Position numbers and translations under genes: made by a program. Shown here piece after piece: positions 1 through 64,000 of a stretch of 64,000 nt of DNA (positions are counted from its first letter, which is position 1; each line of letters starts with the position of its first letter). This DNA is from Comamonadaceae bacterium (GTDB lineage Bacteria > Pseudomonadota > Gammaproteobacteria > Burkholderiales > Burkholderiaceae_C), in NCBI GenBank assembly GCA_003599455.1, contig QZKF01000056.1, forward strand, positions 1 to 64,000. The letters run 5' to 3'. The notes beneath the pieces are model-generated. The model searched no databases, had not been told where the DNA came from, and saw only the letters and a program-made list of their open reading frames with translations.

Positions 1-72
1 CGCACGGCGGCCGCGCGCGCCCGACGTCCGCCCGCCCGCCGCGCGGCGCGCACCCCCGACCGGAGTTTCCCC

Positions 73-1416
73 ATGAGCAAAAAAGTTTTCATCAAAACCT
101 TTGGCTGCCAGATGAACGAGTACGACTCGGACAAGATGGCCGACGTGCTGGGCGCGGCCCAGGGCTACGAACCCACGCAGGACGTGGAACAGGCCGACCT
201 GATCCTGTTCAACACCTGCTCGGTGCGCGAGAAGGCGCAGGAGAAGGTGTTCAGCGACCTGGGCCGCATCAAGCACCTCAAGGAGAAGGGCGTGCTGATC
301 GGCGTGGGCGGCTGCGTCGCCAGCCAGGAGGGCGCCGAGATCATCCGGCGCGCGCCGTACGTGGACGTGGTGTTCGGCCCGCAGACCCTGCACCGCCTGC
401 CCGAGCTGCTGAACCGGCGCGTGCAGCAGGCGCTGCCGCAGGTGGACATCAGCTTCCCCGAGATCGAGAAGTTCGACCACCTGCCACCGGCCAGGGTGAA
501 CGGCGCGTCGGCCTTCGTGAGCATCATGGAAGGCTGCTCCAAGTACTGCAGCTACTGCGTGGTGCCGTACACGCGCGGCGAAGAGGTGAGCCGCCCGTTC
601 GACGACGTGCTGGTCGAGGTGGCGGGCCTGGCCGACCAGGGCGTGAAGGAAGTGACCCTGCTGGGCCAGAACGTGAACGCCTACCGCGGCGCCATGGGCG
701 GCACCACCGACATCGCCGACTTCGCGCTGCTGCTCGAGTACGTGGCCGAGATTCCGGGCATCGAGCGCCTGCGCTACACCACCAGCCACCCCAACGAGTT
801 CACGCCGCGCCTGATCGAGGCCTACGGCACGATCCCCAAACTCGTGAACCACCTGCACCTGCCGGTGCAGCACGGCTCGGACCGCATCCTCATGGCCATG
901 AAGCGCGGCTACACCGCCATGGAATACAAGAGCACCGTGCGCAAGCTGCGCGCGATCCGCCCCGACCTCGCCATGAGCAGCGACTTCATCGTCGGCTTCC
1001 CCGGCGAGACCGACGAGGACTTCGACAAGATGATGAAGCTCATCGCCGACGTCGGCTTCGACACCAGCTTCAGCTTCATCTTCAGCCCGCGCCCGGGCAC
1101 GCCCGCGGCCAACCTGGTCGACGACACGCCGCACGAGGTCAAGCTCCGGCGCCTGCAGCACCTGCAGGCCACGGTCGAGGCGAACGTGCGCCGCATCAGC
1201 GCCAGCCGCGAAGGCACGGTGCAGCGCATCCTGGTCGAGGGGCGCTCGCGCAAGAGCGAGGCCGAACTCATGGGCCGCACCGAGTGCAACCGCATCGTCA
1301 ACTTCGACGGCGGGCCTCAGGCCGAGCGCCTGGTGGGCCAGATGATCGACGTGCGCATCACCGAAGCACGGCCGCATTCGCTGCGCGGCGAGATCCTGGT
1401 GCGCGAAACCGCGTGA
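73..1416 (+). CDS. miaB: tRNA-2-methylthio-N6-dimethylallyladenosine synthase MiaB
   Basis: Radical-SAM methylthiotransferase that adds the 2-methylthio group to i6A37 of tRNAs reading UNN codons. The 447-residue length is typical. Visible parts: N-terminal MTTase domain opening with [16 protein letters not shown], whose Cys residues hold the second 4Fe-4S cluster (further Cys in NTCSVREKA and GGCVAS); the radical-SAM motif CSKYCSYC at residues 155-162; and a C-terminal TRAM-like domain ending [10 protein letters not shown]. The ATG at 73 is preceded by a GGAG about 8 nt upstream. Its stop codon overlaps the start of the sensor kinase by 4 nt (GTGA), so the two are probably cotranscribed. Nothing unusual in the protein. 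Confidence 0.97.
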
Positions 1417-2831
1417 AACCGCCGCGCTTCTCCTTCCAGCAGTTGCTGCTGGTGGCCTTCCTGCTGATCGGCGTGCTGCTGGGCGCGGCCGCGCTGCGCG
1501 CGCTGTTCTCGCTCGACACCCTGATGGCGCAGAGCCGCGAAAGCGCGGCGCAGGCGATCGCGCTGTCGACCGCGGCGCAGTCGCTGTCCGAGCGCAGCCT
1601 CACCATGGAGCGCGCCGCGCGCCAGTCGCTGGTGCTGCGCGACAGCCAGCTGCGCCAGCGTTTCGACGAGGCCGCCGGCAACGCGCGCGACATCCTGCGC
1701 CGGCTCGAGGACAACGAGCTGCCGCCCGAGTACGCCACCAACTGGCGCGAGCAGCTCGCGGTCATCACCGGGTTGCTCGACGGCCCGCCCGAAACCGCAC
1801 TGGACCGCGAACGCGACGTCGCGCGCGCCTTCCGCGAGATCGACGGCCACAGCGCCTCCATCGCGCAGAAGGTGCAGTCCATCATCGGCGGGCGCAACGA
1901 CGCGCTGCAGGCGCGCTTCGAGACCAGCCGCCAGCAGCTCACCCAGCAGGTGGTGGGCTCGATCGGCGTCGCGGCGATCCTCGCGCTGGGCTTCGGCATC
2001 TGGCTGGCGCGGCCCTTCAAGCGCCTGGAGAAGGCCATTCAGGGCCTGGGCGAGAACCGGCTCGAGGTGCCGATCGACATCCCCGGCCCGCGTGACGTGC
2101 GGCGCGTGAGCCAGCAACTGGACTGGCTGCGCCTGCGCCTGACCGAGCTCGACGCCGACAAGGCGCGCTTCCTGCGCCACATCTCGCACGAACTCAAAAC
2201 GCCGTTGGCCTCGCTGCACGAGGGCGTCGCGGTGCTGGGCGACGGCGTGGCCGGCGCGCTCAGCCCGAGCCAGGCCGAGGTGGTGAACATCCTGCAGCAC
2301 AACACCCTGCTGCTGCAGCACCAGATCGAGGCCCTGCTGCGCTTCAATGCCGCGGCCTTCGAGGCGCGCCAGCTCCGGCGCGAACGCACCGACCTGATGG
2401 CCCTGCTCGAAGACCAGATCGACACGCAGCGCCTGCAATGGCAGGCCCAGGGACTGACGGTGCGCATCGAAGGGGTGCCGGTGGCGCTGCAGATCGACCG
2501 CGAGAAGATCGCTTCGGCGATCGGCAACCTGCTGTCCAACGCGATCCGCTTCTCGCCGCACGGCGGCCACATCCGCCTGCTGCTGCTGGACCTGCCGGGC
2601 CGCGCCTGCATCGACATCGTGGACCAGGGCCCCGGCGTGGCCGAGGCCGACCGCGACCGCATTTTCGAACCGTTCTACCGGGGTGAACGGCAGCCGCAGG
2701 GCGCCGTGCGCGGCACCGGTATCGGTTTGTCCATCGTGCACGAGTACATTGTGGCCCACGGTGGTCGCATCACCCTGCTGCCCCAGCGCCAAGGCGCCCA
2801 TTTCCGCATCGAACTTCCCCATGCCGACTGA
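1413..2831 (+). CDS. glrK: GlrK/QseE-type sensor histidine kinase
   Basis: Membrane sensor kinase, 472 residues from a GTG start that overlaps the miaB stop (GTGA). One transmembrane helix near residues 10-28 ([18 protein letters not shown]), a periplasmic helical region to about residue 180, a second helix ([17 protein letters not shown]), HAMP-like linker, a HisKA domain with the phospho-accepting His at about residue 259 in [13 protein letters not shown], and a HATPase domain with N-box [10 protein letters not shown] and glycine box GTGIGLSI. The following lipoprotein and sigma-54 response regulator reproduce the glrK-qseG-glrR order of enterobacteria, which is the main reason for the name. 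In that system the kinase senses envelope stress or catecholamines; the signal here is unknown. Longer readings from 1284 would run inside miaB and lack signal-like character. Confidence 0.88.
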
Positions 2832-3516
2832 CATTTCCAGGCCCACGCCACGCCCACCCCATCGCCTGGAGCGCATGGGCCGCTGCGGCCTCACCGCCGC
2901 CCTGGCCCTGTGGCTGACCGCCTGCGGCACGGCGCCCACGGCCACCGCCGACACGCCCGGCGCCAGCGAGTCCATGAGCGCACCGGCACCGGTGGCGCCG
3001 CCGCTGACCGTCACGCCGGTGACGGCGCCGCCCGCGCAACCGCCGGTGGTGCTCAACGCCGAGACGCCGCCCGTGCCCGACGTGATCACCGCCTTGCTGA
3101 GCTACGCCGATCGCCTGCACGCGCTCAGCCCGACCGATCTGGCGGCCGAGATCGTGGTGCAGGGCGACCCGGGCAACGTGGCGCTGCGCCAGATGCAGCT
3201 GGCACTGGCGCTCATGCACCTGCGCCAGCCGGCGGACACCGCGCGCGCACTCGGCCTGGTGCAGCGCGTGATCGCCCACCCCGGACCCGAGAGCCTGCCG
3301 CTCAAGCCGCTGGCGCGCCTGCTGGCCAACCGGCTGCTCGACCAGCGCAAGCTGGAAGACGCCGCGGAGCGCCAGGCCCAGCAGCTGCGCGACAGCCAGC
3401 GCCGCATCGAGCAGCTCAACGACCGGCTCGAGGCCATGCGCGCCATCGAACGCAGCCTGACCACACGCCCGCCCGCGGCCCCTGCGCCCAACGGCACGCG
3501 CCCCACGCCCCCATGA
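2821..3516 (+). CDS. QseG-like outer-membrane lipoprotein
   Basis: Predicted lipoprotein between the GlrK-like kinase and the GlrR-like regulator, overlapping the kinase end by 11 nt. A short hydrophobic signal (LTAALALWLTAC) ends in the lipobox LTAC followed by a Pro/Ala-rich linker. The mature part contains a helical region with a heptad-like stretch near the C terminus (RQAQQLRDSQRRIEQLNDRL) suggesting a coiled coil. By position it corresponds to QseG (YfhG), which in enterobacteria contacts the sensor kinase; sequence resemblance is weak. The ATG at 2821 is listed; an in-frame ATG at 2875 would give a more compact signal peptide and may be the true start. Confidence 0.75.
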   Translation: MPTDISRPTPRPPHRLERMGRCGLTAALALWLTACGTAPTATADTPGASESMSAPAPVAPPLTVTPVTAPPAQPPVVLNAETPPVPDVITALLSYADRLHALSPTDLAAEIVVQGDPGNVALRQMQLALALMHLRQPADTARALGLVQRVIAHPGPESLPLKPLARLLANRLLDQRKLEDAAERQAQQLRDSQRRIEQLNDRLEAMRAIERSLTTRPPAAPAPNGTRPTPP

Positions 3517-3529
3517 CGCAGGCTGGCCG

Positions 3530-4954
3530 ATGAACGCCCCCGACGCGCCCCGCCCCAGCGCGCCGCGCGCGCGCCTGCTGGTGGTCGACGACGACGCCGA
3601 CATGCTGCGCCTGCTGTCCATGCGGCTGGGCTCGGCGGGCTACCAGGTCACCTCGGTCGGATCGGCCGAGGCCGCGCTGGCCCAGCTCGACATCGAGCGG
3701 CCGCAGCTGGTGCTGTCCGACGTGCGTCTCCCTGGCAAAGACGGGCTGGCGCTGTTCGACGAGATCCGCGCGCGCCACCCCTCGCTGCCGGTGATCCTGC
3801 TCACCGCGCACGGCACCATCCCCGACGCGGTGGAGGCCACGGCGCGCGGCGTCTTCACCTACCTCACCAAGCCGTACGACGCGAAAGAGCTGCTTGAGAA
3901 GATCGCGCAGGCGCTGGCGCTCGGCGCGCCCGCCAGCCAGAACACCCACGTCGACGAGGCCTGGCGCAGCGAGATCGTGAGCCGCTCCAACCGCATGGCC
4001 GACCTGCTGGCCGAAGCGCGCATGGTGGCCCAGAGCGATGCCAGCGTGCTGCTGCGCGGCGACTCGGGCACCGGCAAGGAAATGCTGGCGCGCGCCATCC
4101 ACAAGGCCAGCGCGCGCGCCAACCGGCCCTTCATCGCGGTGAACTGCGGCGCCATCCCCGAGGCCCTGCTCGAGTCCGAGCTGTTCGGCCACATGAAGGG
4201 CGCGTTCACCGACGCGGTGGCCAACCACAAGGGCCTGTTCCAGGCGGCCGACGGCGGCACCCTGCTGCTCGACGAGATCGGTGACATGCCGCCGGCGCTG
4301 CAGGTGAAGCTGCTGCGCGTGCTGCAGGAGCGCGCGGTGCGCCCGCTGGGCTCGAGCCAGTCGTTGCCGGTGGACGTGCGCATCATCTCGGCCACCCACC
4401 GCGACCTGGAAGACGCCATGGCCACGGCGCAGTTCCGCGAAGACCTGTACTACCGGCTCAACGTGGTCACCCTGACCCTGCCCACGCTGGCCGAGCGGCG
4501 CGAGGACATCGCCCTGCTGGCCAACCACTTCCTCGCGAAACTGGCCGCCAAGTACGGCAAGCGCAGCTCCGGCTTCGCGCCCGAGGCGCTCAAGGCGCTG
4601 ACCATGGCGGCCTGGCCGGGCAACGTGCGCCAGCTCTACAACGTGGTCGAGCAGGTCTGCGCGCTCTCGACCACGCCGCTGGTCTCGCTGGCGCTGGTGC
4701 AGCGCGCGCTGCGCACGCCTTCGGTCGAGGTGCTCAGCTTTGCCGACGCCAAACAGCGCTTCGAACGCGAATACCTCGTGGGCCTGCTCAAGATGACCGA
4801 CGGCAACGTGGCCGACGCCGCCCGGCTGGCCCAGCGCAACCGCACCGAGTTTTACCGCCTGCTGCAGAAGCACGCGCTCACGCCCGGGCTGTTCAAAAGC
4901 GACGCCACACCCGGCTCCTCGGGCGTGCCGGGCGACCCTGTCGCCGATGAGTGA
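3530..4954 (+). CDS. glrR: GlrR/QseF-type sigma-54-dependent response regulator
   Basis: Three-domain NtrC-family activator, 474 residues. Receiver domain with phospho-acceptor Asp about residue 64 (LSDVRLPGKDG) and conserved Lys (YLTKPYDAKEL); AAA+ domain with Walker A GDSGTGKE (about 178-185), Walker B LLDEIGDMP and the R-finger region; C-terminal Fis-like helix-turn-helix (GNVADAARLAQRNRTEFYRLL). The sigma-54 contact loop at residues 224-229 reads GAFTDA rather than the usual GAFTGA. Third gene of the kinase-lipoprotein-regulator set, 13 nt after the lipoprotein. Expected to activate a sigma-54 promoter on phosphorylation by the linked kinase; in enterobacteria the target is the glmY small RNA, but no target can be seen here. 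Confidence 0.9.
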   Translation: MNAPDAPRPSAPRARLLVVDDDADMLRLLSMRLGSAGYQVTSVGSAEAALAQLDIERPQLVLSDVRLPGKDGLALFDEIRARHPSLPVILLTAHGTIPDAVEATARGVFTYLTKPYDAKELLEKIAQALALGAPASQNTHVDEAWRSEIVSRSNRMADLLAEARMVAQSDASVLLRGDSGTGKEMLARAIHKASARANRPFIAVNCGAIPEALLESELFGHMKGAFTDAVANHKGLFQAADGGTLLLDEIGDMPPALQVKLLRVLQERAVRPLGSSQSLPVDVRIISATHRDLEDAMATAQFREDLYYRLNVVTLTLPTLAERREDIALLANHFLAKLAAKYGKRSSGFAPEALKALTMAAWPGNVRQLYNVVEQVCALSTTPLVSLALVQRALRTPSVEVLSFADAKQRFEREYLVGLLKMTDGNVADAARLAQRNRTEFYRLLQKHALTPGLFKSDATPGSSGVPGDPVADE

Positions 4955-5145
4955 CAAGCGCAAGCCCTTGTTTTTGCAGCGTTTTTCCTGAGTCGTGACG
5001 CATGTTGTCGCCGATCGGCGACAAAAACAGGGCCTGTGAGGGCCTCCGTGGGGCCTGCCGCCACCCGGACACACCTGGATACCTTGCAGACCGTTGATTT
5101 GCAAGGATTTTTCCGGGTTGGCACAGGGTTTGCCCTTATATCGGC
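4955..5145. other. Intergenic region between glrR and opgG
   Basis: A 191-nt AT-richer gap. It contains the perfect palindrome listed at 5005-5024, several short T runs, and a TTATAT hexamer 4 nt before the opgG ATG. I see no convincing -12/-24 sigma-54 element (GG-N10-GC) and no strong rho-independent terminator for the glr genes. Confidence 0.5.
5005..5024. promoter_or_regulatory. Perfect 20-bp palindrome upstream of opgG
   Basis: Perfect inverted repeat TTGTCGCCGA/TCGGCGACAA, 121 nt upstream of the opgG start. There is no U-tract on the outgoing side of either strand, so a dyad-symmetric protein site is more likely than a terminator. An almost identical half (TGTCGCCGATGA) occurs at the 3' end of glrR about 70 nt upstream. 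The binding protein is unknown. Confidence 0.5.
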
Positions 5146-6717
5146 ATGCCCTTCACGATTCGCCCGTTTTCCACCCTCCAGCGCCTGCGTGCCTGGACCG
5201 TGCTCGGCGCGCTGCTGGCCGCGCTCTGCGGGGCGTCGGCCCATGCGCAGCGCATGGACTGGGAAGGCCTGACCCAACTCGCGCAGACACGTGCCCAGGA
5301 GCCCCTGCGCGCAAACAGCGACAAGCTGCCGGCCGAGCTCGCCCGCATCACCTACGACCAGCTGCGCGACATCCGCTTCAAGACCGATCAATCGGTCTGG
5401 CGCGACCTGAACCTGCCCTTCGAGGCCCAGTTCTTCCACCTCGGCCTGTACCAGACCGAGCCAGTGCGCATCCACGAAATCACGCCCGAGGGCACGGTGC
5501 GCCACCTGGCGTACCGCGGCGCCGACTTCGACTACGGCAAGAACACCTTTGACCCTGCGCCCTGGGGTGACCTGGGCCACGCCGGCTTCCGCCTGCACTA
5601 CCCGTTGAATGGCCAGGCCTACAAGGACGAGCTGGTCGTGTTCCAGGGTGCGAGCTATTTCCGCGCGCTCGGCGCCGGCCAGCAATACGGCCTGTCGGCG
5701 CGCGGCCTGGCGATCGACACCGTGGGCGGCGCCGGCGAGGAGTTCCCGCGCTTCACCGAGTTCTGGCTGCAGCGCCCTGCGGCCGACGCAACCGAGGTCA
5801 CCGTGCTGGCCCTGCTCGAATCGCCGCGCGCCACCGGCGCCTACCGCTTCGTGGTCCGCCCCGGCCCGCAGACCACCACCACGGTGACCGCGCGCGTCTT
5901 CCTGCGCGCCGGCGCCGGCCCGGTCAACACCCTGGGCATCGCGCCGCTCACCAGCATGTTCCTCTCGGGCGAAAACCAGGCGCTGCCCGGCGACTTCCGC
6001 CCCGAGGTGCACGACTCCGACGGCCTGATGATGGTCAGCGGCGACGGCGAATGGCTGTGGCGCCCGCTGCAGCGCCCGAAGGCGGTGACGGTCAGCTCCT
6101 TTGCCATGCAGAACCCGCGCGGCTTCGGCCTGATGCAGCGCGACCGCGGCTTCGCCAGCTATGAGGACGTGGAAGCCCGCTACGAGCGCCGCCCGAGCGC
6201 CTGGGTCAAGCCGCTGGGCGACTGGGGCCCGGGCCGTGTCGAGCTGGTGCAACTGCCCGCGCCCGACGAGACGCACGACAACATCGTCGCCTACTGGGTG
6301 CCCACCCGCCTGCCCGCCCCCGGCCAGCCGCTGGAGGTGAGCTACGAGCTGGCATGGCAGGGCGATGCCCAGCAGCGCCCGCCTTCGAGCTGGGTCACGC
6401 AAAGCCGCCGCGGCTACGGCTTCACGAAGCTCTCGCCGGCCGATCAGGCGCGGCAACCGCAGTACGTGCTCGATTTCACCGGCCCCGCGCTGGACGCCCT
6501 GCCCGCCGGTGCGCCGGTGAAAGCCGTCGTCACCGCCAACGCCAACGGCCGGGTGCTTGAAACCCTGACCTACCCCAACCCCGCCACGCGCACCTGGCGC
6601 GTGACCCTGCGCGTCGAGCGCCTGGACGCGACGCAGCCGGTCGAGCTGCGCGCCTTTCTCCAACACCACAACGACACCGTGAGCGAAACATGGACACATC
6701 TGCTGCTACCCGAGTGA
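5146..6717 (+). CDS. opgG: Glucans biosynthesis protein G (OpgG/MdoG)
   Basis: Periplasmic protein needed for the backbone and branching of osmoregulated periplasmic glucans. 523 residues, the usual size. N-terminal Sec signal peptide with hydrophobic core (VLGALLAALCGASAHA) and an AHAQ cleavage site at about residue 35. The mature part shows OpgG/OpgD family hallmarks such as YDQLRDIRFKTDQSVW, an extended beta-rich N-terminal domain, and an Ig-like C-terminal domain. Followed by opgH with a 28-nt overlap, the standard opgGH operon. No clear Shine-Dalgarno sequence precedes the ATG. Confidence 0.95.
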   Translation: MPFTIRPFSTLQRLRAWTVLGALLAALCGASAHAQRMDWEGLTQLAQTRAQEPLRANSDKLPAELARITYDQLRDIRFKTDQSVWRDLNLPFEAQFFHLGLYQTEPVRIHEITPEGTVRHLAYRGADFDYGKNTFDPAPWGDLGHAGFRLHYPLNGQAYKDELVVFQGASYFRALGAGQQYGLSARGLAIDTVGGAGEEFPRFTEFWLQRPAADATEVTVLALLESPRATGAYRFVVRPGPQTTTTVTARVFLRAGAGPVNTLGIAPLTSMFLSGENQALPGDFRPEVHDSDGLMMVSGDGEWLWRPLQRPKAVTVSSFAMQNPRGFGLMQRDRGFASYEDVEARYERRPSAWVKPLGDWGPGRVELVQLPAPDETHDNIVAYWVPTRLPAPGQPLEVSYELAWQGDAQQRPPSSWVTQSRRGYGFTKLSPADQARQPQYVLDFTGPALDALPAGAPVKAVVTANANGRVLETLTYPNPATRTWRVTLRVERLDATQPVELRAFLQHHNDTVSETWTHLLLPE

Positions 6718-8675
6718 GCTCAAGAGCCCTGCTGCGCGAAGAGCGCCACCCCAACGCGGTGACGGCGCCGCCGATCAACCGTGGCTCCATGGTGCCCCGC
6801 CCCTGGCGCGGTTTCTGGAACAGCATCGGCACCGCCGTGCTGAGCACCGCCAGCCGCGTGCTGCCCCCGCGCACGCCGGCGGTCGCCGCGGCGGATGCCG
6901 AACCCCGCCAGGCCTGGGAAAGCGCGGCCAACCGCCGCCGTGCCGTGTTCGTGCTGCTCACCGTGCTGAGCACCGCCTTCGCCACCAGCCTGTTCGCCGA
7001 CGCCCAGCCCGCGCACGACAACGTGTGGCTGCAGGTCGGCCAGCTGGCGCTCTTTGGCCTGCTGTCGGCCTGGGTCGTCACCGGTTTCGTCACCGCGCTC
7101 ATGGGCTTCTGGGTCTCGCTGCGCGGTGATGCGCACACCCTCTCGGCCGCCGCGGTGCGCGACGATCCGATGAACCCGGACGCGCGCACGGCGATCATCA
7201 TGCCGATCTGCAACGAAGACGTGGCCACCGTGTTCGCCGGCCTGCGCGCCACCTGCGAGTCGCTCGCCGCCACCGGCCACGCGCGCCAGTTCGACGTGTT
7301 CGTGCTCTCCGACAGCTACGACCCCGCGATCGCCGCGGCCGAGAAGTCGGCCTGGGAAGACCTGCGCGCCGCGCTCGCCGCCCAGCCCGAGCTGCCGCAG
7401 ATCGAGGTCTACTACCGCCTGCGCACGCGCCGCACCCACCGCAAGGCCGGCAACGTGGCCGACTTCTGCCGCCGCTGGGGCAAGGACTACCGCTACATGG
7501 TCGTGCTCGACGCCGACAGCGTCATGAGCGGCAGCTGCATCGTCTCCATGGTCAAGCTGATGGAAGCGAACCCGAAGGCGGGCATCGTGCAGACCGCCAC
7601 GCAGGCCATCGGCCACGCCACACTGCATGCGCGCGCGCAGCAGTTCGGCTCGCGCGTCACTGGCCGCCTGTTCACGCTGGGCATGCAGTTCTGGCAGCTC
7701 GGCGAGTCGCACTACTGGGGCCACAACGCCATCATCCGCGTCGAACCCTTCATGAAGCATTGCGCGCTGGCGCCCATCAAGGGCACGGGCGGCATGTCGG
7801 GCGGCATCATGTCGCACGACTTCGTCGAAGCCGCGCTGATGCGCCGCGCCGGCTACCAGGTGTGGCTGGTCTCCGACCTCACCGGCAGCTACGAGCAGCA
7901 GCCGCCCGACCTGCTGAGCGAACTGCAGCGCGACCGCCGCTGGTGCCAGGGCAACCTGCAGAACTCGCGCCTGATGGCCGAGCCCGGCATCCACCGCGTG
8001 CACCGCACCATGTTCGCCATCGGTGCGATGTCCTATCTGTCGGCCCCGCTGTGGCTGGCCTTCCTGACCATCGGCACCGCCCTGTGGGCCGCCGACTCCA
8101 GCGCCATCCCCAGCTGGCAGGCCGTGCCCGAAGAACTGCGCGCCCTGTGGATGTGGACGCTGACCATGCTGTTCATGCCGCGCGTGCTGGGTCTGCTGGC
8201 GGTGTTCCTGAAGGGCGAGCAGAAGTCGTTCGGTGGCACCGTGGGTCTGCTGGGCAGTTCCGTGGTGGAAACCGTGCTGGCCCTGATGCAGGCGCCGATC
8301 CGCATGCTGGCGCACTCGTTGTTCGTGCTGGTGGCGCTCACCGGCCTGAAGCTGGAGTGGAAGTCGCCCCCGCGCGAAGCCAATGGCGTGAGCTGGCGCG
8401 ACGCCCTGGCGCGGCTGGCCCCGATGACGGTGGTGATCGGCCTGCTGGGTCTGGGTGTCGCCGCGATCAACGCCAACGCGCTGATCTGGCTCGCCCCGGT
8501 CGCCCTGCCCCTGCTGCTGGCCGTGCCGCTGACCGTGGCCACCAGCCACGTGGACCTCGGCGCCTGGATGCGCTCGCGCGGTGTGCTGCTGATCCCCGAA
8601 GAATCGTGGTCGCCAGCCGTGCTGCGCCGGGCGTGGCGCCATGCCAGCCGGTTTGCTTTGCCGCAGGCCGCTTGA
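6690..8675 (+). CDS. opgH: Glucans biosynthesis glucosyltransferase H (OpgH/MdoH)
   Basis: Inner-membrane GT2-family glucosyltransferase that makes the linear beta-glucan chain from UDP-glucose. 661 residues, clearly shorter than the ~850 of E. coli. Helices near residues 85-105 (FVLLTVLSTAFATSLFA) and 115-135; the catalytic core with MPICNEDVATVFAGL, the metal-binding DADS (VVLDADSVMSG) and the processivity motif RDRRWCQGN; then several C-terminal membrane segments. The first ATG overlapping opgG by 28 nt is used because it opens the only full-length frame and gives translational coupling. Confidence 0.95.
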   Translation: MDTSAATRVSSRALLREERHPNAVTAPPINRGSMVPRPWRGFWNSIGTAVLSTASRVLPPRTPAVAAADAEPRQAWESAANRRRAVFVLLTVLSTAFATSLFADAQPAHDNVWLQVGQLALFGLLSAWVVTGFVTALMGFWVSLRGDAHTLSAAAVRDDPMNPDARTAIIMPICNEDVATVFAGLRATCESLAATGHARQFDVFVLSDSYDPAIAAAEKSAWEDLRAALAAQPELPQIEVYYRLRTRRTHRKAGNVADFCRRWGKDYRYMVVLDADSVMSGSCIVSMVKLMEANPKAGIVQTATQAIGHATLHARAQQFGSRVTGRLFTLGMQFWQLGESHYWGHNAIIRVEPFMKHCALAPIKGTGGMSGGIMSHDFVEAALMRRAGYQVWLVSDLTGSYEQQPPDLLSELQRDRRWCQGNLQNSRLMAEPGIHRVHRTMFAIGAMSYLSAPLWLAFLTIGTALWAADSSAIPSWQAVPEELRALWMWTLTMLFMPRVLGLLAVFLKGEQKSFGGTVGLLGSSVVETVLALMQAPIRMLAHSLFVLVALTGLKLEWKSPPREANGVSWRDALARLAPMTVVIGLLGLGVAAINANALIWLAPVALPLLLAVPLTVATSHVDLGAWMRSRGVLLIPEESWSPAVLRRAWRHASRFALPQAA

Positions 8676-8772
8676 TTTTCTGAATCCCGGTCTCGCGCCG
8701 CTGGGTGGGCGAGGGCGGCTGGGCTGGGCACGCGTTCTCCGGCCTTGCGCGAGGTCCACAAGCGAGACGCGT

Positions 8773-9678
8773 TCAGGCGCGGCGAGCCACCCACCAGCCC
8801 CCGAGCTGGTTCACCACCAGCCCCATGAGCACCAGCCCCGTGCCCAGCCACTGCTGGAGCAGCGGCAGCTCGTCGAAGAACATCCACGCCGACCACAAGC
8901 CCACCACCGGCACCAGCAGCGAAAACGGCGTCACGCGCGCGGCCGGGTGGCGCTTGAGCAGGCGCGTCCACAGACTGTAGGCCAGCAAGGTGGCCAGCCA
9001 GGCGAGGAACAGCACCGAGAGGAACGCCGGCCAGGTGATGCCGGCCATCTGGTCCAGCACGGTGCGGGGTCCGTCCATCCACAGCGCCAGCGCCACGAAC
9101 GGCAGGATCGGGAACACGCTGCTCCAGACGATGAAGGGAAACGGGTCGTAGTCGGCCACGCGGCTGGCCAGGCGCGCCACCAGGTTGGACACCGCCCACA
9201 TGAAGGCCGCCGAGAGCGTGAGCACGAAACCCGCGAGCGTCATCTGCCCCGGGCCCTCCCCGTGCGCGGTGGCGATCAGCACCAGCCCGCCCAGCGCCAC
9301 CACCAGACCCAGCCCCTGCGACAGGCGCGCGCGTTCACCCAGCACCGGCACCGCGAGCAGCAGCGTGAAGAAGGCCTGCGTCTGCATCACCACCGAAGCC
9401 ATGCCCACGGTCATGCCCATCTGCAGGCCGAGGAACAGGAAGCCGAACTGCCCCAGGCCCTGCGCCAGCCCGTAGGCCGCGACATAGCGCCAGGGCAGGC
9501 GCGGGAACTTCACGAACAGCAGGAAGGGCAAGGCCGCGAGCGCGAAGCGCAGCGCGCCCAGCAGCATGGGACCGATGCCCTGCAGGCCCACCTTCATGAC
9601 CACGAAGTTCAGCCCCCAGATCACCACCACCGCGAGCGCGCGCAGCAGGTCACCACGCGAGAGCGGCAAGGCGTTCAT
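8773..9678 (-). CDS. eamA: EamA-family (DMT superfamily) exporter
   Basis: Ten-helix drug/metabolite transporter of 301 residues made of two EamA repeats. The opening (VVVIWGLNFVVMKVGL) and the second-repeat end (PFSLLVPVVGLWSAWMFFDE) closely follow E. coli EamA, an O-acetylserine/cysteine exporter, but substrate cannot be assigned from sequence alone. It is the last gene of the five-gene minus-strand cluster and its ATG overlaps the stop of the extended SDR gene by 4 nt. The gap of 97 nt to convergent opgH holds no obvious terminator. Confidence 0.9.
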   Translation of the reverse strand: MNALPLSRGDLLRALAVVVIWGLNFVVMKVGLQGIGPMLLGALRFALAALPFLLFVKFPRLPWRYVAAYGLAQGLGQFGFLFLGLQMGMTVGMASVVMQTQAFFTLLLAVPVLGERARLSQGLGLVVALGGLVLIATAHGEGPGQMTLAGFVLTLSAAFMWAVSNLVARLASRVADYDPFPFIVWSSVFPILPFVALALWMDGPRTVLDQMAGITWPAFLSVLFLAWLATLLAYSLWTRLLKRHPAARVTPFSLLVPVVGLWSAWMFFDELPLLQQWLGTGLVLMGLVVNQLGGWWVARRA

Positions 9679-10685
9679 CGCACCGCCCTCACCGGCCGGC
9701 CCTGCGCGGCGCGCGCGGCCACGAAGGCCTCGAAGGCTTCGGCGCTGGTCTTGCGCGGCAGGTAGCCGAAGCGCTCCTTCAGCGCGGTGTTGAGCAGCAC
9801 CGGCCGGTAGCGCAGGAAGTCGAGCTGCTCGGGTCCGTAGCGGCTGATGCCCAGCGCAGACCCCACGCGCAACGCGGTGCGCAGCAGGCCGGCGGGCAGC
9901 ACACGGGGCTTCTTGTGCAGGCGCTCTGCGATCTCGAACAGCGTGAGCGCACCATCGCCCGCGAGGTTGTAGCAGCCCGGCTGGCCCCGGCCGCTGATCG
10001 CGTGCAGGATGGCGCCGGTCACGTCCTCGTCCCAGACGAAGACGAAGGGGCTGTCGCTGCCCTGGATGGCGAGAATGCGCGGCTTCTCGAACAGCGCGGT
10101 GATCTGGTTGTCCACCCGCTCGCCCAGGATGGTGCCGATGCGCAGCACGGTCTGGCGCAGCTCGGGGTCGCTGGCGCGGGTCTTGGCCAGCATTTCCTCG
10201 ACCAGGCGCTTGTGGTGCGCGTAGGCAAACACCTCGTTGCCGCGCAGCGGGTGCGCTTCGGTCAGCCAGGCCGGGTTGTCGGCGTGGTAGCCGTAGGCCG
10301 CGCCGCTGCTGGAGACCACCAGATGGTCCACCCGGTGCGCGAGGCAGGCGCGGATCACGTTGCGCGTGCCACCCACGTCGACCGCGTACTCGAAGGCGCG
10401 GTTCGAGCCCTTGCCCGGCGTGACGATGGAGGCCAGGTGCACCACGGTGTCGATGCCGTGCAGGGCCACGGTGTTGGCCAGCGAGGCCGAGCGCACGTCC
10501 TGCGTCACATAGGTCACGCGCGGCAGGCGGCGCTCGGGCGGCACCTCGCGCACGTCCACCGCCACCAGATGGTGGAGATAGGTGTCCCGGGCCAGCAGCT
10601 CGATCAGGCCGCGCCCGAGGAAGCCGTCGGCGCCCGTGACCAGCACGCGCCGGGCGGCCGGCGCTTTGTCGATCACCGCGCTCAT
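9675..10685 (-). CDS. Extended SDR: NAD(P)-dependent epimerase/dehydrogenase
   Basis: 336-residue extended short-chain dehydrogenase. Rossmann motif VLVTGADGFLGRG near residue 14, the DVR acidic residue for NAD preference, VVHLASIV, catalytic SSSGAAYGYH and Y-A-H-H-K (YxxxK). The family covers sugar epimerases, 3-beta-hydroxysteroid dehydrogenases and related enzymes; substrate unknown. The ATG at 10685 overlaps the BASS transporter stop by 4 nt, which sets the start. Its company (flavin monooxygenase, classical SDR, BASS symporter) suggests oxidation of a hydroxyl on an imported hydrophobic acid, an inference only. Confidence 0.85.
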   Translation of the reverse strand: MSAVIDKAPAARRVLVTGADGFLGRGLIELLARDTYLHHLVAVDVREVPPERRLPRVTYVTQDVRSASLANTVALHGIDTVVHLASIVTPGKGSNRAFEYAVDVGGTRNVIRACLAHRVDHLVVSSSGAAYGYHADNPAWLTEAHPLRGNEVFAYAHHKRLVEEMLAKTRASDPELRQTVLRIGTILGERVDNQITALFEKPRILAIQGSDSPFVFVWDEDVTGAILHAISGRGQPGCYNLAGDGALTLFEIAERLHKKPRVLPAGLLRTALRVGSALGISRYGPEQLDFLRYRPVLLNTALKERFGYLPRKTSAEAFEAFVAARAAQGRPVRAVR

Positions 10686-11617
10686 GAACGCTCTGCGGCA
10701 GGCGTCACCGGCACGCCGCCCTGCAGCGGCCGTTTCGACCACCAGCCCGCCAGGATCAGGCCGGCGATGATGTCCCAGAAGCCCCACACACCGGCCACCA
10801 CGGCCATGCCGCCCAGGCCGCCGAAGAAGCTGAAGATGATGACCAGGCCCAGGCCGGCGTTGCGGATGCCGACCTCGATGGACAGCGCGCGCCGGTCGTA
10901 GTCGGGCAGGCCGGCCATGCGTGCGATGGCGTAGCCGGTGCCGAAGGCCAGCGCGTCGTGGATCACCACCGCCAGCAGCACCAGGCCCACGTAGTCGAGG
11001 AAGTAGCGCCAGTTGCCGGCGATCGCGCCGACGATGAAGGCGATGAGCGCGATGAAGCTCAGGATGCGCAACGGCTTCTTGAAGCGCGCGGTCCAGTTCG
11101 GGAAGCGGTGCGAGCACCACAGGCCGAGCACGAAGGGCACGCCGATGATGAGCAGGATGTGGCCCACCATCTCCAGCGGGTCCAGCGCGATCGTCTTGAG
11201 CAGCGGCGCGGCCGTGGGGTGGATGCCGCCCCAGAACGCGAAGTTCAGCGGCATGGCGACGATGGCGATGGCGTTGGACACCGCCGTCATCGACACGCTG
11301 AGCGCCACGTTGCCGTTGGCGCGGTGGGTCAGGATGTTGCTCACGTTGCCGGGCGGGCAACAGGCCACCAGGATCATGCCCAGCGCGATGCTCGGGCCCG
11401 GCTGCAGCAGCAGCGTGAGCACGAAGGTGATGGCCGGCAGGGCAATGAACTGCGCGGCGATGCCCACCGCGAAGGCCAGCGGCATGCGCGAGACACGGCG
11501 AAAGTCCTCGATGCGGGTGTCCAGCGCGATGCCGAACATGAGGAAGGCGAGCACGCCGTTGAGCACGGCCAGCGAGGCCGGGTTGAAGTTGAGGCGGATC
11601 TCGTCCACGGGCAGCAT
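10682..11617 (-). CDS. Bile acid:sodium symporter (BASS) family transporter
   Basis: Polytopic membrane protein of 311 residues with about nine to ten helices. Family features: LAFLMFGIALD, the crossover region ACCPPGNVSNILTHRANGNVALSVSMTAVSN with the conserved PGG/PPG and the sodium-site residues, and the second inverted-repeat half with EVGIRNAGLGL. These transporters bring organic acids (bile acids, pantoate, other carboxylates) in with sodium. Third gene of the cluster, 34 nt after the flavin monooxygenase. Its genuine substrate is not apparent. Confidence 0.9.
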   Translation of the reverse strand: MLPVDEIRLNFNPASLAVLNGVLAFLMFGIALDTRIEDFRRVSRMPLAFAVGIAAQFIALPAITFVLTLLLQPGPSIALGMILVACCPPGNVSNILTHRANGNVALSVSMTAVSNAIAIVAMPLNFAFWGGIHPTAAPLLKTIALDPLEMVGHILLIIGVPFVLGLWCSHRFPNWTARFKKPLRILSFIALIAFIVGAIAGNWRYFLDYVGLVLLAVVIHDALAFGTGYAIARMAGLPDYDRRALSIEVGIRNAGLGLVIIFSFFGGLGGMAVVAGVWGFWDIIAGLILAGWWSKRPLQGGVPVTPAAERS

Positions 11618-11651
11618 GCGGGTGTCTCCTGTTGGTGTCGGGTCGTGGCGC

Positions 11652-12971
11652 TCAGCCCTGTGCGGCAGCCGCCTGGCGCACCGCGTTGCGGTATGCGTCC
11701 TTGTTCACGTAGTAGGCCATGCGTTCGAGCTGCAGGTATTTGTAGCCGCCCGAGAGGTCTGGCCAGCGTCCTGCCGTCCCGGACTTGACCGCCTGGAGCG
11801 CGGCGGCACTGGCCTTGCCGGCGTCCAGCCCCTTGAAGTAACGCGCCACCAGCTCGGCCTGTTCGTAGCGGCCCTGCCAGCCCAGACCGCTGGCCTCGAC
11901 CATGCCGAGCACGGCCAGGCGGTCGAAGCGCGGCGCGAAGATGTTGAGGTAGAGCCGGGGCGCCATGCCCTGCCAGTTGAGCAGCGCAGGGTCCAGGAAC
12001 GGGTAGTGCAGCTTGTAGCCGGTGGCCGCGAGGATGAGGTCGTACTCGCCGCGGCTGCCGTCCTTGAAGTGCACGGTGTGGCCGTTGAGCCGCGCAATGT
12101 CGGCGCGCACGCCCACGTCGCCATGGCCGATGTGGTACAGGATGAGCGAGTTCACCACCGGGTGCGACTCGTACATCCTGTAGGTCGGTTTCGGAAAGCC
12201 GAAGCGCACCGGGTCGCCGGTGAACCACTTGAGGATGGTGCTGTCGATCTTCTGCTTGAGCCAGGGTGGCAGCGTGATCTTGCCGCCCACGGAATCGGCC
12301 GGTTTGCCGAACACGTACTTGGGCACGAAGTAGTAGCCGCGCCGCACCGAGATGTCCACGCTGCGCGCCTGGTGCACGGCGTCGACGGCGATGTCGCAAC
12401 CCGAGTTGCCCGCGCCGACGATGAGCACGCGCTTGAAGCGGAACAGGTCCGCGTGCTTGTAGGCCGAGGTGTGCAGCAGCTCGCCGGCAAAGCGGCCCTC
12501 GAAGCTCGGCATGTTGGGCTCGGCCAGCGTGCCGTTGGCCACCACCACGCCCTTGTAGTCGGCGGTGGTCTGCTGGCCGTTCGGATCTTCGGTGGTCACG
12601 CGCCACAGCGTGCCGGGGGCATCGCTCACCGGCTCGACCTTCAGCACGCGCGTGCCGAAGCGGTAGTGCTCGCGCAGCTTGAAATGCTCGGCGAACGCGC
12701 TGAAGTAATCGAGCAGCTCGCGGTGGCTCGGGTAATCGGCCACGTGCTCAGCCATGGGGAATTCGCTGAACTCCGTCATGCGCTTGCTGGAGATCAGGTG
12801 CGCCGAGGCGTACACGGTGGAGCGCGGGTTGTGGATGTTCCACAGCCCGCCCACGTCGGTGTGGGCCTCGAAGCCCTGGAAGGGGATGCCGTGCTTCTGC
12901 AGGCAGCGCGCGCCGGCCAGGCCCGAGGGGCCGGCGCCGATGAGGGCAATCTGTTCGGTGGTGTTCGTCAT
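11652..12971 (-). CDS. Flavin-containing monooxygenase
   Basis: 439-residue class B flavoprotein monooxygenase. FAD Rossmann motif ALIGAGPSGLAGARCL at the N terminus, the FMO-type FxGxxxHxxx(Y) signature FAGELLHTSAY, and the NADPH Rossmann motif VLIVGAGNSGCDIA. The Tyr at the end of the signature fits N/S-oxygenating FMOs better than Baeyer-Villiger enzymes, which usually carry W or P. The start ATG overlaps the SDR stop by 4 nt. Substrate unknown; part of the IclR-linked cluster. Confidence 0.9.
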   Translation of the reverse strand: MTNTTEQIALIGAGPSGLAGARCLQKHGIPFQGFEAHTDVGGLWNIHNPRSTVYASAHLISSKRMTEFSEFPMAEHVADYPSHRELLDYFSAFAEHFKLREHYRFGTRVLKVEPVSDAPGTLWRVTTEDPNGQQTTADYKGVVVANGTLAEPNMPSFEGRFAGELLHTSAYKHADLFRFKRVLIVGAGNSGCDIAVDAVHQARSVDISVRRGYYFVPKYVFGKPADSVGGKITLPPWLKQKIDSTILKWFTGDPVRFGFPKPTYRMYESHPVVNSLILYHIGHGDVGVRADIARLNGHTVHFKDGSRGEYDLILAATGYKLHYPFLDPALLNWQGMAPRLYLNIFAPRFDRLAVLGMVEASGLGWQGRYEQAELVARYFKGLDAGKASAAALQAVKSGTAGRWPDLSGGYKYLQLERMAYYVNKDAYRNAVRQAAAAQG

Positions 12972-13786
12972 GGTTTGTGGATGCCGGGAATCTCGGTGGC
13001 GCCGGCCTCGCCGACGCGTGGCTTGCGCGGCTGGCCGAGCAGGATGCGGTCGTGCAGCCGCGCGGGCAGCAGGGTCAGCAGGCGCGAAAGCCAGCCGATG
13101 CGCCGCGGCAGCACGATGTGTTCGGTACCGGCGGCCACGCCCGCGAGCAGGCGGCGCGCGGCCTCGTCGGCCTCGAGCAGGCCAGGCATGGCAAAGCGGT
13201 TGCCGGCGGTGAGCGCGGTGCGCAGGTAGCCCGGGCTGATGGTGTGCACGGACAGGGCCGTGGGGCGCAGTTCGGCGCGCAGGCTTTGCAGGTAGGCGAT
13301 CAGGCCGGCCTTGCTCGCGCAGTACGCCCCATTGCCCGGCATGCCGCGCCAGCCCGCGAGGCTGGCCACGCCCACGAGCGCACCGCGCTGGCCTCGGGCG
13401 CGCATGGGTTCCAGGAAAGGCTGGAAGGTGGTGGCCACGCCCAGCAGGTTGATCTCCAGCATGCGGCGCATCACGGCCAGGTCGCTCGCCTGCGCGGTGT
13501 CGAAGCCGCCGGCCACGCCCGCGTTGGCGATCACCAGGTCGGGTGCGTCGAAGCGGTCCATCCAGTCGGCGGCCATGGCCTGCATCGCGGCGGCGTCGGA
13601 CACATCGGGCTGGTAGACGGCACAGCGCCCGGGCGCGAGCGCGGCCAGCGCGTCGAGCGCGGGGCGCTGCAAACCCACCAGCGCCACACGCGCGCCTCCC
13701 GCGATGAGCTCGCGCGCCAGCGCCTGGCCCAGGCCGCCGCAGGCGCCCGTGACCACGGCGTTGTGAAAACTCCTCGAACGTGTCAA
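12968..13786 (-). CDS. Classical short-chain dehydrogenase/reductase
   Basis: About 272 residues. Cofactor motif TGACGGLG, NAG motif VIANAGVAGG, catalytic Ser (VGVASLAG) and YCASK; a C-terminal extension with a basic amphipathic stretch (RLHDRILLGQPRKPR) may touch the membrane. First gene of the five-gene operon. There is no ATG at the 5' end: a TTG at 13786 lies 9 nt after an AGGAG, while a GTG at 13792 lies only 3 nt after it, so the TTG is preferred though the GTG remains possible. Confidence 0.85.
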   Translation of the reverse strand: MTRSRSFHNAVVTGACGGLGQALARELIAGGARVALVGLQRPALDALAALAPGRCAVYQPDVSDAAAMQAMAADWMDRFDAPDLVIANAGVAGGFDTAQASDLAVMRRMLEINLLGVATTFQPFLEPMRARGQRGALVGVASLAGWRGMPGNGAYCASKAGLIAYLQSLRAELRPTALSVHTISPGYLRTALTAGNRFAMPGLLEADEAARRLLAGVAAGTEHIVLPRRIGWLSRLLTLLPARLHDRILLGQPRKPRVGEAGATEIPGIHKP

Positions 13787-13810
13787 ACCCACCGTCTCCT
13801 CAAGCTTGTG

Positions 13811-13840
13811 TTGTGCCGGCAATGTAGGCGGCACTAGAAT
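13811..13840 (+). promoter_or_regulatory. Candidate sigma-70 promoter of the IclR-family gene
   Basis: TTGTGC (13811-13816), an 18-nt spacer, then TAGAAT (13835-13840), reading toward the regulator gene 42 nt downstream. It overlaps the -10 of the divergent SDR promoter on the other strand, so the two promoters would compete for RNA polymerase. Confidence 0.45.
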
Positions 13841-13863
13841 AAATCTCGAAATATTTGGATCAA
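13836..13863 (-). promoter_or_regulatory. Candidate sigma-70 promoter of the SDR-FMO-BASS operon
   Basis: On the minus strand: TTGATC (13863-13858), 16-nt spacer, TATTCT (13841-13836), followed about 45-50 nt later by the AGGAG and start codon of the SDR gene. The spacer is filled by the IclR-like box at 13846-13859. Confidence 0.55.
13846..13859. promoter_or_regulatory. Candidate IclR-family operator
   Basis: TCGAAATATTTGGA resembles the known IclR box form TGGAAATnATTTCCA and sits exactly between the -35 and -10 of the divergent operon promoter. A longer imperfect inverted repeat, TCTCGAAAT (13844-13852) against ATTTTCCGAGA (13871-13881), covers the interval up to the regulator's start codon. 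The adjacent IclR-type gene is the obvious candidate binder; repression is inferred from position. Confidence 0.5.
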
Positions 13864-13882
13864 TCGTCTCATTTTCCGAGAT

Positions 13883-14656
13883 ATGACCACAGCCACCTCC
13901 GCCGAAAGCGACAGCAGCCCCGGCTTGAGGCTCATGGAATTGCTGGACCTGCTGGCGCGCCAGGACACGCCGCAGGCGCTGCCCGACGTGGTGGCGTTGA
14001 CCGGCTGGCCCAAGCCCACGGCGCACCGCATGTTGACGCAACTGGAGGCCGGTGGCTGGCTGGTGCGCGAGCCCGACGGCCGCCACTTCGCGCTCGCGCC
14101 GCGCCTGCTGCGGCTGTCCGAGGCGGCGCTGAGCAGCAGCACACTGCAGGGCGTGCGCCACGCGGTGCTGCGCCAGCTGGTGAGCGAGGTGGGCGAGAGC
14201 TGCAACCTGACCGCGATGTCGGGCGCCGACGTGGTCTACCTCGACCGGGTGGAGTCGGCGTTTCCGCTGCGGCTGGAACTGCGCCCGGGCACGCGCGTGC
14301 CGGTGCACTGCTCGGCCAGCGGCAAGCTGTTCCTGGCCTGGATGGGTGCGCGCCAGCGCAACGCGCTGCTCGATGGGCTGACCCTCACGCGCTACACCGC
14401 GGGCACGCTGACCGAGCGCGAGGCGCTCGAGGCCGAGCTGGAAACCATCCGCCGCGACGGCCATGCGGTGGATGCCGAGGAGTTCGTCGAAGGCCTGGTG
14501 TGCGTGGCGGTGCCGGTGTTCGCGCCCGGCCAGCGCACCGTGCGCTGTGCCCTCGCGCTGCAGGCGCCCGCGGCGCGCATGGGCCTCGCGCAGGCCCGGC
14601 TGCAACTGCCCCGGCTGCAGGCGGCGGCGCAGGCGCTGGCCCGCACGCTGGGCTGA
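13883..14656 (+). CDS. IclR-family transcriptional regulator
   Basis: 257 residues: winged helix-turn-helix (LLDLLARQDTPQALPDVVALTGWPKPTAHRML split over residues about 18-55) and an effector-binding GAF-like domain with VGESCNLTAMSGADVVYLDRV and the family signature near HCSASGKLFLAW. Divergent from the SDR-led operon, with only about 90 nt between the starts and a matching operator, so it most likely controls that operon. Its ligand is presumably a substrate or product of the cluster's enzymes. Confidence 0.92.
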   Translation: MTTATSAESDSSPGLRLMELLDLLARQDTPQALPDVVALTGWPKPTAHRMLTQLEAGGWLVREPDGRHFALAPRLLRLSEAALSSSTLQGVRHAVLRQLVSEVGESCNLTAMSGADVVYLDRVESAFPLRLELRPGTRVPVHCSASGKLFLAWMGARQRNALLDGLTLTRYTAGTLTEREALEAELETIRRDGHAVDAEEFVEGLVCVAVPVFAPGQRTVRCALALQAPAARMGLAQARLQLPRLQAAAQALARTLG

Positions 14657-14671
14657 ACGCGCCGCGCGACA

Positions 14672-15307
14672 CTAACCGCCGCTGGTGGGAGGCTTCTTCA
14701 GGTAGCGCTCGTCGGACCAGGTGGCCAGCCACTGCGGGACGAAAGCCACGAACACGGCGCAGAGCATGCCGGTGAGGAAGGCATCGCCCCAGGCCATGAG
14801 CCAGCGCGCCACCAGCACCGGTTCCTGCACCGGCTCGCCCGCCAGCAGGCGCAGGCCTTCCATGAGCAAGCCGGACACGAACACCGCCACCGCGGTGCCC
14901 AGGAAGCCGCGTCCGAGCGTGTAGACAAACGGATTCGGCGGCAGCAGGCGCTTGACCAGCGCGCCGATGAGCAGCGCCAGCGCCGCCGGCACCAGGCCCA
15001 GCCACACCCACTGGGAGAGCGCCAGCCACGCACCGGCCTGTCCGACCCACCAGACCACCAGTGCCACCAGCAGGAGCACCAGCACCGCCAGCGGCCATCC
15101 CAGCATCAGCACCAGCAGGCTCGCGCCGGAGAGTTGCACCTGCAGGCCGGCCGGCATTTTCTGCGGCAGCAGCCAGAGCCAGGGCAGCAGGACCAGGCTG
15201 GCCAGCGCCGGCGTCAGCAACGGGCCGCGCAACATGCGCCAGGGGCGAAGCCAGAGCGCCACCGCCACGGAAACGCTGGCGATGGCGATGTCGACGAAGG
15301 GCCACAT
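14672..15307 (-). CDS. Integral membrane protein, possibly CbiM-like ECF permease
   Basis: 211 residues with about six hydrophobic segments and little else. The PNPFVYTLGRGFLGTAVAVFVSGL segment (seen in two parts near residues 125-150) recalls CbiM-type substrate-binding permeases of energy-coupling-factor transporters, but the resemblance is from memory and there is no ATPase or T-component gene nearby. Convergent with the IclR gene (15 nt apart) and 31 nt downstream of the ffh stop on the same strand, although read-through from ffh is possible. Function uncertain. Confidence 0.55.
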   Translation of the reverse strand: MWPFVDIAIASVSVAVALWLRPWRMLRGPLLTPALASLVLLPWLWLLPQKMPAGLQVQLSGASLLVLMLGWPLAVLVLLLVALVVWWVGQAGAWLALSQWVWLGLVPAALALLIGALVKRLLPPNPFVYTLGRGFLGTAVAVFVSGLLMEGLRLLAGEPVQEPVLVARWLMAWGDAFLTGMLCAVFVAFVPQWLATWSDERYLKKPPTSGG

Positions 15308-15338
15308 GCTGTTCGACCAGGGGTGGCCCGCGGCGACT

Positions 15339-16709
15339 TCAGCCCATGCCGGGCAGCTTGGGCATGCCCTTCATGCCACCCATGCGCTTCATCATCTTCA
15401 TCATGCCGCCGCCCTTCATCTTCTTCATCATGTCCTGCATCTGCTCGAACTCCTTGAGCAGGCGGTTCACGTCCTGCACCTGCACGCCGGCGCCCGCGGC
15501 GATGCGGCGCTTGCGCGTGGCCTTGATGATCTCGGGCTTGCGGCGCTCCTTGAGCGTCATGCTGCAGATGATGCCTTCCTTGCGCTGGATGTCCTTCTCC
15601 GCGCGGCCCATGTCGACCTGGCCGGCCTTGGCCGCCATCGCGCTGGGCAGCTTGTCCATCAGGCTGGAGAGGCCGCCCATCTGCTTCATCTGGCGGATCT
15701 GGTCGAGGAAGTCGTTGAGGTCGAAACCCTCGCCGCTCTTGACCTTGGCCGCGAGCTTCTGCGCCGCGGCCATGTCCACGCCGGCGGTGACCTGCTCGAC
15801 CAGCGCGAGGATGTCGCCCATGCCCAGGATGCGACCGGCGTGGCGCTCGGCATCGAACACCTCCAGGCCGTCGATCTTTTCCGACACGCCGGCGAACTTG
15901 ATCGGCGCGCCGGTGATCGCGCGCACCGAGAGCGCCGCGCCACCGCGCGAGTCGCCGTCGAGCTTGGTGAGGATGATGCCGGTCAGCGGCAACGCTTCCT
16001 TGAAAGCCTTGGCGGTGTTGATGGCATCCTGGCCCTGCATGGCGTCGACCACGAACAGCGTCTCCACCGGCTTGAGCACGGCGTGCAGTTCCTGGATCTC
16101 GCGCATCAGCGCCTCGTCGATCGCCAGGCGGCCCGCGGTGTCGACCAGCAGCACGTCGAAGTAGTGCTTGCGCGCGTAGTCGATCGCGGCGCGCGCGATG
16201 TCCACCGGCTTCTGGTCAGGCGTGCTCGGGAACCACTCGGCACCGGCCTGCGCGGTCACGGTCTTGAGCTGCTCGATGGCGGCGGGGCGGTACACGTCGC
16301 CCGAGACCGTGAGCACCTTCTTCTTGCGCTTCTCGATCAGGTGCTTGGCCAGTTTGGCGGTGGTGGTGGTCTTGCCGGCGCCCTGCAGGCCCGCCATGAG
16401 GATCACCGCCGGCGGCTGCGCCGCGAGGTTGATGTCGGCCACGCCGTCGCCCATGGTGAGCGCGAGCTCGCGGTTGACGATGGCCACCAGCGCCTGCCCC
16501 GGTGTGAGCGAACCCACCACCTCCTGGCCCAGCGCCTTCTCTTTCACCCGGGCGATGAAGTCGCGCACCACCGGCAGGGCCACGTCGGCCTCGAGCAGGG
16601 CCATGCGCACCTCGCGCAGCATGTCGGTGACATTGCTCTCGGTGATGCGGGCCTGGCCGCGCATTTCCTTGACGATGCGTGAGAGTCGGTCTGAAAGGGC
16701 TGAAGCCAT
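15339..16709 (-). CDS. ffh: Signal recognition particle protein Ffh
   Basis: 456-residue SRP54 GTPase that binds 4.5S RNA and signal sequences for cotranslational targeting. N-domain, G-domain with P-loop GLQGAGKTTTTAKLA (about residues 104-118), DTAGR, TKLDGD, and GxxxxDG elements, and a C-terminal methionine-rich M-domain ending in MMKKMKGGGMMKMMKRMGG. ATG at 16709. Upstream lies the GC-rich divergent region shared with ccsA; the 4.5S RNA gene itself is not in the window. Confidence 0.97.
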   Translation of the reverse strand: MASALSDRLSRIVKEMRGQARITESNVTDMLREVRMALLEADVALPVVRDFIARVKEKALGQEVVGSLTPGQALVAIVNRELALTMGDGVADINLAAQPPAVILMAGLQGAGKTTTTAKLAKHLIEKRKKKVLTVSGDVYRPAAIEQLKTVTAQAGAEWFPSTPDQKPVDIARAAIDYARKHYFDVLLVDTAGRLAIDEALMREIQELHAVLKPVETLFVVDAMQGQDAINTAKAFKEALPLTGIILTKLDGDSRGGAALSVRAITGAPIKFAGVSEKIDGLEVFDAERHAGRILGMGDILALVEQVTAGVDMAAAQKLAAKVKSGEGFDLNDFLDQIRQMKQMGGLSSLMDKLPSAMAAKAGQVDMGRAEKDIQRKEGIICSMTLKERRKPEIIKATRKRRIAAGAGVQVQDVNRLLKEFEQMQDMMKKMKGGGMMKMMKRMGGMKGMPKLPGMG

Positions 16710-16824
16710 GCTGCGCTCGGGTAGGGGGAGAAGGGCGGGGGCCCGCGTCGGACAGGCCGTCGGACGGGCAGGTGGGCCGGCGGGCCGGCGCGGTCGGATC
16801 GGACAAGGCCGTTAAACTGTGCGG
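16710..16824. other. Divergent intergenic region ffh/ccsA
   Basis: Very GC-rich gap holding four short GTCGGA-like direct repeats (16747, 16759, 16793 and, shortened, 16799) and a TAAACT hexamer at 16813-16818 that ends 6 nt before an ATG opening a 16-codon leader frame. I see no consensus promoter for ffh. Confidence 0.4.
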
Positions 16825-16875
16825 ATGATTTTAGCTGCGCCCTTCCCTCACACGCTTGGCGCCTCGCCCCGGTGA
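16825..16875 (+). CDS. Putative 16-residue leader peptide coupled to ccsA
   Basis: ATG at 16825 opens 16 codons (MILAAPFPHTLGASPR) ending in a TGA that overlaps the ATG of the cytochrome-biogenesis gene (TGATG). The ccsA start has no Shine-Dalgarno sequence, so translation re-initiation from this small frame is an attractive explanation. A -10-like TAAACT ends 6 nt before its ATG, which would make the transcript leaderless. It could also be chance; no homolog is known to me. Confidence 0.35.
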   Translation: MILAAPFPHTLGASPR

Positions 16876-17687
16876 TGAGCCTGCTGCCCGCGCTCGCCAC
16901 CAACCTGCCCGCGGCCGTGCTGTCGGGCATGGCGGCGCTGGCGTATGCCGTGCTGGCCTGGGCCCATCCCCGCATGTCGGTGCCGCAAAGCCGTGGCCTG
17001 CTCGCCCTGGCCTGGTTGCTGCACCTGGTGGTGCTGCTGCTCAGCCTGTTCGAGCAGCCGGCCCGCTTCGGCTTCGCGCCCGCCCTGTCGGTCACGGCGT
17101 GGCTGGTGCTCACCGTGTACCTGGTCGAGAGCCGCCTGTACCCGCAGCTGCGCGCGCGCTGGACGCTGGCCGTGCTCGGCACGGTGGTCGTGCTGCTGGC
17201 GCTGGTGTTTCCGGGCACCCCCTACCCGGCCTTGCGCTCCGCCCTGATGCCCCTGCATTGGGCGCTGGGCATCGCGTCGTACGGTTTGATCGCGGCGGCC
17301 GTGGCGCACGCCTGGCTGATGCAGCGCGCCGAGAAGGCCATGCGGCTGGGCACCTCGACCGGGAACGCCATGCCACTGCTCACGCTGGAGCGCCTCACCT
17401 TCCGCTTCGTGGCGGCCGGCTTCGCGCTGCTCAGCGCCACGCTGCTCGCCGGCTGGTATTTCTCCGAAACCCTCAACCACCGCTGGGTGTGGGACCACAA
17501 GACCACGTTCTCGGTGCTGTCCTGGCTCACCATGGGCGTGCTGCTGTGGGGCCGCTGGCGCCTGGGCTGGCGCGGCCGCGTGGCCGTGCGCACGCTCTAC
17601 CTCGGCGCGGGCTTCCTGCTGCTGGGCTATGTCGGCTCGCGCTTTGTGCTCGAAGTCCTGCTGCAACGCGCGCAGATTCCCACATGA
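16875..17687 (+). CDS. CcsA/YpjD-like cytochrome c assembly membrane protein
   Basis: About 270 residues with eight or so membrane helices. Matches the CcsA/HemX/YpjD group by size and by the conserved helix pairs MPLHWALGIASYGLIAAAVAHAWLM and the late motif WDHKTTFSVLSWLTMGVLLWGRW, where the conserved His residues (LHW, DHK) resemble haem-ligand positions. These proteins act in haem handling or cytochrome c maturation; YpjD-type relatives next to ffh are of uncertain role. The ATG at 16875 (a GTG lies one codon earlier) overlaps the leader-frame stop; the end overlaps the PP0621-type gene by 4 nt. Confidence 0.82.
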   Translation: MSLLPALATNLPAAVLSGMAALAYAVLAWAHPRMSVPQSRGLLALAWLLHLVVLLLSLFEQPARFGFAPALSVTAWLVLTVYLVESRLYPQLRARWTLAVLGTVVVLLALVFPGTPYPALRSALMPLHWALGIASYGLIAAAVAHAWLMQRAEKAMRLGTSTGNAMPLLTLERLTFRFVAAGFALLSATLLAGWYFSETLNHRWVWDHKTTFSVLSWLTMGVLLWGRWRLGWRGRVAVRTLYLGAGFLLLGYVGSRFVLEVLLQRAQIPT

Positions 17688-17923
17688 AATACCTGCTCGT
17701 CCTGGCCGTGGTGATGGTCGCCGTCTACATCTGGCGCAACAACCGCCTGGGCGACCGCGCGGACGCGCCGCGCCAGGCGCCGCCCCCGCCGGGCCGCGCG
17801 AACGTGCCGGCCATCATGGTCGCGTGCCGGCAGTGCGGCACGCACCTGCCCGAGACCGAAGCGGTACAGGGCAGCCAGGGCGCCTACTGCAGCGCCGACC
17901 ACCGCCGGCAATACGAAGGCTGA
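17684..17923 (+). CDS. PP0621-family small zinc-ribbon-like membrane protein
   Basis: 79 residues: one N-terminal membrane helix (YLLVLAVVMVAVYIW), a Pro-rich linker, and a small Cys motif region (MVACRQCGTHLPET ... AYCSADHRRQYEG) that could bind one zinc ion through Cys/Cys/Cys/His. Matches the small family found upstream of pilS in many beta- and gammaproteobacteria. Starts by ATGA overlap with ccsA and ends 1 nt before pilS. Function unknown. Confidence 0.85.
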   Translation: MKYLLVLAVVMVAVYIWRNNRLGDRADAPRQAPPPPGRANVPAIMVACRQCGTHLPETEAVQGSQGAYCSADHRRQYEG

Positions 17924-17924
17924 C

Positions 17925-19727
17925 ATGGCCCGGGACGTCAGCTCTCAGTTCGCACCGTCCTGGTATTCCGCCTTCGAGGGCAACAACTCACAGGGGCGGG
18001 AGCAGCGCATGCGCGCCTTCGTGCGCCTGTGGCGCGCCTTCATGCGGGCGCGGGTCTTCATCGCCGCGGTGCTGCTGGCGCTGCAGGTGTTCGTGGTGGT
18101 CACGAACACGGGCGGCCCCGACTGGCTGGTGCTGCTGTGCTCCCTGCACCTGAGTGCGGCCCTGGTCGTGTTGTACGCCTGGCGCCCGGTGGAACAGGGG
18201 CGCCCGTTGCACATCCAGTGGATGCTCACGATCGGGGTCGACGTGCTGGTGTTCGCGCTGCTGCAGTCGTTCCAGCTCGGCGGACTCAACTTCACGCCCC
18301 TGTTTGCGCTGCCGGTGCTGCTGGCCTCCATCCTGGGCTCGCTGGCGCTGGCGCTGGCCACCGCGGCCGGCGTCACGCTGTACCTGCTGGGCGCAGCCAG
18401 CTGGAGCGCGTACCTGCTCAACGACATTTCCACCGCCAGCTTCCTGCAGGCGGGCCTGACCGGCACCGGGTTTTTCCTGGTGGCCGCGCTGGCCAACCAG
18501 CTTGCGATCCGGCTGGCGCGCGAGGAAGCGCTGGCGGCCAGCAGCCAGGCGGTCGCGCGCGCGCAGGCGCAGGTGAACGAGCTTGTGATCGAGAGCCTGA
18601 CGGTTGGTGTGCTGGTGGTGGACCCGCACGGCGTCGTGCGCAACGCCAACCCGGCGGCCCAGGCCATGCTGCTCGGCCAGGTCTCGCCCCAGGCCGCCAA
18701 GCTGCTGCTGTCGGCCCGCGCCAGCTGGCACCACCTGGCCCATCTGGTGAACGAGACCTTCGCGCTGGGCGAACCGCTGGAAGCGGAAACCAGCATCGAC
18801 AACGAGGACCGGCCGAGCCAGCGCCTGCATGCCCGCACCCGGCTGACCGCCCAGGGCGGTCGCCGCGCGGGCCTGTGCGTGCTGTTCCTGGAAGACCTGC
18901 GCGAGGTCGAGGCCCGTGTGCGCACCGAGAAGCTGGCCTCCATGGGCCGCATGTCGGCGGCGGTGGCGCACGAGATCCGCAACCCGCTCTCGGCCATCAC
19001 CCAGGCCAATGCGCTGCTCGACGAAGAGGTGCAGGCCCCGGCGCAGAAGCGCCTGACCCGCATGATCGACCAGAACGCGCAGCGCCTCTCGCGCATCGTC
19101 GACGACATCCTCAACGTCGCGCGCGCGCAGCCCAGCCAGGACCAGCGCTCGACGCCCTCGCTGCCACTGGACCAGACGGTGCGGCAGATCACGCACGAGT
19201 GGTCGCGGCAGAACCAGGCCGAGCGCGTCCTCGGGGTGCACGTGCACGCGCCCGCGGCCCATGTCGGCTTCGATCCCGAGCACCTGCGCCGCCTTCTGAT
19301 CAACCTCTTGGACAACGCGCTGCGCCACGCCAGCGGCAAACCCTCGTCGATCCGCGTCATCACCCAGCCCAGCGGCAACGAGCACATCCGCCTCTCGGTG
19401 TGGAGCGACGGCCAGGCGCTGGAGGCCAGCGTGATGCGCCACCTGTTCGAACCCTTCTTCTCGTCGGAGAGCCGCTCCAGCGGCCTGGGCCTGTACATCT
19501 GCCGCGAGCTGTGCGAGCGCTACGGTGCGCAGATCGCCTACCAGCGCACCCGCCTGGACCAGCGCGAGGGCAACGAGTTCTATGCGCTCATCCCAGCCGC
19601 AGGCCCCGCGCCGACGCGCGAGCCGACGCAGCAAAGCCTGTCGTATCCGGCCGGTGACTCGATCGCCACGCGCACCGTGCAATACGGCAACCCGCTGTCG
19701 GGTGATGCGCCGCTGGCGACCCGCTGA
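17925..19727 (+). CDS. pilS: PilS-type sensor histidine kinase
   Basis: 600-residue membrane kinase. About six helices between residues 35 and 190, a PAS domain (ESLTVGVLVVDPHGVVRNANPAA), a HisKA domain with His at about 349 (AAVAHEIRNPLSAI) and a HATPase domain with NLLDNALRHA and GLGLYICREL. With pilR next door it forms the two-component system that governs sigma-54-dependent transcription of the major type IV pilin pilA. No pilin gene lies in the window. A C-terminal tail of roughly 40 residues after the kinase core is low in recognisable structure. Confidence 0.93.
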   Translation: MARDVSSQFAPSWYSAFEGNNSQGREQRMRAFVRLWRAFMRARVFIAAVLLALQVFVVVTNTGGPDWLVLLCSLHLSAALVVLYAWRPVEQGRPLHIQWMLTIGVDVLVFALLQSFQLGGLNFTPLFALPVLLASILGSLALALATAAGVTLYLLGAASWSAYLLNDISTASFLQAGLTGTGFFLVAALANQLAIRLAREEALAASSQAVARAQAQVNELVIESLTVGVLVVDPHGVVRNANPAAQAMLLGQVSPQAAKLLLSARASWHHLAHLVNETFALGEPLEAETSIDNEDRPSQRLHARTRLTAQGGRRAGLCVLFLEDLREVEARVRTEKLASMGRMSAAVAHEIRNPLSAITQANALLDEEVQAPAQKRLTRMIDQNAQRLSRIVDDILNVARAQPSQDQRSTPSLPLDQTVRQITHEWSRQNQAERVLGVHVHAPAAHVGFDPEHLRRLLINLLDNALRHASGKPSSIRVITQPSGNEHIRLSVWSDGQALEASVMRHLFEPFFSSESRSSGLGLYICRELCERYGAQIAYQRTRLDQREGNEFYALIPAAGPAPTREPTQQSLSYPAGDSIATRTVQYGNPLSGDAPLATR

Positions 19728-19750
19728 GCACGCCGCCCTTGCGAAACCCG

Positions 19751-21245
<1,495 letters not shown>

Positions 21246-21262
<17 letters not shown>

Positions 21263-21863
21263 GCCGGCCGGCCTGGCGGCGTGGAACGGCGGCTGGCTGC
21301 GGGCAGCGCGCCATTGCCCCTCGCCCAATTTTGGTCCGCGCCCCGAGGGCACCGTGATCGACCTCATCGTCATCCACTCCATCAGCCTGCCACCGGGCGT
21401 GTATGGCGGGCCCGAGGTGGAGCAGCTCTTCACGAACCGCCTGGACTGGGACGCCCACTCCTACTTCGGGGAGATCCGCGGCATGGAGGTGTCATCGCAC
21501 TTCTTCGTGCGCCGCGACGGCGAGCTGGTGCAGTTCGTCGACACCGATGCCCGCGCCTGGCACGCCGGGGCCTCGTGCTGGCGCGGGCGCGACAACTGCA
21601 ACGACGACTCGATCGGCATCGAGCTCGAAGGCCTGGAGGGCGAGCGCTTCGAGGCCGCCCAGTACGACACGCTGGTCCGGCTGTGCAACGCGCTCGCGCA
21701 GCGCCATCCGGTGGTCCACATCGCGGGCCACGAACACATCGCACCGGGACGCAAGCAGGACCCCGGGCCCGGTTTCGACTGGCCGCGCCTGCAGGCCGGC
21801 CTGGGCTGGCACGATGGGTGTTTCCCGCAAGACACACTGCGCGGCGGCGCGGCCTCCGCCTGA
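21246..21863 (+). CDS. ampD: 1,6-anhydro-N-acetylmuramyl-L-alanine amidase AmpD
   Basis: Cytoplasmic zinc amidase that releases the peptide from anhydro-muropeptides during peptidoglycan recycling. 205 residues with the zinc ligands His (LIVIHSISLPPG), His (GHEHIAPGRK) and Asp (KQDPGPGFDW), plus SSHFFVRRDGEL. Start lies inside pilR (17-nt overlap), as is common for this gene pair. Its reaction feeds the Mpl ligase encoded at 33632, so both ends of the recycling path are in the window. Confidence 0.95.
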
Positions 21864-22086
21864 GTTCTGCAGATACGGAAACGGCCCCCTCCGTGCAGGC
21901 CCTGCAACGGCGCGCCCGGCAGTGGCAAATCGCGCCGCAGTGCTCGCCGACACTGGCGTTCGCCGCGAATGCCCAGGCATTTCGTGCACTCGAAGCCGAT
22001 TGCCGCACGCCCTTCACACGCAGAATGGCGGCCTTTTCTGCCCAGTGAAAATCGCAGCTCTCATCCAGGCCACGATTTTCTGGAAA

Positions 22087-22102
22087 ACACTACCCGTAGT
22101 GG
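22087..22102. promoter_or_regulatory. NrdR box 1
   Basis: ACACTACCCGTAGTGG matches the outer halves of the NrdR consensus ACACTATATATAGTGT (ACACTA and TAGTG). It lies exactly 32 bp (three helical turns) upstream of box 2, the standard NrdR tandem spacing, and just upstream of the -35. Confidence 0.7.
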
Positions 22103-22103
22103 C

Positions 22104-22132
22104 TTGAACGGGACCCGCACACCAGATATAGT
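22104..22132 (+). promoter_or_regulatory. nrdA sigma-70 promoter
   Basis: TTGAAC (22104-22109), 17-nt spacer, TATAGT (22127-22132). The -10 is embedded in NrdR box 2, so NrdR binding would block RNA polymerase. Start of transcription would fall about 170 nt before the nrdA ATG. Confidence 0.7.
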
Positions 22133-22134
22133 GT
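22119..22134. promoter_or_regulatory. NrdR box 2
   Basis: ACACCAGATATAGTGT matches 14 of 16 positions of the NrdR consensus. It covers the -10 of the nrdA promoter. NrdR is the ATP/dATP-responsive repressor of ribonucleotide reductase genes; its own gene is not in the window. Confidence 0.82.
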
Positions 22135-22174
22135 GCGCTGTGAGTTTCGGATACCACCCTGTCCAGCGCCGCCA

Positions 22175-22200
22175 CCGCCTGAACCCTGCCCTTCAGGCGG
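22175..22200 (+). other. Hairpin in the nrdA leader
   Basis: CCGCCTGAA and TTCAGGCGG form a perfect 9-bp stem around an 8-nt loop, about 110 nt before the nrdA start. No T run follows, so it is not a simple terminator. Confidence 0.5.
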
Positions 22201-22310
22201 CCGTGTCGATGCCCTGCGCCCTGTGTTGATGCCGGCACCCCAGCCATCGCCCCTGCCATCGGACACCGTGCCCCCGATGCAGTCACCACACAACAAATGA
22301 AAGAGGAACC

Positions 22311-25232
22311 ATGCTGACCGCTTCCCCCATCTCCACCCCGTCATCAGCCGCCCAGAAGCAGTCCACCGGCGCGACCGGCACCGCTTCCCCGGCCGCGAGC
22401 AGCTCGGTTTTTTCGCACTACCAGATCATCCGCCGCAACGGTGCCGTGGTGCCGTTCGAGCCCAGCAAGATCGCCGTCGCCATGATGAAAGCCTTCCTGG
22501 CGGTGCACGGCACCCAGGGCGCTGCCTCGGCCAGCGTTCGCGAGACCGTCGACGAGCTGACGCAGAACGTGGCCCGCGCCCTGATGCGCTCGCGTCCGGG
22601 CGGCGGCACCTTCCATATTGAAGACGTGCAGGACCAGGTCGAACTCGGCCTGATGCGCAGCGGCCACCACGAAGTGGCCCGCGCCTACGTGCTCTACCGC
22701 GAGCGCCGCACCCAGGAGCGCGCCAACCAGGCCGAGGCCGCGCAACCGGCCGAGCCCACCCTGCACGTGATCGACGGCGGCCAGCGCGTGCCGCTGAACC
22801 TGCAGCGCCTGCAAGGCCTGATCGCCGACGCCTGCAGCGGCCTGGGCAAGGACGTCAAGGCCGACCCCATCGTGGCGGAAACCAAGCGCAACCTGTACGA
22901 CGGTGTGCCGATCGAGGAGGTCTACAAGGCTTCCATCCTGGCCGCGCGCACGCTGATCGAAAAAGACCCCGACTACACCTACGCCACCGCGCGCCTGCTG
23001 CTGCACACCATCGTCAAGGAAGTGATGGGCGAAGAAGTGCCGACCGCCGAGATGGGCGCGCGCTACGCCGAGAACTTCCCGCTGTTCATCAAGAAGGGCG
23101 TGGACAACGAGCTGCTCGACGAGAAGCTGCTGCAGTTCGACCTGGCCCGCCTGGGCGCTGCGCTCAAGCCCGAGCGCGACCTGCAATTCGACTACCTCGG
23201 CCTGCAGACCCTGTACGACCGCTACTTCCTCCACGTGCGCAAGACCCGCATCGAGCTGCCCCAGTCCTTCTTCATGCGCGTGGCCATGGGCCTGTCGCTG
23301 GGCGAGATCGACCGCGAAGCCCGCGCCATCGAGTTCTACGAAGTGCTGTCCTCGTTCGACTTCATGTCGTCCACGCCCACCCTGTTCAACGCCGGCACCC
23401 TGCGCTCGCAGCTCTCCAGCTGCTACCTGACCACCGTGCCCGACGACCTCGACGGCATCTACGAGTCGATCAAGGAAAACGCGCTGCTCTCCAAGTTCGC
23501 CGGCGGCCTGGGCAACGACTGGACGCGCGTGCGCGCCCTGGGCTCCCACATCAAGGGCACCAACGGCGAATCGCAAGGCGTGGTGCCGTTCCTCAAGGTC
23601 GTCAACGACACGGCCGTGGCGGTGAACCAGGGCGGCAAGCGCAAGGGCGCGGTCTGCACCTACCTGGAAACCTGGCACCTCGACATCGAAGAATTCCTGG
23701 AGCTGCGCAAGAACACCGGCGACGACCGCCGCCGTACCCACGACATGAACACGGCGAACTGGATTCCCGACCTGTTCATGAAGCGCGTGATGGAAAAGGG
23801 CGAGTGGAGCCTGTTCTCTCCCAACAACGTGCCCGACCTGCACGACAAGTTCGGCATCGACTTCGAGAAGGCCTACGTGGCCTATGAAGAAAAGGCTGCC
23901 CGCGGCGAGATCAAGCCCTACCGCAAGGTGCCCGCCAGCGACCTGTGGCGCAAGATGCTCTCGATGCTGTTCGAGACCGGCCACCCCTGGATCACGTTCA
24001 AGGACGCCTGCAACGTGCGCAGCCCGCAGCAGCACGCCGGCGTGGTCCACAGCTCCAACCTGTGCACCGAGATCACGCTGAACACCAGCGACACCGAAAC
24101 CGCCGTGTGCAACCTGGGCTCGGTCAACCTGCTCAACCACGTCAAGCGTGGCGAGGACGGCACCAAGGTGCTGGACCACGACAAGCTGCAGGTGACCATC
24201 AAGACCGCCATGCGCATGCTCGACAACGTGATCGACATCAACTACTACGCGGTGAAGAAGGCGCGCGACTCCAACATGCGCCACCGCCCGGTGGGCCTGG
24301 GCGTGATGGGTTTCCAGGACGCGCTGTACGAACTGCGCATTCCCTACGCGTCCAACGAAGCGGTGGAGTTCGCCGACCGCTCGATGGAAGCCGTCTGCTA
24401 CTACGCCTACTGGGCCTCGACCGAACTCGCCCGCGAGCGCGGCCGCTACACCAGCTACAAGGGTTCGCTGTGGGACCAGGGCATCCTGCCGCCCGACACG
24501 CTGGACCTGCTGGCGCGCGAGCGCGGCGGCTACGTGGACGTGGACCGCTCCAGCAGCCTGGACTGGGACGCTCTGCGCAAGAAGATCGCCGCCGACGGCA
24601 TGCGCAACTCCAACTGCGTGGCCATCGCGCCGACCGCGACCATCTCCAACATCATCGGCGTGGACGCATCCATCGAGCCCTGCTTCGGCAACCTCTCGGT
24701 CAAGTCCAACCTGTCGGGCGAGTTCACCGTCATCAACAGCTACCTGGTGAAGGACCTCAAACGCCTGGGCCTGTGGGACGACGTGATGGTCATGGACCTC
24801 AAGCACTTCGATGGTTCGCTGCGTCCGATCGACCGCGTGCCACAAGAGGTGAAGGCCTTGTACGCCACCGCATTCGAGGTCGAGCCGCTGTGGCTGGTGG
24901 AAGCCGCCGCACGCCGCCAGAAGTGGATCGACCAGGCGCAGAGCCTGAACATCTACATGGCCGGCGCCTCGGGCAAGAAGCTCGACGACACCTACAAGCT
25001 CGCGTGGTTGCGTGGTCTCAAGACCACTTACTACCTGCGCACCACCTCGGCCACGCAGGTTGAAAAATCCACCGGCCGCGCGGGCCAGCTCAATGCCGTG
25101 TCGTTGAGCGCCACCACCGCCGGCATGGCTGCGACCACCGCCGCGAACACCGCGGCGGCGCTCGATGCCGAGCCCGCGACCGACATCAAGTTCTGCGCCA
25201 TCGACGACCCGGGTTGCGAAGCGTGCCAGTGA
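22311..25232 (+). CDS. nrdA: Ribonucleoside-diphosphate reductase, alpha subunit (class Ia)
   Basis: Large subunit of aerobic ribonucleotide reductase, 973 residues. An ATP-cone domain (RRNGAVVPFEPSKIAVAMMKAF) starts near residue 45, after a Ser/Thr/Ala-rich extension, and a second cone-like region follows at about 145-230. The catalytic barrel shows SSCYLTTVPDDLDGI, the finger-loop Cys stretch NLCTEITLNTSDTETAVCNLGSVNL, and the C-terminal redox pair CEAC. It pairs with NrdB at 25374. Start ATG has GAGGA upstream. Expression is likely controlled by dATP through NrdR. Confidence 0.97.
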   Translation: MLTASPISTPSSAAQKQSTGATGTASPAASSSVFSHYQIIRRNGAVVPFEPSKIAVAMMKAFLAVHGTQGAASASVRETVDELTQNVARALMRSRPGGGTFHIEDVQDQVELGLMRSGHHEVARAYVLYRERRTQERANQAEAAQPAEPTLHVIDGGQRVPLNLQRLQGLIADACSGLGKDVKADPIVAETKRNLYDGVPIEEVYKASILAARTLIEKDPDYTYATARLLLHTIVKEVMGEEVPTAEMGARYAENFPLFIKKGVDNELLDEKLLQFDLARLGAALKPERDLQFDYLGLQTLYDRYFLHVRKTRIELPQSFFMRVAMGLSLGEIDREARAIEFYEVLSSFDFMSSTPTLFNAGTLRSQLSSCYLTTVPDDLDGIYESIKENALLSKFAGGLGNDWTRVRALGSHIKGTNGESQGVVPFLKVVNDTAVAVNQGGKRKGAVCTYLETWHLDIEEFLELRKNTGDDRRRTHDMNTANWIPDLFMKRVMEKGEWSLFSPNNVPDLHDKFGIDFEKAYVAYEEKAARGEIKPYRKVPASDLWRKMLSMLFETGHPWITFKDACNVRSPQQHAGVVHSSNLCTEITLNTSDTETAVCNLGSVNLLNHVKRGEDGTKVLDHDKLQVTIKTAMRMLDNVIDINYYAVKKARDSNMRHRPVGLGVMGFQDALYELRIPYASNEAVEFADRSMEAVCYYAYWASTELARERGRYTSYKGSLWDQGILPPDTLDLLARERGGYVDVDRSSSLDWDALRKKIAADGMRNSNCVAIAPTATISNIIGVDASIEPCFGNLSVKSNLSGEFTVINSYLVKDLKRLGLWDDVMVMDLKHFDGSLRPIDRVPQEVKALYATAFEVEPLWLVEAAARRQKWIDQAQSLNIYMAGASGKKLDDTYKLAWLRGLKTTYYLRTTSATQVEKSTGRAGQLNAVSLSATTAGMAATTAANTAAALDAEPATDIKFCAIDDPGCEACQ

Positions 25233-25326
25233 TTTCCAGCGAGATGCGTGCTTGTGTTGTGGTGTCCACCGAATGCAATTCGATGCAACACCGCAACACA
25301 AAATGCGCGCATCTCGCATGATCACT

Positions 25327-25354
25327 TTGCATTTCATGCAGACACTTTGATAAT
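25327..25354 (+). promoter_or_regulatory. Candidate nrdB promoter
   Basis: TTGCAT (25327-25332), 16-nt spacer, GATAAT (25349-25354), placed 20 nt before the nrdB start. nrdB may thus also be transcribed independently of the NrdR-controlled nrdA promoter. No convincing NrdR box is seen in this 141-nt gap. Confidence 0.45.
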
Positions 25355-25373
25355 CCGAACATTGGAAACATCT

Positions 25374-26573
25374 ATGTTGACCTGGGACGAACACATCACG
25401 CCCTCATCGAAGCCAGCGAACAGCCCACTGCCCACCGGCATGTCGGGCCTGCAAGCCTCACTGTCCTCATCATCCGGTGAGCGCGCCTCTCCCTCCCCCG
25501 CTTCTTCGATCAACACCGCGACGGCCGCGCATGCCGCCACCGCGACGCCAGTGGCGCGCCGCATCAACGTGGCCGACAAGCGCATCATCAATGGCCAGAC
25601 CGACGTCAACCAGCTGGTGCCCTTCAAGTACAAGTGGGCCTGGGAAAAATACCTCGCCACCTGCGCCAACCACTGGATGCCGCAGGAAGTGAACATGAGC
25701 CGCGACATCGCGCTCTGGAAAGATCCCAACGGCCTGACCGAAGACGAGCGCCGCATCGTCAAGCGCAACCTCGGCTTCTTCGTCACCGCCGATTCGCTCG
25801 CCGCCAACAACATCGTGCTGGGCACTTACCGCCACATCACCGCACCCGAGTGCCGCCAGTTCCTGCTGCGCCAGGCCTTTGAAGAAGCGATCCACACGCA
25901 CGCCTACCAGTACATCGTGGAGTCGCTGGGTCTGGACGAGTCCGAGATCTTCAACGCCTACAACGAAGTCCAGTCGATCCGCGACAAGGACGAGTTCCTG
26001 ATCCCCTTCATCGAAGCGATCATGGACCCGAACTTCCACACCGGCACGCCCGAGACCGACCAGCGCCTGCTCAAGAGCCTGATCGTCTTCGCCTGCCTGA
26101 TGGAAGGCCTGTTCTTCTACGTGGGCTTCACGCAGATCCTGGCTCTGGGTCGCCAGAACAAGATGACCGGCGCCGCCGAGCAGTACCAATACATCCTGCG
26201 CGACGAGTCCATGCATTGCAACTTCGGTATCGATCTGATCAACGCGATCAAGATGGAGAACCCGATGCTGTGGACCAGCGAATTCAAGGCCGAGATCAAG
26301 GAACTGTTCCTCAAGGCCGTCGAACTCGAGTACCGCTACGCCGAGGACACCATGCCGCGCGGCGTGCTCGGCCTCAACGCGTCCATGTTCAAGGGCTATC
26401 TGCGCTACATCGCCAACCGGCGCGCCGTGCAGATCGGCCTCGAGCCCATGTTTCCGAATGAAGAGAACCCGTTCCCCTGGATGAGCGAGATGATCGATCT
26501 CAAGAAGGAACGCAATTTCTTTGAAACCCGCGTCATTGAATACCAGTCCGGCGGGGCACTTTCCTGGGATTGA
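25374..26573 (+). CDS. nrdB: Ribonucleoside-diphosphate reductase, beta subunit (class Ia)
   Basis: Radical-generating di-iron subunit, 399 residues from the ATG in MLTWDEH. Iron ligands visible: D in [10 protein letters not shown] and H in [13 protein letters not shown] in CLMEGLFFY and E/H in [10 protein letters not shown]; the Tyr in HTHAYQYI sits where the radical Tyr122 of E. coli lies. Residues 10-60 are a Ser/Ala/Thr-rich low-complexity extension before the fold begins at [11 protein letters not shown]. Works with NrdA to reduce ribonucleotides. A hairpin terminator follows 60 nt after the stop. Confidence 0.96.
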
Positions 26574-26633
26574 TGCCACAGCAGCCGGAGCCGCATTGCC
26601 CATACCGACCAACCACATGTGTTTCGTTCATTC

Positions 26634-26675
26634 AAAACCCTGCCCCCGGCGCTTCGGCGTCGGTGACAGGGTTTT
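26634..26675 (+). terminator. Rho-independent terminator after nrdB
   Basis: AAAACCCTG (26634-26642) pairs with CAGGGTTTT (26667-26675); the inner segment around CTTCG can pair further. The 3' arm ends in TTTT, typical for a bidirectional terminator. Confidence 0.75.
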
Positions 26676-26799
26676 GTCACAGGATTCAATACCTTGGGGC
26701 CAGCCGTGGATGCATCCACACGACCCCAGGGCGTTGAATCACTTCACCGGCAACAAGGCTGGCTGAAGTGCTCTTTGCAACTTGATCAAGGAGAAAACA

Positions 26800-27288
26800 A
26801 TGGCAACTGCGAAAAAAGCCCCGGCTAAGAAAGCCCCGGCGAAAAAGGCCGCTCCGGCCAAAAAAGCTGTCGTGAAGAAGGCAGCACCTGCGAAGAAGGC
26901 CCCGGCGAAGAAAGCCGCTCCGGCCAAGAAGAAGGTTGCGGCCAAGAAGGTCGTCGCCAAGAAGGCCCCGGCGAAGAAAGCCGCTCCGGCCAAGAAGAAG
27001 GTTGCGGCCAAGAAGGTCGTCGCCAAGAAGGCTCCGGCGAAGAAGGCCGCTGCCAAGAAGGCGCCTGCGAAGAAGGCTGCTGCCAAGAAAGCGCCGGCGA
27101 AGAAAGCCGCTGCGAAGAAGGCCCCTGCGAAAAAGGCTGCTGCTAAAAAGGCGGCCCCTGCGAAGAAGGCAGCCCCAGCAAAAAAAGCTGAGCCGGCCAA
27201 GAAGCCGGCGGCCCCTGCTGCTCCTGCGGCGCAGACGAAGCTCAACCCTCAGGCTGCCTGGCCGTTCCCCACGTCCAGCAAGCCCTGA
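26800..27288 (+). CDS. Histone H1-like Lys/Ala/Pro-rich DNA-binding protein
   Basis: 162 residues made almost entirely of KKAPAKKAA-type repeats, ending with the non-repetitive tail [17 protein letters not shown]. Such proteins (histone H1/HctB or AlgP-like) bind DNA through their charge and compact or regulate it; in several proteobacteria they affect alginate or virulence expression. ATG at 26800 is 4-8 nt after a strong AAGGAG. The DNA carries a perfect 66-bp tandem duplication (26896-27027). Flanked by its own terminator, so a single-gene unit. Length probably varies between strains by repeat slippage. Confidence 0.88.
26896..27027 (+). repeat. Perfect 66-bp tandem duplication inside the H1-like gene
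   Basis: Two identical 66-nt units (26896-26961 and 26962-27027), each encoding 22 residues that begin [13 protein letters not shown]. The in-frame length means copy-number changes would keep the frame open. Identity at synonymous sites shows the duplication is recent or homogenised. Confidence 0.93.
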
Positions 27289-27310
27289 AGTTGTCGTTGA
27301 GATGACCTGC

Positions 27311-27339
27311 AGCCCGGCGCGAAAGCGTCGGGCTTTTTT
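27311..27339 (+). terminator. Rho-independent terminator after the H1-like gene
   Basis: AGCCCGGCGC, GAAA tetraloop, GCGTCGGGCT (one G-T pair), then a run of Ts. Lies 22 nt after the stop and separates the gene from the convergent PfkB kinase gene. Confidence 0.92.
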
Positions 27340-27378
27340 CATGTCTTTTCCCGGTGGCGCGACCACCTGGCAGGTGGG

Positions 27379-28260
27379 TCAGAGCGTGTAGTTCTGACCG
27401 CCGCGGCTCGCGATCTTCACCGCACCCATGCGGTTGCCGAGCTCGGCGCAGCGCTGCAATGACCACCCCTGCTCCAGACCGTGCAGCAGGGCCGCGCGAA
27501 ACGCATCGCCACAGCCGGTCGGGTCCACCACCTCCGAGGCGGCCACACCGGCGACCCGCAGCTTGTCGCCCCCATCCCATACGTCACAACCCTGCGCACC
27601 CAGCGTGACGATGAGGCCTCGGACCTGTGCAGCGATGGCATCGAGCGTGAGGCCGGTGCGGTCGCACAGCATCTGGGCTTCGTAGTCGTTGAGCGTGACC
27701 CAGCTGGCCAGGCCGATGAACTGCCGGAGTTCCTCGCCGTTGAACATCGGCAGGCCTTGGCCCGGATCGAACACGAAGGGCACACCGGCCTCGTGCAGCT
27801 GGCGCGCGTGCGTGAGCATGGCATCGCGGCCATCGGGCGAGATGATGGCCACCGCGATGTCCGCGCGCTGGGGCACCGGGTTGTCGTGCGCCATCGACAT
27901 CGCGCCCGGGTGGAAGGCGGTGATCTGGTTGTTGTCGCGGTCGGTCATGATCATGGCCTGCGCGGTGTAGCTCTCGGCCACCGACGACACGTGCTGCGTG
28001 TCCACCCCGAGCGCGCGCAACCGGCCAAGGTACTCGTCGCCGTCGTTGCCGAGAGTGGCCAGCGGCACGGCCTGGGCGCCGAGCTGGCGCAGGCCGTAGG
28101 CGATGTTGCCGGCGCAGCCGCCGTACTCGCGGCGCAGGCCGGGCACCAGGAAGGACACATTGAGGATGTGCAACTGGCTGGGCAGGATCTGCTCGGCAAA
28201 GCGACCCTCGAAGGTCATGATGGTGTCGAAGGCCAGCGAGCCACAAACAAGAATGGGCAT
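27379..28260 (-). CDS. PfkB-family kinase (adenosine kinase-like)
   Basis: 293-residue ribokinase-fold enzyme. N-terminal substrate site VCGSLAFDTIM, the GG-type motif YGGCAGNIAYGLRQLG, and the C-terminal anion-hole and catalytic motif DPTGCGDAFRAALL with the base Asp. Overall layout is closest to bacterial adenosine/carbohydrate kinases of this family; the actual substrate (adenosine, ribose, other sugar) is not certain. It is 18 nt downstream of the DUF3426 gene on the same strand and probably last in the accBC-prmA transcript. Confidence 0.88.
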   Translation of the reverse strand: MPILVCGSLAFDTIMTFEGRFAEQILPSQLHILNVSFLVPGLRREYGGCAGNIAYGLRQLGAQAVPLATLGNDGDEYLGRLRALGVDTQHVSSVAESYTAQAMIMTDRDNNQITAFHPGAMSMAHDNPVPQRADIAVAIISPDGRDAMLTHARQLHEAGVPFVFDPGQGLPMFNGEELRQFIGLASWVTLNDYEAQMLCDRTGLTLDAIAAQVRGLIVTLGAQGCDVWDGGDKLRVAGVAASEVVDPTGCGDAFRAALLHGLEQGWSLQRCAELGNRMGAVKIASRGGQNYTL

Positions 28261-28278
28261 GGAGAAGTGTCCGTGTGA

Positions 28279-29358
28279 TCAGGGGTAAAAAACCAGGGCG
28301 CGGTAACCCGCCATGGGCGTTGTGTCACCCAGGGCGAGTGACAGTCGAAAACTCACGGTGACCGAGTCCTGGGCGGGCAACAAGGCCGGTGCGTCGGGCC
28401 ACTCGTCGGGCAGGAATACGCGGCGCGAAATCACCGCATCGCTGATGTCGGTGAGGCTGAGCTCCAGCGCCGGCACGGCCAGCGGCACGGCCGCGGTGTT
28501 CTTGAGCACGAGGTCGAAGGAATAGAAGTTGCCGATCCGGCGCACCAGCGACGTGCTGTCGATCACGATGGCGTCGATGCGGCGCAAGGGTGCGACGGTA
28601 CAACCCAGCGGCTCGCACACCCGCTGCAGCACGGGTTGCAGGTCGGGCCGCCAGGCGGCCAGCCGGTCGCGCTCGTGCACGGCCCATTGCGCGACCAGCA
28701 GCGCGGCCAGCACCAGGGCCAGCAGCGACAACGCGACACGCATGCCCGGCGATTGCCAGAAGGCCTGTCGGCGCGCCTGCCGCACAAAGCCCGGCTCCAG
28801 CTCGGAGGACACCTCTTCGCTGTCCGCGAATTCGATGTCCATGGCCCCGCGCGGCGCGGGTGCATCGGGCATGCCGGCGGACTCGACCGCGACCTCCTCT
28901 TCGCTCACGACCGCGCCCGAGCGCGCGGCGCTCAGGCGCCCGAGCCCGGCGGCGAAGCGTTCCAGTTCAAGCTGAAAGTTGGACTCCTCGGCGTCGGATT
29001 CGGCGGAAGGTGGCGCGGGCGCTTCGGTGAAAACGGGCGGTGGCAGCGTATCAACCGCATGCTCATCCCCTCCCACATCCCACTCCGACGCCACCGGCGC
29101 GTCGACCGGCAAGGCGTCTCGATCCTCGCCCTGCAGTTCGTCGTTGTGCCGTGGCTCGAACTCCGGTTCGGTCGCGGCCTGCACAAAGTCCTCGGGGGTG
29201 TTTTCCTGGCCGGGCGGGATCCAGGGCTGCAGGTAGAGCGTGGCGTCGAACACGTCGGCGCAATGGCCACAGCGCACCCATCCCTCGGAGATCTTCAGCT
29301 GGTCGGCAACGACCCTGAACATCGTTCCGCAAGCGGGGCAACGGGTGGTGAAACTCAT
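28279..29358 (-). CDS. Zinc-ribbon DUF3426 membrane protein
   Basis: 359 residues. N-terminal MJ0042-type zinc ribbon (CPACGTMF ... VRCGHCADVFDA), a long acidic Pro/Glu-rich linker (about residues 60-190), one membrane helix near 205-225 (VALSLLALVLAALLVAQWAV), and a periplasmic C-terminal beta-rich DUF3426 domain with LVRRIGNFYSFDLVLKN. The family sits next to prmA across betaproteobacteria; function unknown. Follows prmA by 31 nt. Confidence 0.85.
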   Translation of the reverse strand: MSFTTRCPACGTMFRVVADQLKISEGWVRCGHCADVFDATLYLQPWIPPGQENTPEDFVQAATEPEFEPRHNDELQGEDRDALPVDAPVASEWDVGGDEHAVDTLPPPVFTEAPAPPSAESDAEESNFQLELERFAAGLGRLSAARSGAVVSEEEVAVESAGMPDAPAPRGAMDIEFADSEEVSSELEPGFVRQARRQAFWQSPGMRVALSLLALVLAALLVAQWAVHERDRLAAWRPDLQPVLQRVCEPLGCTVAPLRRIDAIVIDSTSLVRRIGNFYSFDLVLKNTAAVPLAVPALELSLTDISDAVISRRVFLPDEWPDAPALLPAQDSVTVSFRLSLALGDTTPMAGYRALVFYP

Positions 29359-29389
29359 GCGCCGATTATCGCGGGCGCTGCCCGGTGCC

Positions 29390-30305
29390 TCAGGCCTTGA
29401 CCGCGGTCATGAGGATCCAGCCGTCCTCTTCGTCGCTGACCTGCAACGCCAGCCACGGCGCATAGGCCTCGATCAACTCGTCGGCCTGGCGCGCCAGGAT
29501 GCCCGCGAGCACCAGATGGCCGCCCGGGCGTACGTGCGCGCACAGCAAGGGGGCGAGCACCTTCAGCGGCGTGGCCAGGATGTTGGCCAGCACCAGGTCG
29601 TGTTCGCCGCGCGCCAGGTCGGGCAAGCCCGCCGAGAGCACCGCGTGGTTGGCCTCGGCGTTGAGGCGGGTCGACTCCACCGCCGCCGGGTCGATGTCCA
29701 CCGCGACGATCTCGCGCGCGCCGAATTTGGCCGCGCCGATTGCCAGGATGCCCGAGCCGCAGCCGTAGTCGAGCACGCGCGGACCCACCGGTGCATGCCC
29801 TGCGGTCCAGCGCAGGCACATGCGGGTGGTGGGGTGGGTGCCGGTGCCGAAGGCCAGGCCCGGGTCAAGCCGGATCACCTGCCGCGCGGCCGCGGGCGGC
29901 TCGTGCCAGCTCGGCACGATCCAGAAGCTCGGCGTGATCTCGACCGGTTCGAACTGCGATTGCGTCAGGCGAACCCAGTCCTGCTCGGGCACGGCGCGCA
30001 CGCCCTGCACCACGCAGCCTTCAAAAAAATCCTGAGCCTGCAACAGCAGGGCCGCATCGCGCGCCGCCGCGTCGGAGGGAAACAGCGCCACCACGCGCGA
30101 GCGCTGCCAGCCTTCCTTGGGCGGCGGCATGCCGGGTTCACCGAACAGCGCCGACTCGGCGTCGGTCATGGCGTCGGCGTCCTCCACCGATACGCTGAGC
30201 GCGTCGAGCGCCACCATGGCGTCGCCGACGTCGTCCACCGCAGCCTCCGGCACCAGCAGCACCAGCTCGTAAAGCGACCCAGGGGGCTGGGTCAGCAGGG
30301 AGGCT

Positions 30306-30316
<11 letters not shown>
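29390..30316 (-). CDS. prmA: Ribosomal protein L11 methyltransferase PrmA
   Basis: SAM-dependent enzyme that trimethylates ribosomal protein L11. About 308 residues from the GTG at 30316, which overlaps the end of accC by 11 nt. N-terminal L11-recognition domain ([15 protein letters not shown]), then the methyltransferase fold with [20 protein letters not shown], acidic loop [11 protein letters not shown] and the NILATPL active-site motif. The accB-accC-prmA order is standard in betaproteobacteria. Extensions upstream of 30316 read into accC in another frame and are not supported. Confidence 0.94.
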
Positions 30317-31655
<1,339 letters not shown>

Positions 31656-31671
31656 GGGCTCGGGGCCTTCT

Positions 31672-32136
31672 TTATTCGATCACGTACAGGGGCTGGCCGT
31701 ATTCCACCGCCTGGCCGTTGTCCACCAGGATCTGGGTCACGGTGCCGGATTTGTCGGCCTCGATCTCGTTGAGGATCTTCATGGCCTCGACGATGCAGAT
31801 CGTCTCGCCTTCCTTGATGGTGTCGCCGATCTCCACGAAGGGCTTGGCACCCGGGCTGGAGGCGCGGTAGAAGGTGCCGACCATGGGCGACTTCACCGTG
31901 TGACCCACCGGCTCGGCCGGCGCTGCCGCCGCGACCGGTGTCGCAGCAACCTCCACCGCGGGCACCACCGAAGGCGCCACCGGAGCTGGCGCCATGCTGT
32001 AGGTCACGGGAGCGGCGGCAACAACCGGCGCGCTCTTGACGATGCGCACCTTGCCTTCGGCCTCGGTGATTTCCAGTTCGGACACGTTCGACTCGGACAC
32101 CAGGTCGATCAGTGTCTTCAGTTTTCTTAAATCCAT
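31672..32136 (-). CDS. accB: Biotin carboxyl carrier protein of acetyl-CoA carboxylase
   Basis: 154 residues: an N-terminal helical domain ([20 protein letters not shown]), an Ala/Pro/Val-rich flexible linker (about 35-80), and the biotinyl domain with the biotinylated Lys in [13 protein letters not shown]. Carries biotin between AccC and the carboxyltransferase. First gene of accB-accC-prmA. The upstream gap contains an inverted repeat (32160-32184) close to the start codon that may be an operator. Confidence 0.96.
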
Positions 32137-32159
32137 GATTTCTCCAACGAAAATCGGTC

Positions 32160-32184
32160 AAGTTGATCTAAAAGCATTCAACTT
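32160..32184. promoter_or_regulatory. Inverted repeat upstream of accB
   Basis: AAGTTGA (32160-32166) and TCAACTT (32178-32184) are perfect 7-nt arms 11 nt apart, centred about 36 nt before the accB start, in the only AT-rich patch of the gap. Likely a regulator or promoter site; identity unknown. Confidence 0.4.
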
Positions 32185-32409
32185 CATCGAAATGAAAATG
32201 CATCAACCCGCCGGGGTGCCGCAGTGTACACGATCAGGCCGGCCTTCAACGCCACTGTGTGCCCGGACCTGACAGGCTCCGGGGAGCGGTCGCACCCTGA
32301 ACTTTTTTGAGAGAAGTGCGAATTTACCCCTTTTTGCGCGTGTCTTCCGGTGGGTTGACCAAAGGCGGCAGGGCGTGGGGTGCGCCGCCGGCGTCCGGGG
32401 TTGGGTTGT

Positions 32410-32937
32410 TCAGCCCAGGCCGGCCCACTGGCTCAGGTCGGTCTCGGACACCTTGCCGATCTTGCGGTGCACCAGGGTGCCCGAGGCATCGAACACCACG
32501 CTGAAGGGTAAGGCGCCGCTGGGGTTGCCCAGGCTGCGGCTGAGCTCGGTACCCGCGAAACCCGCCATGCCGACCGGGAAGTTCAGCGGCAGCTTCTGCA
32601 TGAAGCCTCGTACCGCGCTGGGCTGGTCCACCGCCAGGCCCAGCACCTGCCAGCCCTTGTCCTTGTGGGCCCGGTGAAAGGCGTTGAGCAGCGGCAGCTC
32701 TTCCACGCACGGTGGGCACCAGGTGGCCCAGAAGTTCACCAGCAAGGGCTTGCCGCGGAAGTCGGCCAGGCGCACCGCCTCTCCGTTCGGGCCGTCGTAG
32801 GCACCGGCCCAGAACGCGGCCTCGGCCTCGCTCACCACGGGTTGCAACTGCAGGCGGCGCGTCGCCAGCAGCGCCCCGGCGCCGCCCGCGACCACCGCCA
32901 CGCCCGCCATCCACAGGGTTCGGCGCTGCAAGCTCAT
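32410..32937 (-). CDS. TlpA-family thioredoxin-like protein
   Basis: 175 residues. Short basic start and hydrophobic segment (LWMAGVAVVAGGAGALLA) acting as signal or anchor, then a thioredoxin fold with ATWCPPCVEELPLLN and cis-Pro region GALPFSVVFDASG. Such proteins reduce or oxidise periplasmic disulfides, often for cytochrome c or envelope proteins. The ATG overlaps the stop of the 202-residue upstream gene by 4 nt. The 273-nt gap to accB holds a GGCGGC/GCCGCC stem shortly after the stop but no clear T-run. Confidence 0.88.
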   Translation of the reverse strand: MSLQRRTLWMAGVAVVAGGAGALLATRRLQLQPVVSEAEAAFWAGAYDGPNGEAVRLADFRGKPLLVNFWATWCPPCVEELPLLNAFHRAHKDKGWQVLGLAVDQPSAVRGFMQKLPLNFPVGMAGFAGTELSRSLGNPSGALPFSVVFDASGTLVHRKIGKVSETDLSQWAGLG

Positions 32938-33542
32938 GCCGACACCTCCCCGGCCATCAGGCGGCGCAGGGCCGCCGCGTCGCCGCGCGGCTTGCGGCCC
33001 TGCGCGTCGGGCTTGAGCGCGCCGCGCAGGTCGTCGTGTTCGTGCACCATCAGGTGCACCAGCACCCACTGGCCCAGCGCCTCGCAGCGGGTGCGCAGGG
33101 TCAGCGCCTCCACCGGCTCGCCGCGCCAGCCGTTGACCGTACCCGGGTGGTATTCCACGCGGTGGTCGAGCAGCGTCCACTCGGGTGCCTTGGGGTCGTC
33201 GCAGAAGAGCTGCAGGTAGACGTCGCTGTGCCGCGTGGCCGTGCCGTGCCAGACCGATCCACCCAGGTACGGTCGAAAGGCCTGCAGGCGCTCCATCCAC
33301 AGCAAGGCCAGTTCGCGCAAGGCCAGCAACTCGGTGGCCTGGGTGTCGGGGCAGAACACGGCAATGTCCTCGCGAACGGCGGCGTCCAGCGTAGCGTTGT
33401 CCGGCAAGGGGGTGCGGGCCGGCAGGCCCAGCTGTTTGACCGCACGGCGCTTGGCCGCGGCGTATTCCAGGCCCTCCTCGACCACGAGGCGGGCCGCCAC
33501 GGCGGCAATTTCGGCGGTGATGTCGTCTCGGCTGGCGTCCAT
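32934..33542 (-). CDS. Conserved protein of unknown function beside mpl
   Basis: 202 residues, soluble, acidic, no signal or membrane helix. N-terminal helical part (AAVAARLVVEEGLEYAAAKRRAVKQLG) followed by a mixed region with TATRHSDVYLQLFCDD and HLMVHEHDDLRGAL, the latter rich in His/Asp. I do not recognise a catalytic motif. Divergent from mpl and coupled to the TlpA-like gene. The ATG at 33542 is used because the longer frame would cross the mpl promoter region. Confidence 0.75.
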   Translation of the reverse strand: MDASRDDITAEIAAVAARLVVEEGLEYAAAKRRAVKQLGLPARTPLPDNATLDAAVREDIAVFCPDTQATELLALRELALLWMERLQAFRPYLGGSVWHGTATRHSDVYLQLFCDDPKAPEWTLLDHRVEYHPGTVNGWRGEPVEALTLRTRCEALGQWVLVHLMVHEHDDLRGALKPDAQGRKPRGDAAALRRLMAGEVSA

Positions 33543-33619
33543 GGGACCGATTGTGCCCGCTGGCCACCCGGTGCATGGCCGGGGCCGGCCATACCCGCGG
33601 GCCCGGTGTGTGTGCACCC

Positions 33620-33625
33620 TAGAAT
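33620..33625 (+). promoter_or_regulatory. -10-like element of mpl (possible leaderless start)
   Basis: TAGAAT ends 6 nt before the mpl ATG and no Shine-Dalgarno sequence is present, so transcription may begin at or next to the start codon. No good -35 is visible. Confidence 0.45.
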
Positions 33626-33631
33626 CGCCGG

Positions 33632-35017
33632 ATGCACATCCACATTCTGGGCATCTGCGGCACCTTCATGGGCGGCCTCGCCGCCCTGGCCCGCGAAGCC
33701 GGCCACCGCGTGACCGGCTGCGACGCCGGCGTCTACCCCCCCATGAGCGACCAGTTGCGCGCGCTCGGCATCGAGCTCATCGAAGGATTCGGCGCCGACC
33801 AGCTCGCGCTCAAGCCCGACATGTACGTGGTGGGCAACGTGGTCAGCCGCGCCCGCGCGGCCGACGGCACGCCGAAGTTTCCGCTGATGGAAGCCATCAT
33901 GGACAGCGGCGCGGCCTACACCAGCGGCCCGCAGTGGCTGGCCGAGCACGTGCTGCAGGGCCGGCACGTGCTGGCGGTGGCCGGCACCCATGGCAAGACC
34001 ACCACCACCGCCATGCTGACCTGGATCCTGGAAGCCAACGGCCTGCAGCCCGGCTTCCTGGTCGGCGGTGTGCCCATGAACTTCGGCGTCTCCGCCCGGC
34101 TGGGATCGGGCCACACCTTCACGATCGAAGCGGACGAATACGACACCGCCTTCTTCGACAAGCGCAGCAAGTTCGTGCACTACCGGCCGCGCACCGCGAT
34201 CCTGAACAACCTCGAGTTCGACCACGCCGACATCTTCGACGACCTGGCCGCCATCGAGCGCCAGTTCCACCACCTGATCCGCACCGTGCCGGGCAGCGGC
34301 CGCGTGGTGGTCAACGGCGTGGAAGAAAGCCTGGAGCGTGTGCTGCACAAGGGCCTGTGGAGCGAGCTGCGCAGCTTCGGCGCGGCGGTGAGCGACTTCA
34401 CCGCGCGCGGCGAGCCGCATGCCTTTGATGTGCTGCACCTTGGCCAGGCGGCCGGTCGGGTGGAGTGGGCGCTCACAGGCGTGCACAACCAGCTCAACGC
34501 CCTCGCAGCCATCGCCGCGGCCGAGCACGTGGGTGTGGCCCCGGCCGATGCCGCGCGCGCGCTCGCTGCATTCGAGAACGTGCGCCGGCGCATGGAGGTG
34601 CGCGGCACGGTCCAGCGCGCCGGTGGCGCCATCACCGTCTACGACGACTTCGCCCACCACCCCACGGCCATCCGCACCACGCTCGACGGCCTGCAGCGCC
34701 GGCTCGGCAGCCCGCGCGGCCGCATCCTGGCGGTGTTCGAGCCGCGCAGCAACACCATGAAGCTGGGCACCATGAAGTCGCAGCTGCCCTGGAGCCTGGA
34801 GGCCGCGGATCTCGCCTTCTGCCACGCGGGCGGACTGGACTGGGACGCCACCGAAGCACTGGCATCCATGGGCGCGCGGGCGCGGGTGGGCAGGAACATC
34901 GATGAGCTGGTGGCCCAGGTGAGCGCCGCCGCGCAAGCCGGCGACCACATCGTCTGCATGAGCAATGGCGGCTTCGGCGGCGTGCACGACCGCCTGCTCA
35001 AGGCTCTAGCCGCCTGA
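33632..35017 (+). CDS. mpl: UDP-N-acetylmuramate:L-alanyl-gamma-D-glutamyl-meso-diaminopimelate ligase
   Basis: Recycling ligase that joins the intact tripeptide from old peptidoglycan directly to UDP-MurNAc. 461 residues, typical for Mpl and distinct from MurC by the N terminus MHIHILGICGTFMGGLAALA and by HADIFDDLAAIERQFHHL. ATP P-loop [12 protein letters not shown] at about 118, C-terminal YDDFAHHPTAI and FEPRSNTMK. Complements AmpD at 21246. Convergent with the 106-residue hypothetical gene; a nested stem-loop repeat lies between them. Confidence 0.95.
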   Translation: MHIHILGICGTFMGGLAALAREAGHRVTGCDAGVYPPMSDQLRALGIELIEGFGADQLALKPDMYVVGNVVSRARAADGTPKFPLMEAIMDSGAAYTSGPQWLAEHVLQGRHVLAVAGTHGKTTTTAMLTWILEANGLQPGFLVGGVPMNFGVSARLGSGHTFTIEADEYDTAFFDKRSKFVHYRPRTAILNNLEFDHADIFDDLAAIERQFHHLIRTVPGSGRVVVNGVEESLERVLHKGLWSELRSFGAAVSDFTARGEPHAFDVLHLGQAAGRVEWALTGVHNQLNALAAIAAAEHVGVAPADAARALAAFENVRRRMEVRGTVQRAGGAITVYDDFAHHPTAIRTTLDGLQRRLGSPRGRILAVFEPRSNTMKLGTMKSQLPWSLEAADLAFCHAGGLDWDATEALASMGARARVGRNIDELVAQVSAAAQAGDHIVCMSNGGFGGVHDRLLKALAA

Positions 35018-35067
35018 AGAAACCCGCAGGTCCAGAGCATCCGCGGAGCCGGCTTCGCCGGGCCGCA

Positions 35068-35116
35068 GGATGCGCCCCCTCGAGGGGGGACGCCGCAGGC
35101 GGCGCGGGGGTGCGTC
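35068..35116. repeat. Nested stem-loop intergenic repeat
   Basis: Contains the perfect palindrome CCCCCTCGAGGGGG (35075-35088) and the stem CGCCGC-AG-GCGGCG (35091-35104), enclosed by outer arms GGATGCGCCCCC and GGGGGTGCGTCC. It sits between convergent genes (mpl and the hypothetical gene). From memory, elements of this kind are scattered through Comamonadaceae genomes. It may act as a bidirectional terminator or REP-like element. Confidence 0.7.
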
Positions 35117-35117
35117 C

Positions 35118-35438
35118 TCAGTAGGTCAGGGACTGCTTCGGCACGTCGATGGACACCACCGGCTTGGCCAGCGCCGCGCTCGCCGCGCGCGCGAAGGCCA
35201 TGGCCCAGGGGCGGTGCGCCGCGTCGCGAAAGCGCTGCTCGCCGGCCGCCTCGGCCACGCACAGGATCTTGTCGGCCGTCAGCACCTTGCCGGTGGGCCG
35301 GATCGGGTCGCAGCCCAGAAAGGTGAACTGCTCGTCGAGCCAGCTGCGCGCCAGATCGTGCGGCAGCGGCTGTACCTCTTCCAGATCAAAGCGGTAGGTG
35401 GCGGGCTCGCCCCAGCTCACGGTGACTTGGCTTCGCAT
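35118..35438 (-). CDS. Hypothetical protein, 106 residues
   Basis: Small soluble protein beginning MRSQVTVSWGEPATYRFDLEE, with one Cys in FLGCDPIRP and another in KILCVAEAAGEQ. No signal, membrane segment or known motif. Codon use matches its neighbours and the ATG follows a GGAGAAGC stretch, which supports it as a real gene. Lies 79 nt downstream of the DAHP synthase gene on the same strand and could be cotranscribed with it. Confidence 0.65.
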   Translation of the reverse strand: MRSQVTVSWGEPATYRFDLEEVQPLPHDLARSWLDEQFTFLGCDPIRPTGKVLTADKILCVAEAAGEQRFRDAAHRPWAMAFARAASAALAKPVVSIDVPKQSLTY

Positions 35439-35517
35439 GTTGGCTTCTCCTGATCAATCCACGCATTGTGGACCGCGCCCCGCGCACGATCCACCCCGTG
35501 AAAGCCCGCGACCCGCT

Positions 35518-36654
35518 TCAGCCACCGCGGGCCTTGCGCGCGGTCTGCACCGCACCCGACAACACGTCGAGCGCCTGCAGCGAATCGCCCCAGCCCAGGC
35601 AGGCGTCGGTGATGCTCTGGCCGTACTTGAGCGCACCCACCGCGTCCTTGCCCGGGGTGAACTTCTGCGCGCCGGCCTCGATGTGGCTCTCGATCATCAC
35701 ACCGAACACGCTGCGCGAGCCGCCGACGATCTGTGCCGCGATGTCGCGCGCCACGTCGAGCTGCTTCTCGTGCTGCTTGCTGCTGTTGGCGTGGCTGCAG
35801 TCCACCATCAGGCGCGGCGGCAGCTTGGCGGCCTCGAGTTCCTTCACCGACGCCGCCACGCTGGCCGCGTCGTAGTTGGGCGCCTTGCCGCCGCGCAGGA
35901 TCACGTGGCAGTCCTTGTTGCCGTTGGTCTGCACGATGGCAACCTGGCCGTTCTTGTGCACCGAGAGAAAGTGGTGGCCGCGCGAAGCGGCCTGGATGGC
36001 GTCGGTGGCGATCTTGATGTTGCCGTCGGTGCCGTTCTTGAAGCCGATCGGCGCCGACAGGCCTGAGGCCAGCTCGCGGTGCACCTGGCTCTCGGTGGTG
36101 CGCGCACCGATCGCGCCCCAGGCGATCAGGTCGCCGATGTACTGCGGCGAGATCACGTCGAGGAACTCGCTGCCCGCCGGCAGGCCCAGGCGGTTGATCT
36201 CGATCAGCAGCTGGCGCGCGATGCGCAGGCCTTCGTCGATGCGGAAGCTCTCGTCCAGGTAGGGGTCGTTGATCAGCCCCTTCCAGCCCACCGTGGTGCG
36301 CGGCTTCTCGAAATAGACGCGCATCACGATCTCCAGCGTGTCGGCGTACTTCTCGCGCAGCGGCTTGAGGCGGCGCGCGTAGTCCACCGCGGCCACCGGG
36401 TCGTGGATGGAGCAGGGCCCGATCACCACCAGCAGGCGGTCGTCCTTGCCGTGCAGGATGTCGTGGATGCGCTTTCGCGTCTTGCTGATGAGCGCCTCCA
36501 CCGGCGTGCCGCCAATAGGGAAGAAGCGGATCAGGTGTTCGGGAGGGGGCAGCACGGTGATGTCCTTGATGCGTTCGTCGTCGGTCTGACTGGTCTTGTC
36601 GACAGGACGGGCATGCCAGGCGTCGCTTGCGGCGGGGGCGTTTTTCGCGGTCAT
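35518..36654 (-). CDS. aroG: 3-deoxy-7-phosphoheptulonate (DAHP) synthase, class I
   Basis: First enzyme of the shikimate pathway: phosphoenolpyruvate plus erythrose 4-phosphate gives DAHP. 378 residues of the AroF/AroG/AroH type with VVIGPCSIHDPVAA, RVYFEKPRTTVGWKGLINDP and VDCSHANSSK carrying the metal and substrate ligands. About 25 residues precede the conserved core. The ATG at 36654 lies after a GGAG at 8-9 nt. Upstream on the same strand is a Phe-rich leader peptide and terminator hairpin, so it is probably the Phe-responsive isozyme controlled by attenuation. Confidence 0.95.
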   Translation of the reverse strand: MTAKNAPAASDAWHARPVDKTSQTDDERIKDITVLPPPEHLIRFFPIGGTPVEALISKTRKRIHDILHGKDDRLLVVIGPCSIHDPVAAVDYARRLKPLREKYADTLEIVMRVYFEKPRTTVGWKGLINDPYLDESFRIDEGLRIARQLLIEINRLGLPAGSEFLDVISPQYIGDLIAWGAIGARTTESQVHRELASGLSAPIGFKNGTDGNIKIATDAIQAASRGHHFLSVHKNGQVAIVQTNGNKDCHVILRGGKAPNYDAASVAASVKELEAAKLPPRLMVDCSHANSSKQHEKQLDVARDIAAQIVGGSRSVFGVMIESHIEAGAQKFTPGKDAVGALKYGQSITDACLGWGDSLQALDVLSGAVQTARKARGG

Positions 36655-36698
36655 CACGGGGCTCCTGAGTGGGGGTGGGATCGAAAAGCGGAAGGGCG

Positions 36699-36732
36699 AA
36701 AAAAAACCGCCGGGCTTGAGGCTCCGGCGGTT
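36699..36732 (-). terminator. Attenuator terminator before aroG
   Basis: On the minus strand AACCGCCGG (36732-36724) and CCGGCGGTT (36713-36705) form a perfect 9-bp stem around a 10-nt loop, followed by eight Us (36706-36699). It lies between the leader peptide and aroG, 45 nt before the start codon. Segment 3 of this stem can instead pair with CCGGCGG in the leader (36780-36774) to give an antiterminator. Confidence 0.9.
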
Positions 36733-36754
36733 TGATCGAGATTCGGTGATGCGC

Positions 36755-36829
36755 TTACAGCCTCGCCTCTCGTCCGCCGGGGACAGAGAACCAAAAATAA
36801 AAGGCAAAGAAGGCGAAGCGCGACAACAT
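36755..36829 (-). CDS. Aromatic-rich leader peptide of the aroG attenuator
   Basis: 24-codon frame starting ATG TTG TCG and reading M-L-S-R then FAFFAFYFWF: six Phe, one Tyr and one Trp in ten codons, then SVPGGREARL and TAA. The RNA segment over the first Phe codons (CTTCGCCT, 36818-36811) pairs with AGGCGAGG (36768-36761) near the leader stop, giving the 1:2 hairpin; stalling on Phe codons would free segment 2 (CCGGCGG) to pair with segment 3 of the terminator. This is the classical layout of pheA/trp-type attenuation. No Shine-Dalgarno sequence is seen; an extended -10 lies directly upstream. Confidence 0.85.
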   Translation of the reverse strand: MLSRFAFFAFYFWFSVPGGREARL

Positions 36830-36837
36830 GGGATCGA

Positions 36838-36846
36838 AATGTAGCA
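36838..36846 (-). promoter_or_regulatory. Extended -10 of the aroG leader
   Basis: Minus-strand TGCTACATT (36846-36838), an extended -10 whose hexamer ends 8 nt before the leader-peptide ATG, so the leader mRNA may be leaderless. It lies in the short gap after tldD. No clear -35. Confidence 0.45.
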
Positions 36847-36855
36847 CAGCGGATT

Positions 36856-38316
36856 TCAAGCCGTGCCGCCGACGGTCAGGCCGTCGATGCGCAGCGTCGG
36901 CTGGCCCACGCCCACCGGCACGCTCTGGCCTTCCTTGCCGCAGGTGCCCACGCCGCTGTCGAGCTTCATGTCGTTGCCGATCATGCTCACGCGGGTCAGC
37001 GCGTCCGGCCCGTTGCCCACCAGGGTGGCGCCCTTCACCGGGTACTGGATCTTGCCGTTCTCCACCCAGTAGGCCTGGCTGGCGGAGAACACGAACTTGC
37101 CGGACGTGATGTCGACCTGGCCGCCGCCGAAGTTGGTCGCGTACAGGCCCTTCTTGATGCTGGCCACGATTTCCTCGGGTGCCTTGTCGCCGCCGAGCAT
37201 GTAGGTGTTGGTCATGCGCGGCATGGGCACGTGGGCGTAGCTCTCGCGCCGGCCGTTGCCGGTGGGCTTCACCCCCATCAGGCGCGCGTTCATCGCGTCC
37301 TGGATGTAGCCGCGCAGGATGCCGTCCTCGATCAGCACGTTCTTCTGCGAGGTGTGGCCCTCGTCGTCCACGTTGAGCGAGCCGCGGCGATCGGCAATGG
37401 TGCCGTCGTCGAGCACGGTCACGCCCTTGGCCGCCACGCGCTGGCCGATGCGGCCGGCGAAGGCGCTGCTGCCCTTGCGGTTGAAGTCGCCTTCCAGGCC
37501 ATGGCCCACGGCTTCGTGCAGCAGGATGCCGGGCCAGCCCGAGCCCAGCACCACCACCATCTCGCCGGCCGGCGCGGGCCGCGCGTCAAGGTTGGTCAGC
37601 GCATACGACACGGCCTCGTCCACATAGGACTGCACCATGGCGTCGTCGAAATAGGCCAGGCCGAAACGGCCACCACCGCCGGAAGAGCCCGATTCGCGCC
37701 GGCCCGCCTGCTCGGCGATCACGGTGACCGACAGGCGGATCAGCGGCCGCACGTCGGCCGCCAGCGTGCCGTCGGCGCGCGCCACCAGCACCACGTCGTA
37801 TTCGCTGGCCAGCCCGGCCATCACCTGCTTGACGCGCGGGTCCCTGGCCTTGGCCATGCGCTCCACCTTTTCCAGCAGCGCGACCTTGGCCGTGCTGTCG
37901 AGCGTGGCGATCGGGTCCAGCCCCGGGTACAGCGAGCGCGACTTCGGAACCTTGACGGCCGGCACGCGCACCTTGCGGCCCTGGCCCTGCGCCGAGATCG
38001 AGCGCACGGTGTGCGCGGCGTCGAGCAGCGAGTCCCAGGACAGGTCGTCCGAGTAGGCGAAGGCGGTCTTCTCGCCACTGACCGCGCGCACGCCGACGCC
38101 CTGGTCGATGCTGAAGCTGCCGGTCTTGACGATGCCCTCCTCCAGGCTCCAGCCCTCGCTGCGCGTGGTCTGGAAATAGAGGTCCGCGTCGTCGACACCA
38201 TGCGACATGATTTCGCCGAGCGCGCGCTGCAAATGCGCGGGACTCAGGCCAAACGGATCGAGCAGGAGACTTTGGGCGGTGGCCAGTCGGGCCAGGGTGG
38301 GTTCACGAGCAATCAT
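36856..38316 (-). CDS. tldD: Metalloprotease TldD
   Basis: Zinc-dependent protease subunit that acts with PmbA/TldE in peptide processing (microcin B17 maturation, antitoxin CcdA turnover in E. coli). 486 residues with the metal motif HEAVGH near residue 267, GHGLEGDFNRKGSSAFAGRIG and VDDEGH. The ATG at 38316 gives the standard length. A run of Gly (ESGSSGGGGRFG) at about 225 is a flexible loop. No pmbA in the window. The aroG leader begins 27 nt after the stop but has its own -10. Confidence 0.95.
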   Translation of the reverse strand: MIAREPTLARLATAQSLLLDPFGLSPAHLQRALGEIMSHGVDDADLYFQTTRSEGWSLEEGIVKTGSFSIDQGVGVRAVSGEKTAFAYSDDLSWDSLLDAAHTVRSISAQGQGRKVRVPAVKVPKSRSLYPGLDPIATLDSTAKVALLEKVERMAKARDPRVKQVMAGLASEYDVVLVARADGTLAADVRPLIRLSVTVIAEQAGRRESGSSGGGGRFGLAYFDDAMVQSYVDEAVSYALTNLDARPAPAGEMVVVLGSGWPGILLHEAVGHGLEGDFNRKGSSAFAGRIGQRVAAKGVTVLDDGTIADRRGSLNVDDEGHTSQKNVLIEDGILRGYIQDAMNARLMGVKPTGNGRRESYAHVPMPRMTNTYMLGGDKAPEEIVASIKKGLYATNFGGGQVDITSGKFVFSASQAYWVENGKIQYPVKGATLVGNGPDALTRVSMIGNDMKLDSGVGTCGKEGQSVPVGVGQPTLRIDGLTVGGTA

Positions 38317-38353
38317 CGGCCCATTGTAAGAAGGACCGGCCCGCGCACGGGCT

Positions 38354-39319
38354 TCAGGGTCTTGGCAGAGCCCGGCGCAGCAGTTGGAACAGGGCCGCGT
38401 CGTCCAGGTCGGCCATGCCGGCTTCATGGGCATCGACGAACACCCGGGCGGCGCGCGCGCCCAGCGGGCCCTCGAAACCCGCGGCCCGACCGGCGGCCAC
38501 CGCCAGCCGCGTGTCCTTCTCCAGCAGGGTCACGTGGGCGCGCGGGGCGTAGTCGCCGGCCACGGCGCGGCGCATGCGGTCCAGCCCGATCCAGCTCTGA
38601 CCGCTGGAGCGCTCGATCACGTCGAGCGTGGTCGACAGGTCCAGCCCCATGCGCTCGGCCATCGCCAGCACCTCGGCCGCACCCACCAGGTTGATGCCGG
38701 CCAGGAGGTTGTTGACCAGCTTGGTGCGCGCGCCATCGCCCACGCGTTCGCTCACGCGCATCACGTGGTCCGACAGCGCGGCCAGCAAGGCCGCCTGGCG
38801 CGCCAGCACCGCATCGGGCGCGGCCACCATCAGGCTCATGCGGCCATCGCGCGCGCGCACCGGCCCGCCCGACATCGGCGCGTCGATGCAGTGCACGCCC
38901 TGGTGCGCCAGCCGCTCGGCGATCTGTTCGACGTCTTCGGGCGCGATCGTGGGGCACAGGGCCACGGTCTGGCCGGCCTGCAAGGCCTCGGCAGCGCCGT
39001 CGGAGCCCCACAGCACCTCGCGGCACTGCGCCGCGTCGACCACCACCAGGATCAGGGAGCCCTGCGCACCGAGCACGCTGGCCGCGGCCCGGGGCGTGTC
39101 GACCAGGCTTGCGCCCGCGGCGAGTGCCTGTCGCTGGCGCGCCGGATCGATGTCGCACACCGCCACCGGCCAGCCGGCCTCGCGCAGGCGCTCCACCATG
39201 GCGCCGCCCATGTTGCCCGCGCCCACCACGGCCACGGCAGGCGCCGCGCTCACCGGGGTACCTTCGCCCTGCGGGCTGCGGTGCGAGCTTGCCTGGGAAC
39301 GGCCCGGCGCCGCGCTCAT
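38354..39319 (-). CDS. 3-hydroxyisobutyrate dehydrogenase-family NAD(P) oxidoreductase
   Basis: 321 residues of the beta-hydroxyacid dehydrogenase group. Rossmann motif VAVVGAGNMGGAMVERL, substrate motif DAPMSGGPVRARDGRMSLMV, and catalytic Lys in GARTKLVNNLLAGINL. Substrate could be 3-hydroxyisobutyrate, tartronate semialdehyde, glyoxylate or similar. The ATG at 39319 overlaps the rodA stop (ATGA); an internal GTG about 22 codons in would remove a Ser/Gln-rich extension and is an alternative start. Confidence 0.87.
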   Translation of the reverse strand: MSAAPGRSQASSHRSPQGEGTPVSAAPAVAVVGAGNMGGAMVERLREAGWPVAVCDIDPARQRQALAAGASLVDTPRAAASVLGAQGSLILVVVDAAQCREVLWGSDGAAEALQAGQTVALCPTIAPEDVEQIAERLAHQGVHCIDAPMSGGPVRARDGRMSLMVAAPDAVLARQAALLAALSDHVMRVSERVGDGARTKLVNNLLAGINLVGAAEVLAMAERMGLDLSTTLDVIERSSGQSWIGLDRMRRAVAGDYAPRAHVTLLEKDTRLAVAAGRAAGFEGPLGARAARVFVDAHEAGMADLDDAALFQLLRRALPRP

Positions 39320-40473
39320 GACTGCATGAGCCGTTTGGACTTGGCGATCGACATCAGGATGCCCAGCCCCACGCCCAGCGTCACCATGGCGGTGCCGCCG
39401 TAGCTCACGAACGGCAGCGGCACGCCCACCACCGGCAGGATGCCGCTGACCATGCCCATGTTGACGAAGGCGTACACGAAGATGTTGAGGGTGACCGCGC
39501 CGGCCAGCAGGCGCGAGAACTGCGTCGGCGCCTCCAGCGCGATGATCAGGCCGCGCACGATCAGGAAGATGAAACCGGCCATGAGCGCCAGCGTGCCGAC
39601 CAGGCCGAACTCCTCGGAGAACGCGGCGTAGATGAAGTCGGTGGTGCGCTCGGGAATGAACTCCAGGTGGGTCTGCGTGCCCTGCATGAAGCCCTTGCCC
39701 CAGACGCCGCCCGAGCCGATCGCGATCATGCCCTGGATGATGTGGAAACCCTTGCCCAGCGGGTCTTTCGAGGGGTCGAGCAGCGTGCACACGCGCTGGC
39801 GCTGGTACTCGTGCAGGATCTGCCAGTCCACCCCGGGCGCGCACCACTGCGACTCCATGGCGATCAGGGTCACGATGGCGGCCACCCCGAGCAGCACCGG
39901 CGGCAGGATGAGCTTCCAGCTCAGGCCGGCGAAGAAGATGACGAACAGGCCCGAGGACATCACCAGCAGCGAGGTGCCGAGGTCAGGCTGCTTGATGATG
40001 AGTGCCACCGGCAGCACGAGCAGGATGCCGGCCACGCCGAAGTCCAGCGGTTTGAGATGGCCCTCGCGCCGGTGGAACCACCAGGCCAGCATGAGCGGCA
40101 TCGCGATCTTCATGAGCTCGCTGGGCTGGATCACGGTCACGCCCACATCAAGCCAGCGCTGCGAGCCCTTGCGCATGATGCCGATGAACTCCACCCCCAG
40201 CAGCAGCATCACGCCCATCGCGTACAGGGGCAGTGCCAGCGTCATCAGCCGGTGTGGCGGCACCTGGGACACGAGGAACATCAGGCCCACGGCGATCAGC
40301 ATGTTGCGGCTGTGGGCGGCAAAGCGCGTGCCGTGGTCGAAGCCCACCGAATACATGGTGAGCAGGCCCGCGCCGGCCATCAGCAAAATGGCGCACAGCA
40401 GCGGCCCGTCGAAGCCCTGGAAGATCGGGGCAATGCGCTGCAGCAGGGTGGGTTTGTCAAAGACGACGGCCAT
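39316..40473 (-). CDS. rodA: Peptidoglycan glycosyltransferase RodA (SEDS family)
   Basis: Rod-shape SEDS glycan polymerase with ten membrane helices; 385 residues from the ATG at 40473 (a GTG two codons upstream is possible). Family features: MRKGSQRWLDVG, QPSELMKIAMPLMLAW, KQPDLGTSLLV, and the catalytic-loop region DFIYAAFSEEFGLVG, then GVPLPFVSYGGTAM. It is the elongation counterpart of FtsW at 57018. mrdA/mreBCD are not in the window, so rodA is separated from its usual partners or they lie further off. The YqiA-like gene diverges 22 nt away. Confidence 0.95.
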   Translation of the reverse strand: MAVVFDKPTLLQRIAPIFQGFDGPLLCAILLMAGAGLLTMYSVGFDHGTRFAAHSRNMLIAVGLMFLVSQVPPHRLMTLALPLYAMGVMLLLGVEFIGIMRKGSQRWLDVGVTVIQPSELMKIAMPLMLAWWFHRREGHLKPLDFGVAGILLVLPVALIIKQPDLGTSLLVMSSGLFVIFFAGLSWKLILPPVLLGVAAIVTLIAMESQWCAPGVDWQILHEYQRQRVCTLLDPSKDPLGKGFHIIQGMIAIGSGGVWGKGFMQGTQTHLEFIPERTTDFIYAAFSEEFGLVGTLALMAGFIFLIVRGLIIALEAPTQFSRLLAGAVTLNIFVYAFVNMGMVSGILPVVGVPLPFVSYGGTAMVTLGVGLGILMSIAKSKRLMQS

Positions 40474-40483
40474 GGGCACCGAT

Positions 40484-40489
40484 TATCCT
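40484..40489 (+). promoter_or_regulatory. -10-like element of the YqiA-like gene
   Basis: TATCCT ends 6 nt before the ATG at 40496 with no Shine-Dalgarno sequence, in the 22-nt gap to divergent rodA. A GATTAT reading 3 nt upstream is an alternative. Confidence 0.3.
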
Positions 40490-40495
40490 TCGCCC

Positions 40496-41116
40496 ATGCC
40501 CCCCGCCCCCACCACCACCCACCTGCTGTATCTGCACGGCTTCCGCTCGTCGCCGCAATCCACGAAGGCGCGTGCGGTGGCCGCGCGCGTGCAGGCCCGG
40601 CACCCTGACGTGACCTGGTGGTGCCCGCAACTGCCGCCTTCGCCGTGCGAGGCCATGGCCCTGGTGATGCAGGGGATACAGGGCTGGCCGCGCGGGACGA
40701 TGGCGGTGGCGGGCTCCTCGCTCGGCGGCTTCTATGCGCGCTGGCTCGCGCTGCAGACCGGCTGCCGCGCGGTGCTGCTCAACCCCGCCGTGTTTCCCGC
40801 GCGCGACCTGGCCCGGTACGTCGGCGAGCAGACCGCCTGGCACGACCCGCTGGAGCGGTTTTTCTTCGAGCCCGGCTTCGTGGACGAGCTGCTGGCCTTG
40901 CAGGGCGACATCGAGCGCCTGGCGCCCGAACACCCCACCTCGCCCGGGCGCCAGTTCGCCATCGTGGCCAAGGGCGACGAGGTGCTCGACTGGCGCGAGA
41001 TGCAGGCCTTCTGCGCCGGCGGCGCGCTGCGCCTGCTCGAGGGCAGCGACCACGCGATCAGCGACTTCGACGACCACATCGACGCCGTCTTCGACTTCCT
41101 GTTCCCGGTCGGCTGA
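40496..41116 (+). CDS. YqiA/YcfP-family alpha/beta-hydrolase (esterase)
   Basis: 206-residue small hydrolase. Start LLYLHGFRSSPQSTKA, nucleophile elbow AGSSLGGFYARWLA with Ser, Asp in VAKGDEVLDW and His in EGSDHAISDF form a plausible catalytic triad. Members hydrolyse short acyl esters in vitro; physiological substrate unknown. Convergence or coupling is absent: RNase II follows 41 nt later with its own -10-like element. Confidence 0.9.
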   Translation: MPPAPTTTHLLYLHGFRSSPQSTKARAVAARVQARHPDVTWWCPQLPPSPCEAMALVMQGIQGWPRGTMAVAGSSLGGFYARWLALQTGCRAVLLNPAVFPARDLARYVGEQTAWHDPLERFFFEPGFVDELLALQGDIERLAPEHPTSPGRQFAIVAKGDEVLDWREMQAFCAGGALRLLEGSDHAISDFDDHIDAVFDFLFPVG

Positions 41117-41144
41117 CCGGGCGGGGACGACAGCCCCCGCATGG

Positions 41145-41150
41145 GACAAT
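41145..41150 (+). promoter_or_regulatory. -10-like element of the RNase II-like gene
   Basis: GACAAT ends 7 nt before the ATG at 41158; no Shine-Dalgarno sequence. Fits the leaderless pattern seen elsewhere in the window. Confidence 0.35.
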
Positions 41151-41157
41151 CCCGCCC

Positions 41158-43239
41158 ATGCACATCCTGTTTGATGAAGCCGGCAAGTTGATGACCGGCC
41201 GCCTCATGTCCGAGGCCGAAAGTTCCCTGCAAGTCGAGCTCGAATCGGGCAAGCGCGTCAAGGTCAAGTCCGCCAACGCCCTGCTGCGGTTCGAAAAACC
41301 CGCCCCCGGCCAGTTGATGCCCGCGGCCACCACCCTGGCCGAGTCCATGGAACTCGAGCTGGCCTACGAGTTCGCGCCCGAGGACGAGTTCGGTTTTGCC
41401 GACCTGGCGCGCGAGTATTTCAGCGCCAGCGCGGGCACCGCCGAACAGGTCGCCGCGCTGCTGTGCCTGCAGGGCGCACCGCACTACTTCCGGCGCGCCG
41501 GCAAGGGCCGCTACAAGAAGGCGCCGCCCGAGATCCTCGCGCAGGCGCTGGCTGCGATCGAGAAGAAGAAGCAGGTGCAGGCCCAGATCGAGGCCTGGGC
41601 CGCCGAACTCGCCGGCGGCAGCTGTCCGGAGCCGGTGCGCCAGCAGCTCTACAAGATCCTGTTCAAGCCGGACAAGAACGCGCCCGAGTACAAGGCGGTG
41701 GTCGAGGCCGCGCGCAGCAGCCACACCGCGCCACTCACCCTGCTGCAGAACGCCGGCGTCATCACCAGCGCCTACCAGTTCCACTGGCAGCGCTTCCTGT
41801 TCGACCAGTTCCCCAAGGGCACCGGTTTCCCCGCGCTGCAGGCGCCGGTGATCACGGACGAACTGCCGCTGGCGCCGGTGCAGGCCTTCTCCATCGACGA
41901 CTCGCACACCACCGAGATCGACGACGCGCTCTCGCTGCAGGGCCTGGGCAGTGGCACGGTCACGCTGGGCATCCACATCGCCGCGCCGGGCCTGGCCATC
42001 GCGCCCGACAGCGCGATCGACCAGGTGGCGCGCCACCGCCTGTCCACCGTCTACATGCCGGGCCACAAGATCACCATGCTGCCCGACGAGGTGGTGCAGG
42101 CCTACACGCTCATGGCGGGGCGCGACTGTCCCGCCGTCTCGCTGTACGTGACGTTCGATGAGGCCACGCTCGCCATCAGCGAGAGCCGCACCGCGCTCGA
42201 GCGCGTGCCGATCGCGCTCAACCTGCGCCACGACCAGCTCGACAGCGTGATCACCGAAGCCTGGCTCAGCGGGGAAGCACCTGCCGGCAGCGCCGAGCCC
42301 GCGATCGCGGCGCTGCAGCCCACGCTCGCCTTCATCCACCGGCTGGCGCGCCACCTCAAGGCGCAGCGCGAGGTGGTGCGCGGCAAGCCCGAGAACTTCA
42401 ACCGCCCCGACTACACCTTCCGCCTCGAGGGCAAGACCGGTGACGAACCGGAGGGCGACGAGACGGTGGTGATCGGCACGCGCCAGCGCGGCGCGCCGCT
42501 GGACCTGATGGTGGCCGAGGCCATGATCCTGGCCAACAGCACCTGGGGCAACTGGCTCGCCGACTGCGGCGTGCCCGGCATCTACCGCAGCCAGGCCAGC
42601 CTGCAGCCCGGCGTGAAAGTGCGCATGGGCACCAAGGCGCAGCCGCATGCGGGCATCGGCGTGAAGAGTTACGCCTGGAGCACCTCGCCCCTGCGCCGCT
42701 ATGTGGACATGGTCAACCAGTGGCAGATCATCGCCTGCGCGCGCCACGGCAAGACCGCGGCACTCGCCGCGCCGTTCAAGCCCAAGGACGCCAACCTGTT
42801 CTCCATCATCAGCGCCTTCGACGCCGCCTACACCGCCTACAACGGCTTCCAGAACGGCATGGAACGCTACTGGACACTCAAGCACCTGCAGCAGAACGGC
42901 ATCACCGAGATCACCGCCACGCTGATCAAGGACAACCTGGTGCGCGCCGACACCCTGCCCCTGGTGCTGCCGGTGATGGGCGCCGACGGGCTGCCGCGCG
43001 GCGCGCACTTGCGCGTGAAGCTGGGCGAGATCGACGACATCACGCTCGACATCCACGGCACCGTGGCCGAGCGGCTCGACCTGCCGGTGGACGATGTCAC
43101 GGACGACGGCGGCTCGGGCGAGGACGGCGAGGACGAGGAACTGGCCGCGCCGCTGGCGCTGGCGATCGACGTGGACGAGGCCGAAGGCGAGGCCACTGCC
43201 GCCCAGCCCCCTCAAACGCCCGGCCCGGCAGGGGATTGA
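41158..43239 (+). CDS. RNase II/RNB-domain exoribonuclease
   Basis: 693-residue 3'-5' exoribonuclease. An N-terminal non-catalytic region (about 1-230) precedes the RNB domain with SIDDSHTTEIDDALSL, whose acidic residues bind the catalytic metals, then HIAAPGLAIAPDSAID and the RNB signature ending in YAWSTSPLRRYVDMVNQWQI. A short acidic tail (GEDGEDEELAA) closes the protein. No clear S1 domain, shorter than RNase R. Its role is RNA turnover. Confidence 0.93.
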   Translation: MHILFDEAGKLMTGRLMSEAESSLQVELESGKRVKVKSANALLRFEKPAPGQLMPAATTLAESMELELAYEFAPEDEFGFADLAREYFSASAGTAEQVAALLCLQGAPHYFRRAGKGRYKKAPPEILAQALAAIEKKKQVQAQIEAWAAELAGGSCPEPVRQQLYKILFKPDKNAPEYKAVVEAARSSHTAPLTLLQNAGVITSAYQFHWQRFLFDQFPKGTGFPALQAPVITDELPLAPVQAFSIDDSHTTEIDDALSLQGLGSGTVTLGIHIAAPGLAIAPDSAIDQVARHRLSTVYMPGHKITMLPDEVVQAYTLMAGRDCPAVSLYVTFDEATLAISESRTALERVPIALNLRHDQLDSVITEAWLSGEAPAGSAEPAIAALQPTLAFIHRLARHLKAQREVVRGKPENFNRPDYTFRLEGKTGDEPEGDETVVIGTRQRGAPLDLMVAEAMILANSTWGNWLADCGVPGIYRSQASLQPGVKVRMGTKAQPHAGIGVKSYAWSTSPLRRYVDMVNQWQIIACARHGKTAALAAPFKPKDANLFSIISAFDAAYTAYNGFQNGMERYWTLKHLQQNGITEITATLIKDNLVRADTLPLVLPVMGADGLPRGAHLRVKLGEIDDITLDIHGTVAERLDLPVDDVTDDGGSGEDGEDEELAAPLALAIDVDEAEGEATAAQPPQTPGPAGD

Positions 43240-43261
43240 GGCCGGCGCGACACCCAGCACG

Positions 43262-43267
43262 GATAAT
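43262..43267 (+). promoter_or_regulatory. -10-like element of the TonB-like gene
   Basis: GATAAT ends 6 nt before the GTG start at 43274 and no Shine-Dalgarno sequence is seen. Confidence 0.4.
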
Positions 43268-43273
43268 GCCCGC

Positions 43274-44140
43274 GTGAAGTCCGCCTTGTCCTTTTTCAAG
43301 AAGCTGAGCACGCTGCAACTGGCGCTGGGTGTGTCGGTCGCCGTGCACGCCGCGCTGCTCACCGTGCGCTTCGTCGACCCCGAGGGCTTCAACCGGGTGT
43401 TCGAGGACACGCCGCTCGAAGTGATCCTGGTCAACGCGCGCAGCAACGAGAAGCCCGACAAGGCCACCGCGATCGCCCAGGCCTCGCTGGCCGGTGGTGG
43501 CGACAAGGAGCGCGGACGCGCCACCTCGCCCCTGCCGCCGGCCACCGTGGCGCGCATCGGCGATGCGCACGAGGAAGACGAGCGCGTGGTCGAGGTGCTG
43601 CGCGAGCAGCAGAACCGCCTGCTCGCGCAGGTGCGCCGCGAACTCGCCAGAATGCCCCCGCCCGATCCGGAGGCGGCCAACCCCAGCCCGGAGATGTCCG
43701 AGCGAGAACAGCGGCGCAAGGCCCTGGTGAAGATCCTGGCCGAGATCGAGAAGCGCATCAACGAAGAGAACGCCCGGCCCAAGAAGCGCTACATCAGCCC
43801 GGCCACGCGCGAGGCGGTGTACGCCATCTACTACGACGAGCTGCGCCGCAAGATCGAAGACCGTGGCACCACCAACTTTCCCGAAGTCGGCGGGCGCAAG
43901 CTCTACGGCGAACTGACCATGACCATCACGGTCAACCACAGCGGCGCCGTGCTCGACACCGAGGTGGTGCAGCCCTCGGGCGTGGCCATGCTCGATCGCC
44001 GCGCCCAGGCCATCGTGCGCAGCCTGTCGTTCGGCCGCTTCAACGAGGCCATGCGCCGCCAGGCCGACCAGATCGTCGTCGTCTCGCGTTTCCGCTTCAC
44101 GCGCGACGAAACGCTGCAGACGCAGCTTTCCGGGCAGTAG
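43274..44140 (+). CDS. TonB-like energy-transducer family protein
   Basis: 288 residues from a GTG. One N-terminal helix (LALGVSVAVHAALLTVRFV) carrying the His typical of TonB-type signal anchors, a charged helical middle (VVEVLREQQNRLLAQVRREL; RRKALVKILAEIEKRINEEN) that is likely coiled coil, and a C-terminal TonB fold with YGELTMTITVNHSGAVLDTEVVQPSG. Unlike classical TonB it lacks a long Pro-Lys region. No ExbBD genes nearby. Partner receptor unknown. Confidence 0.88.
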   Translation: MKSALSFFKKLSTLQLALGVSVAVHAALLTVRFVDPEGFNRVFEDTPLEVILVNARSNEKPDKATAIAQASLAGGGDKERGRATSPLPPATVARIGDAHEEDERVVEVLREQQNRLLAQVRRELARMPPPDPEAANPSPEMSEREQRRKALVKILAEIEKRINEENARPKKRYISPATREAVYAIYYDELRRKIEDRGTTNFPEVGGRKLYGELTMTITVNHSGAVLDTEVVQPSGVAMLDRRAQAIVRSLSFGRFNEAMRRQADQIVVVSRFRFTRDETLQTQLSGQ

Positions 44141-44150
44141 GCCCGCCGCG

Positions 44151-44933
44151 ATGAGATCGTTCGGACGCTGGTTGTTGTGGATGCTGCTCGCGGGCGTGGC
44201 CCTGCAGCTTTTTTTCGTGGCGCGCATCGCCCTCATGGTGGTGGTCGATCCCGCCAGCACCGCCTTCATGCGCTCCGAGGCCTGGCGCGTCGCCGGCGCC
44301 AGCCTGCAGACCGACAAGACCTGGCGCTGGTCGCACCAGTGGGTGGCCGACGAGCAGCTCAGCCCGCACCTCAAGCGCGCGGTGATCGCTTCGGAAGACG
44401 CCGGCTTCACCGGGCACGGCGGTGTGGACTGGGAAGCGATCGAGGGCGCCTGGCAGAAGAACGAGCGGCGCGAGGAGATCGCCCGCCAGCGCGCCGAGCA
44501 ACAGGCGCGCCGCCTGGCGGGCCGGCCCGAGGCCGCGGCCAACGCCAGGCCGGTGAAGGCGCCCAAGGTGGTGGGCGGCTCCACCATCACGCAGCAGCTG
44601 GCCAAGAACCTGCTGCTCTCGGGCGAGCGCCAGCTCTTTCGCAAGGCGCAGGAGCTGGTGCTCACGCTGGCGCTCGAAGCCCTGCTCGACAAGCGCCGCA
44701 TCCTCGAGATCTACCTCAACAGCGTGGAATGGGGCGAAGGCGTGTTCGGCGCCGAGGCCGCGTCGCAGCGCTACTTCAACAAGCCGGCGAGCAAGCTCAG
44801 CCCGCACGAAGCCGCCCGCCTGGCGGTGATGCTGCCCTCGCCGAAATTCTTCGAGACCCGACAGGGTTCGGCCTATCTGGCCCGGCGCACCGGCACCATC
44901 GTCGCGCGCATGGGTGACGTCCGGTTGCCATGA
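44151..44933 (+). CDS. mtgA: Monofunctional peptidoglycan transglycosylase MtgA
   Basis: GT51 glycosyltransferase that polymerises lipid II. 260 residues: one membrane helix (LWMLLAGVALQLFFVARIAL), catalytic Glu in VIASEDAGFTGHGGVDW, second motif KVVGGSTITQQLAKNLLLSGER, and RRILEIYLNSVEWGEGVFGAEAASQRYF. An Arg/Glu/Ala-rich insertion (about residues 100-135) lies between the first two motifs. It starts 10 nt after the TonB-like gene; the aroE gene that I recall between them in other Burkholderiales is absent. The stop overlaps plsC (ATGA). Confidence 0.95.
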   Translation: MRSFGRWLLWMLLAGVALQLFFVARIALMVVVDPASTAFMRSEAWRVAGASLQTDKTWRWSHQWVADEQLSPHLKRAVIASEDAGFTGHGGVDWEAIEGAWQKNERREEIARQRAEQQARRLAGRPEAAANARPVKAPKVVGGSTITQQLAKNLLLSGERQLFRKAQELVLTLALEALLDKRRILEIYLNSVEWGEGVFGAEAASQRYFNKPASKLSPHEAARLAVMLPSPKFFETRQGSAYLARRTGTIVARMGDVRLP

Positions 44934-45547
44934 ACCTGCGCGCCCAGGTCATGAGCGTGTTCCTGCTGGGCCTGGTGCGCCTGCTCACCGGCGCGCAGGC
45001 GCGCTGGCACGGCTGCCCACCCAAGGCCGAGCAGCGCATCTACTTCGCCAACCACCAGAGCCACGCCGACCTGGTGCTGATCTGGGCCGCGCTGCCGCAG
45101 GAGCTGCGCAGCATCACGCGCCCGATCGCCGCCAGGGACTACTGGACGGCGTCGAACTTCAAGCGCTGGATCACCACCGAGGTGTTCAACGCCGTGTACG
45201 TGGAACGCGAAAGAAAGGGCGACGAAGACCCGCTGCAGCCGCTGGTGAACGCGCTGGAGAGCGGCGACTCGCTGATCCTGTTCCCCGAGGGCACGCGCGG
45301 CCACGGCGAAGACCCTCAGCCGTTCAAATCAGGCCTGTACAACCTGGCCCTGCGCTTCCCCGGCGTGGTGCTGGTGCCGGCCTGGATCCACAACGTGCAA
45401 CGCGTCATGCCCAAGGGCGAGGTGGTGCCGGTGCCGGTGCTGTGCTCGGTGACCTTCGGCGAACCGGTGGCGCTCGGCGCCGACGAGCCGCGCGCCGACT
45501 TCCTGGCGCGCGCGCGCGACGCCGTCATGGCATTGCGGGAAGTCTGA
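44930..45547 (+). CDS. plsC: 1-acyl-sn-glycerol-3-phosphate acyltransferase (PlsC type)
   Basis: 205-residue membrane-associated acyltransferase that makes phosphatidate. Motif NHQSHADLVLIW (HX4D), and substrate motif LFPEGTRGHGEDPQPF. ATGA overlap with mtgA; the cytidylyltransferase follows after 4 nt, so the two sequential phospholipid steps (acylation, then CDP-activation) are encoded together. Confidence 0.9.
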   Translation: MNLRAQVMSVFLLGLVRLLTGAQARWHGCPPKAEQRIYFANHQSHADLVLIWAALPQELRSITRPIAARDYWTASNFKRWITTEVFNAVYVERERKGDEDPLQPLVNALESGDSLILFPEGTRGHGEDPQPFKSGLYNLALRFPGVVLVPAWIHNVQRVMPKGEVVPVPVLCSVTFGEPVALGADEPRADFLARARDAVMALREV

Positions 45548-45551
45548 TCCG

Positions 45552-46544
45552 ATGGGTTCCTTCCTGCGCAGCCTCACCCCCGACCAGCAGGTCAGCCTGG
45601 TGTTCGTGGTGCTGTTCGGCCTGCTGCTGATCGCCAGCGGCGTGGGCGTGCTGCTCTCGCTGCGCGAGCGCCGCGCGGGCGACGACGACCCCAGCGGCGA
45701 GCGCGCGCTGCGCATGCAGGACAACCAGGCCCTGCTGCGCAGTTCCTGGATGATGATGCTGGTGTTCTGGGTCGGCTGGGTCATGGGCGAGGGCTTCGCC
45801 ATCGTGCTGTTCGGCCTGGTCTCCTTCTTCATCCTGCGCGAGTTCATCAGCCTCTCGCCCACCCGCCGCGGCGACCACCGCAGCCTGGTGCTGGCTTTCT
45901 TCATCGTGCTGCCGCTGCAGTACGCGCTGGTCTGGACCGAGCGCTTCAACCTGTTCACCGTGTTCATCCCGGTCTACGTGTTCCTGGCCATCCCGGTGGT
46001 CAGCGCGCTGGGCAACGACCCACAGCGCTTCCTGGAGCGCAACGCCAAGCTGCAGTGGGGCATCATGGTCTGCGTCTACGGCATGAGCCACGTGCCGGCC
46101 CTGCTGCTGCTCAGCTTCCCGGGCTTCGCCGGCAAGACCGCCTTCCTCGTGTTCTTCCTGGTGCTGGTGGTGCAGACCTGCATGCTGGTGCAGCACCTGG
46201 CGGCGCGCGGCCTGCGCCGGCCGGTGGCGCCCGACATCAGCGACAGCTTCCACTGGCGCAGCTGGGCCCTGGGCCTGGCCGCCGGTGGTCTGCTGGGCGC
46301 GGCGCTCGCCGGCTTCACGCCGTTCAAGCCACTGCCCGCGCTGGCCATGGCGCTGGTGGCCTGCGTGGCCGGCAGCTTCGGCCACCTGGTCATGAAGGCC
46401 ATCAAGCGCGACCGCGGCGTGACCCACTGGGGCCTGGCGGGCCGCTCGGTCACCGGCGCCAGCGGCCTGCTCGACCGGGTGGACGCCCTGTGCTTCGCCG
46501 CGCCCGTGTTCTTCCACTCGGTGCGCTGGACCTTCGACCTATGA
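45552..46544 (+). CDS. Phosphatidate cytidylyltransferase-family protein (CdsA-like)
   Basis: 330 residues with about eight helices. C-terminal block [19 protein letters not shown] ... [21 protein letters not shown] aligns with the CdsA signature (KRxxxxKDxxxxxPGHGGxLDRxD), keeping KR and LDRVD but showing TH for KD and GAS for HGG. The family makes CDP-diacylglycerol from phosphatidate and CTP. It probably works on the PlsC product, but the altered signature means activity should not be taken for granted. Overlaps ruvC by 4 nt. Confidence 0.8.
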
Positions 46545-47089
46545 GAATCCTCGGCATCGACCCCGGCCTGCAGTGCACCGGCTTCGGCGTGATCGACACC
46601 GAAGGCGCCGCCCTGCACTACGTGGCCAGCGGCACCATCCAGACCAGCCCGAAGGACGGTGCGCTGCTGCCCGCGCGGCTCAAGATATTGTTCGACGGCA
46701 TCACCGAGGTGGTCGCGCGCTACCAGCCCGAGGTCTCGGTCTGCGAGATCGTGTTCGTCAACGTGAACCCGCAGGCCACGCTGCTGCTGGGCCAGGCGCG
46801 CGGCGCCTGCCTGACCGCGCTGGTGGCCAACCGGCTGGAGGTGGCCGAGTACACCGCGCTGCAGTTGAAGAAGGCGGTGGCGGGCAGCGGCAGGGCGGGC
46901 AAGCCGCAGATGCAGGAGATGGTGAAACGCCTGCTGCAACTGCCCGGCCTGCCCGGCAAGGACGCGGCCGACGCACTCGGCCTGGCCATCACGCACGCCC
47001 AGGTGAGCCGCACCCTGGCGGCGATCAACAAGGTCTCGACCGCGCAGGCGCGTTCCAGCGCCTCCTACAAGGCCGGCCGCATCTACTGA
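46541..47089 (+). CDS. ruvC: Holliday junction resolvase RuvC
   Basis: 182-residue endonuclease that cuts four-way junctions during recombination. Active-site acids: Asp7 (MRILGIDPG), Glu69 (VCEIVFV), and two Asp in [14 protein letters not shown]. Conserved LLLGQARGA. Starts by ATGA overlap with the cytidylyltransferase gene and its TGA overlaps the next ATG (TGATG). ruvAB are not in the window. Confidence 0.95.
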
Positions 47090-48663
47090 TGCCCATGCCA
47101 CGAACGCTGCCGCATCCGCGCGATTTCAGCCTCGGAGCCTGGCTGGCCCTGGCCTTCACGCTGCTGTCGGTGCTGCTCACCGTGCTGCTCACCGTGTTCA
47201 GCGACCGCGCCGCCAGCGCCCAGGTGCGCGCGAGCATCGGTGCCAACCTGGCCGAGCTGGCGAACCAGACCAGCAGCCGGCTGGACCGCTCCATGTTCGA
47301 GCGCTACCGCGAGGTGCGCCTGATCGCCGGCCGACTTCAGGGCAATGCCGACCTGCCACAGGTGCGCCGCGAGATCGACGCGCTGCAGCAGAGCTATCCC
47401 TTGTACGCGTGGATCGGCGTCACCGACGCGGCGGGCACCGTGCTCACCGCCACGCGCAGCATGCTCGAAGGCGTCGACGTGTCCACCCGCCCCTGGTTCC
47501 GCCACGCGCTGGACGACCGGCACATGGGCGATGTGCACGAGGCCCTGCTGCTCGAACGGCTGATGGGCCGCCCGGGCGACGAGCCGCTGCGCTTCGTCGA
47601 CATCGCGTTCCCGCTGAGCGACGCGGCGGGGCAGACCACCGGGGTGCTGGGTGTGCACCTGTCGTGGAACTGGTCGAGCGAGATCCAGGACGCGATCTTC
47701 GTGTCCGTCGGCCGCAGCCGGACCGTGGAGCCGCTGATCGTCTCGGCCACCGGGCTGGTGCTGCTGGGGCCGCCGGGTGTGCAGGGCACGGTGCTGCAAC
47801 TGCCCAGCCTGGAAGCCGCCGGGCGCGGCGAGCGCGGCCATGTCACCGAGACCTGGCCGGACGGCCGACCCTACCTGGTCGGCTACAGCCGCGACGCGGG
47901 CTTCGACGCCTACCCGGGGCTGGGCTGGCGCGTGCTGGTGCGCCAAGCGCTGGACGAGGCCTACGCGCCGGTGAACCAGCTGCACCAGCGCATGCTGCTC
48001 GGCGGTCTGGCGGCGGCCGTGCTGTTCTCGCTGCTGGGCTGGCTGGTCGCGCGCCAGATCACGCGGCCGCTGCTGGACCTGACCGACGTGGCGCGTGGCA
48101 TCGAGGCCGGCTATGCGGTCAAGGCGCCCGCCACGGCGGCCTACCGGGAAGTGGACACCCTGGGCAAGGCCTTCAACTCACTCGTCAAGAGCCTGCAGGA
48201 CAACGAGGCCGAGCTGCGCCAGAGCCATGCCGCGCTGGAGCGGCGCGTCAGCGAACGCACCGCCGAACTGCGCGAGGCGTTTGACGACGTGCGTGCCAAC
48301 GAGGAGCGCGTGCAAACCGTGATCGACACCGCGCAGGAGGCCTTCATCGGCATGGATTTCGAGGGGCGCATCACCGACTGGAACGCCCAGGCCGAGAAGC
48401 TGTTTGGCTGGAAGCGCTTCGAGGTGCTGGGTGAGTCGCTGGCCGACACCATCCTGCCCGAACGCTACCAGCCCGCCTTCGTGCAGGCGCTGGTGCATTT
48501 CCTGACCACCCGCGAAGCCCCGTTCACCGGCCAACGGATCGAGCGCACGGTGATCGACCGGCACGGCAGGGAGATGGTGGTGGAAATGAAGATCAGCCTG
48601 ATCAACACCGCCGAGGTGCAGCTCTTCAGTGCCTTCGTGCGCCCGGTGGGCGGGCCGCGCTAG
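47089..48663 (+). CDS. dCache-HAMP-PAS sensor protein without output domain
   Basis: 524 residues. Helix at about 16-36 (WLALAFTLLSVLLTVLL), a double-Cache extracellular sensor (YAWIGVTDAAGTVLTATR; RPWFRHAL), second helix at about 303-322 (LLGGLAAAVLFSLLGWLVA), HAMP (ITRPLLDLTDVARGIEAG), coiled coil (AALERRVSERTAELREAFDDV) and a PAS domain (AQEAFIGMDFEGRITDWNAQAEKLFGW) running almost to the end. There is no kinase, GGDEF, EAL or MCP domain and the following DNA does not encode one. Starts on the ruvC stop (TGATG). Signal and partner unknown; it could be a truncated chemoreceptor or cyclase. Confidence 0.88.
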   Translation: MPMPRTLPHPRDFSLGAWLALAFTLLSVLLTVLLTVFSDRAASAQVRASIGANLAELANQTSSRLDRSMFERYREVRLIAGRLQGNADLPQVRREIDALQQSYPLYAWIGVTDAAGTVLTATRSMLEGVDVSTRPWFRHALDDRHMGDVHEALLLERLMGRPGDEPLRFVDIAFPLSDAAGQTTGVLGVHLSWNWSSEIQDAIFVSVGRSRTVEPLIVSATGLVLLGPPGVQGTVLQLPSLEAAGRGERGHVTETWPDGRPYLVGYSRDAGFDAYPGLGWRVLVRQALDEAYAPVNQLHQRMLLGGLAAAVLFSLLGWLVARQITRPLLDLTDVARGIEAGYAVKAPATAAYREVDTLGKAFNSLVKSLQDNEAELRQSHAALERRVSERTAELREAFDDVRANEERVQTVIDTAQEAFIGMDFEGRITDWNAQAEKLFGWKRFEVLGESLADTILPERYQPAFVQALVHFLTTREAPFTGQRIERTVIDRHGREMVVEMKISLINTAEVQLFSAFVRPVGGPR

Positions 48664-48836
48664 ACCAGGCGCTCGAGGACCAGCACACCGAAGAAACCGA
48701 GCGCGGCGATCACGGTCCACTTCAGGATCACGATACCCCAGGTGCGAAAGCGCGCCTGGCCGGTGCCGATGTAGAACGCGAAACACACGCCCGCCGCGAT
48801 GAGCAGCAGCATGACGGTCCAGCGGAACAGCAGCAT
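48660..48836 (-). CDS. Small two-helix membrane protein, 58 residues
   Basis: ATG at 48836, reading MLLFRWTVMLLLIAAGVCF, a polar turn (YIGTGQARFRTWGIV) and a second helix (LKWTVIAALGFFGVLVLERLV), then TAG. Hydrophobic pattern and codon use are those of a real gene. Its stop codon and that of the convergent dCache-PAS gene share the palindrome CTAG. It starts 21 nt after the lpxC stop on the same strand, so it may be the last gene of the division cluster transcript. Function unknown. Confidence 0.7.
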   Translation of the reverse strand: MLLFRWTVMLLLIAAGVCFAFYIGTGQARFRTWGIVILKWTVIAALGFFGVLVLERLV

Positions 48837-48857
48837 GGGTGAACGGTGCGGCCGGGC

Positions 48858-49781
48858 CTACCAGGCCGGCGCGAGCTGGGCGAAGCCGCGCGGGGCTTCC
48901 CGGTCCTGCTCGAAGCTCACCACCTCGTAGGCGTCGGGCCGCTCCAGCAGCGCGCGCAGCAGCTGGTTGTTCATCGCGTGACCGCTGCGGAAGGCGCTGT
49001 AGGCGGCCAGCAGCGGCTTGCCGACGATGTAGAGGTCGCCCATGGCATCGAGGATCTTGTGCTTGACGAACTCGTCCTGGTAGCGCAGCCCGTCGGCGTT
49101 GAGCACCTTCACGTCGTCCATCACGATCGCGTTGTCCAGCCCGCCGCCCATGGCCAGGCCGTTGGAGCGCATCATCTCCACGTCGCGCGTGAAGCCGAAG
49201 GTGCGCGCGCGCGCGATCTCGCGGGCGTACTGGCCGCTGCCGAAATCAAATTCCACGCGCTGGCCGGTGGAATTCACCGCCGGGTGGTCGAACTCGATCT
49301 CGAAACTGAGCTTGTAGCCGTGGTACGGATCCAGTCGCGCCCATTTCACGGTGCGGCCCTCGCCTTCGCGCACCTCCACCGGCTTGACGACGCGGATGAA
49401 GCGCTTGGGCGCCTTCTGCAGCACGATGCCGGCGCTCTGCAGCAGGTACACGAACGAAGCCGAGGACCCGTCGAGGATGGGCACCTCTTCGGCGGTGATG
49501 TCCACGTAGAGGTTGTCCAGGCCCAGGCCGGCGCAGGCGCTCATGAGGTGCTCGATGGTGTGCACCTTCACGCCACCGTTGGAAATCGTCGAGGCCAGGC
49601 GCGTGTCGGACACCGCCAGCGCGTTCACTGGAATCTCCACCGGCGCGGACAGGTCGACCCGCCGGAACACGATGCCGGTGTCGGGCGCGGCCGGGCGCAG
49701 CGTCAGCTCCACGCGCTGGCCGCTGTGCAGGCCGACGCCGACCGCCTTGGTCAGGGATTTGAGGGTGCGTTGCGCGAGCAT
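48858..49781 (-). CDS. lpxC: UDP-3-O-acyl-N-acetylglucosamine deacetylase LpxC
   Basis: Committed step of lipid A synthesis. 307 residues with zinc ligands in [12 protein letters not shown] (about 73-80) and [10 protein letters not shown] (about 238-242), plus [11 protein letters not shown] and the hydrophobic-channel loop. Sits at the end of the division cluster as usual, but a 370-nt gap with inverted repeats separates it from ftsZ. A TAAAAT ends 6 nt before its ATG, suggesting its own promoter and leaderless start. Confidence 0.97.
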
Positions 49782-49787
49782 CGGTGG

Positions 49788-49793
49788 ATTTTA
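49788..49793 (-). promoter_or_regulatory. -10-like element of lpxC (possible leaderless start)
   Basis: Minus-strand TAAAAT (49793-49788) followed by CCACCG and the ATG; no Shine-Dalgarno sequence. Good -10 match, no clear -35. Confidence 0.5.
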
Positions 49794-49872
49794 AGTTTTA
49801 CGGCGCCGGGGCGCTTTGAGGAATCGTGATGGCCGCGATAGGCGGGGTTCTTTTCTTTTCTCCGGCTGCAAC

Positions 49873-50063
49873 GGTCAGCGGCGATCGGGGTGCCCGGCTC
49901 CGCTCATGTCCCCCGAACCGGCTTCGCCGGTTCTCCTCCTTTACTTCGCTGCGCCGGCCACCCCGATCGCCGCTGACCTACCTGAAGGAGAACCGTGTAC
50001 ACGCTACCTTCTTTTCAGGCTCGTGGAACCCGGGCGTTCTGCGCAGCGGGGTAAAGGAGGAGA
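49873..50063. repeat. Complex inverted-repeat element between lpxC and ftsZ
   Basis: Arms GGTCAGCGGCGATCGGGGTG (49873-49892) and its perfect complement (49959-49978) enclose an inner hairpin GAACCGGC-TTC-GCCGGTTC (49915-49933). A second overlapping pair is TCTCCTCCTTTAC (49932-49944) with GTAAAGGAGGAGA (50051-50063) and CGCTGCGC (49947-49954) with GCGCAGCG (50041-50048). The whole looks like two copies of an intergenic repeat in opposite orientation. Likely a REP-type element also ending ftsZ transcription. Confidence 0.7.
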
Positions 50064-50153
50064 CGGCACCAGCCGTCGGGGGACACCCGCGGAGCAGAGC
50101 GCCCGGGGTCCGCGAGCCCGCGAGGTGCAGGCAGGAGAACCCCGGGAGGAGAC

Positions 50154-51362
50154 TCAGTCCGCCTGTTTGCGCAAGAAAGCAGGAATCTCGAAATCGTCCA
50201 TGCCGCCCGAAGCCAGCGCGTCCACCTTGGCCGCGGCCTGGGTGCGGTTGGTGCGCCAGACGCTGGGCACGGCCATGGAGTTGTAGTCCGGCTGGGCCGC
50301 GCCCGGGCCGCCCACGGCGGTGTTCACGGTGGGCACGTTGAACGGCACGTTGTCGGTGCCGGTGCGCAGCACCTGCAGCGGCGGCGCGGTGCGGCGCACG
50401 CCCTGGCGCGACAGGCCGGTGGCCACCACGGTCACGCGCATCTCGTCACCCAGGCTGTCGTCGTAGGCGGCACCGTAGATCACGTGCGCTTCGGGCGAGG
50501 CGTAGGCGCGGATGGTGTTCATCGCCAGCTTCGATTCCGACAGCTTGAGCGAACCCTTGGCCGCCGTGACCAGCACCAGCACGCCCTTGGCGCCCGAGAG
50601 GTCGATGCCTTCCAGCAGCGGGCAGGCCACGGCCTGCTCGGCGGCGATGCGTGCGCGGTCCGGGCCAGCGGCCACCGCGGTGCCCATCATGGCCTTGCCG
50701 GGCTCGCCCATCACGGTGCGCACGTCCTCGAAGTCGACGTTCACGTTGCCGTACTCGTTGATGATCTCGGCAATGCCGCCCACGGCGTTCTTGAGCACGT
50801 CGTTGGCGTGGGCAAAGGCCTCGTCCTGCGTCACGTCGTCGCCCAGCACCTCGAGCAGCTTCTCGTTGAGCACCACGATCAGCGAGTCCACGTTGGCTTC
50901 GAGCTCGGCCAGGCCCTGGTCGGCGTTGGTCATGCGGCGGCCGCCTTCCCAGTCGAAGGGCTTGGTGACCACGCCCACGGTGAGGATGCCCATTTCCTTG
51001 GCCACGCGGGCGATCACGGGCGCCGCGCCGGTGCCGGTGCCGCCGCCCATGCCGGCGGTGATGAACAGCATGTGCGCGCCAGCAATCGCCTCGCGGATGT
51101 CTTCCACCGCGATCTCGGCCGCTTCACGGCCCTTGTCGGGCTTGCTGCCCGCGCCCAGGCCGCTGGTGCCTAGCTGGATGGTCTTGTGCGCGGCGCTGCG
51201 CTGGAGCGACTGTGCGTCGGTGTTGGCGCAGATGAACTCCACGCCCTGCACGCTGCGCGAGATCATGTGCTCGACGGCATTGCCGCCGCCGCCGCCGACG
51301 CCGATGACCTTGATCTGGGTGCCGAGGTTGAATTCTTCGACTTCAATCATTTCGATGCTCAT
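50154..51362 (-). CDS. ftsZ: Cell division protein FtsZ
   Basis: Tubulin-like GTPase forming the division ring; 402 residues. N-terminal GVGGGGGNAVEHMI, GTP signature MGGGTGTGAAPVIARVAK, a linker of about 60 residues and the C-terminal FtsA/ZipA-binding peptide DDFEIPAFLRKQ. Start has AAGGAG 8 nt upstream, the strongest Shine-Dalgarno in the cluster, preceded by a GGCCC/GGGCC hairpin. A 153-nt gap separates it from ftsA. Confidence 0.98.
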   Translation of the reverse strand: MSIEMIEVEEFNLGTQIKVIGVGGGGGNAVEHMISRSVQGVEFICANTDAQSLQRSAAHKTIQLGTSGLGAGSKPDKGREAAEIAVEDIREAIAGAHMLFITAGMGGGTGTGAAPVIARVAKEMGILTVGVVTKPFDWEGGRRMTNADQGLAELEANVDSLIVVLNEKLLEVLGDDVTQDEAFAHANDVLKNAVGGIAEIINEYGNVNVDFEDVRTVMGEPGKAMMGTAVAAGPDRARIAAEQAVACPLLEGIDLSGAKGVLVLVTAAKGSLKLSESKLAMNTIRAYASPEAHVIYGAAYDDSLGDEMRVTVVATGLSRQGVRRTAPPLQVLRTGTDNVPFNVPTVNTAVGGPGAAQPDYNSMAVPSVWRTNRTQAAAKVDALASGGMDDFEIPAFLRKQAD

Positions 51363-51515
51363 GGTGTGCTCCTTGTGTGGCCCCGGGAAGGGCCCTGGTG
51401 ATTCAAAAAAACGCTTCGGATTCGGTGGGTGCGGGGCCTCAGCCAGGCGGTCCGGTGCATTCCATGCATCGGCTGCGCAGGTGGCTTCGCGGTGCGGGGG
51501 TGATCAGGTGTTTCA

Positions 51516-52745
51516 TCAGAAAGTCCCCACAAACCAGTTTTTCATGCGTTCCAGTGCGCCCTGCACGGAACCCGCTTTCTGCGCCACCTTGTGGCCGCGC
51601 ACGCGCGCCAGCCGCGCCTCTTCGAGCAGGCCCATGACGGTGGCCGCGCGCGTCTGCGCGACCATGTCCGAGAGCGCGCTGGCGTAGTTCGGGATGCCGC
51701 GGCGCACCGGCTTGAGGAAGATGTCCTCGCCGAGTTCGACCATGCCGGGCATGACCGCGCTGCCGCCGGTGAGCACGATGCCCGAGGACAGCATTTCCTC
51801 GTGGCCCGAGTCGCGCAGCACCTGCTGCACCAGCGAGAAGATTTCCTCCACGCGCGGCTCGATCACGCCGGCGAGCGCCTGGCGGCTGAGCATGCGCGGG
51901 CCGCGGTCGCCCAGGCCGGGTACCTCCACCTGCGTGTCCGGGTCGGCGAGCAACTGCTTGGCGCAGCCGCTCTCCACCTTGATGTCTTCGGCGTCCTTGG
52001 TGGGTGTGCGCAGCGCCATCGCGATGTCGCTGGTGATCAGGTCGCCCGCGATCGGGATCACCGCGGTGTGGCGGATAGCGCCGCCCGAGAAGATCGCCAC
52101 GTCGGTGGTGCCGGCGCCGATGTCGACCAGCGCCACGCCGAGCTCCTTCTCGTCGTCGGTCAGCACCGCCTGGCTCGAGGCCAGCGGGTTGAGCATGAGC
52201 TGGTCGACTTCCAGGCCACAGCGGCGCACGCACTTGATGATGTTTTCCGCCGCGCTCTGGGCACCGGTGACGATGTGCACCTTGGCTTCGAGCCGGATGC
52301 CGCTCATGCCGATCGGCTCCTTCACCTCCTGGCCGTCGATCACGAACTCCTGCGGCTCCACCAGCAGCAAGCGCTGGTCGGTCGAGATGTTGATCGCCTT
52401 GGCGGTCTCGATCACGCGCGCCACGTCGGTGGCGCTGACCTCGCGGTCCTTGATTGCCACCATGCCGCTGGAGTTGATGCCGCGGATGTGGCTGCCGGTG
52501 ATGCCGGTGTAGACCCGCGCGATGCGGCAGTCGGCCATCAGCTCGGCCTCTTTCAGGGCCTGCTGGATGCTCTGCACCGTGGCGTCGATGTTGACCACCA
52601 CGCCGCGTTTGAGGCCGTGGCTGGCCGACACGCCCAGGCCCGCGAGCTTGAGTTCGCCGTTGGGCTGGACCTCGGCGACCACCACCATGATCTTGGCGGT
52701 GCCTATGTCGAGTCCGACCACCAAATCCTTGTATTCCTTGGCCAT
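51516..52745 (-). CDS. ftsA: Cell division protein FtsA
   Basis: Actin-like ATPase tethering FtsZ to the membrane; 409 residues. Phosphate-1 motif VGLDIGTAKIMVVVAE, VDIGAGTTDVAIFSGG, adenosine motif IVLTGGSAVMPGMVEL and a C-terminal amphipathic targeting helix (ALERMKNWFVGTF). Starts 13 nt after ftsQ. Nothing unusual. Confidence 0.97.
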   Translation of the reverse strand: MAKEYKDLVVGLDIGTAKIMVVVAEVQPNGELKLAGLGVSASHGLKRGVVVNIDATVQSIQQALKEAELMADCRIARVYTGITGSHIRGINSSGMVAIKDREVSATDVARVIETAKAINISTDQRLLLVEPQEFVIDGQEVKEPIGMSGIRLEAKVHIVTGAQSAAENIIKCVRRCGLEVDQLMLNPLASSQAVLTDDEKELGVALVDIGAGTTDVAIFSGGAIRHTAVIPIAGDLITSDIAMALRTPTKDAEDIKVESGCAKQLLADPDTQVEVPGLGDRGPRMLSRQALAGVIEPRVEEIFSLVQQVLRDSGHEEMLSSGIVLTGGSAVMPGMVELGEDIFLKPVRRGIPNYASALSDMVAQTRAATVMGLLEEARLARVRGHKVAQKAGSVQGALERMKNWFVGTF

Positions 52746-52758
52746 GATTGCTTCTTGA

Positions 52759-53556
52759 TTACCTGGGGGTTCGTGTTGTACCGGGGGGCGGTGTGTCGGT
52801 GACGGTGGTCACGCCGCGCAGGCGCAGGGCGTAACCATTGGGGTAGCGCAGGTCCACGGACTGCACCGCGCCCGCATAGCGTTCGGTGAGCTGGGTCAGC
52901 GTGCCGGTGAAGCGGCGCGTGCGCGCCAGCAGTTCCTCAGGGGTGCCGCGCCCCAGCTCCACGCTGGCCCCGCTGTCGATCCGGGCGCGCCAGGTGCCGC
53001 GCTCGGTGAGTTCGAGCCGCTCCAGGCCCATCTCGAGGCGGGCCAGCTCGGCACCCAGCAACTGGTAGAGCGACCACACCTCGGCCGACTTCTCGCGCGG
53101 GCCGGCCAGTTCGGGCAGGCCGTCGCTGTCGTCGGGGCTGGCGTCGAACACCTCGCCCAGGCGGTTGACCAGCTGACCCGATCCCGACTGGCCCCACCAG
53201 GCCACGGCCTGGTGTTCTTCCAGCGTCACGCGCAGGCGGTTCGGAAACTCGCGCTGCACCACGGCCTTGCGCACCCAGGGCACCGACTCGAACAGCTGGC
53301 GCACCTGCTGCAGGTCCACCGTGAGGAAGCTGCCCGACAGGCGCGTCTTCATCTGCGAGGCGAGCTGGGCGCGAAAGCTCACGGCGTTCTGGTGCACCAC
53401 ATCGCCGTGCACCGTGATCGCCTTCACCGTCCACACCGGATGCCGCACCAGCCAGGTGGCGAACAGGCCCAGGCTGAGCACGGCAAACACCACGACCAGG
53501 GCGTGCGTGACCACGGTCATGAGCTTGACGTCCAGGGGCAGTTCGGTGCTGGGCAT
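52759..53556 (-). CDS. ftsQ: Cell division protein FtsQ
   Basis: 265-residue bitopic divisome protein. One helix (VVTHALVVVFAVLSLGLFATWLV), POTRA domain beginning VKAITVHGDVVHQNAVSF, then the FtsQ beta domain with VPWVRKAVVQREFPNRLRVTLEEHQAVAWW and VDLRYPNGYALRLRG. Links FtsA side components to FtsB/FtsL. The ATG at 53556 is used; upstream sequence in frame lies within ddlB. Tail is Pro/Thr-rich. Confidence 0.95.
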   Translation of the reverse strand: MPSTELPLDVKLMTVVTHALVVVFAVLSLGLFATWLVRHPVWTVKAITVHGDVVHQNAVSFRAQLASQMKTRLSGSFLTVDLQQVRQLFESVPWVRKAVVQREFPNRLRVTLEEHQAVAWWGQSGSGQLVNRLGEVFDASPDDSDGLPELAGPREKSAEVWSLYQLLGAELARLEMGLERLELTERGTWRARIDSGASVELGRGTPEELLARTRRFTGTLTQLTERYAGAVQSVDLRYPNGYALRLRGVTTVTDTPPPGTTRTPR

Positions 53557-53573
53557 GGGGGTGTTCCGTGCGA

Positions 53574-54539
53574 TCAGGCCGCGTGGTCCAGCGAGGCGCT
53601 GGCCAGCAGCGCCAGGCACAGGTCTTCGTACGACAGGCCGGCCGCGCGCGCCGACATGGGCACCAGCGAGTGACCGGTCATGCCGGGCGAGGTGTTGATC
53701 TCCAGCAGGTACGGCTTGCGGGTCTTCGCGTCGATCATCACGTCGGCGCGCGACCAGCCGCGGCAGTCCAGCGTGAGGTAGGCCTTGAGCACCAGCGCCT
53801 GGATCGCGACCTCCTCGCCCTCGGGCAGGCCGCAGGGCACGAGGTACTTCGTGTCGTCGGTGAAATACTTGTTCTGGTAGTCGTAGTTGCCGTCGGGCGC
53901 CACGATGCGGATCACCGGCATCGCCCGCGCGGCCGCGCCGGTGCCCAGCACCGGGCAGGTGACCTCGTCGCCCGCGATGAACTGCTCGCACATCACCAGC
54001 GGGTCCAGCTTCGCGGCGAGTTCGTAGGCGGCCGCGCACTGGGCTTCGTTCACCACCTTGCTCAGGCCGATGGTGGAGCCTTCGCGCACCGGCTTGACGA
54101 TCATGGGCGAGCCCAGGGCCTTGAAAGCGGCCCGCGTTTCATCGGCGCTGTGCACCTGACGCCAGGCCGGCGTGGACAGGCCCTCGGCGATCCAGATGCG
54201 CTTGGTCATGAGCTTGTCCATGGCCACGGCCGAGGCCATCACACCGGGGCCGGTGTAGGGAATGCCCAGCAGTTCCAGCGCGCCCTGCACCGTGCCGTCT
54301 TCGCCGAAGCGGCCGTGCAGCGCGATGAAGCAGCGCTGGAAACCCTCGCGCTTGAGTTCACCGAGGTCGCGCTCGGCCGGGTCGAACGCATGGGCGTCCA
54401 CGCCTCTGGACTTCAGCGCGGCCAGCACGCCGGTGCCCGACATCATCGAGACCTCGCGCTCGGCGGAGCGCCCCCCCATGAGCACCGCCACCTTGCCCAT
54501 CGCTTTCGCATCCATGGTCTTCACATCCTTTGTGTTCAT
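53574..54539 (-). CDS. ddlB: D-alanine--D-alanine ligase B
   Basis: ATP-grasp ligase giving D-Ala-D-Ala for the peptidoglycan stem. 321 residues: [55 protein letters not shown] and metal site [19 protein letters not shown] overlaps the murC stop by 4 nt. About 14 residues precede the conserved start, and a second ATG nearer the core is possible. Confidence 0.96.
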
Positions 54540-55945
54540 GCGCCCGCTCCCTGCGCCAGTTCGATCACCCGGCCGGCCACCGTGCCCACGGTGCCGGCGC
54601 CCATGCACAGCACCACGTCGCCGTCCCGCGCGTTGTCCAGCACGGCCTGCGGCATGGCGGCGATGTCGTCCACGAACACCGGTTCGAGCTTGCCGGCCAC
54701 GCGCAGCGCACGCGCCAGCGAACGGCCATCGGCCGCCACGATCGGCGCTTCGCCGGCCGCGTAGACCTCGGCCAGCAGCACCGCGTCGGCCTGGTTGATC
54801 ACCTTCACGAAGTCCTCGAAGCAGTCGCGCGTGCGGGTGTAGCGGTGCGGCTGGAAGGCCAGCACCAGGCGCCGGCCCGGGTAGGCGCCGCGCGCCGCAG
54901 CCAGCGTGGCCGCCATTTCCACCGGGTGGTGGCCGTAGTCGTCGACCACGGTGCAGCTGCCGCCGCCGGGCAGGCGGGCTTCGCCGTAGCGCTGGAAGCG
55001 CCGGCCCACGCCCTTGAATTCGGCCAGCGCCTGCTGCACCGCCGCGTCGTCCACGCCGAGCTCGACCGCGATGCCGATGGCCGCCAGCGCGTTGAGCACG
55101 TTGTGCTCGCCCGGCAGATTGAGCACCACGTCCAGGTCGGGCAGCTCCACACCGTTGCGGCGCTGCACGGTGAAATGCATCTGCGTGTCCACCGCGCGCA
55201 CGTTGACGGCGCGCACCTGCGCGTCTTCCGAGAAGCCGTAGCTGGTGATGGGGCGCGCGATCAGCGGCAGGATCTCGCGGATCGCCGCGTCGTCCACGCA
55301 CACCACGGCCGCGCCATAGAACGGCATCTTGTGCAGGAACTCGACGAAGGCGGCCTTGAGCTTGCCGAAGTCGTGGCCGTAGGTGTCCATGTGGTCGGCG
55401 TCGATGTTGGTCACGACCGAGAGCACCGGCAGCAGGTTGAGGAACGAAGCGTCCGACTCGTCGGCCTCGACCACGATGTACTCGCCCGAGCCGAGCTGCG
55501 CGTTGGCGCCCGCGCTGTTCAGGCGCCCACCGATCACGAAGGTGGGGTCCATGTGGGCGGCGGCCAGCACGCTGGCCACCAGGCTGGTGGTGGTGGTCTT
55601 GCCGTGCGTGCCGGCGATCGCCACGCCCTTCTTCATGCGCATCAGCTCGGCCAGCATCACCGCGCGCGGCACCACCGGCACCAGCTTTGCGTGCGCGGCA
55701 ACCACTTCCGGGTTGTCTTCCTTCACCGCGGTGGAGGTGACGATGGCGTCGGCGCCCTCGATGTGCGCGGCATCGTGGCCGACGAACACCTGGGCCCCGA
55801 GCGCCACCAGGCGGCGCGTGACCGTGCTCTCGCCCAGGTCGCTGCCGGAGATGCGGTAGCCCTGGTTGAGCAGCACCTCGGCAATGCCGCTCATGCCGGC
55901 GCCGCCGATGCCGACGAAGTGGATGTGTCGAATGGCGTGTTTCAT
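54536..55945 (-). CDS. murC: UDP-N-acetylmuramate--L-alanine ligase MurC
   Basis: 469-residue Mur ligase adding L-Ala to UDP-MurNAc. UDP-binding start [23 protein letters not shown] loop [27 protein letters not shown], and C-terminal [16 protein letters not shown] and [16 protein letters not shown]. Overlaps murG and ddlB by 4 nt on each side. Confidence 0.97.
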
Positions 55946-57021
55946 GTCTTCTGCACTTTCGCGAGTTGCTCGCAGGCGGACACCACGGCCGCCACGGCCT
56001 GCGTCTTTTCCATCTGCTTGGCCTTCGTGGCCATCGCCATCAATTGGTCGCGCTGCACGGTCTGCAGCGTCTGCGCCAGTGAGTGCGCCGTGAGCTCGGC
56101 CTGCGGCACCAGCCAGGCGGCGCCCACGTCCGCCAGGAAGCGCGCGTTGGTGGTCTGGTGATCGTCCACCGCGGCCGGGAACGGCACGAACAGCGCGGCC
56201 GCGCCGACGGCGGCGATTTCGGTCACGGTGCTGGCGCCGGCGCGGCAGACGATGAGGTCGGCGTCGGCGAAGGCCTGGGCCGTGTTGTCGATGAAGGGCG
56301 TGAGATCGGCCTGCACGCCGGCGGCGATGTAGTTGGCGCGCAGCGCGTCGATCTGCTTCTCGCCGCTCTGGTGCATGACCTGCGGGCGCTGGGCCTTGGG
56401 AATGAGGGCCAGCGCCTGCGGCACCACGTCGTTGAGCGCCTTGGCGCCCAGGCTGCCGCCCACCACCAGCAGGCGCAGCGGGCCGCTGCGGCCGGCAAAG
56501 CGCTCGGCCGGCGCGGGCTGGTGCAGGAAAGGCGTGCGCAGCGGGTTGCCGACCCAGTCGGCCTTCCTGAACACGTTCGGGAAGGCGGTGAACACGCGAT
56601 CGGCCACGCCGGCGAGCACCTTGTTGGCCATGCCGGCGACCGAGTTCTGCTCGTGCAGCACCAGCGGCTTGCCGGCGAGCACGCCCATCATGCCGCCGGG
56701 GAAACTGATGTAGCCGCCCAGGCCCACCACCACGTCGGGCTGAACGCGGCGAACCACCTGCAGCGCCTGCCAGAAGGCGCGCAGCAGGCGCAGCGGCAGC
56801 AAGGCCAGCGTGATCACGCCCTTGCCACGCACGCCGCCGAAGGCGATGGTTTCCAGCGCGAAGCCGCGCGGGGGCACGAGCCGGCTTTCCATGCTGGCCG
56901 GCGCGCCCAGCCAGTGCACGCGCCAGCCCAGTTCGCGCAGGGCTTCGGCCACGGCGAGGCCGGGGAAGATGTGGCCGCCGGTGCCGCCAGCCATCACGAG
57001 GGCGCAGGGTTGGCGTTTCAT
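55942..57021 (-). CDS. murG: UDP-N-acetylglucosamine--lipid I GlcNAc transferase MurG
   Basis: GT28 enzyme making lipid II at the inner face of the membrane. 359 residues with [44 protein letters not shown] and [16 protein letters not shown], and donor-binding [15 protein letters not shown]. Starts on the ftsW stop and ends on the murC start (4-nt overlaps). Confidence 0.97.
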
Positions 57022-58343
57022 GAACGGCCGCCCTTCATCATCTGGCGGTTCTCGTAATCAACCCTGAGAACAATGGCAATGGCCACGAGGTTCAGCAGGA
57101 TCGCGGAGCCGCCATAGCTCATCAGGGGCAGGGTGAGGCCCTTGGTGGGCAGAGCGCCCAGGTTCACGCCGATGTTGATGAAGGCCTGGAAGCCCATCCA
57201 CAGGCCCACGCCCTGCGCCACCAGGCCGGCGAAGACCTGGTCGAGCGCGATCGCCTGGCGGCCGATGTGCATGATGCGGCGCGTGAGCCAGAGGAACAGC
57301 GCGATCAGCACCACCACGCCGACCAGGCCGAACTCCTCGCCGATCACCGCGAGCAGGAAGTCGGTGTGGGCCTCGGGCAGCCAGTGCAGCTTCTCCACGC
57401 TGCCGCCCAGCCCGACGCCGAAGATCTCGCCGCGGCCGAAGGCGATCAGCGAGTGCGAGAGCTGGTAGCCCTTGCCCAGCGCGTGTTCGACGCTCCAGGG
57501 GTCGAGGTAGGCGAACACGCGCAGGCGGCGGAATTCGCTGGTCATCACCATCAGCGCGAACGCGCCCACCACCACCAGCGCCATCAGGAAGAACATGCGC
57601 GCGTTCACGCCACCGAGGAACAGGATGCCCATGGCGATCACCACGATCACCATGAAGGCGCCCATGTCGGGTTCGGCCAGCAGCAGCATGCCCACCACGC
57701 CCACGGCCACCGCCATCGGTGCCACGGCATGGAAGAAGCGCTCCTTCACTTCCATCTTGCGCACCATGTAGCTGGCGGCGTAGAGCAGCACCGCGAGCTT
57801 GGCCAGTTCGGAGGGCTGGAAGTTCATGATGCCCAGCGAGATCCAGCGCCGCGCGCCATTGACGCCCTTGCCGATGAAGGGGAACAGCACCAGCACCAGC
57901 AGCAACAGCGCGGCTGCAAACATCCACGGCGCCATCTTTTCCCAGGTGCGCAGCGGGAACTGGAACGCCACCATGGCCGCGATCACGCCGATCACCATGG
58001 AGATGCCATGGCGCAACACGAAGTGGGTGTGGGCGTAGTTCGCGAAGCGCGGGTTGTCCGGCAGCGCGATGGAGGCCGAATACACCATCACCAGGCCCCA
58101 GGCGAGCAGCGCCACCACCACCCACAGCAGGGGCTGGTCGAAACCGAGTTCGCGCACCGCCACGTTGCGCGTGCCGGCGTAGGTGCGGTTGGACAGGCGC
58201 ACCGGCAGGCCGTCGCGCGAGCCGCCACCGGCCAGAGCGCCCGCGAGATCACGCCCGGCCAGGCGCGGCAGGCCGGCGGCGAGCGCGGCGCGCACGCGCT
58301 GCGACCAGGTCGTGGTGGGGGTGGCGGCGGCCTTCTGCCTCAC
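57018..58343 (-). CDS. ftsW: Peptidoglycan glycosyltransferase FtsW
   Basis: Septal SEDS polymerase, 441 residues from a GTG that overlaps the murD stop (GTGA). Cytoplasmic basic N terminus of about 70 residues, ten helices, with [62 protein letters not shown] and [15 protein letters not shown] (each a conserved SEDS block). Works with FtsI during division; RodA at 39316 is the elongation paralog. Confidence 0.96.
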
Positions 58344-60118
58344 AGCCCGCCCTCCACCGTCATGCCGTGCGCATGCGCCAGCGCGCCCACCGCGTCCACG
58401 AAGACGCGGGCGCGGTGCACGTAGTTGTCGAACATGTCCAGGCTGGCGCAGGCGGGCGACATCAGCACCGCGTCGCCCGAGCGCGCCTGCTGCGCCGAGA
58501 GCGTGACCGCCTCGGGCAGCGTGGCCGCGTCCAGCTGGGGCACATGGGCTTGCTCGAGCGCGGCACCCACGGCCGCGCGGATCAGGCCGGCGTCGCGGCC
58601 GATGTAGACCACGGCGCGCGCAAAGCGCGCCAGCGGCTCGGCCAGCGGCGAAAAGTCCTGACCCTTGCCGTCGCCGCCCAGGATGACCACCAGCCGGCGC
58701 TCGGCGCCCAGGCCACGCACGGCCGCCAGCGTGGCGCCCACGTTGGTGCCCTTGCTGTCGTCGAAGTACTCGACCTCGTCGAGGATGGCCACCGGTTCGA
58801 CGCGGTGCGGCTCGCCGCGGTACTCGCGCAGGCCGTGCAGCATGGGGCCGAGCGCGGCGCCGGTGGACGTGGCCAGCGCGAGCGCGGCCAGCGCGTTGGC
58901 GGCGTTGTGACGGCCGCGGATGCGCAGCGCATCGACCGGCATGAGGCGCTGGTAATACACCTCTTCGTCCTCTTCTGCAGAGCGGCCGCGCTTGCGGGTT
59001 TCGTCCAGCGCCAGCGCGCGCACCAGCCAGGCCATGCCGTTGACCGATTCGATGCCCCAGTCGCCGGCGCGCGCGGGCGTGTCCAGGCCGAAGCTGGCCC
59101 AGGGCCGCGCGCTCTGCTGGCGGTTGCGGTTGCCCACCTTCACCGTCACCAGCCCGGGCTGCAGCGCCATGACCTGTGCGTCGTCGCGGTTGAGCAGCAT
59201 CAGCGCCTGCGTGCCGAACACCGCGGCCTTGGCCTGGGTGTAGGCGGCCATGCTGCCGTGCCAGTCGAGGTGGTCTTCGCTGAGGTTGAGCACGGTGGCC
59301 GCGGTGGGCACCGCGTCCCAGGCGCCGCCGGCCGTGCCGTCGAGCTGGAAGCTGGAGAGCTCGAGCACCCAGACCTTGGGCAGGTGGGCCGGCTGTGGCG
59401 GCTCGATGGGCGGCGGCACGAGCTGGGTCGGGCCCTCGTCGTCGCTGTCGGCTGCTGCCGGCGGGGCTTCGTCTTCGGTGGGTTCGACTGCCTCGGCAGC
59501 GTCGGGTGCCTCGACGGTGGCGTCGGCGGCCGGCGTGTCCACCACCACCGGCGTTTCATCCCGCGCCTCGGCGGCCGCGCGCTCGTCGTCGGCCTGCTGG
59601 GCCACGGCCTCGGTGTCCAGCGCGGCCGACAACACGTCGAGCAGCGCCGGGCCGATGTTGCCGGCCACGGCGACGTTCACGCCCGCGCGCTGCAGCAGCA
59701 GGCCGGTGAGCGAGGTCACGGTGGTCTTGCCGTTGGTGCCGGTGATGGCCAGCACCCGGGGACGGTACGGCAGGCGCTCACGCTGCGCCAGTTCGCGCAG
59801 CGCGCGGGCAAACAGCTCGAGCTCGCCGACCACGGCCACGCCACGGGCCTGGGCCCAGTCGAACACGGCCTGCAGCGAGGCCGGGGCCAGCCCGGGGCTG
59901 CGCGCGATCAGGGTCCATTCGCCGCGCGCCATCAGCGCCTCGTCGAACGGGCCGGACACGAAGACGGCCTGCGGACAATCGGCCTGCAGCGCGGCGCGCT
60001 GTGGCGGTGCGTCCCGCGTGTCGGCCACGGTCACGCGCGCACCCTGGCGCACGCACCAGCGCGCCATGGCCAGGCCGGAGGCGCCCAGGCCGAGGATGAG
60101 GACGTGTTGGTCGTGCAT
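58340..60118 (-). CDS. murD: UDP-N-acetylmuramoyl-L-alanine--D-glutamate ligase MurD with acidic insert
   Basis: Adds D-Glu to UDP-MurNAc-L-Ala. At 592 residues it is about 150 longer than E. coli MurD. Core features: [18 protein letters not shown]-loop [16 protein letters not shown] (about 125-140), [23 protein letters not shown], and the C-terminal [12 protein letters not shown] and [14 protein letters not shown] Glu/Asp/Ala/Pro-rich low-complexity insert fills about residues 170-245 between the P-loop helix and LELSSFQL, and a short charged insert ([16 protein letters not shown]) lies near 365-385. Ends on the ftsW GTG; 5 nt after mraY. Confidence 0.95.
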
Positions 60119-60123
60119 CGTGT

Positions 60124-61302
60124 TCAGCGCAGCTTCAGCGTGGACAGCCCCACGAGGCACAACAGCATGGTGATGATCCAGAAGCGCACGACGACCTGCG
60201 TCTCCTTCCAGCCCTTTTTCTCGAAGTGGTGGTGCAGCGGCGCCATCTGGAACAGGCGCCGGCCGGTGCCGTAGCGGCGCTTGGTGTACTTGAACCAGAT
60301 CACCTGCAGCATGACCGAGAGCGCCTCGACCACGAAGATGCCGCCCATGATGGCGAGCACGATTTCCTGGCGCACGATGACCGCGATGGTGCCCAGCGCG
60401 CCGCCGAGCGCGAGCGCGCCCACGTCGCCCATGAAGACCTGCGCCGGGTGGGTGTTGAACCACAGGAAGGCCAGGCCCGCACCGGCCATGGCGGCGCAGA
60501 AGATCAGCAGCTCGCCGGCGCCGGGGATGTGCGGCAACAGCAGGTACTTCGCGAACACCACGTTGCCGGTGACGTAGGCGAACACGCCCAGCGCCGAGCC
60601 GACCATGACCACCGGCATGATGGCCAGGCCGTCGAGACCGTCGGTGAGGTTGACCGCGTTGCTGGAGCCGACGATGACGAGGTAGGTCATGACCACGAAG
60701 CCGAACACGCCCAGCGGGTAGCTGATTTCCTTGAAGAAGGGCACCAGCAGGCCGGCCTGCGGCGGCAGGTCCACCGTGAAGCCCGAGCGCACCCAGGCCA
60801 CGAACAGTTCGAGCACGCGCAGGTTGCTGGTTTCGGACACGCTGAAGACCAGGTAGAACGCGGCGACCAGGCCGATCACCGACTGCCAGAAATACTTTTC
60901 GCGCGAGCGCATGCCCTCGGGGTCCTTGTGCACCACCTTGCGCCAGTCGTCCACCCAGCCGATGGCGCCGAACCCCAGCGTGACCAGCAGCACGATCCAG
61001 ACGAAGCGGTTGGACAGGTCGAACCAGAGGATGGTGGAGAGCGCGATCGCGAACAGGATCAGCACGCCCCCCATGGTGGGCGTGCCGCCCTTGCTCAGGT
61101 GGGTCTGCATCGCGTATTCGCGGATCGGCTGGCCGATCTTGAGCGCGGCCAGGCGTCGGATGAAGAAAGGACCGGCGGCCAGCCCCACGAGCAGCGCCGT
61201 GAGCGCGGCCATGACGGCGCGGAACGTGAGGTACTGGAACACCCGCAGGAATCCGAATTCGGGCGACAGGCCTTGCAGCCAGAGGGCCAGGCTAGGCAGC
61301 AT
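60124..61302 (-). CDS. mraY: Phospho-N-acetylmuramoyl-pentapeptide transferase MraY
   Basis: Polytopic enzyme making lipid I. 392 residues and ten helices, with [13 protein letters not shown], the catalytic acids in [13 protein letters not shown] and [38 protein letters not shown] and [15 protein letters not shown], and the nucleotide-side [13 protein letters not shown]. The ATG at 61302 overlaps murF by 11 nt. Confidence 0.97.
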
Positions 61303-62710
61303 GGGCGTTGTCCTTCTTGTCTCTTTGTTGTGAGGGGTCGAGCGCCTGCAGCGCCTGCACCACGCGCTCCATGCGCATGAAGCGCGAGCCCTTGACGAGC
61401 ACGCTGCGGAACACCGGACGGTCGTCGGTCACGACCGCGCAGACCGCGCCGGCCATCGCCGGCACCTCGACCCAATGAACCACCTGGGGCAGGGCCGCGC
61501 TGGCCTGGCGCATCCAGTCGCCCGCCACGTGCACCGCCTCGATGCCGCGCGCGAGGGCGTGGCGCAGCACCTCGTCGTGGAAAGCCAGGCCCTGTTCGCC
61601 GACCTCGCCCATGTCGCCCAGCACCAGCAGGCGCGGCGCGGGCAGCTCGGCCAGCACGTCGATCGCGGCGCGCACCGAATCGGGGTTGGCGTTGTAGGTG
61701 TCGTCGATCAGGGTGAGCTGGCGCTCGCCCAGGTGCAGCGCCAGCGCGCGCGAGCGGCCGCCCACCGGCTCGAAGGCGTCGAGGCCGCGCACCACGGCCT
61801 CCAGCGGCACACCGGCGGCCAGCGCGCAGGCGGTGGCCGCCAGGGCGTTGCGCACGTTGTGGCGGCCGGCGATCCGCAGGCGCACGGTGGCCTTGCCCGC
61901 GGGCGAGGCCAGGCAGAGCGACCAGGCGCCGTCCTGCCATTCGGTCTTGAGCGCGGTGACGTCGGCGCTCGGGTCGGTGTCGCTGAAGCCCATCACGCGC
62001 CGGGCGCCGGCGAGTTCGCGCCACAGCGGCGTGTACGTGTCGTCGGACGGGAACACCGCCACGCCACCAGCGCCCAGCGCCTGGATGACCTGGCCGTTCT
62101 CGCGCGCCACGGCTTCCACCGTGGCCATGAATTCCTGGTGCTCGCGCTGCGCGTTGTTGACCAGCGCAACCGTGGGCAGGGCCAGCGCGGCGAGCTCGGC
62201 GATCTCGCCCGGGTGGTTCATGCCGAGCTCGACCACCGAGAGTTTGTGCGCCTTGGTGAGGCGCAGCAGCGTGAGCGGCACGCCGATGTCGTTGTTGAAG
62301 TTGCCCTGCGTGGCGTGCGCGGCCTCGCCCGCGGCGGCGCGCAGGATGGACGCGATCATCTGCGTGACCGTGGTCTTGCCGTTGCTGCCGGTCACGGCGA
62401 TCAGCGGCAGCGCGAACTGGCTGCGCCACAGGCGCGACAACTCGCCGAGCGCGCGCCGGGTGTCGGGCACCTCCACGCCGGGCAGGCCGGCCGCGGCCAG
62501 GCCGTGCTGCGCGATGGCGGCCAGCGCGCCCTGCCCTGGCGCCTGCGGCAGGAAATCGTGCGCGTCGAAACGCTCGCCCCTGAGCGCCACGAACAGGTCG
62601 CCCGGTTGCAGGCTGCGGGTGTCGGTGTGCACGCGGGTGAAGGGCAGATCGGGCTGGCCCACCACGCGGGCGCCTTCGAGCTGCACCATGAGCTGGCTGA
62701 GGGTCTTCAT
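61292..62710 (-). CDS. murF: UDP-MurNAc-tripeptide--D-Ala-D-Ala ligase MurF
   Basis: Completes the cytoplasmic pentapeptide. 472 residues: [26 protein letters not shown]-loop [46 protein letters not shown] and [20 protein letters not shown] overlap with murE upstream; uses the dipeptide made by DdlB at 53574. Confidence 0.97.
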
Positions 62711-64000
62711 GCGTGGGCTCCCTGGCTGGCGCGCTGCGCGAGCGCAGCGCGCGCGTGCAGCAGGTCGGAGAACGGCTTCTTCACGCCCATCACGTCCTGG
62801 TAGTCCTCGTGGCCCTTGCCGGCAATCAGCACCACGTCGCGCGCATCGGCACGGGCCACGGCCAGCGCGATGGCGCGGGCGCGGTCGGGCTCGACCAGGG
62901 CGGCGTCCGGCGAGGACAGCCCGGTCACCATCTGGCGCAGGATGGCCTGTGGGTCCTCGCTGCGCGGGTTGTCGCTGGTGAGCACCGGCCGCTGGGCCTC
63001 GCGCTCGGCGGCGGCGGCCATCAACGGGCGCTTGCCGGCGTCGCGGTCGCCGCCGCAACCCACCAGCACCCAGAGCGCGCCACCGCGTTGCCGGGCCAGC
63101 GGCTGCAGCGCCTGCAAGGCCTTTTCAAGCGCGTCGGGCGTGTGGGCGTAGTCCACCAGCACCAGCGGCTGGCCCGGTGTGGCGAGCGCCGCCTGTTCCA
63201 TGCGGCCGGGCACCGGCGTGAGCGCGGCGCAGGCGCGCACCGCGTCGGCCAGCGGCACGCCGAGTGCGCGGGCCGCGGCCAGCACGCACAGCAGGTTGGA
63301 GACGTTGTAGCGGCCCACCAGCGGCAGGCTCAACGCGTGCGTGCCGATGACGCGGCCCTGCGCGTCGCGCTCGCCGACCTGCAAGGCCATGCCGCTGTCG
63401 GTGAAGGCCAGGTCCTGCGCGAACAGGCGCGCGCGGGCCATGCGCGGGCGGTCGCTGTCGCCGGGCTCGATCGCCACGGTCCACACGTCCAGCCCGCGAC
63501 CGGCCAGCGTGGCCGCCAGGCCCACGCCGCGCGCATCGTCCAGGTTCACCACGGCGCTGGCCAGGCCCGGCCAGTCGAACAGCGCGGCCTTGGCGGCCCA
63601 GTAGGCCTCCATGCTGCCGTGGAAGTCCAGGTGGTCCTGCGTGAAGTTGGTGAACACCGCCACGCGCAGCGCCGTGGCGTTCAGACGCCCTTCGACCAGG
63701 CCGATCGACGAGGCCTCGATGGCGCAGGCCTTCAGGCCTTCGTCGACGAAGCGGCGCAGCTGCGTCTGCAGCATCACCGGATCGGGCGTGGTGAGCCCCG
63801 TGGCCACCAGCGGACGGCTGGCGCTGCCCGGCGCGGGCGGCTGGCCCATGCCCAGCGTGCCGACCACGGCACAGGGTTTCTGGCAGAACGACAGCAGTTG
63901 CGCGATCCACCACGCGGTCGAGGTCTTGCCGTTGGTGCCGGTGATGGCGACCATGTCGAGCGCGGCGCTCGGTGCGGCGTGGAAGGCGCTGGCAATGGCG
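62707..64000 (-). CDS. murE: UDP-MurNAc-L-Ala-D-Glu--meso-diaminopimelate ligase MurE (5' part cut by window end)
   Basis: Partial: the frame is open to the window edge (in-frame codons to 63999), so the N-terminal UDP-binding domain is missing. Visible: P-loop [42 protein letters not shown], and LTSDNPRSEDPQAIL, whose DNPR marks meso-diaminopimelate (not lysine) specificity. An internal ATG at 63954 falls just before the P-loop and is not the true start. Overlaps murF by 4 nt. Agrees with Mpl, which handles the same diaminopimelate peptide. Confidence 0.96.
   Translation of the reverse strand, partial: AIASAFHAAPSAALDMVAITGTNGKTSTAWWIAQLLSFCQKPCAVVGTLGMGQPPAPGSASRPLVATGLTTPDPVMLQTQLRRFVDEGLKACAIEASSIGLVEGRLNATALRVAVFTNFTQDHLDFHGSMEAYWAAKAALFDWPGLASAVVNLDDARGVGLAATLAGRGLDVWTVAIEPGDSDRPRMARARLFAQDLAFTDSGMALQVGERDAQGRVIGTHALSLPLVGRYNVSNLLCVLAAARALGVPLADAVRACAALTPVPGRMEQAALATPGQPLVLVDYAHTPDALEKALQALQPLARQRGGALWVLVGCGGDRDAGKRPLMAAAAEREAQRPVLTSDNPRSEDPQAILRQMVTGLSSPDAALVEPDRARAIALAVARADARDVVLIAGKGHEDYQDVMGVKKPFSDLLHARAALAQRASQGAHA

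Follow-up and report, generated by a model that had tools for sequence, protein, structure and literature searches.

The locus analysed here raises the question of how a bacterium controls the gene whose enzyme opens the pathway to the aromatic amino acids. In its genome (assembly 95% complete), whose nearest named relatives are Hydrogenophaga, the models of TyrR (TIGR04381) and TrpR (TIGR01321) had no match, and both models matched E. coli, which served as a control. The genome encodes a single DAHP synthase of the class I type, aroG, which lies on the minus strand of the 64,000-nucleotide stretch of DNA analysed here as a whole (the window). The aroG product scores 534 bits against TIGR00034 (cut-off 173.2) and 539 bits against the AroG equivalog NF006723, which is under the cut-off of that model (568). 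The gene carries its own AGGAG at 36666–36662 (minus) and is convergent with a 461-aa open reading frame (ORF) at 33632–35017 on the plus strand, whose product resembles Mpl, the UDP-N-acetylmuramate tripeptide ligase. The region between tldD and aroG comprises the following features, given in the direction of transcription:

36856, minus: end of tldD, the gene upstream of the leader ORF and aroG
36838–36846, minus: extended −10 box TGCTACATT (TGn + TACATT), the hexamer starting at −14 from the leader ATG
36829–36755, minus: leader peptide ORF, MLSRFAFFAFYFWFSVPGGREARL and stop, 24 codons, with ATG at 36829–36827 and TAA at 36757–36755
36788–36817, minus: control codons 5–14 (F A F F A F Y F W F), read from the sequence
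36786–36790, minus: candidate segment 1, TTCTC, which pairs with GAGAG at 36771–36767 in the predicted fold
36774–36780, minus: segment 2, CCGGCGG, supported by 2:3 covariation
36768–36772, minus: CGAGA, outer arm of the putative antiterminator, pairing with TCTCG (fold and own-versus-swapped test)
36737–36741, minus: TCTCG, outer arm of the putative antiterminator, pairing with CGAGA (fold and own-versus-swapped test)
36724–36733, minus: segment 3, AAACCGCCGG, supported by 2:3 and 3:4 covariation
36699–36713, minus: segment 4 and eight-U tail, the 3:4 terminator (CCGGCGG at 36713–36707, eight T at 36706–36699)
35518–36654, minus: aroG, class I DAHP synthase (TIGR00034 and PF00793), with its start at 36654

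The sequence agrees with a preliminary description of this DNA in that the tldD–aroG gap contains a 24-codon frame on the minus strand with six Phe, one Tyr and one Trp within ten codons (codons 5–14), and that a terminator with eight Us (36713–36699) precedes aroG. A simple terminator scan did not list this terminator because its loop of 10 exceeds the limit of 8 used in the scan. The aromatic content of the frame is exceptional: the 64-kb window contains, over its two strands, 1415 short ORFs (start-codon-defined, 8–45 aa), of which the leader frame alone, entered with four nested starts, exceeds six aromatics in 12 codons, and two other ORFs have six. Across the leaders of related loci, the leader frame has a mean of 6.9 aromatics per 12 codons versus 2.6 and 2.4 in the other two frames of the same DNA, and the aromatic run varies synonymously (TTT 402, TTC 248, TAC 128, TAT 103). 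All three of Phe, Tyr and Trp are present in 101 of 140 distinct leaders. The leader and its codon content are thus established by comparison of sequences. Neither the leader peptide of the window nor a Burkholderia-type leader peptide belongs to an NCBIfam or Pfam family.

We propose that aroG is, in all likelihood, controlled by a trp-type ribosome-mediated transcription attenuator, an interpretation that had been offered for this locus before and that is now supported by leader conservation and covariation. The leader and its RNA switch very probably turn aroG on when aromatic amino acids are scarce. We infer the following course for ribosome stalling and for termination in the cell, in which any of the three amino acids may count. 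The 24-codon leader would be translated behind RNA polymerase, and scarcity of charged tRNA-Phe (or -Tyr, or -Trp) would make the ribosome stall in codons 5–14. The stall would leave segment 2 free to pair with segment 3, forming an antiterminator that is extended by CGAGA/UCUCG and blocks the 3:4 terminator, so that aroG would be transcribed. With an ample supply of these amino acids, the ribosome would run over segment 2, or would leave the RNA with segment 2 folding back on the leader; in either case the 3:4 helix would form and transcription would halt before aroG.

The leader RNA has a better predicted fold than 199 of 200 shuffled sequences (z −2.75). When the RNA up to segment 3 was folded with a ribosome mask, the predicted probability of 2:3 pairing in the window leader was 0.00 without a ribosome; it rose to 0.97 when the A site was placed at codons 2–13, and was 0.82 at Phe14, 0.00 at codons 15–24, and 0.78 at the stop codon. 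According to these predictions, the Phe, Tyr, and Trp codons therefore all lie inside the permissive stretch. The predicted value at the stop codon would run counter to the simple scheme, so that termination in times of plenty would have to proceed via passage of codons 15–24 or via refolding after ribosome release. Among 152 leaders, the medians of the predicted 2:3 probability were 0.12 without a ribosome, 0.96 for the mean over the aromatic codons and 0.16 at the stop codon, and the best stall exceeded the stop codon in 149 of the 152 predicted foldings. The distance from the start of the last aromatic codon to GGCGG in these leaders has a median of 14 nt. A conserved GAGAGG that follows segment 2 was considered as an internal Shine-Dalgarno pause site and dropped: its anti-Shine-Dalgarno energy is −6.07 versus −6.11 for shuffled sequences, and is lower than shuffled in 60 of 152 leaders.

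The predicted 2:3 antiterminator and 3:4 terminator are conserved and covary in relatives, so that the refuting condition set in the preliminary description, a lack of conservation of these pairings, does not hold, and the terminator is present in 166 of 173 leaders. In an alignment of 64 sequences, segments 2 and 3 form 87.4% standard pairs versus 83.4% in shuffled columns, and 21 cells are changed on both sides versus 6.8, a number reached by none of 500 column shuffles; the respective values for segments 3 and 4 are 94.8% versus 91.5%, and 27 versus 7.9 cells, again reached by none of 500. Pairs that show a double change were not unusually numerous for 2:3 (63 of 500 shuffles), and the corresponding figure for 3:4 was 51 of 500. 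When partners were swapped among 158 distinct leaders, the own partners scored 21.0 versus 19.0 for 2:3 and 27.3 versus 23.9 for 3:4, with no swap out of 500 reaching the own value in either case. The same outcome was obtained for the outer helix of the antiterminator, which is CGAGA/UCUCG in the window: own partners beat swapped ones in all 500 trials. Furthermore, relative to the ORF, the GGCGG of segment 2 is found in each of the three frames (72, 61, and 7 of 140 distinct leaders), as expected if segment 2 is kept as RNA, not as peptide.

Few independent events underlie the covariation. A tree of 119 loci shows three changes of the segment-3 base that follows CCGCC, and each change is matched in segments 2 and 4. 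The states of segments 2/3/4 at this position are C/G/C in 80 loci, T/A/T in 16, A/T/A in 2, and G/C/G in 1, with a wobble combination T/G/C in 11 and mismatches in the remainder (A/G/C in 5, A/A/T in 3, and C/G/A in 1). The 2:3 pair is broken at this key position in some leaders (A.A in 3 and A.G in 5 of 119). An independent-pairs test on the tree found one pair only and had no power.

The 1:2 helix has a different standing. The segment 1 of the preliminary description, CTTCGCCT with AGGCGAGG, does pair in the window, but the pairing is shared by few close relatives only; the exact CTTCGCC/GGCGARG pair occurs in 7 of 147 leaders and is lineage-specific. The alternative helix TTCTC/GAGAG displays no covariation either in a free register (own partners 10.96 versus swapped 11.50), in a fixed register (9.29 versus 9.27, 240 of 500) or in column shuffles (233 of 500). 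It forms in the predicted fold, and it is retained as a candidate only because its complementarity of 9.29 exceeds the mean for shuffled letters, 8.30.

To what extent is the element tied to aroG? A related DAHP synthase was sought in the genus (67 genomes), the family (250), the order (300), and a collection of named genomes, and the upstream DNA was searched for an ORF with at least five aromatics in 12 codons. Conservation of the leader frame, the lack of which had been set beforehand as a refuting condition, was found by this ORF rule in 142 of 163 loci, including three doubtful ones that the RNA model does not match (L110, L133, and L134). Among the 21 misses, L016 and L077 have no upstream sequence, and L026, L084, L115, and L161 carry the element by the RNA model. 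In a further 60 loci of the order, the rule was passed by 31. The RNA model is a covariance model of 149 positions built from 64 diverse leaders. Of the 250 family genomes, 241 carry the element according to this model (219 of the 224 good-quality genomes; 137 of 141 genera), with one match per genome in 240 of them and two matches in one genome that also has two aroG copies. Among the 300 genomes of the order there are 80 with a match, and all 64 matches for which an aroG position is listed (it is not listed for 16 of the 80) immediately precede aroG in the same orientation, at a median of 43.5 nt from the first aligned aroG codon. In the class (370 genomes), all seven matches of at least 70 bits, four of them outside the order, are at DAHP synthase genes, and the 23 weaker loci that were inspected (34 bits or less) have no DAHP synthase within about 1.5 kb on either side.

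These comparisons establish the link to aroG. The next-best match in the genome of the window has 29 bits and covers the terminator portion only. Extra copies of the DAHP synthase gene in the genus (second or third ones, 20 in all), used as a negative control, gave no match to the model (0 of 20); by the ORF rule, two of these copies showed chance GTG frames with four and five aromatics. Named carriers include Ramlibacter, Polaromonas, Variovorax, Acidovorax, Limnohabitans, Comamonas, Rubrivivax, Burkholderia, Caballeronia, Massilia, Janthinobacterium, and Xanthomonas. The preliminary description had suggested a comparison across Comamonadaceae; the element is indeed conserved there, but its range is far wider than that family.

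Of 89 leaders classed as Comamonadaceae-like (aroG at least 78% identical), 84 have a TGnTAnnnT motif positioned such that its hexamer starts at −14 to −12 from the leader ATG, compared to 3 matches elsewhere between −60 and −9, and a C immediately precedes the leader ATG in 69 of the 89. No leader out of 162 has a Shine-Dalgarno match of at least five upstream of the leader ORF, and three have a match of four. At the aroG start, a match of at least five is present in 53 of 124 loci at the extrapolated start and in 75 of 124 if any nearby in-frame start is allowed. Because the −10 box abuts the ATG and a Shine-Dalgarno sequence is absent, we predict from sequence that transcription starts at or beside the A of the leader ATG in Comamonadaceae-like loci, giving a leaderless mRNA. 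The other 73 leaders have a TAnnnT starting at −15 to −12 in 26 cases, and leaders of the Burkholderia and Oxalobacteraceae types have boxes of the TATAAA or TTATAGT kind some 40 nt upstream, which would result in a short 5′ UTR, again without a Shine-Dalgarno sequence. Leaderless attenuators are known elsewhere. The ATG of trpL is the first codon of the RNA in S. meliloti (PMC7298713), and the leuL, trpL, ilvL, thrL, and metL leaders of Streptomyces lividans are leaderless ORFs (PMC8079986); both were mapped, whereas the start is predicted here, and the genes and phyla are other ones.

Three other explanations of the locus have to be weighed against attenuation. If the terminator served only to end tldD transcription, the aromatic ORF would be incidental, and tldD is indeed the upstream gene both here and in 88 of the 124 leader loci with enough upstream sequence. 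The 36 of 124 loci in which tldD is absent upstream refute this explanation. The element tracks aroG, not tldD; an ORF of such aromatic content is moreover unique in the window, and segment 2 covaries with the terminator. We consider it extremely improbable. A probability close to nil is assigned to a riboswitch that binds an aromatic metabolite: mutually exclusive helices do precede the terminator, but a conserved multi-helix aptamer is absent, the conserved parts being the start codon, the aromatic codons, and segments 2–4. Nor does any Rfam family reach its threshold. A search of Rfam release 15 with the leader returned four weak matches, all far under the gathering score and none of them an amino acid leader, and Phe_leader, Trp_leader, and the other Rfam leader families did not reach threshold.

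The remaining alternative combines constitutive termination with translational coupling or with a peptide or small RNA that acts in trans. Attenuator leader RNAs and peptides can act in this way, as described for S. meliloti peTrpL/rnTrpL (PMC7298713), and the aroG leader would release a short RNA. The C-terminal part of the peptide, however, shifts frame over GGCGG, which leaves the aromatic block as the sole portion conserved at the peptide level, and such a scheme has no use for the conservation of 2:3 pairing. In addition, the AGGAG of aroG lies outside the structure. We hold this alternative to be very unlikely.

The attenuator would provide a concrete regulator, open to direct tests, of entry into the aromatic amino acid pathway in a large bacterial group. 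We suggest, as a tentative extension, that it might be the main transcriptional control of the aromatic entry step in Comamonadaceae and several other families, where it would replace TyrR/TrpR, act as a pan-aromatic OR gate in which scarcity of any one of Phe, Tyr, and Trp halts the ribosome within a single permissive run of codons, and, in Comamonadaceae, be leaderless. The mixing of three control amino acids offers a way into multi-amino-acid sensing. The predicted leaderless ORF likewise offers a way into how leaderless initiation couples to attenuation: if the mRNA is leaderless, a 70S ribosome would load once the ATG emerges from the polymerase. As this compact and deeply conserved element is missing from Rfam release 15 and NCBIfam, annotation can be improved at once.

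Attenuators of the E. coli trpL/pheL type consist of a leader peptide, alternative 2:3 or 3:4 pairing and a U-tract terminator, and the aroG leader has the same parts. It differs from them in its target gene, in combining three amino acids in one leader, in having no Shine-Dalgarno sequence before the leader ORF, and in its unproven 1:2 helix. A close counterpart in terms of target is the aroR leader–aroF operon of C. glutamicum, reportedly the subject of work by Neshat et al. in 2014. The preliminary description called translation-coupled attenuation of this gene, with mixed aromatic codons, notable; in principle, control of a DAHP synthase gene by a Phe/Tyr leader has this precedent, in which a leader peptide with aromatic codons (Phe-Tyr-Phe) precedes the DAHP synthase gene, Phe limitation increases transcription and Tyr is without effect (PMC11802643). 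Likened by description, the two systems differ in that C. glutamicum is an actinobacterium, that aroR has three aromatic codons compared to about seven here, and that Phe alone acted there, with no mention of Trp in the passage (PMC11802643). Three amino acids are represented in the aroG leader. The pheL and pheST attenuators are described in the same source (PMC11802643).

Other DAHP synthase genes have been linked to attenuation as well. The predicted uORFC-13-1 motif upstream of aroF, whose 24 representatives come from Acholeplasma and from environmental sequences without an assignment, is similar by description in that a Phe-containing uORF and a terminator precede the gene, but it is characterised by at least one Phe codon and has an extra substructure (PMC8632094). 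Attenuation of E. coli aroF was hypothesised in 1980, and leaders of aroF/aroH were predicted in Shewanella (both as cited in PMC8632094 and PMC2659441); these are DAHP synthase genes with a proposed attenuator too, but in Gammaproteobacteria that have TyrR/TrpR, and the attenuators are proposed or predicted only. A description of a betaproteobacterial aroG attenuator was not found in open PubMed Central papers, subscription literature being outside the search. Given these precedents, the element appears to be a widespread addition to known DAHP synthase attenuation.

Several individual loci deviate from the common pattern. The leader of L084 (Comamonadaceae bacterium 2PF), MRTTVRYHFWHFHIQHLTGAGVANA, has His at several of the aromatic positions, and its element scores 75 bits. 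In L026 (G050, match at 2681–2834, minus), the element is intact (93 bits) and the leader frame, with an in-frame TAA just upstream, has no start codon; the missing ATG is either a loss or an assembly error, the genome being 80% complete. The element is absent from the named loci of Polynucleobacter (L090, L091, and L093), both loci of Cupriavidus (L092 and L098), and Thauera (L118). The three Polynucleobacter loci, and also L147–L149, are close aroG relatives (72–76% identity) without the attenuator, which was apparently lost or replaced in the Polynucleobacter lineage. Outside the order but within the class, L247–L250 place the element at DAHP synthase genes of two further families, with leaders (e.g. 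MNAARASFYFWYYFPKPLAEEGLRSP) that resemble the named Xanthomonas locus L136. Finally, a DAHP synthase gene of an uncultured Anaerolineae MAG (L133) is preceded by a different aromatic frame, which begins MSRYFSFFSWYGYFAAGQ, and by a strong hairpin that lacks a clear U tract; this upstream region is perhaps an independent attenuator.
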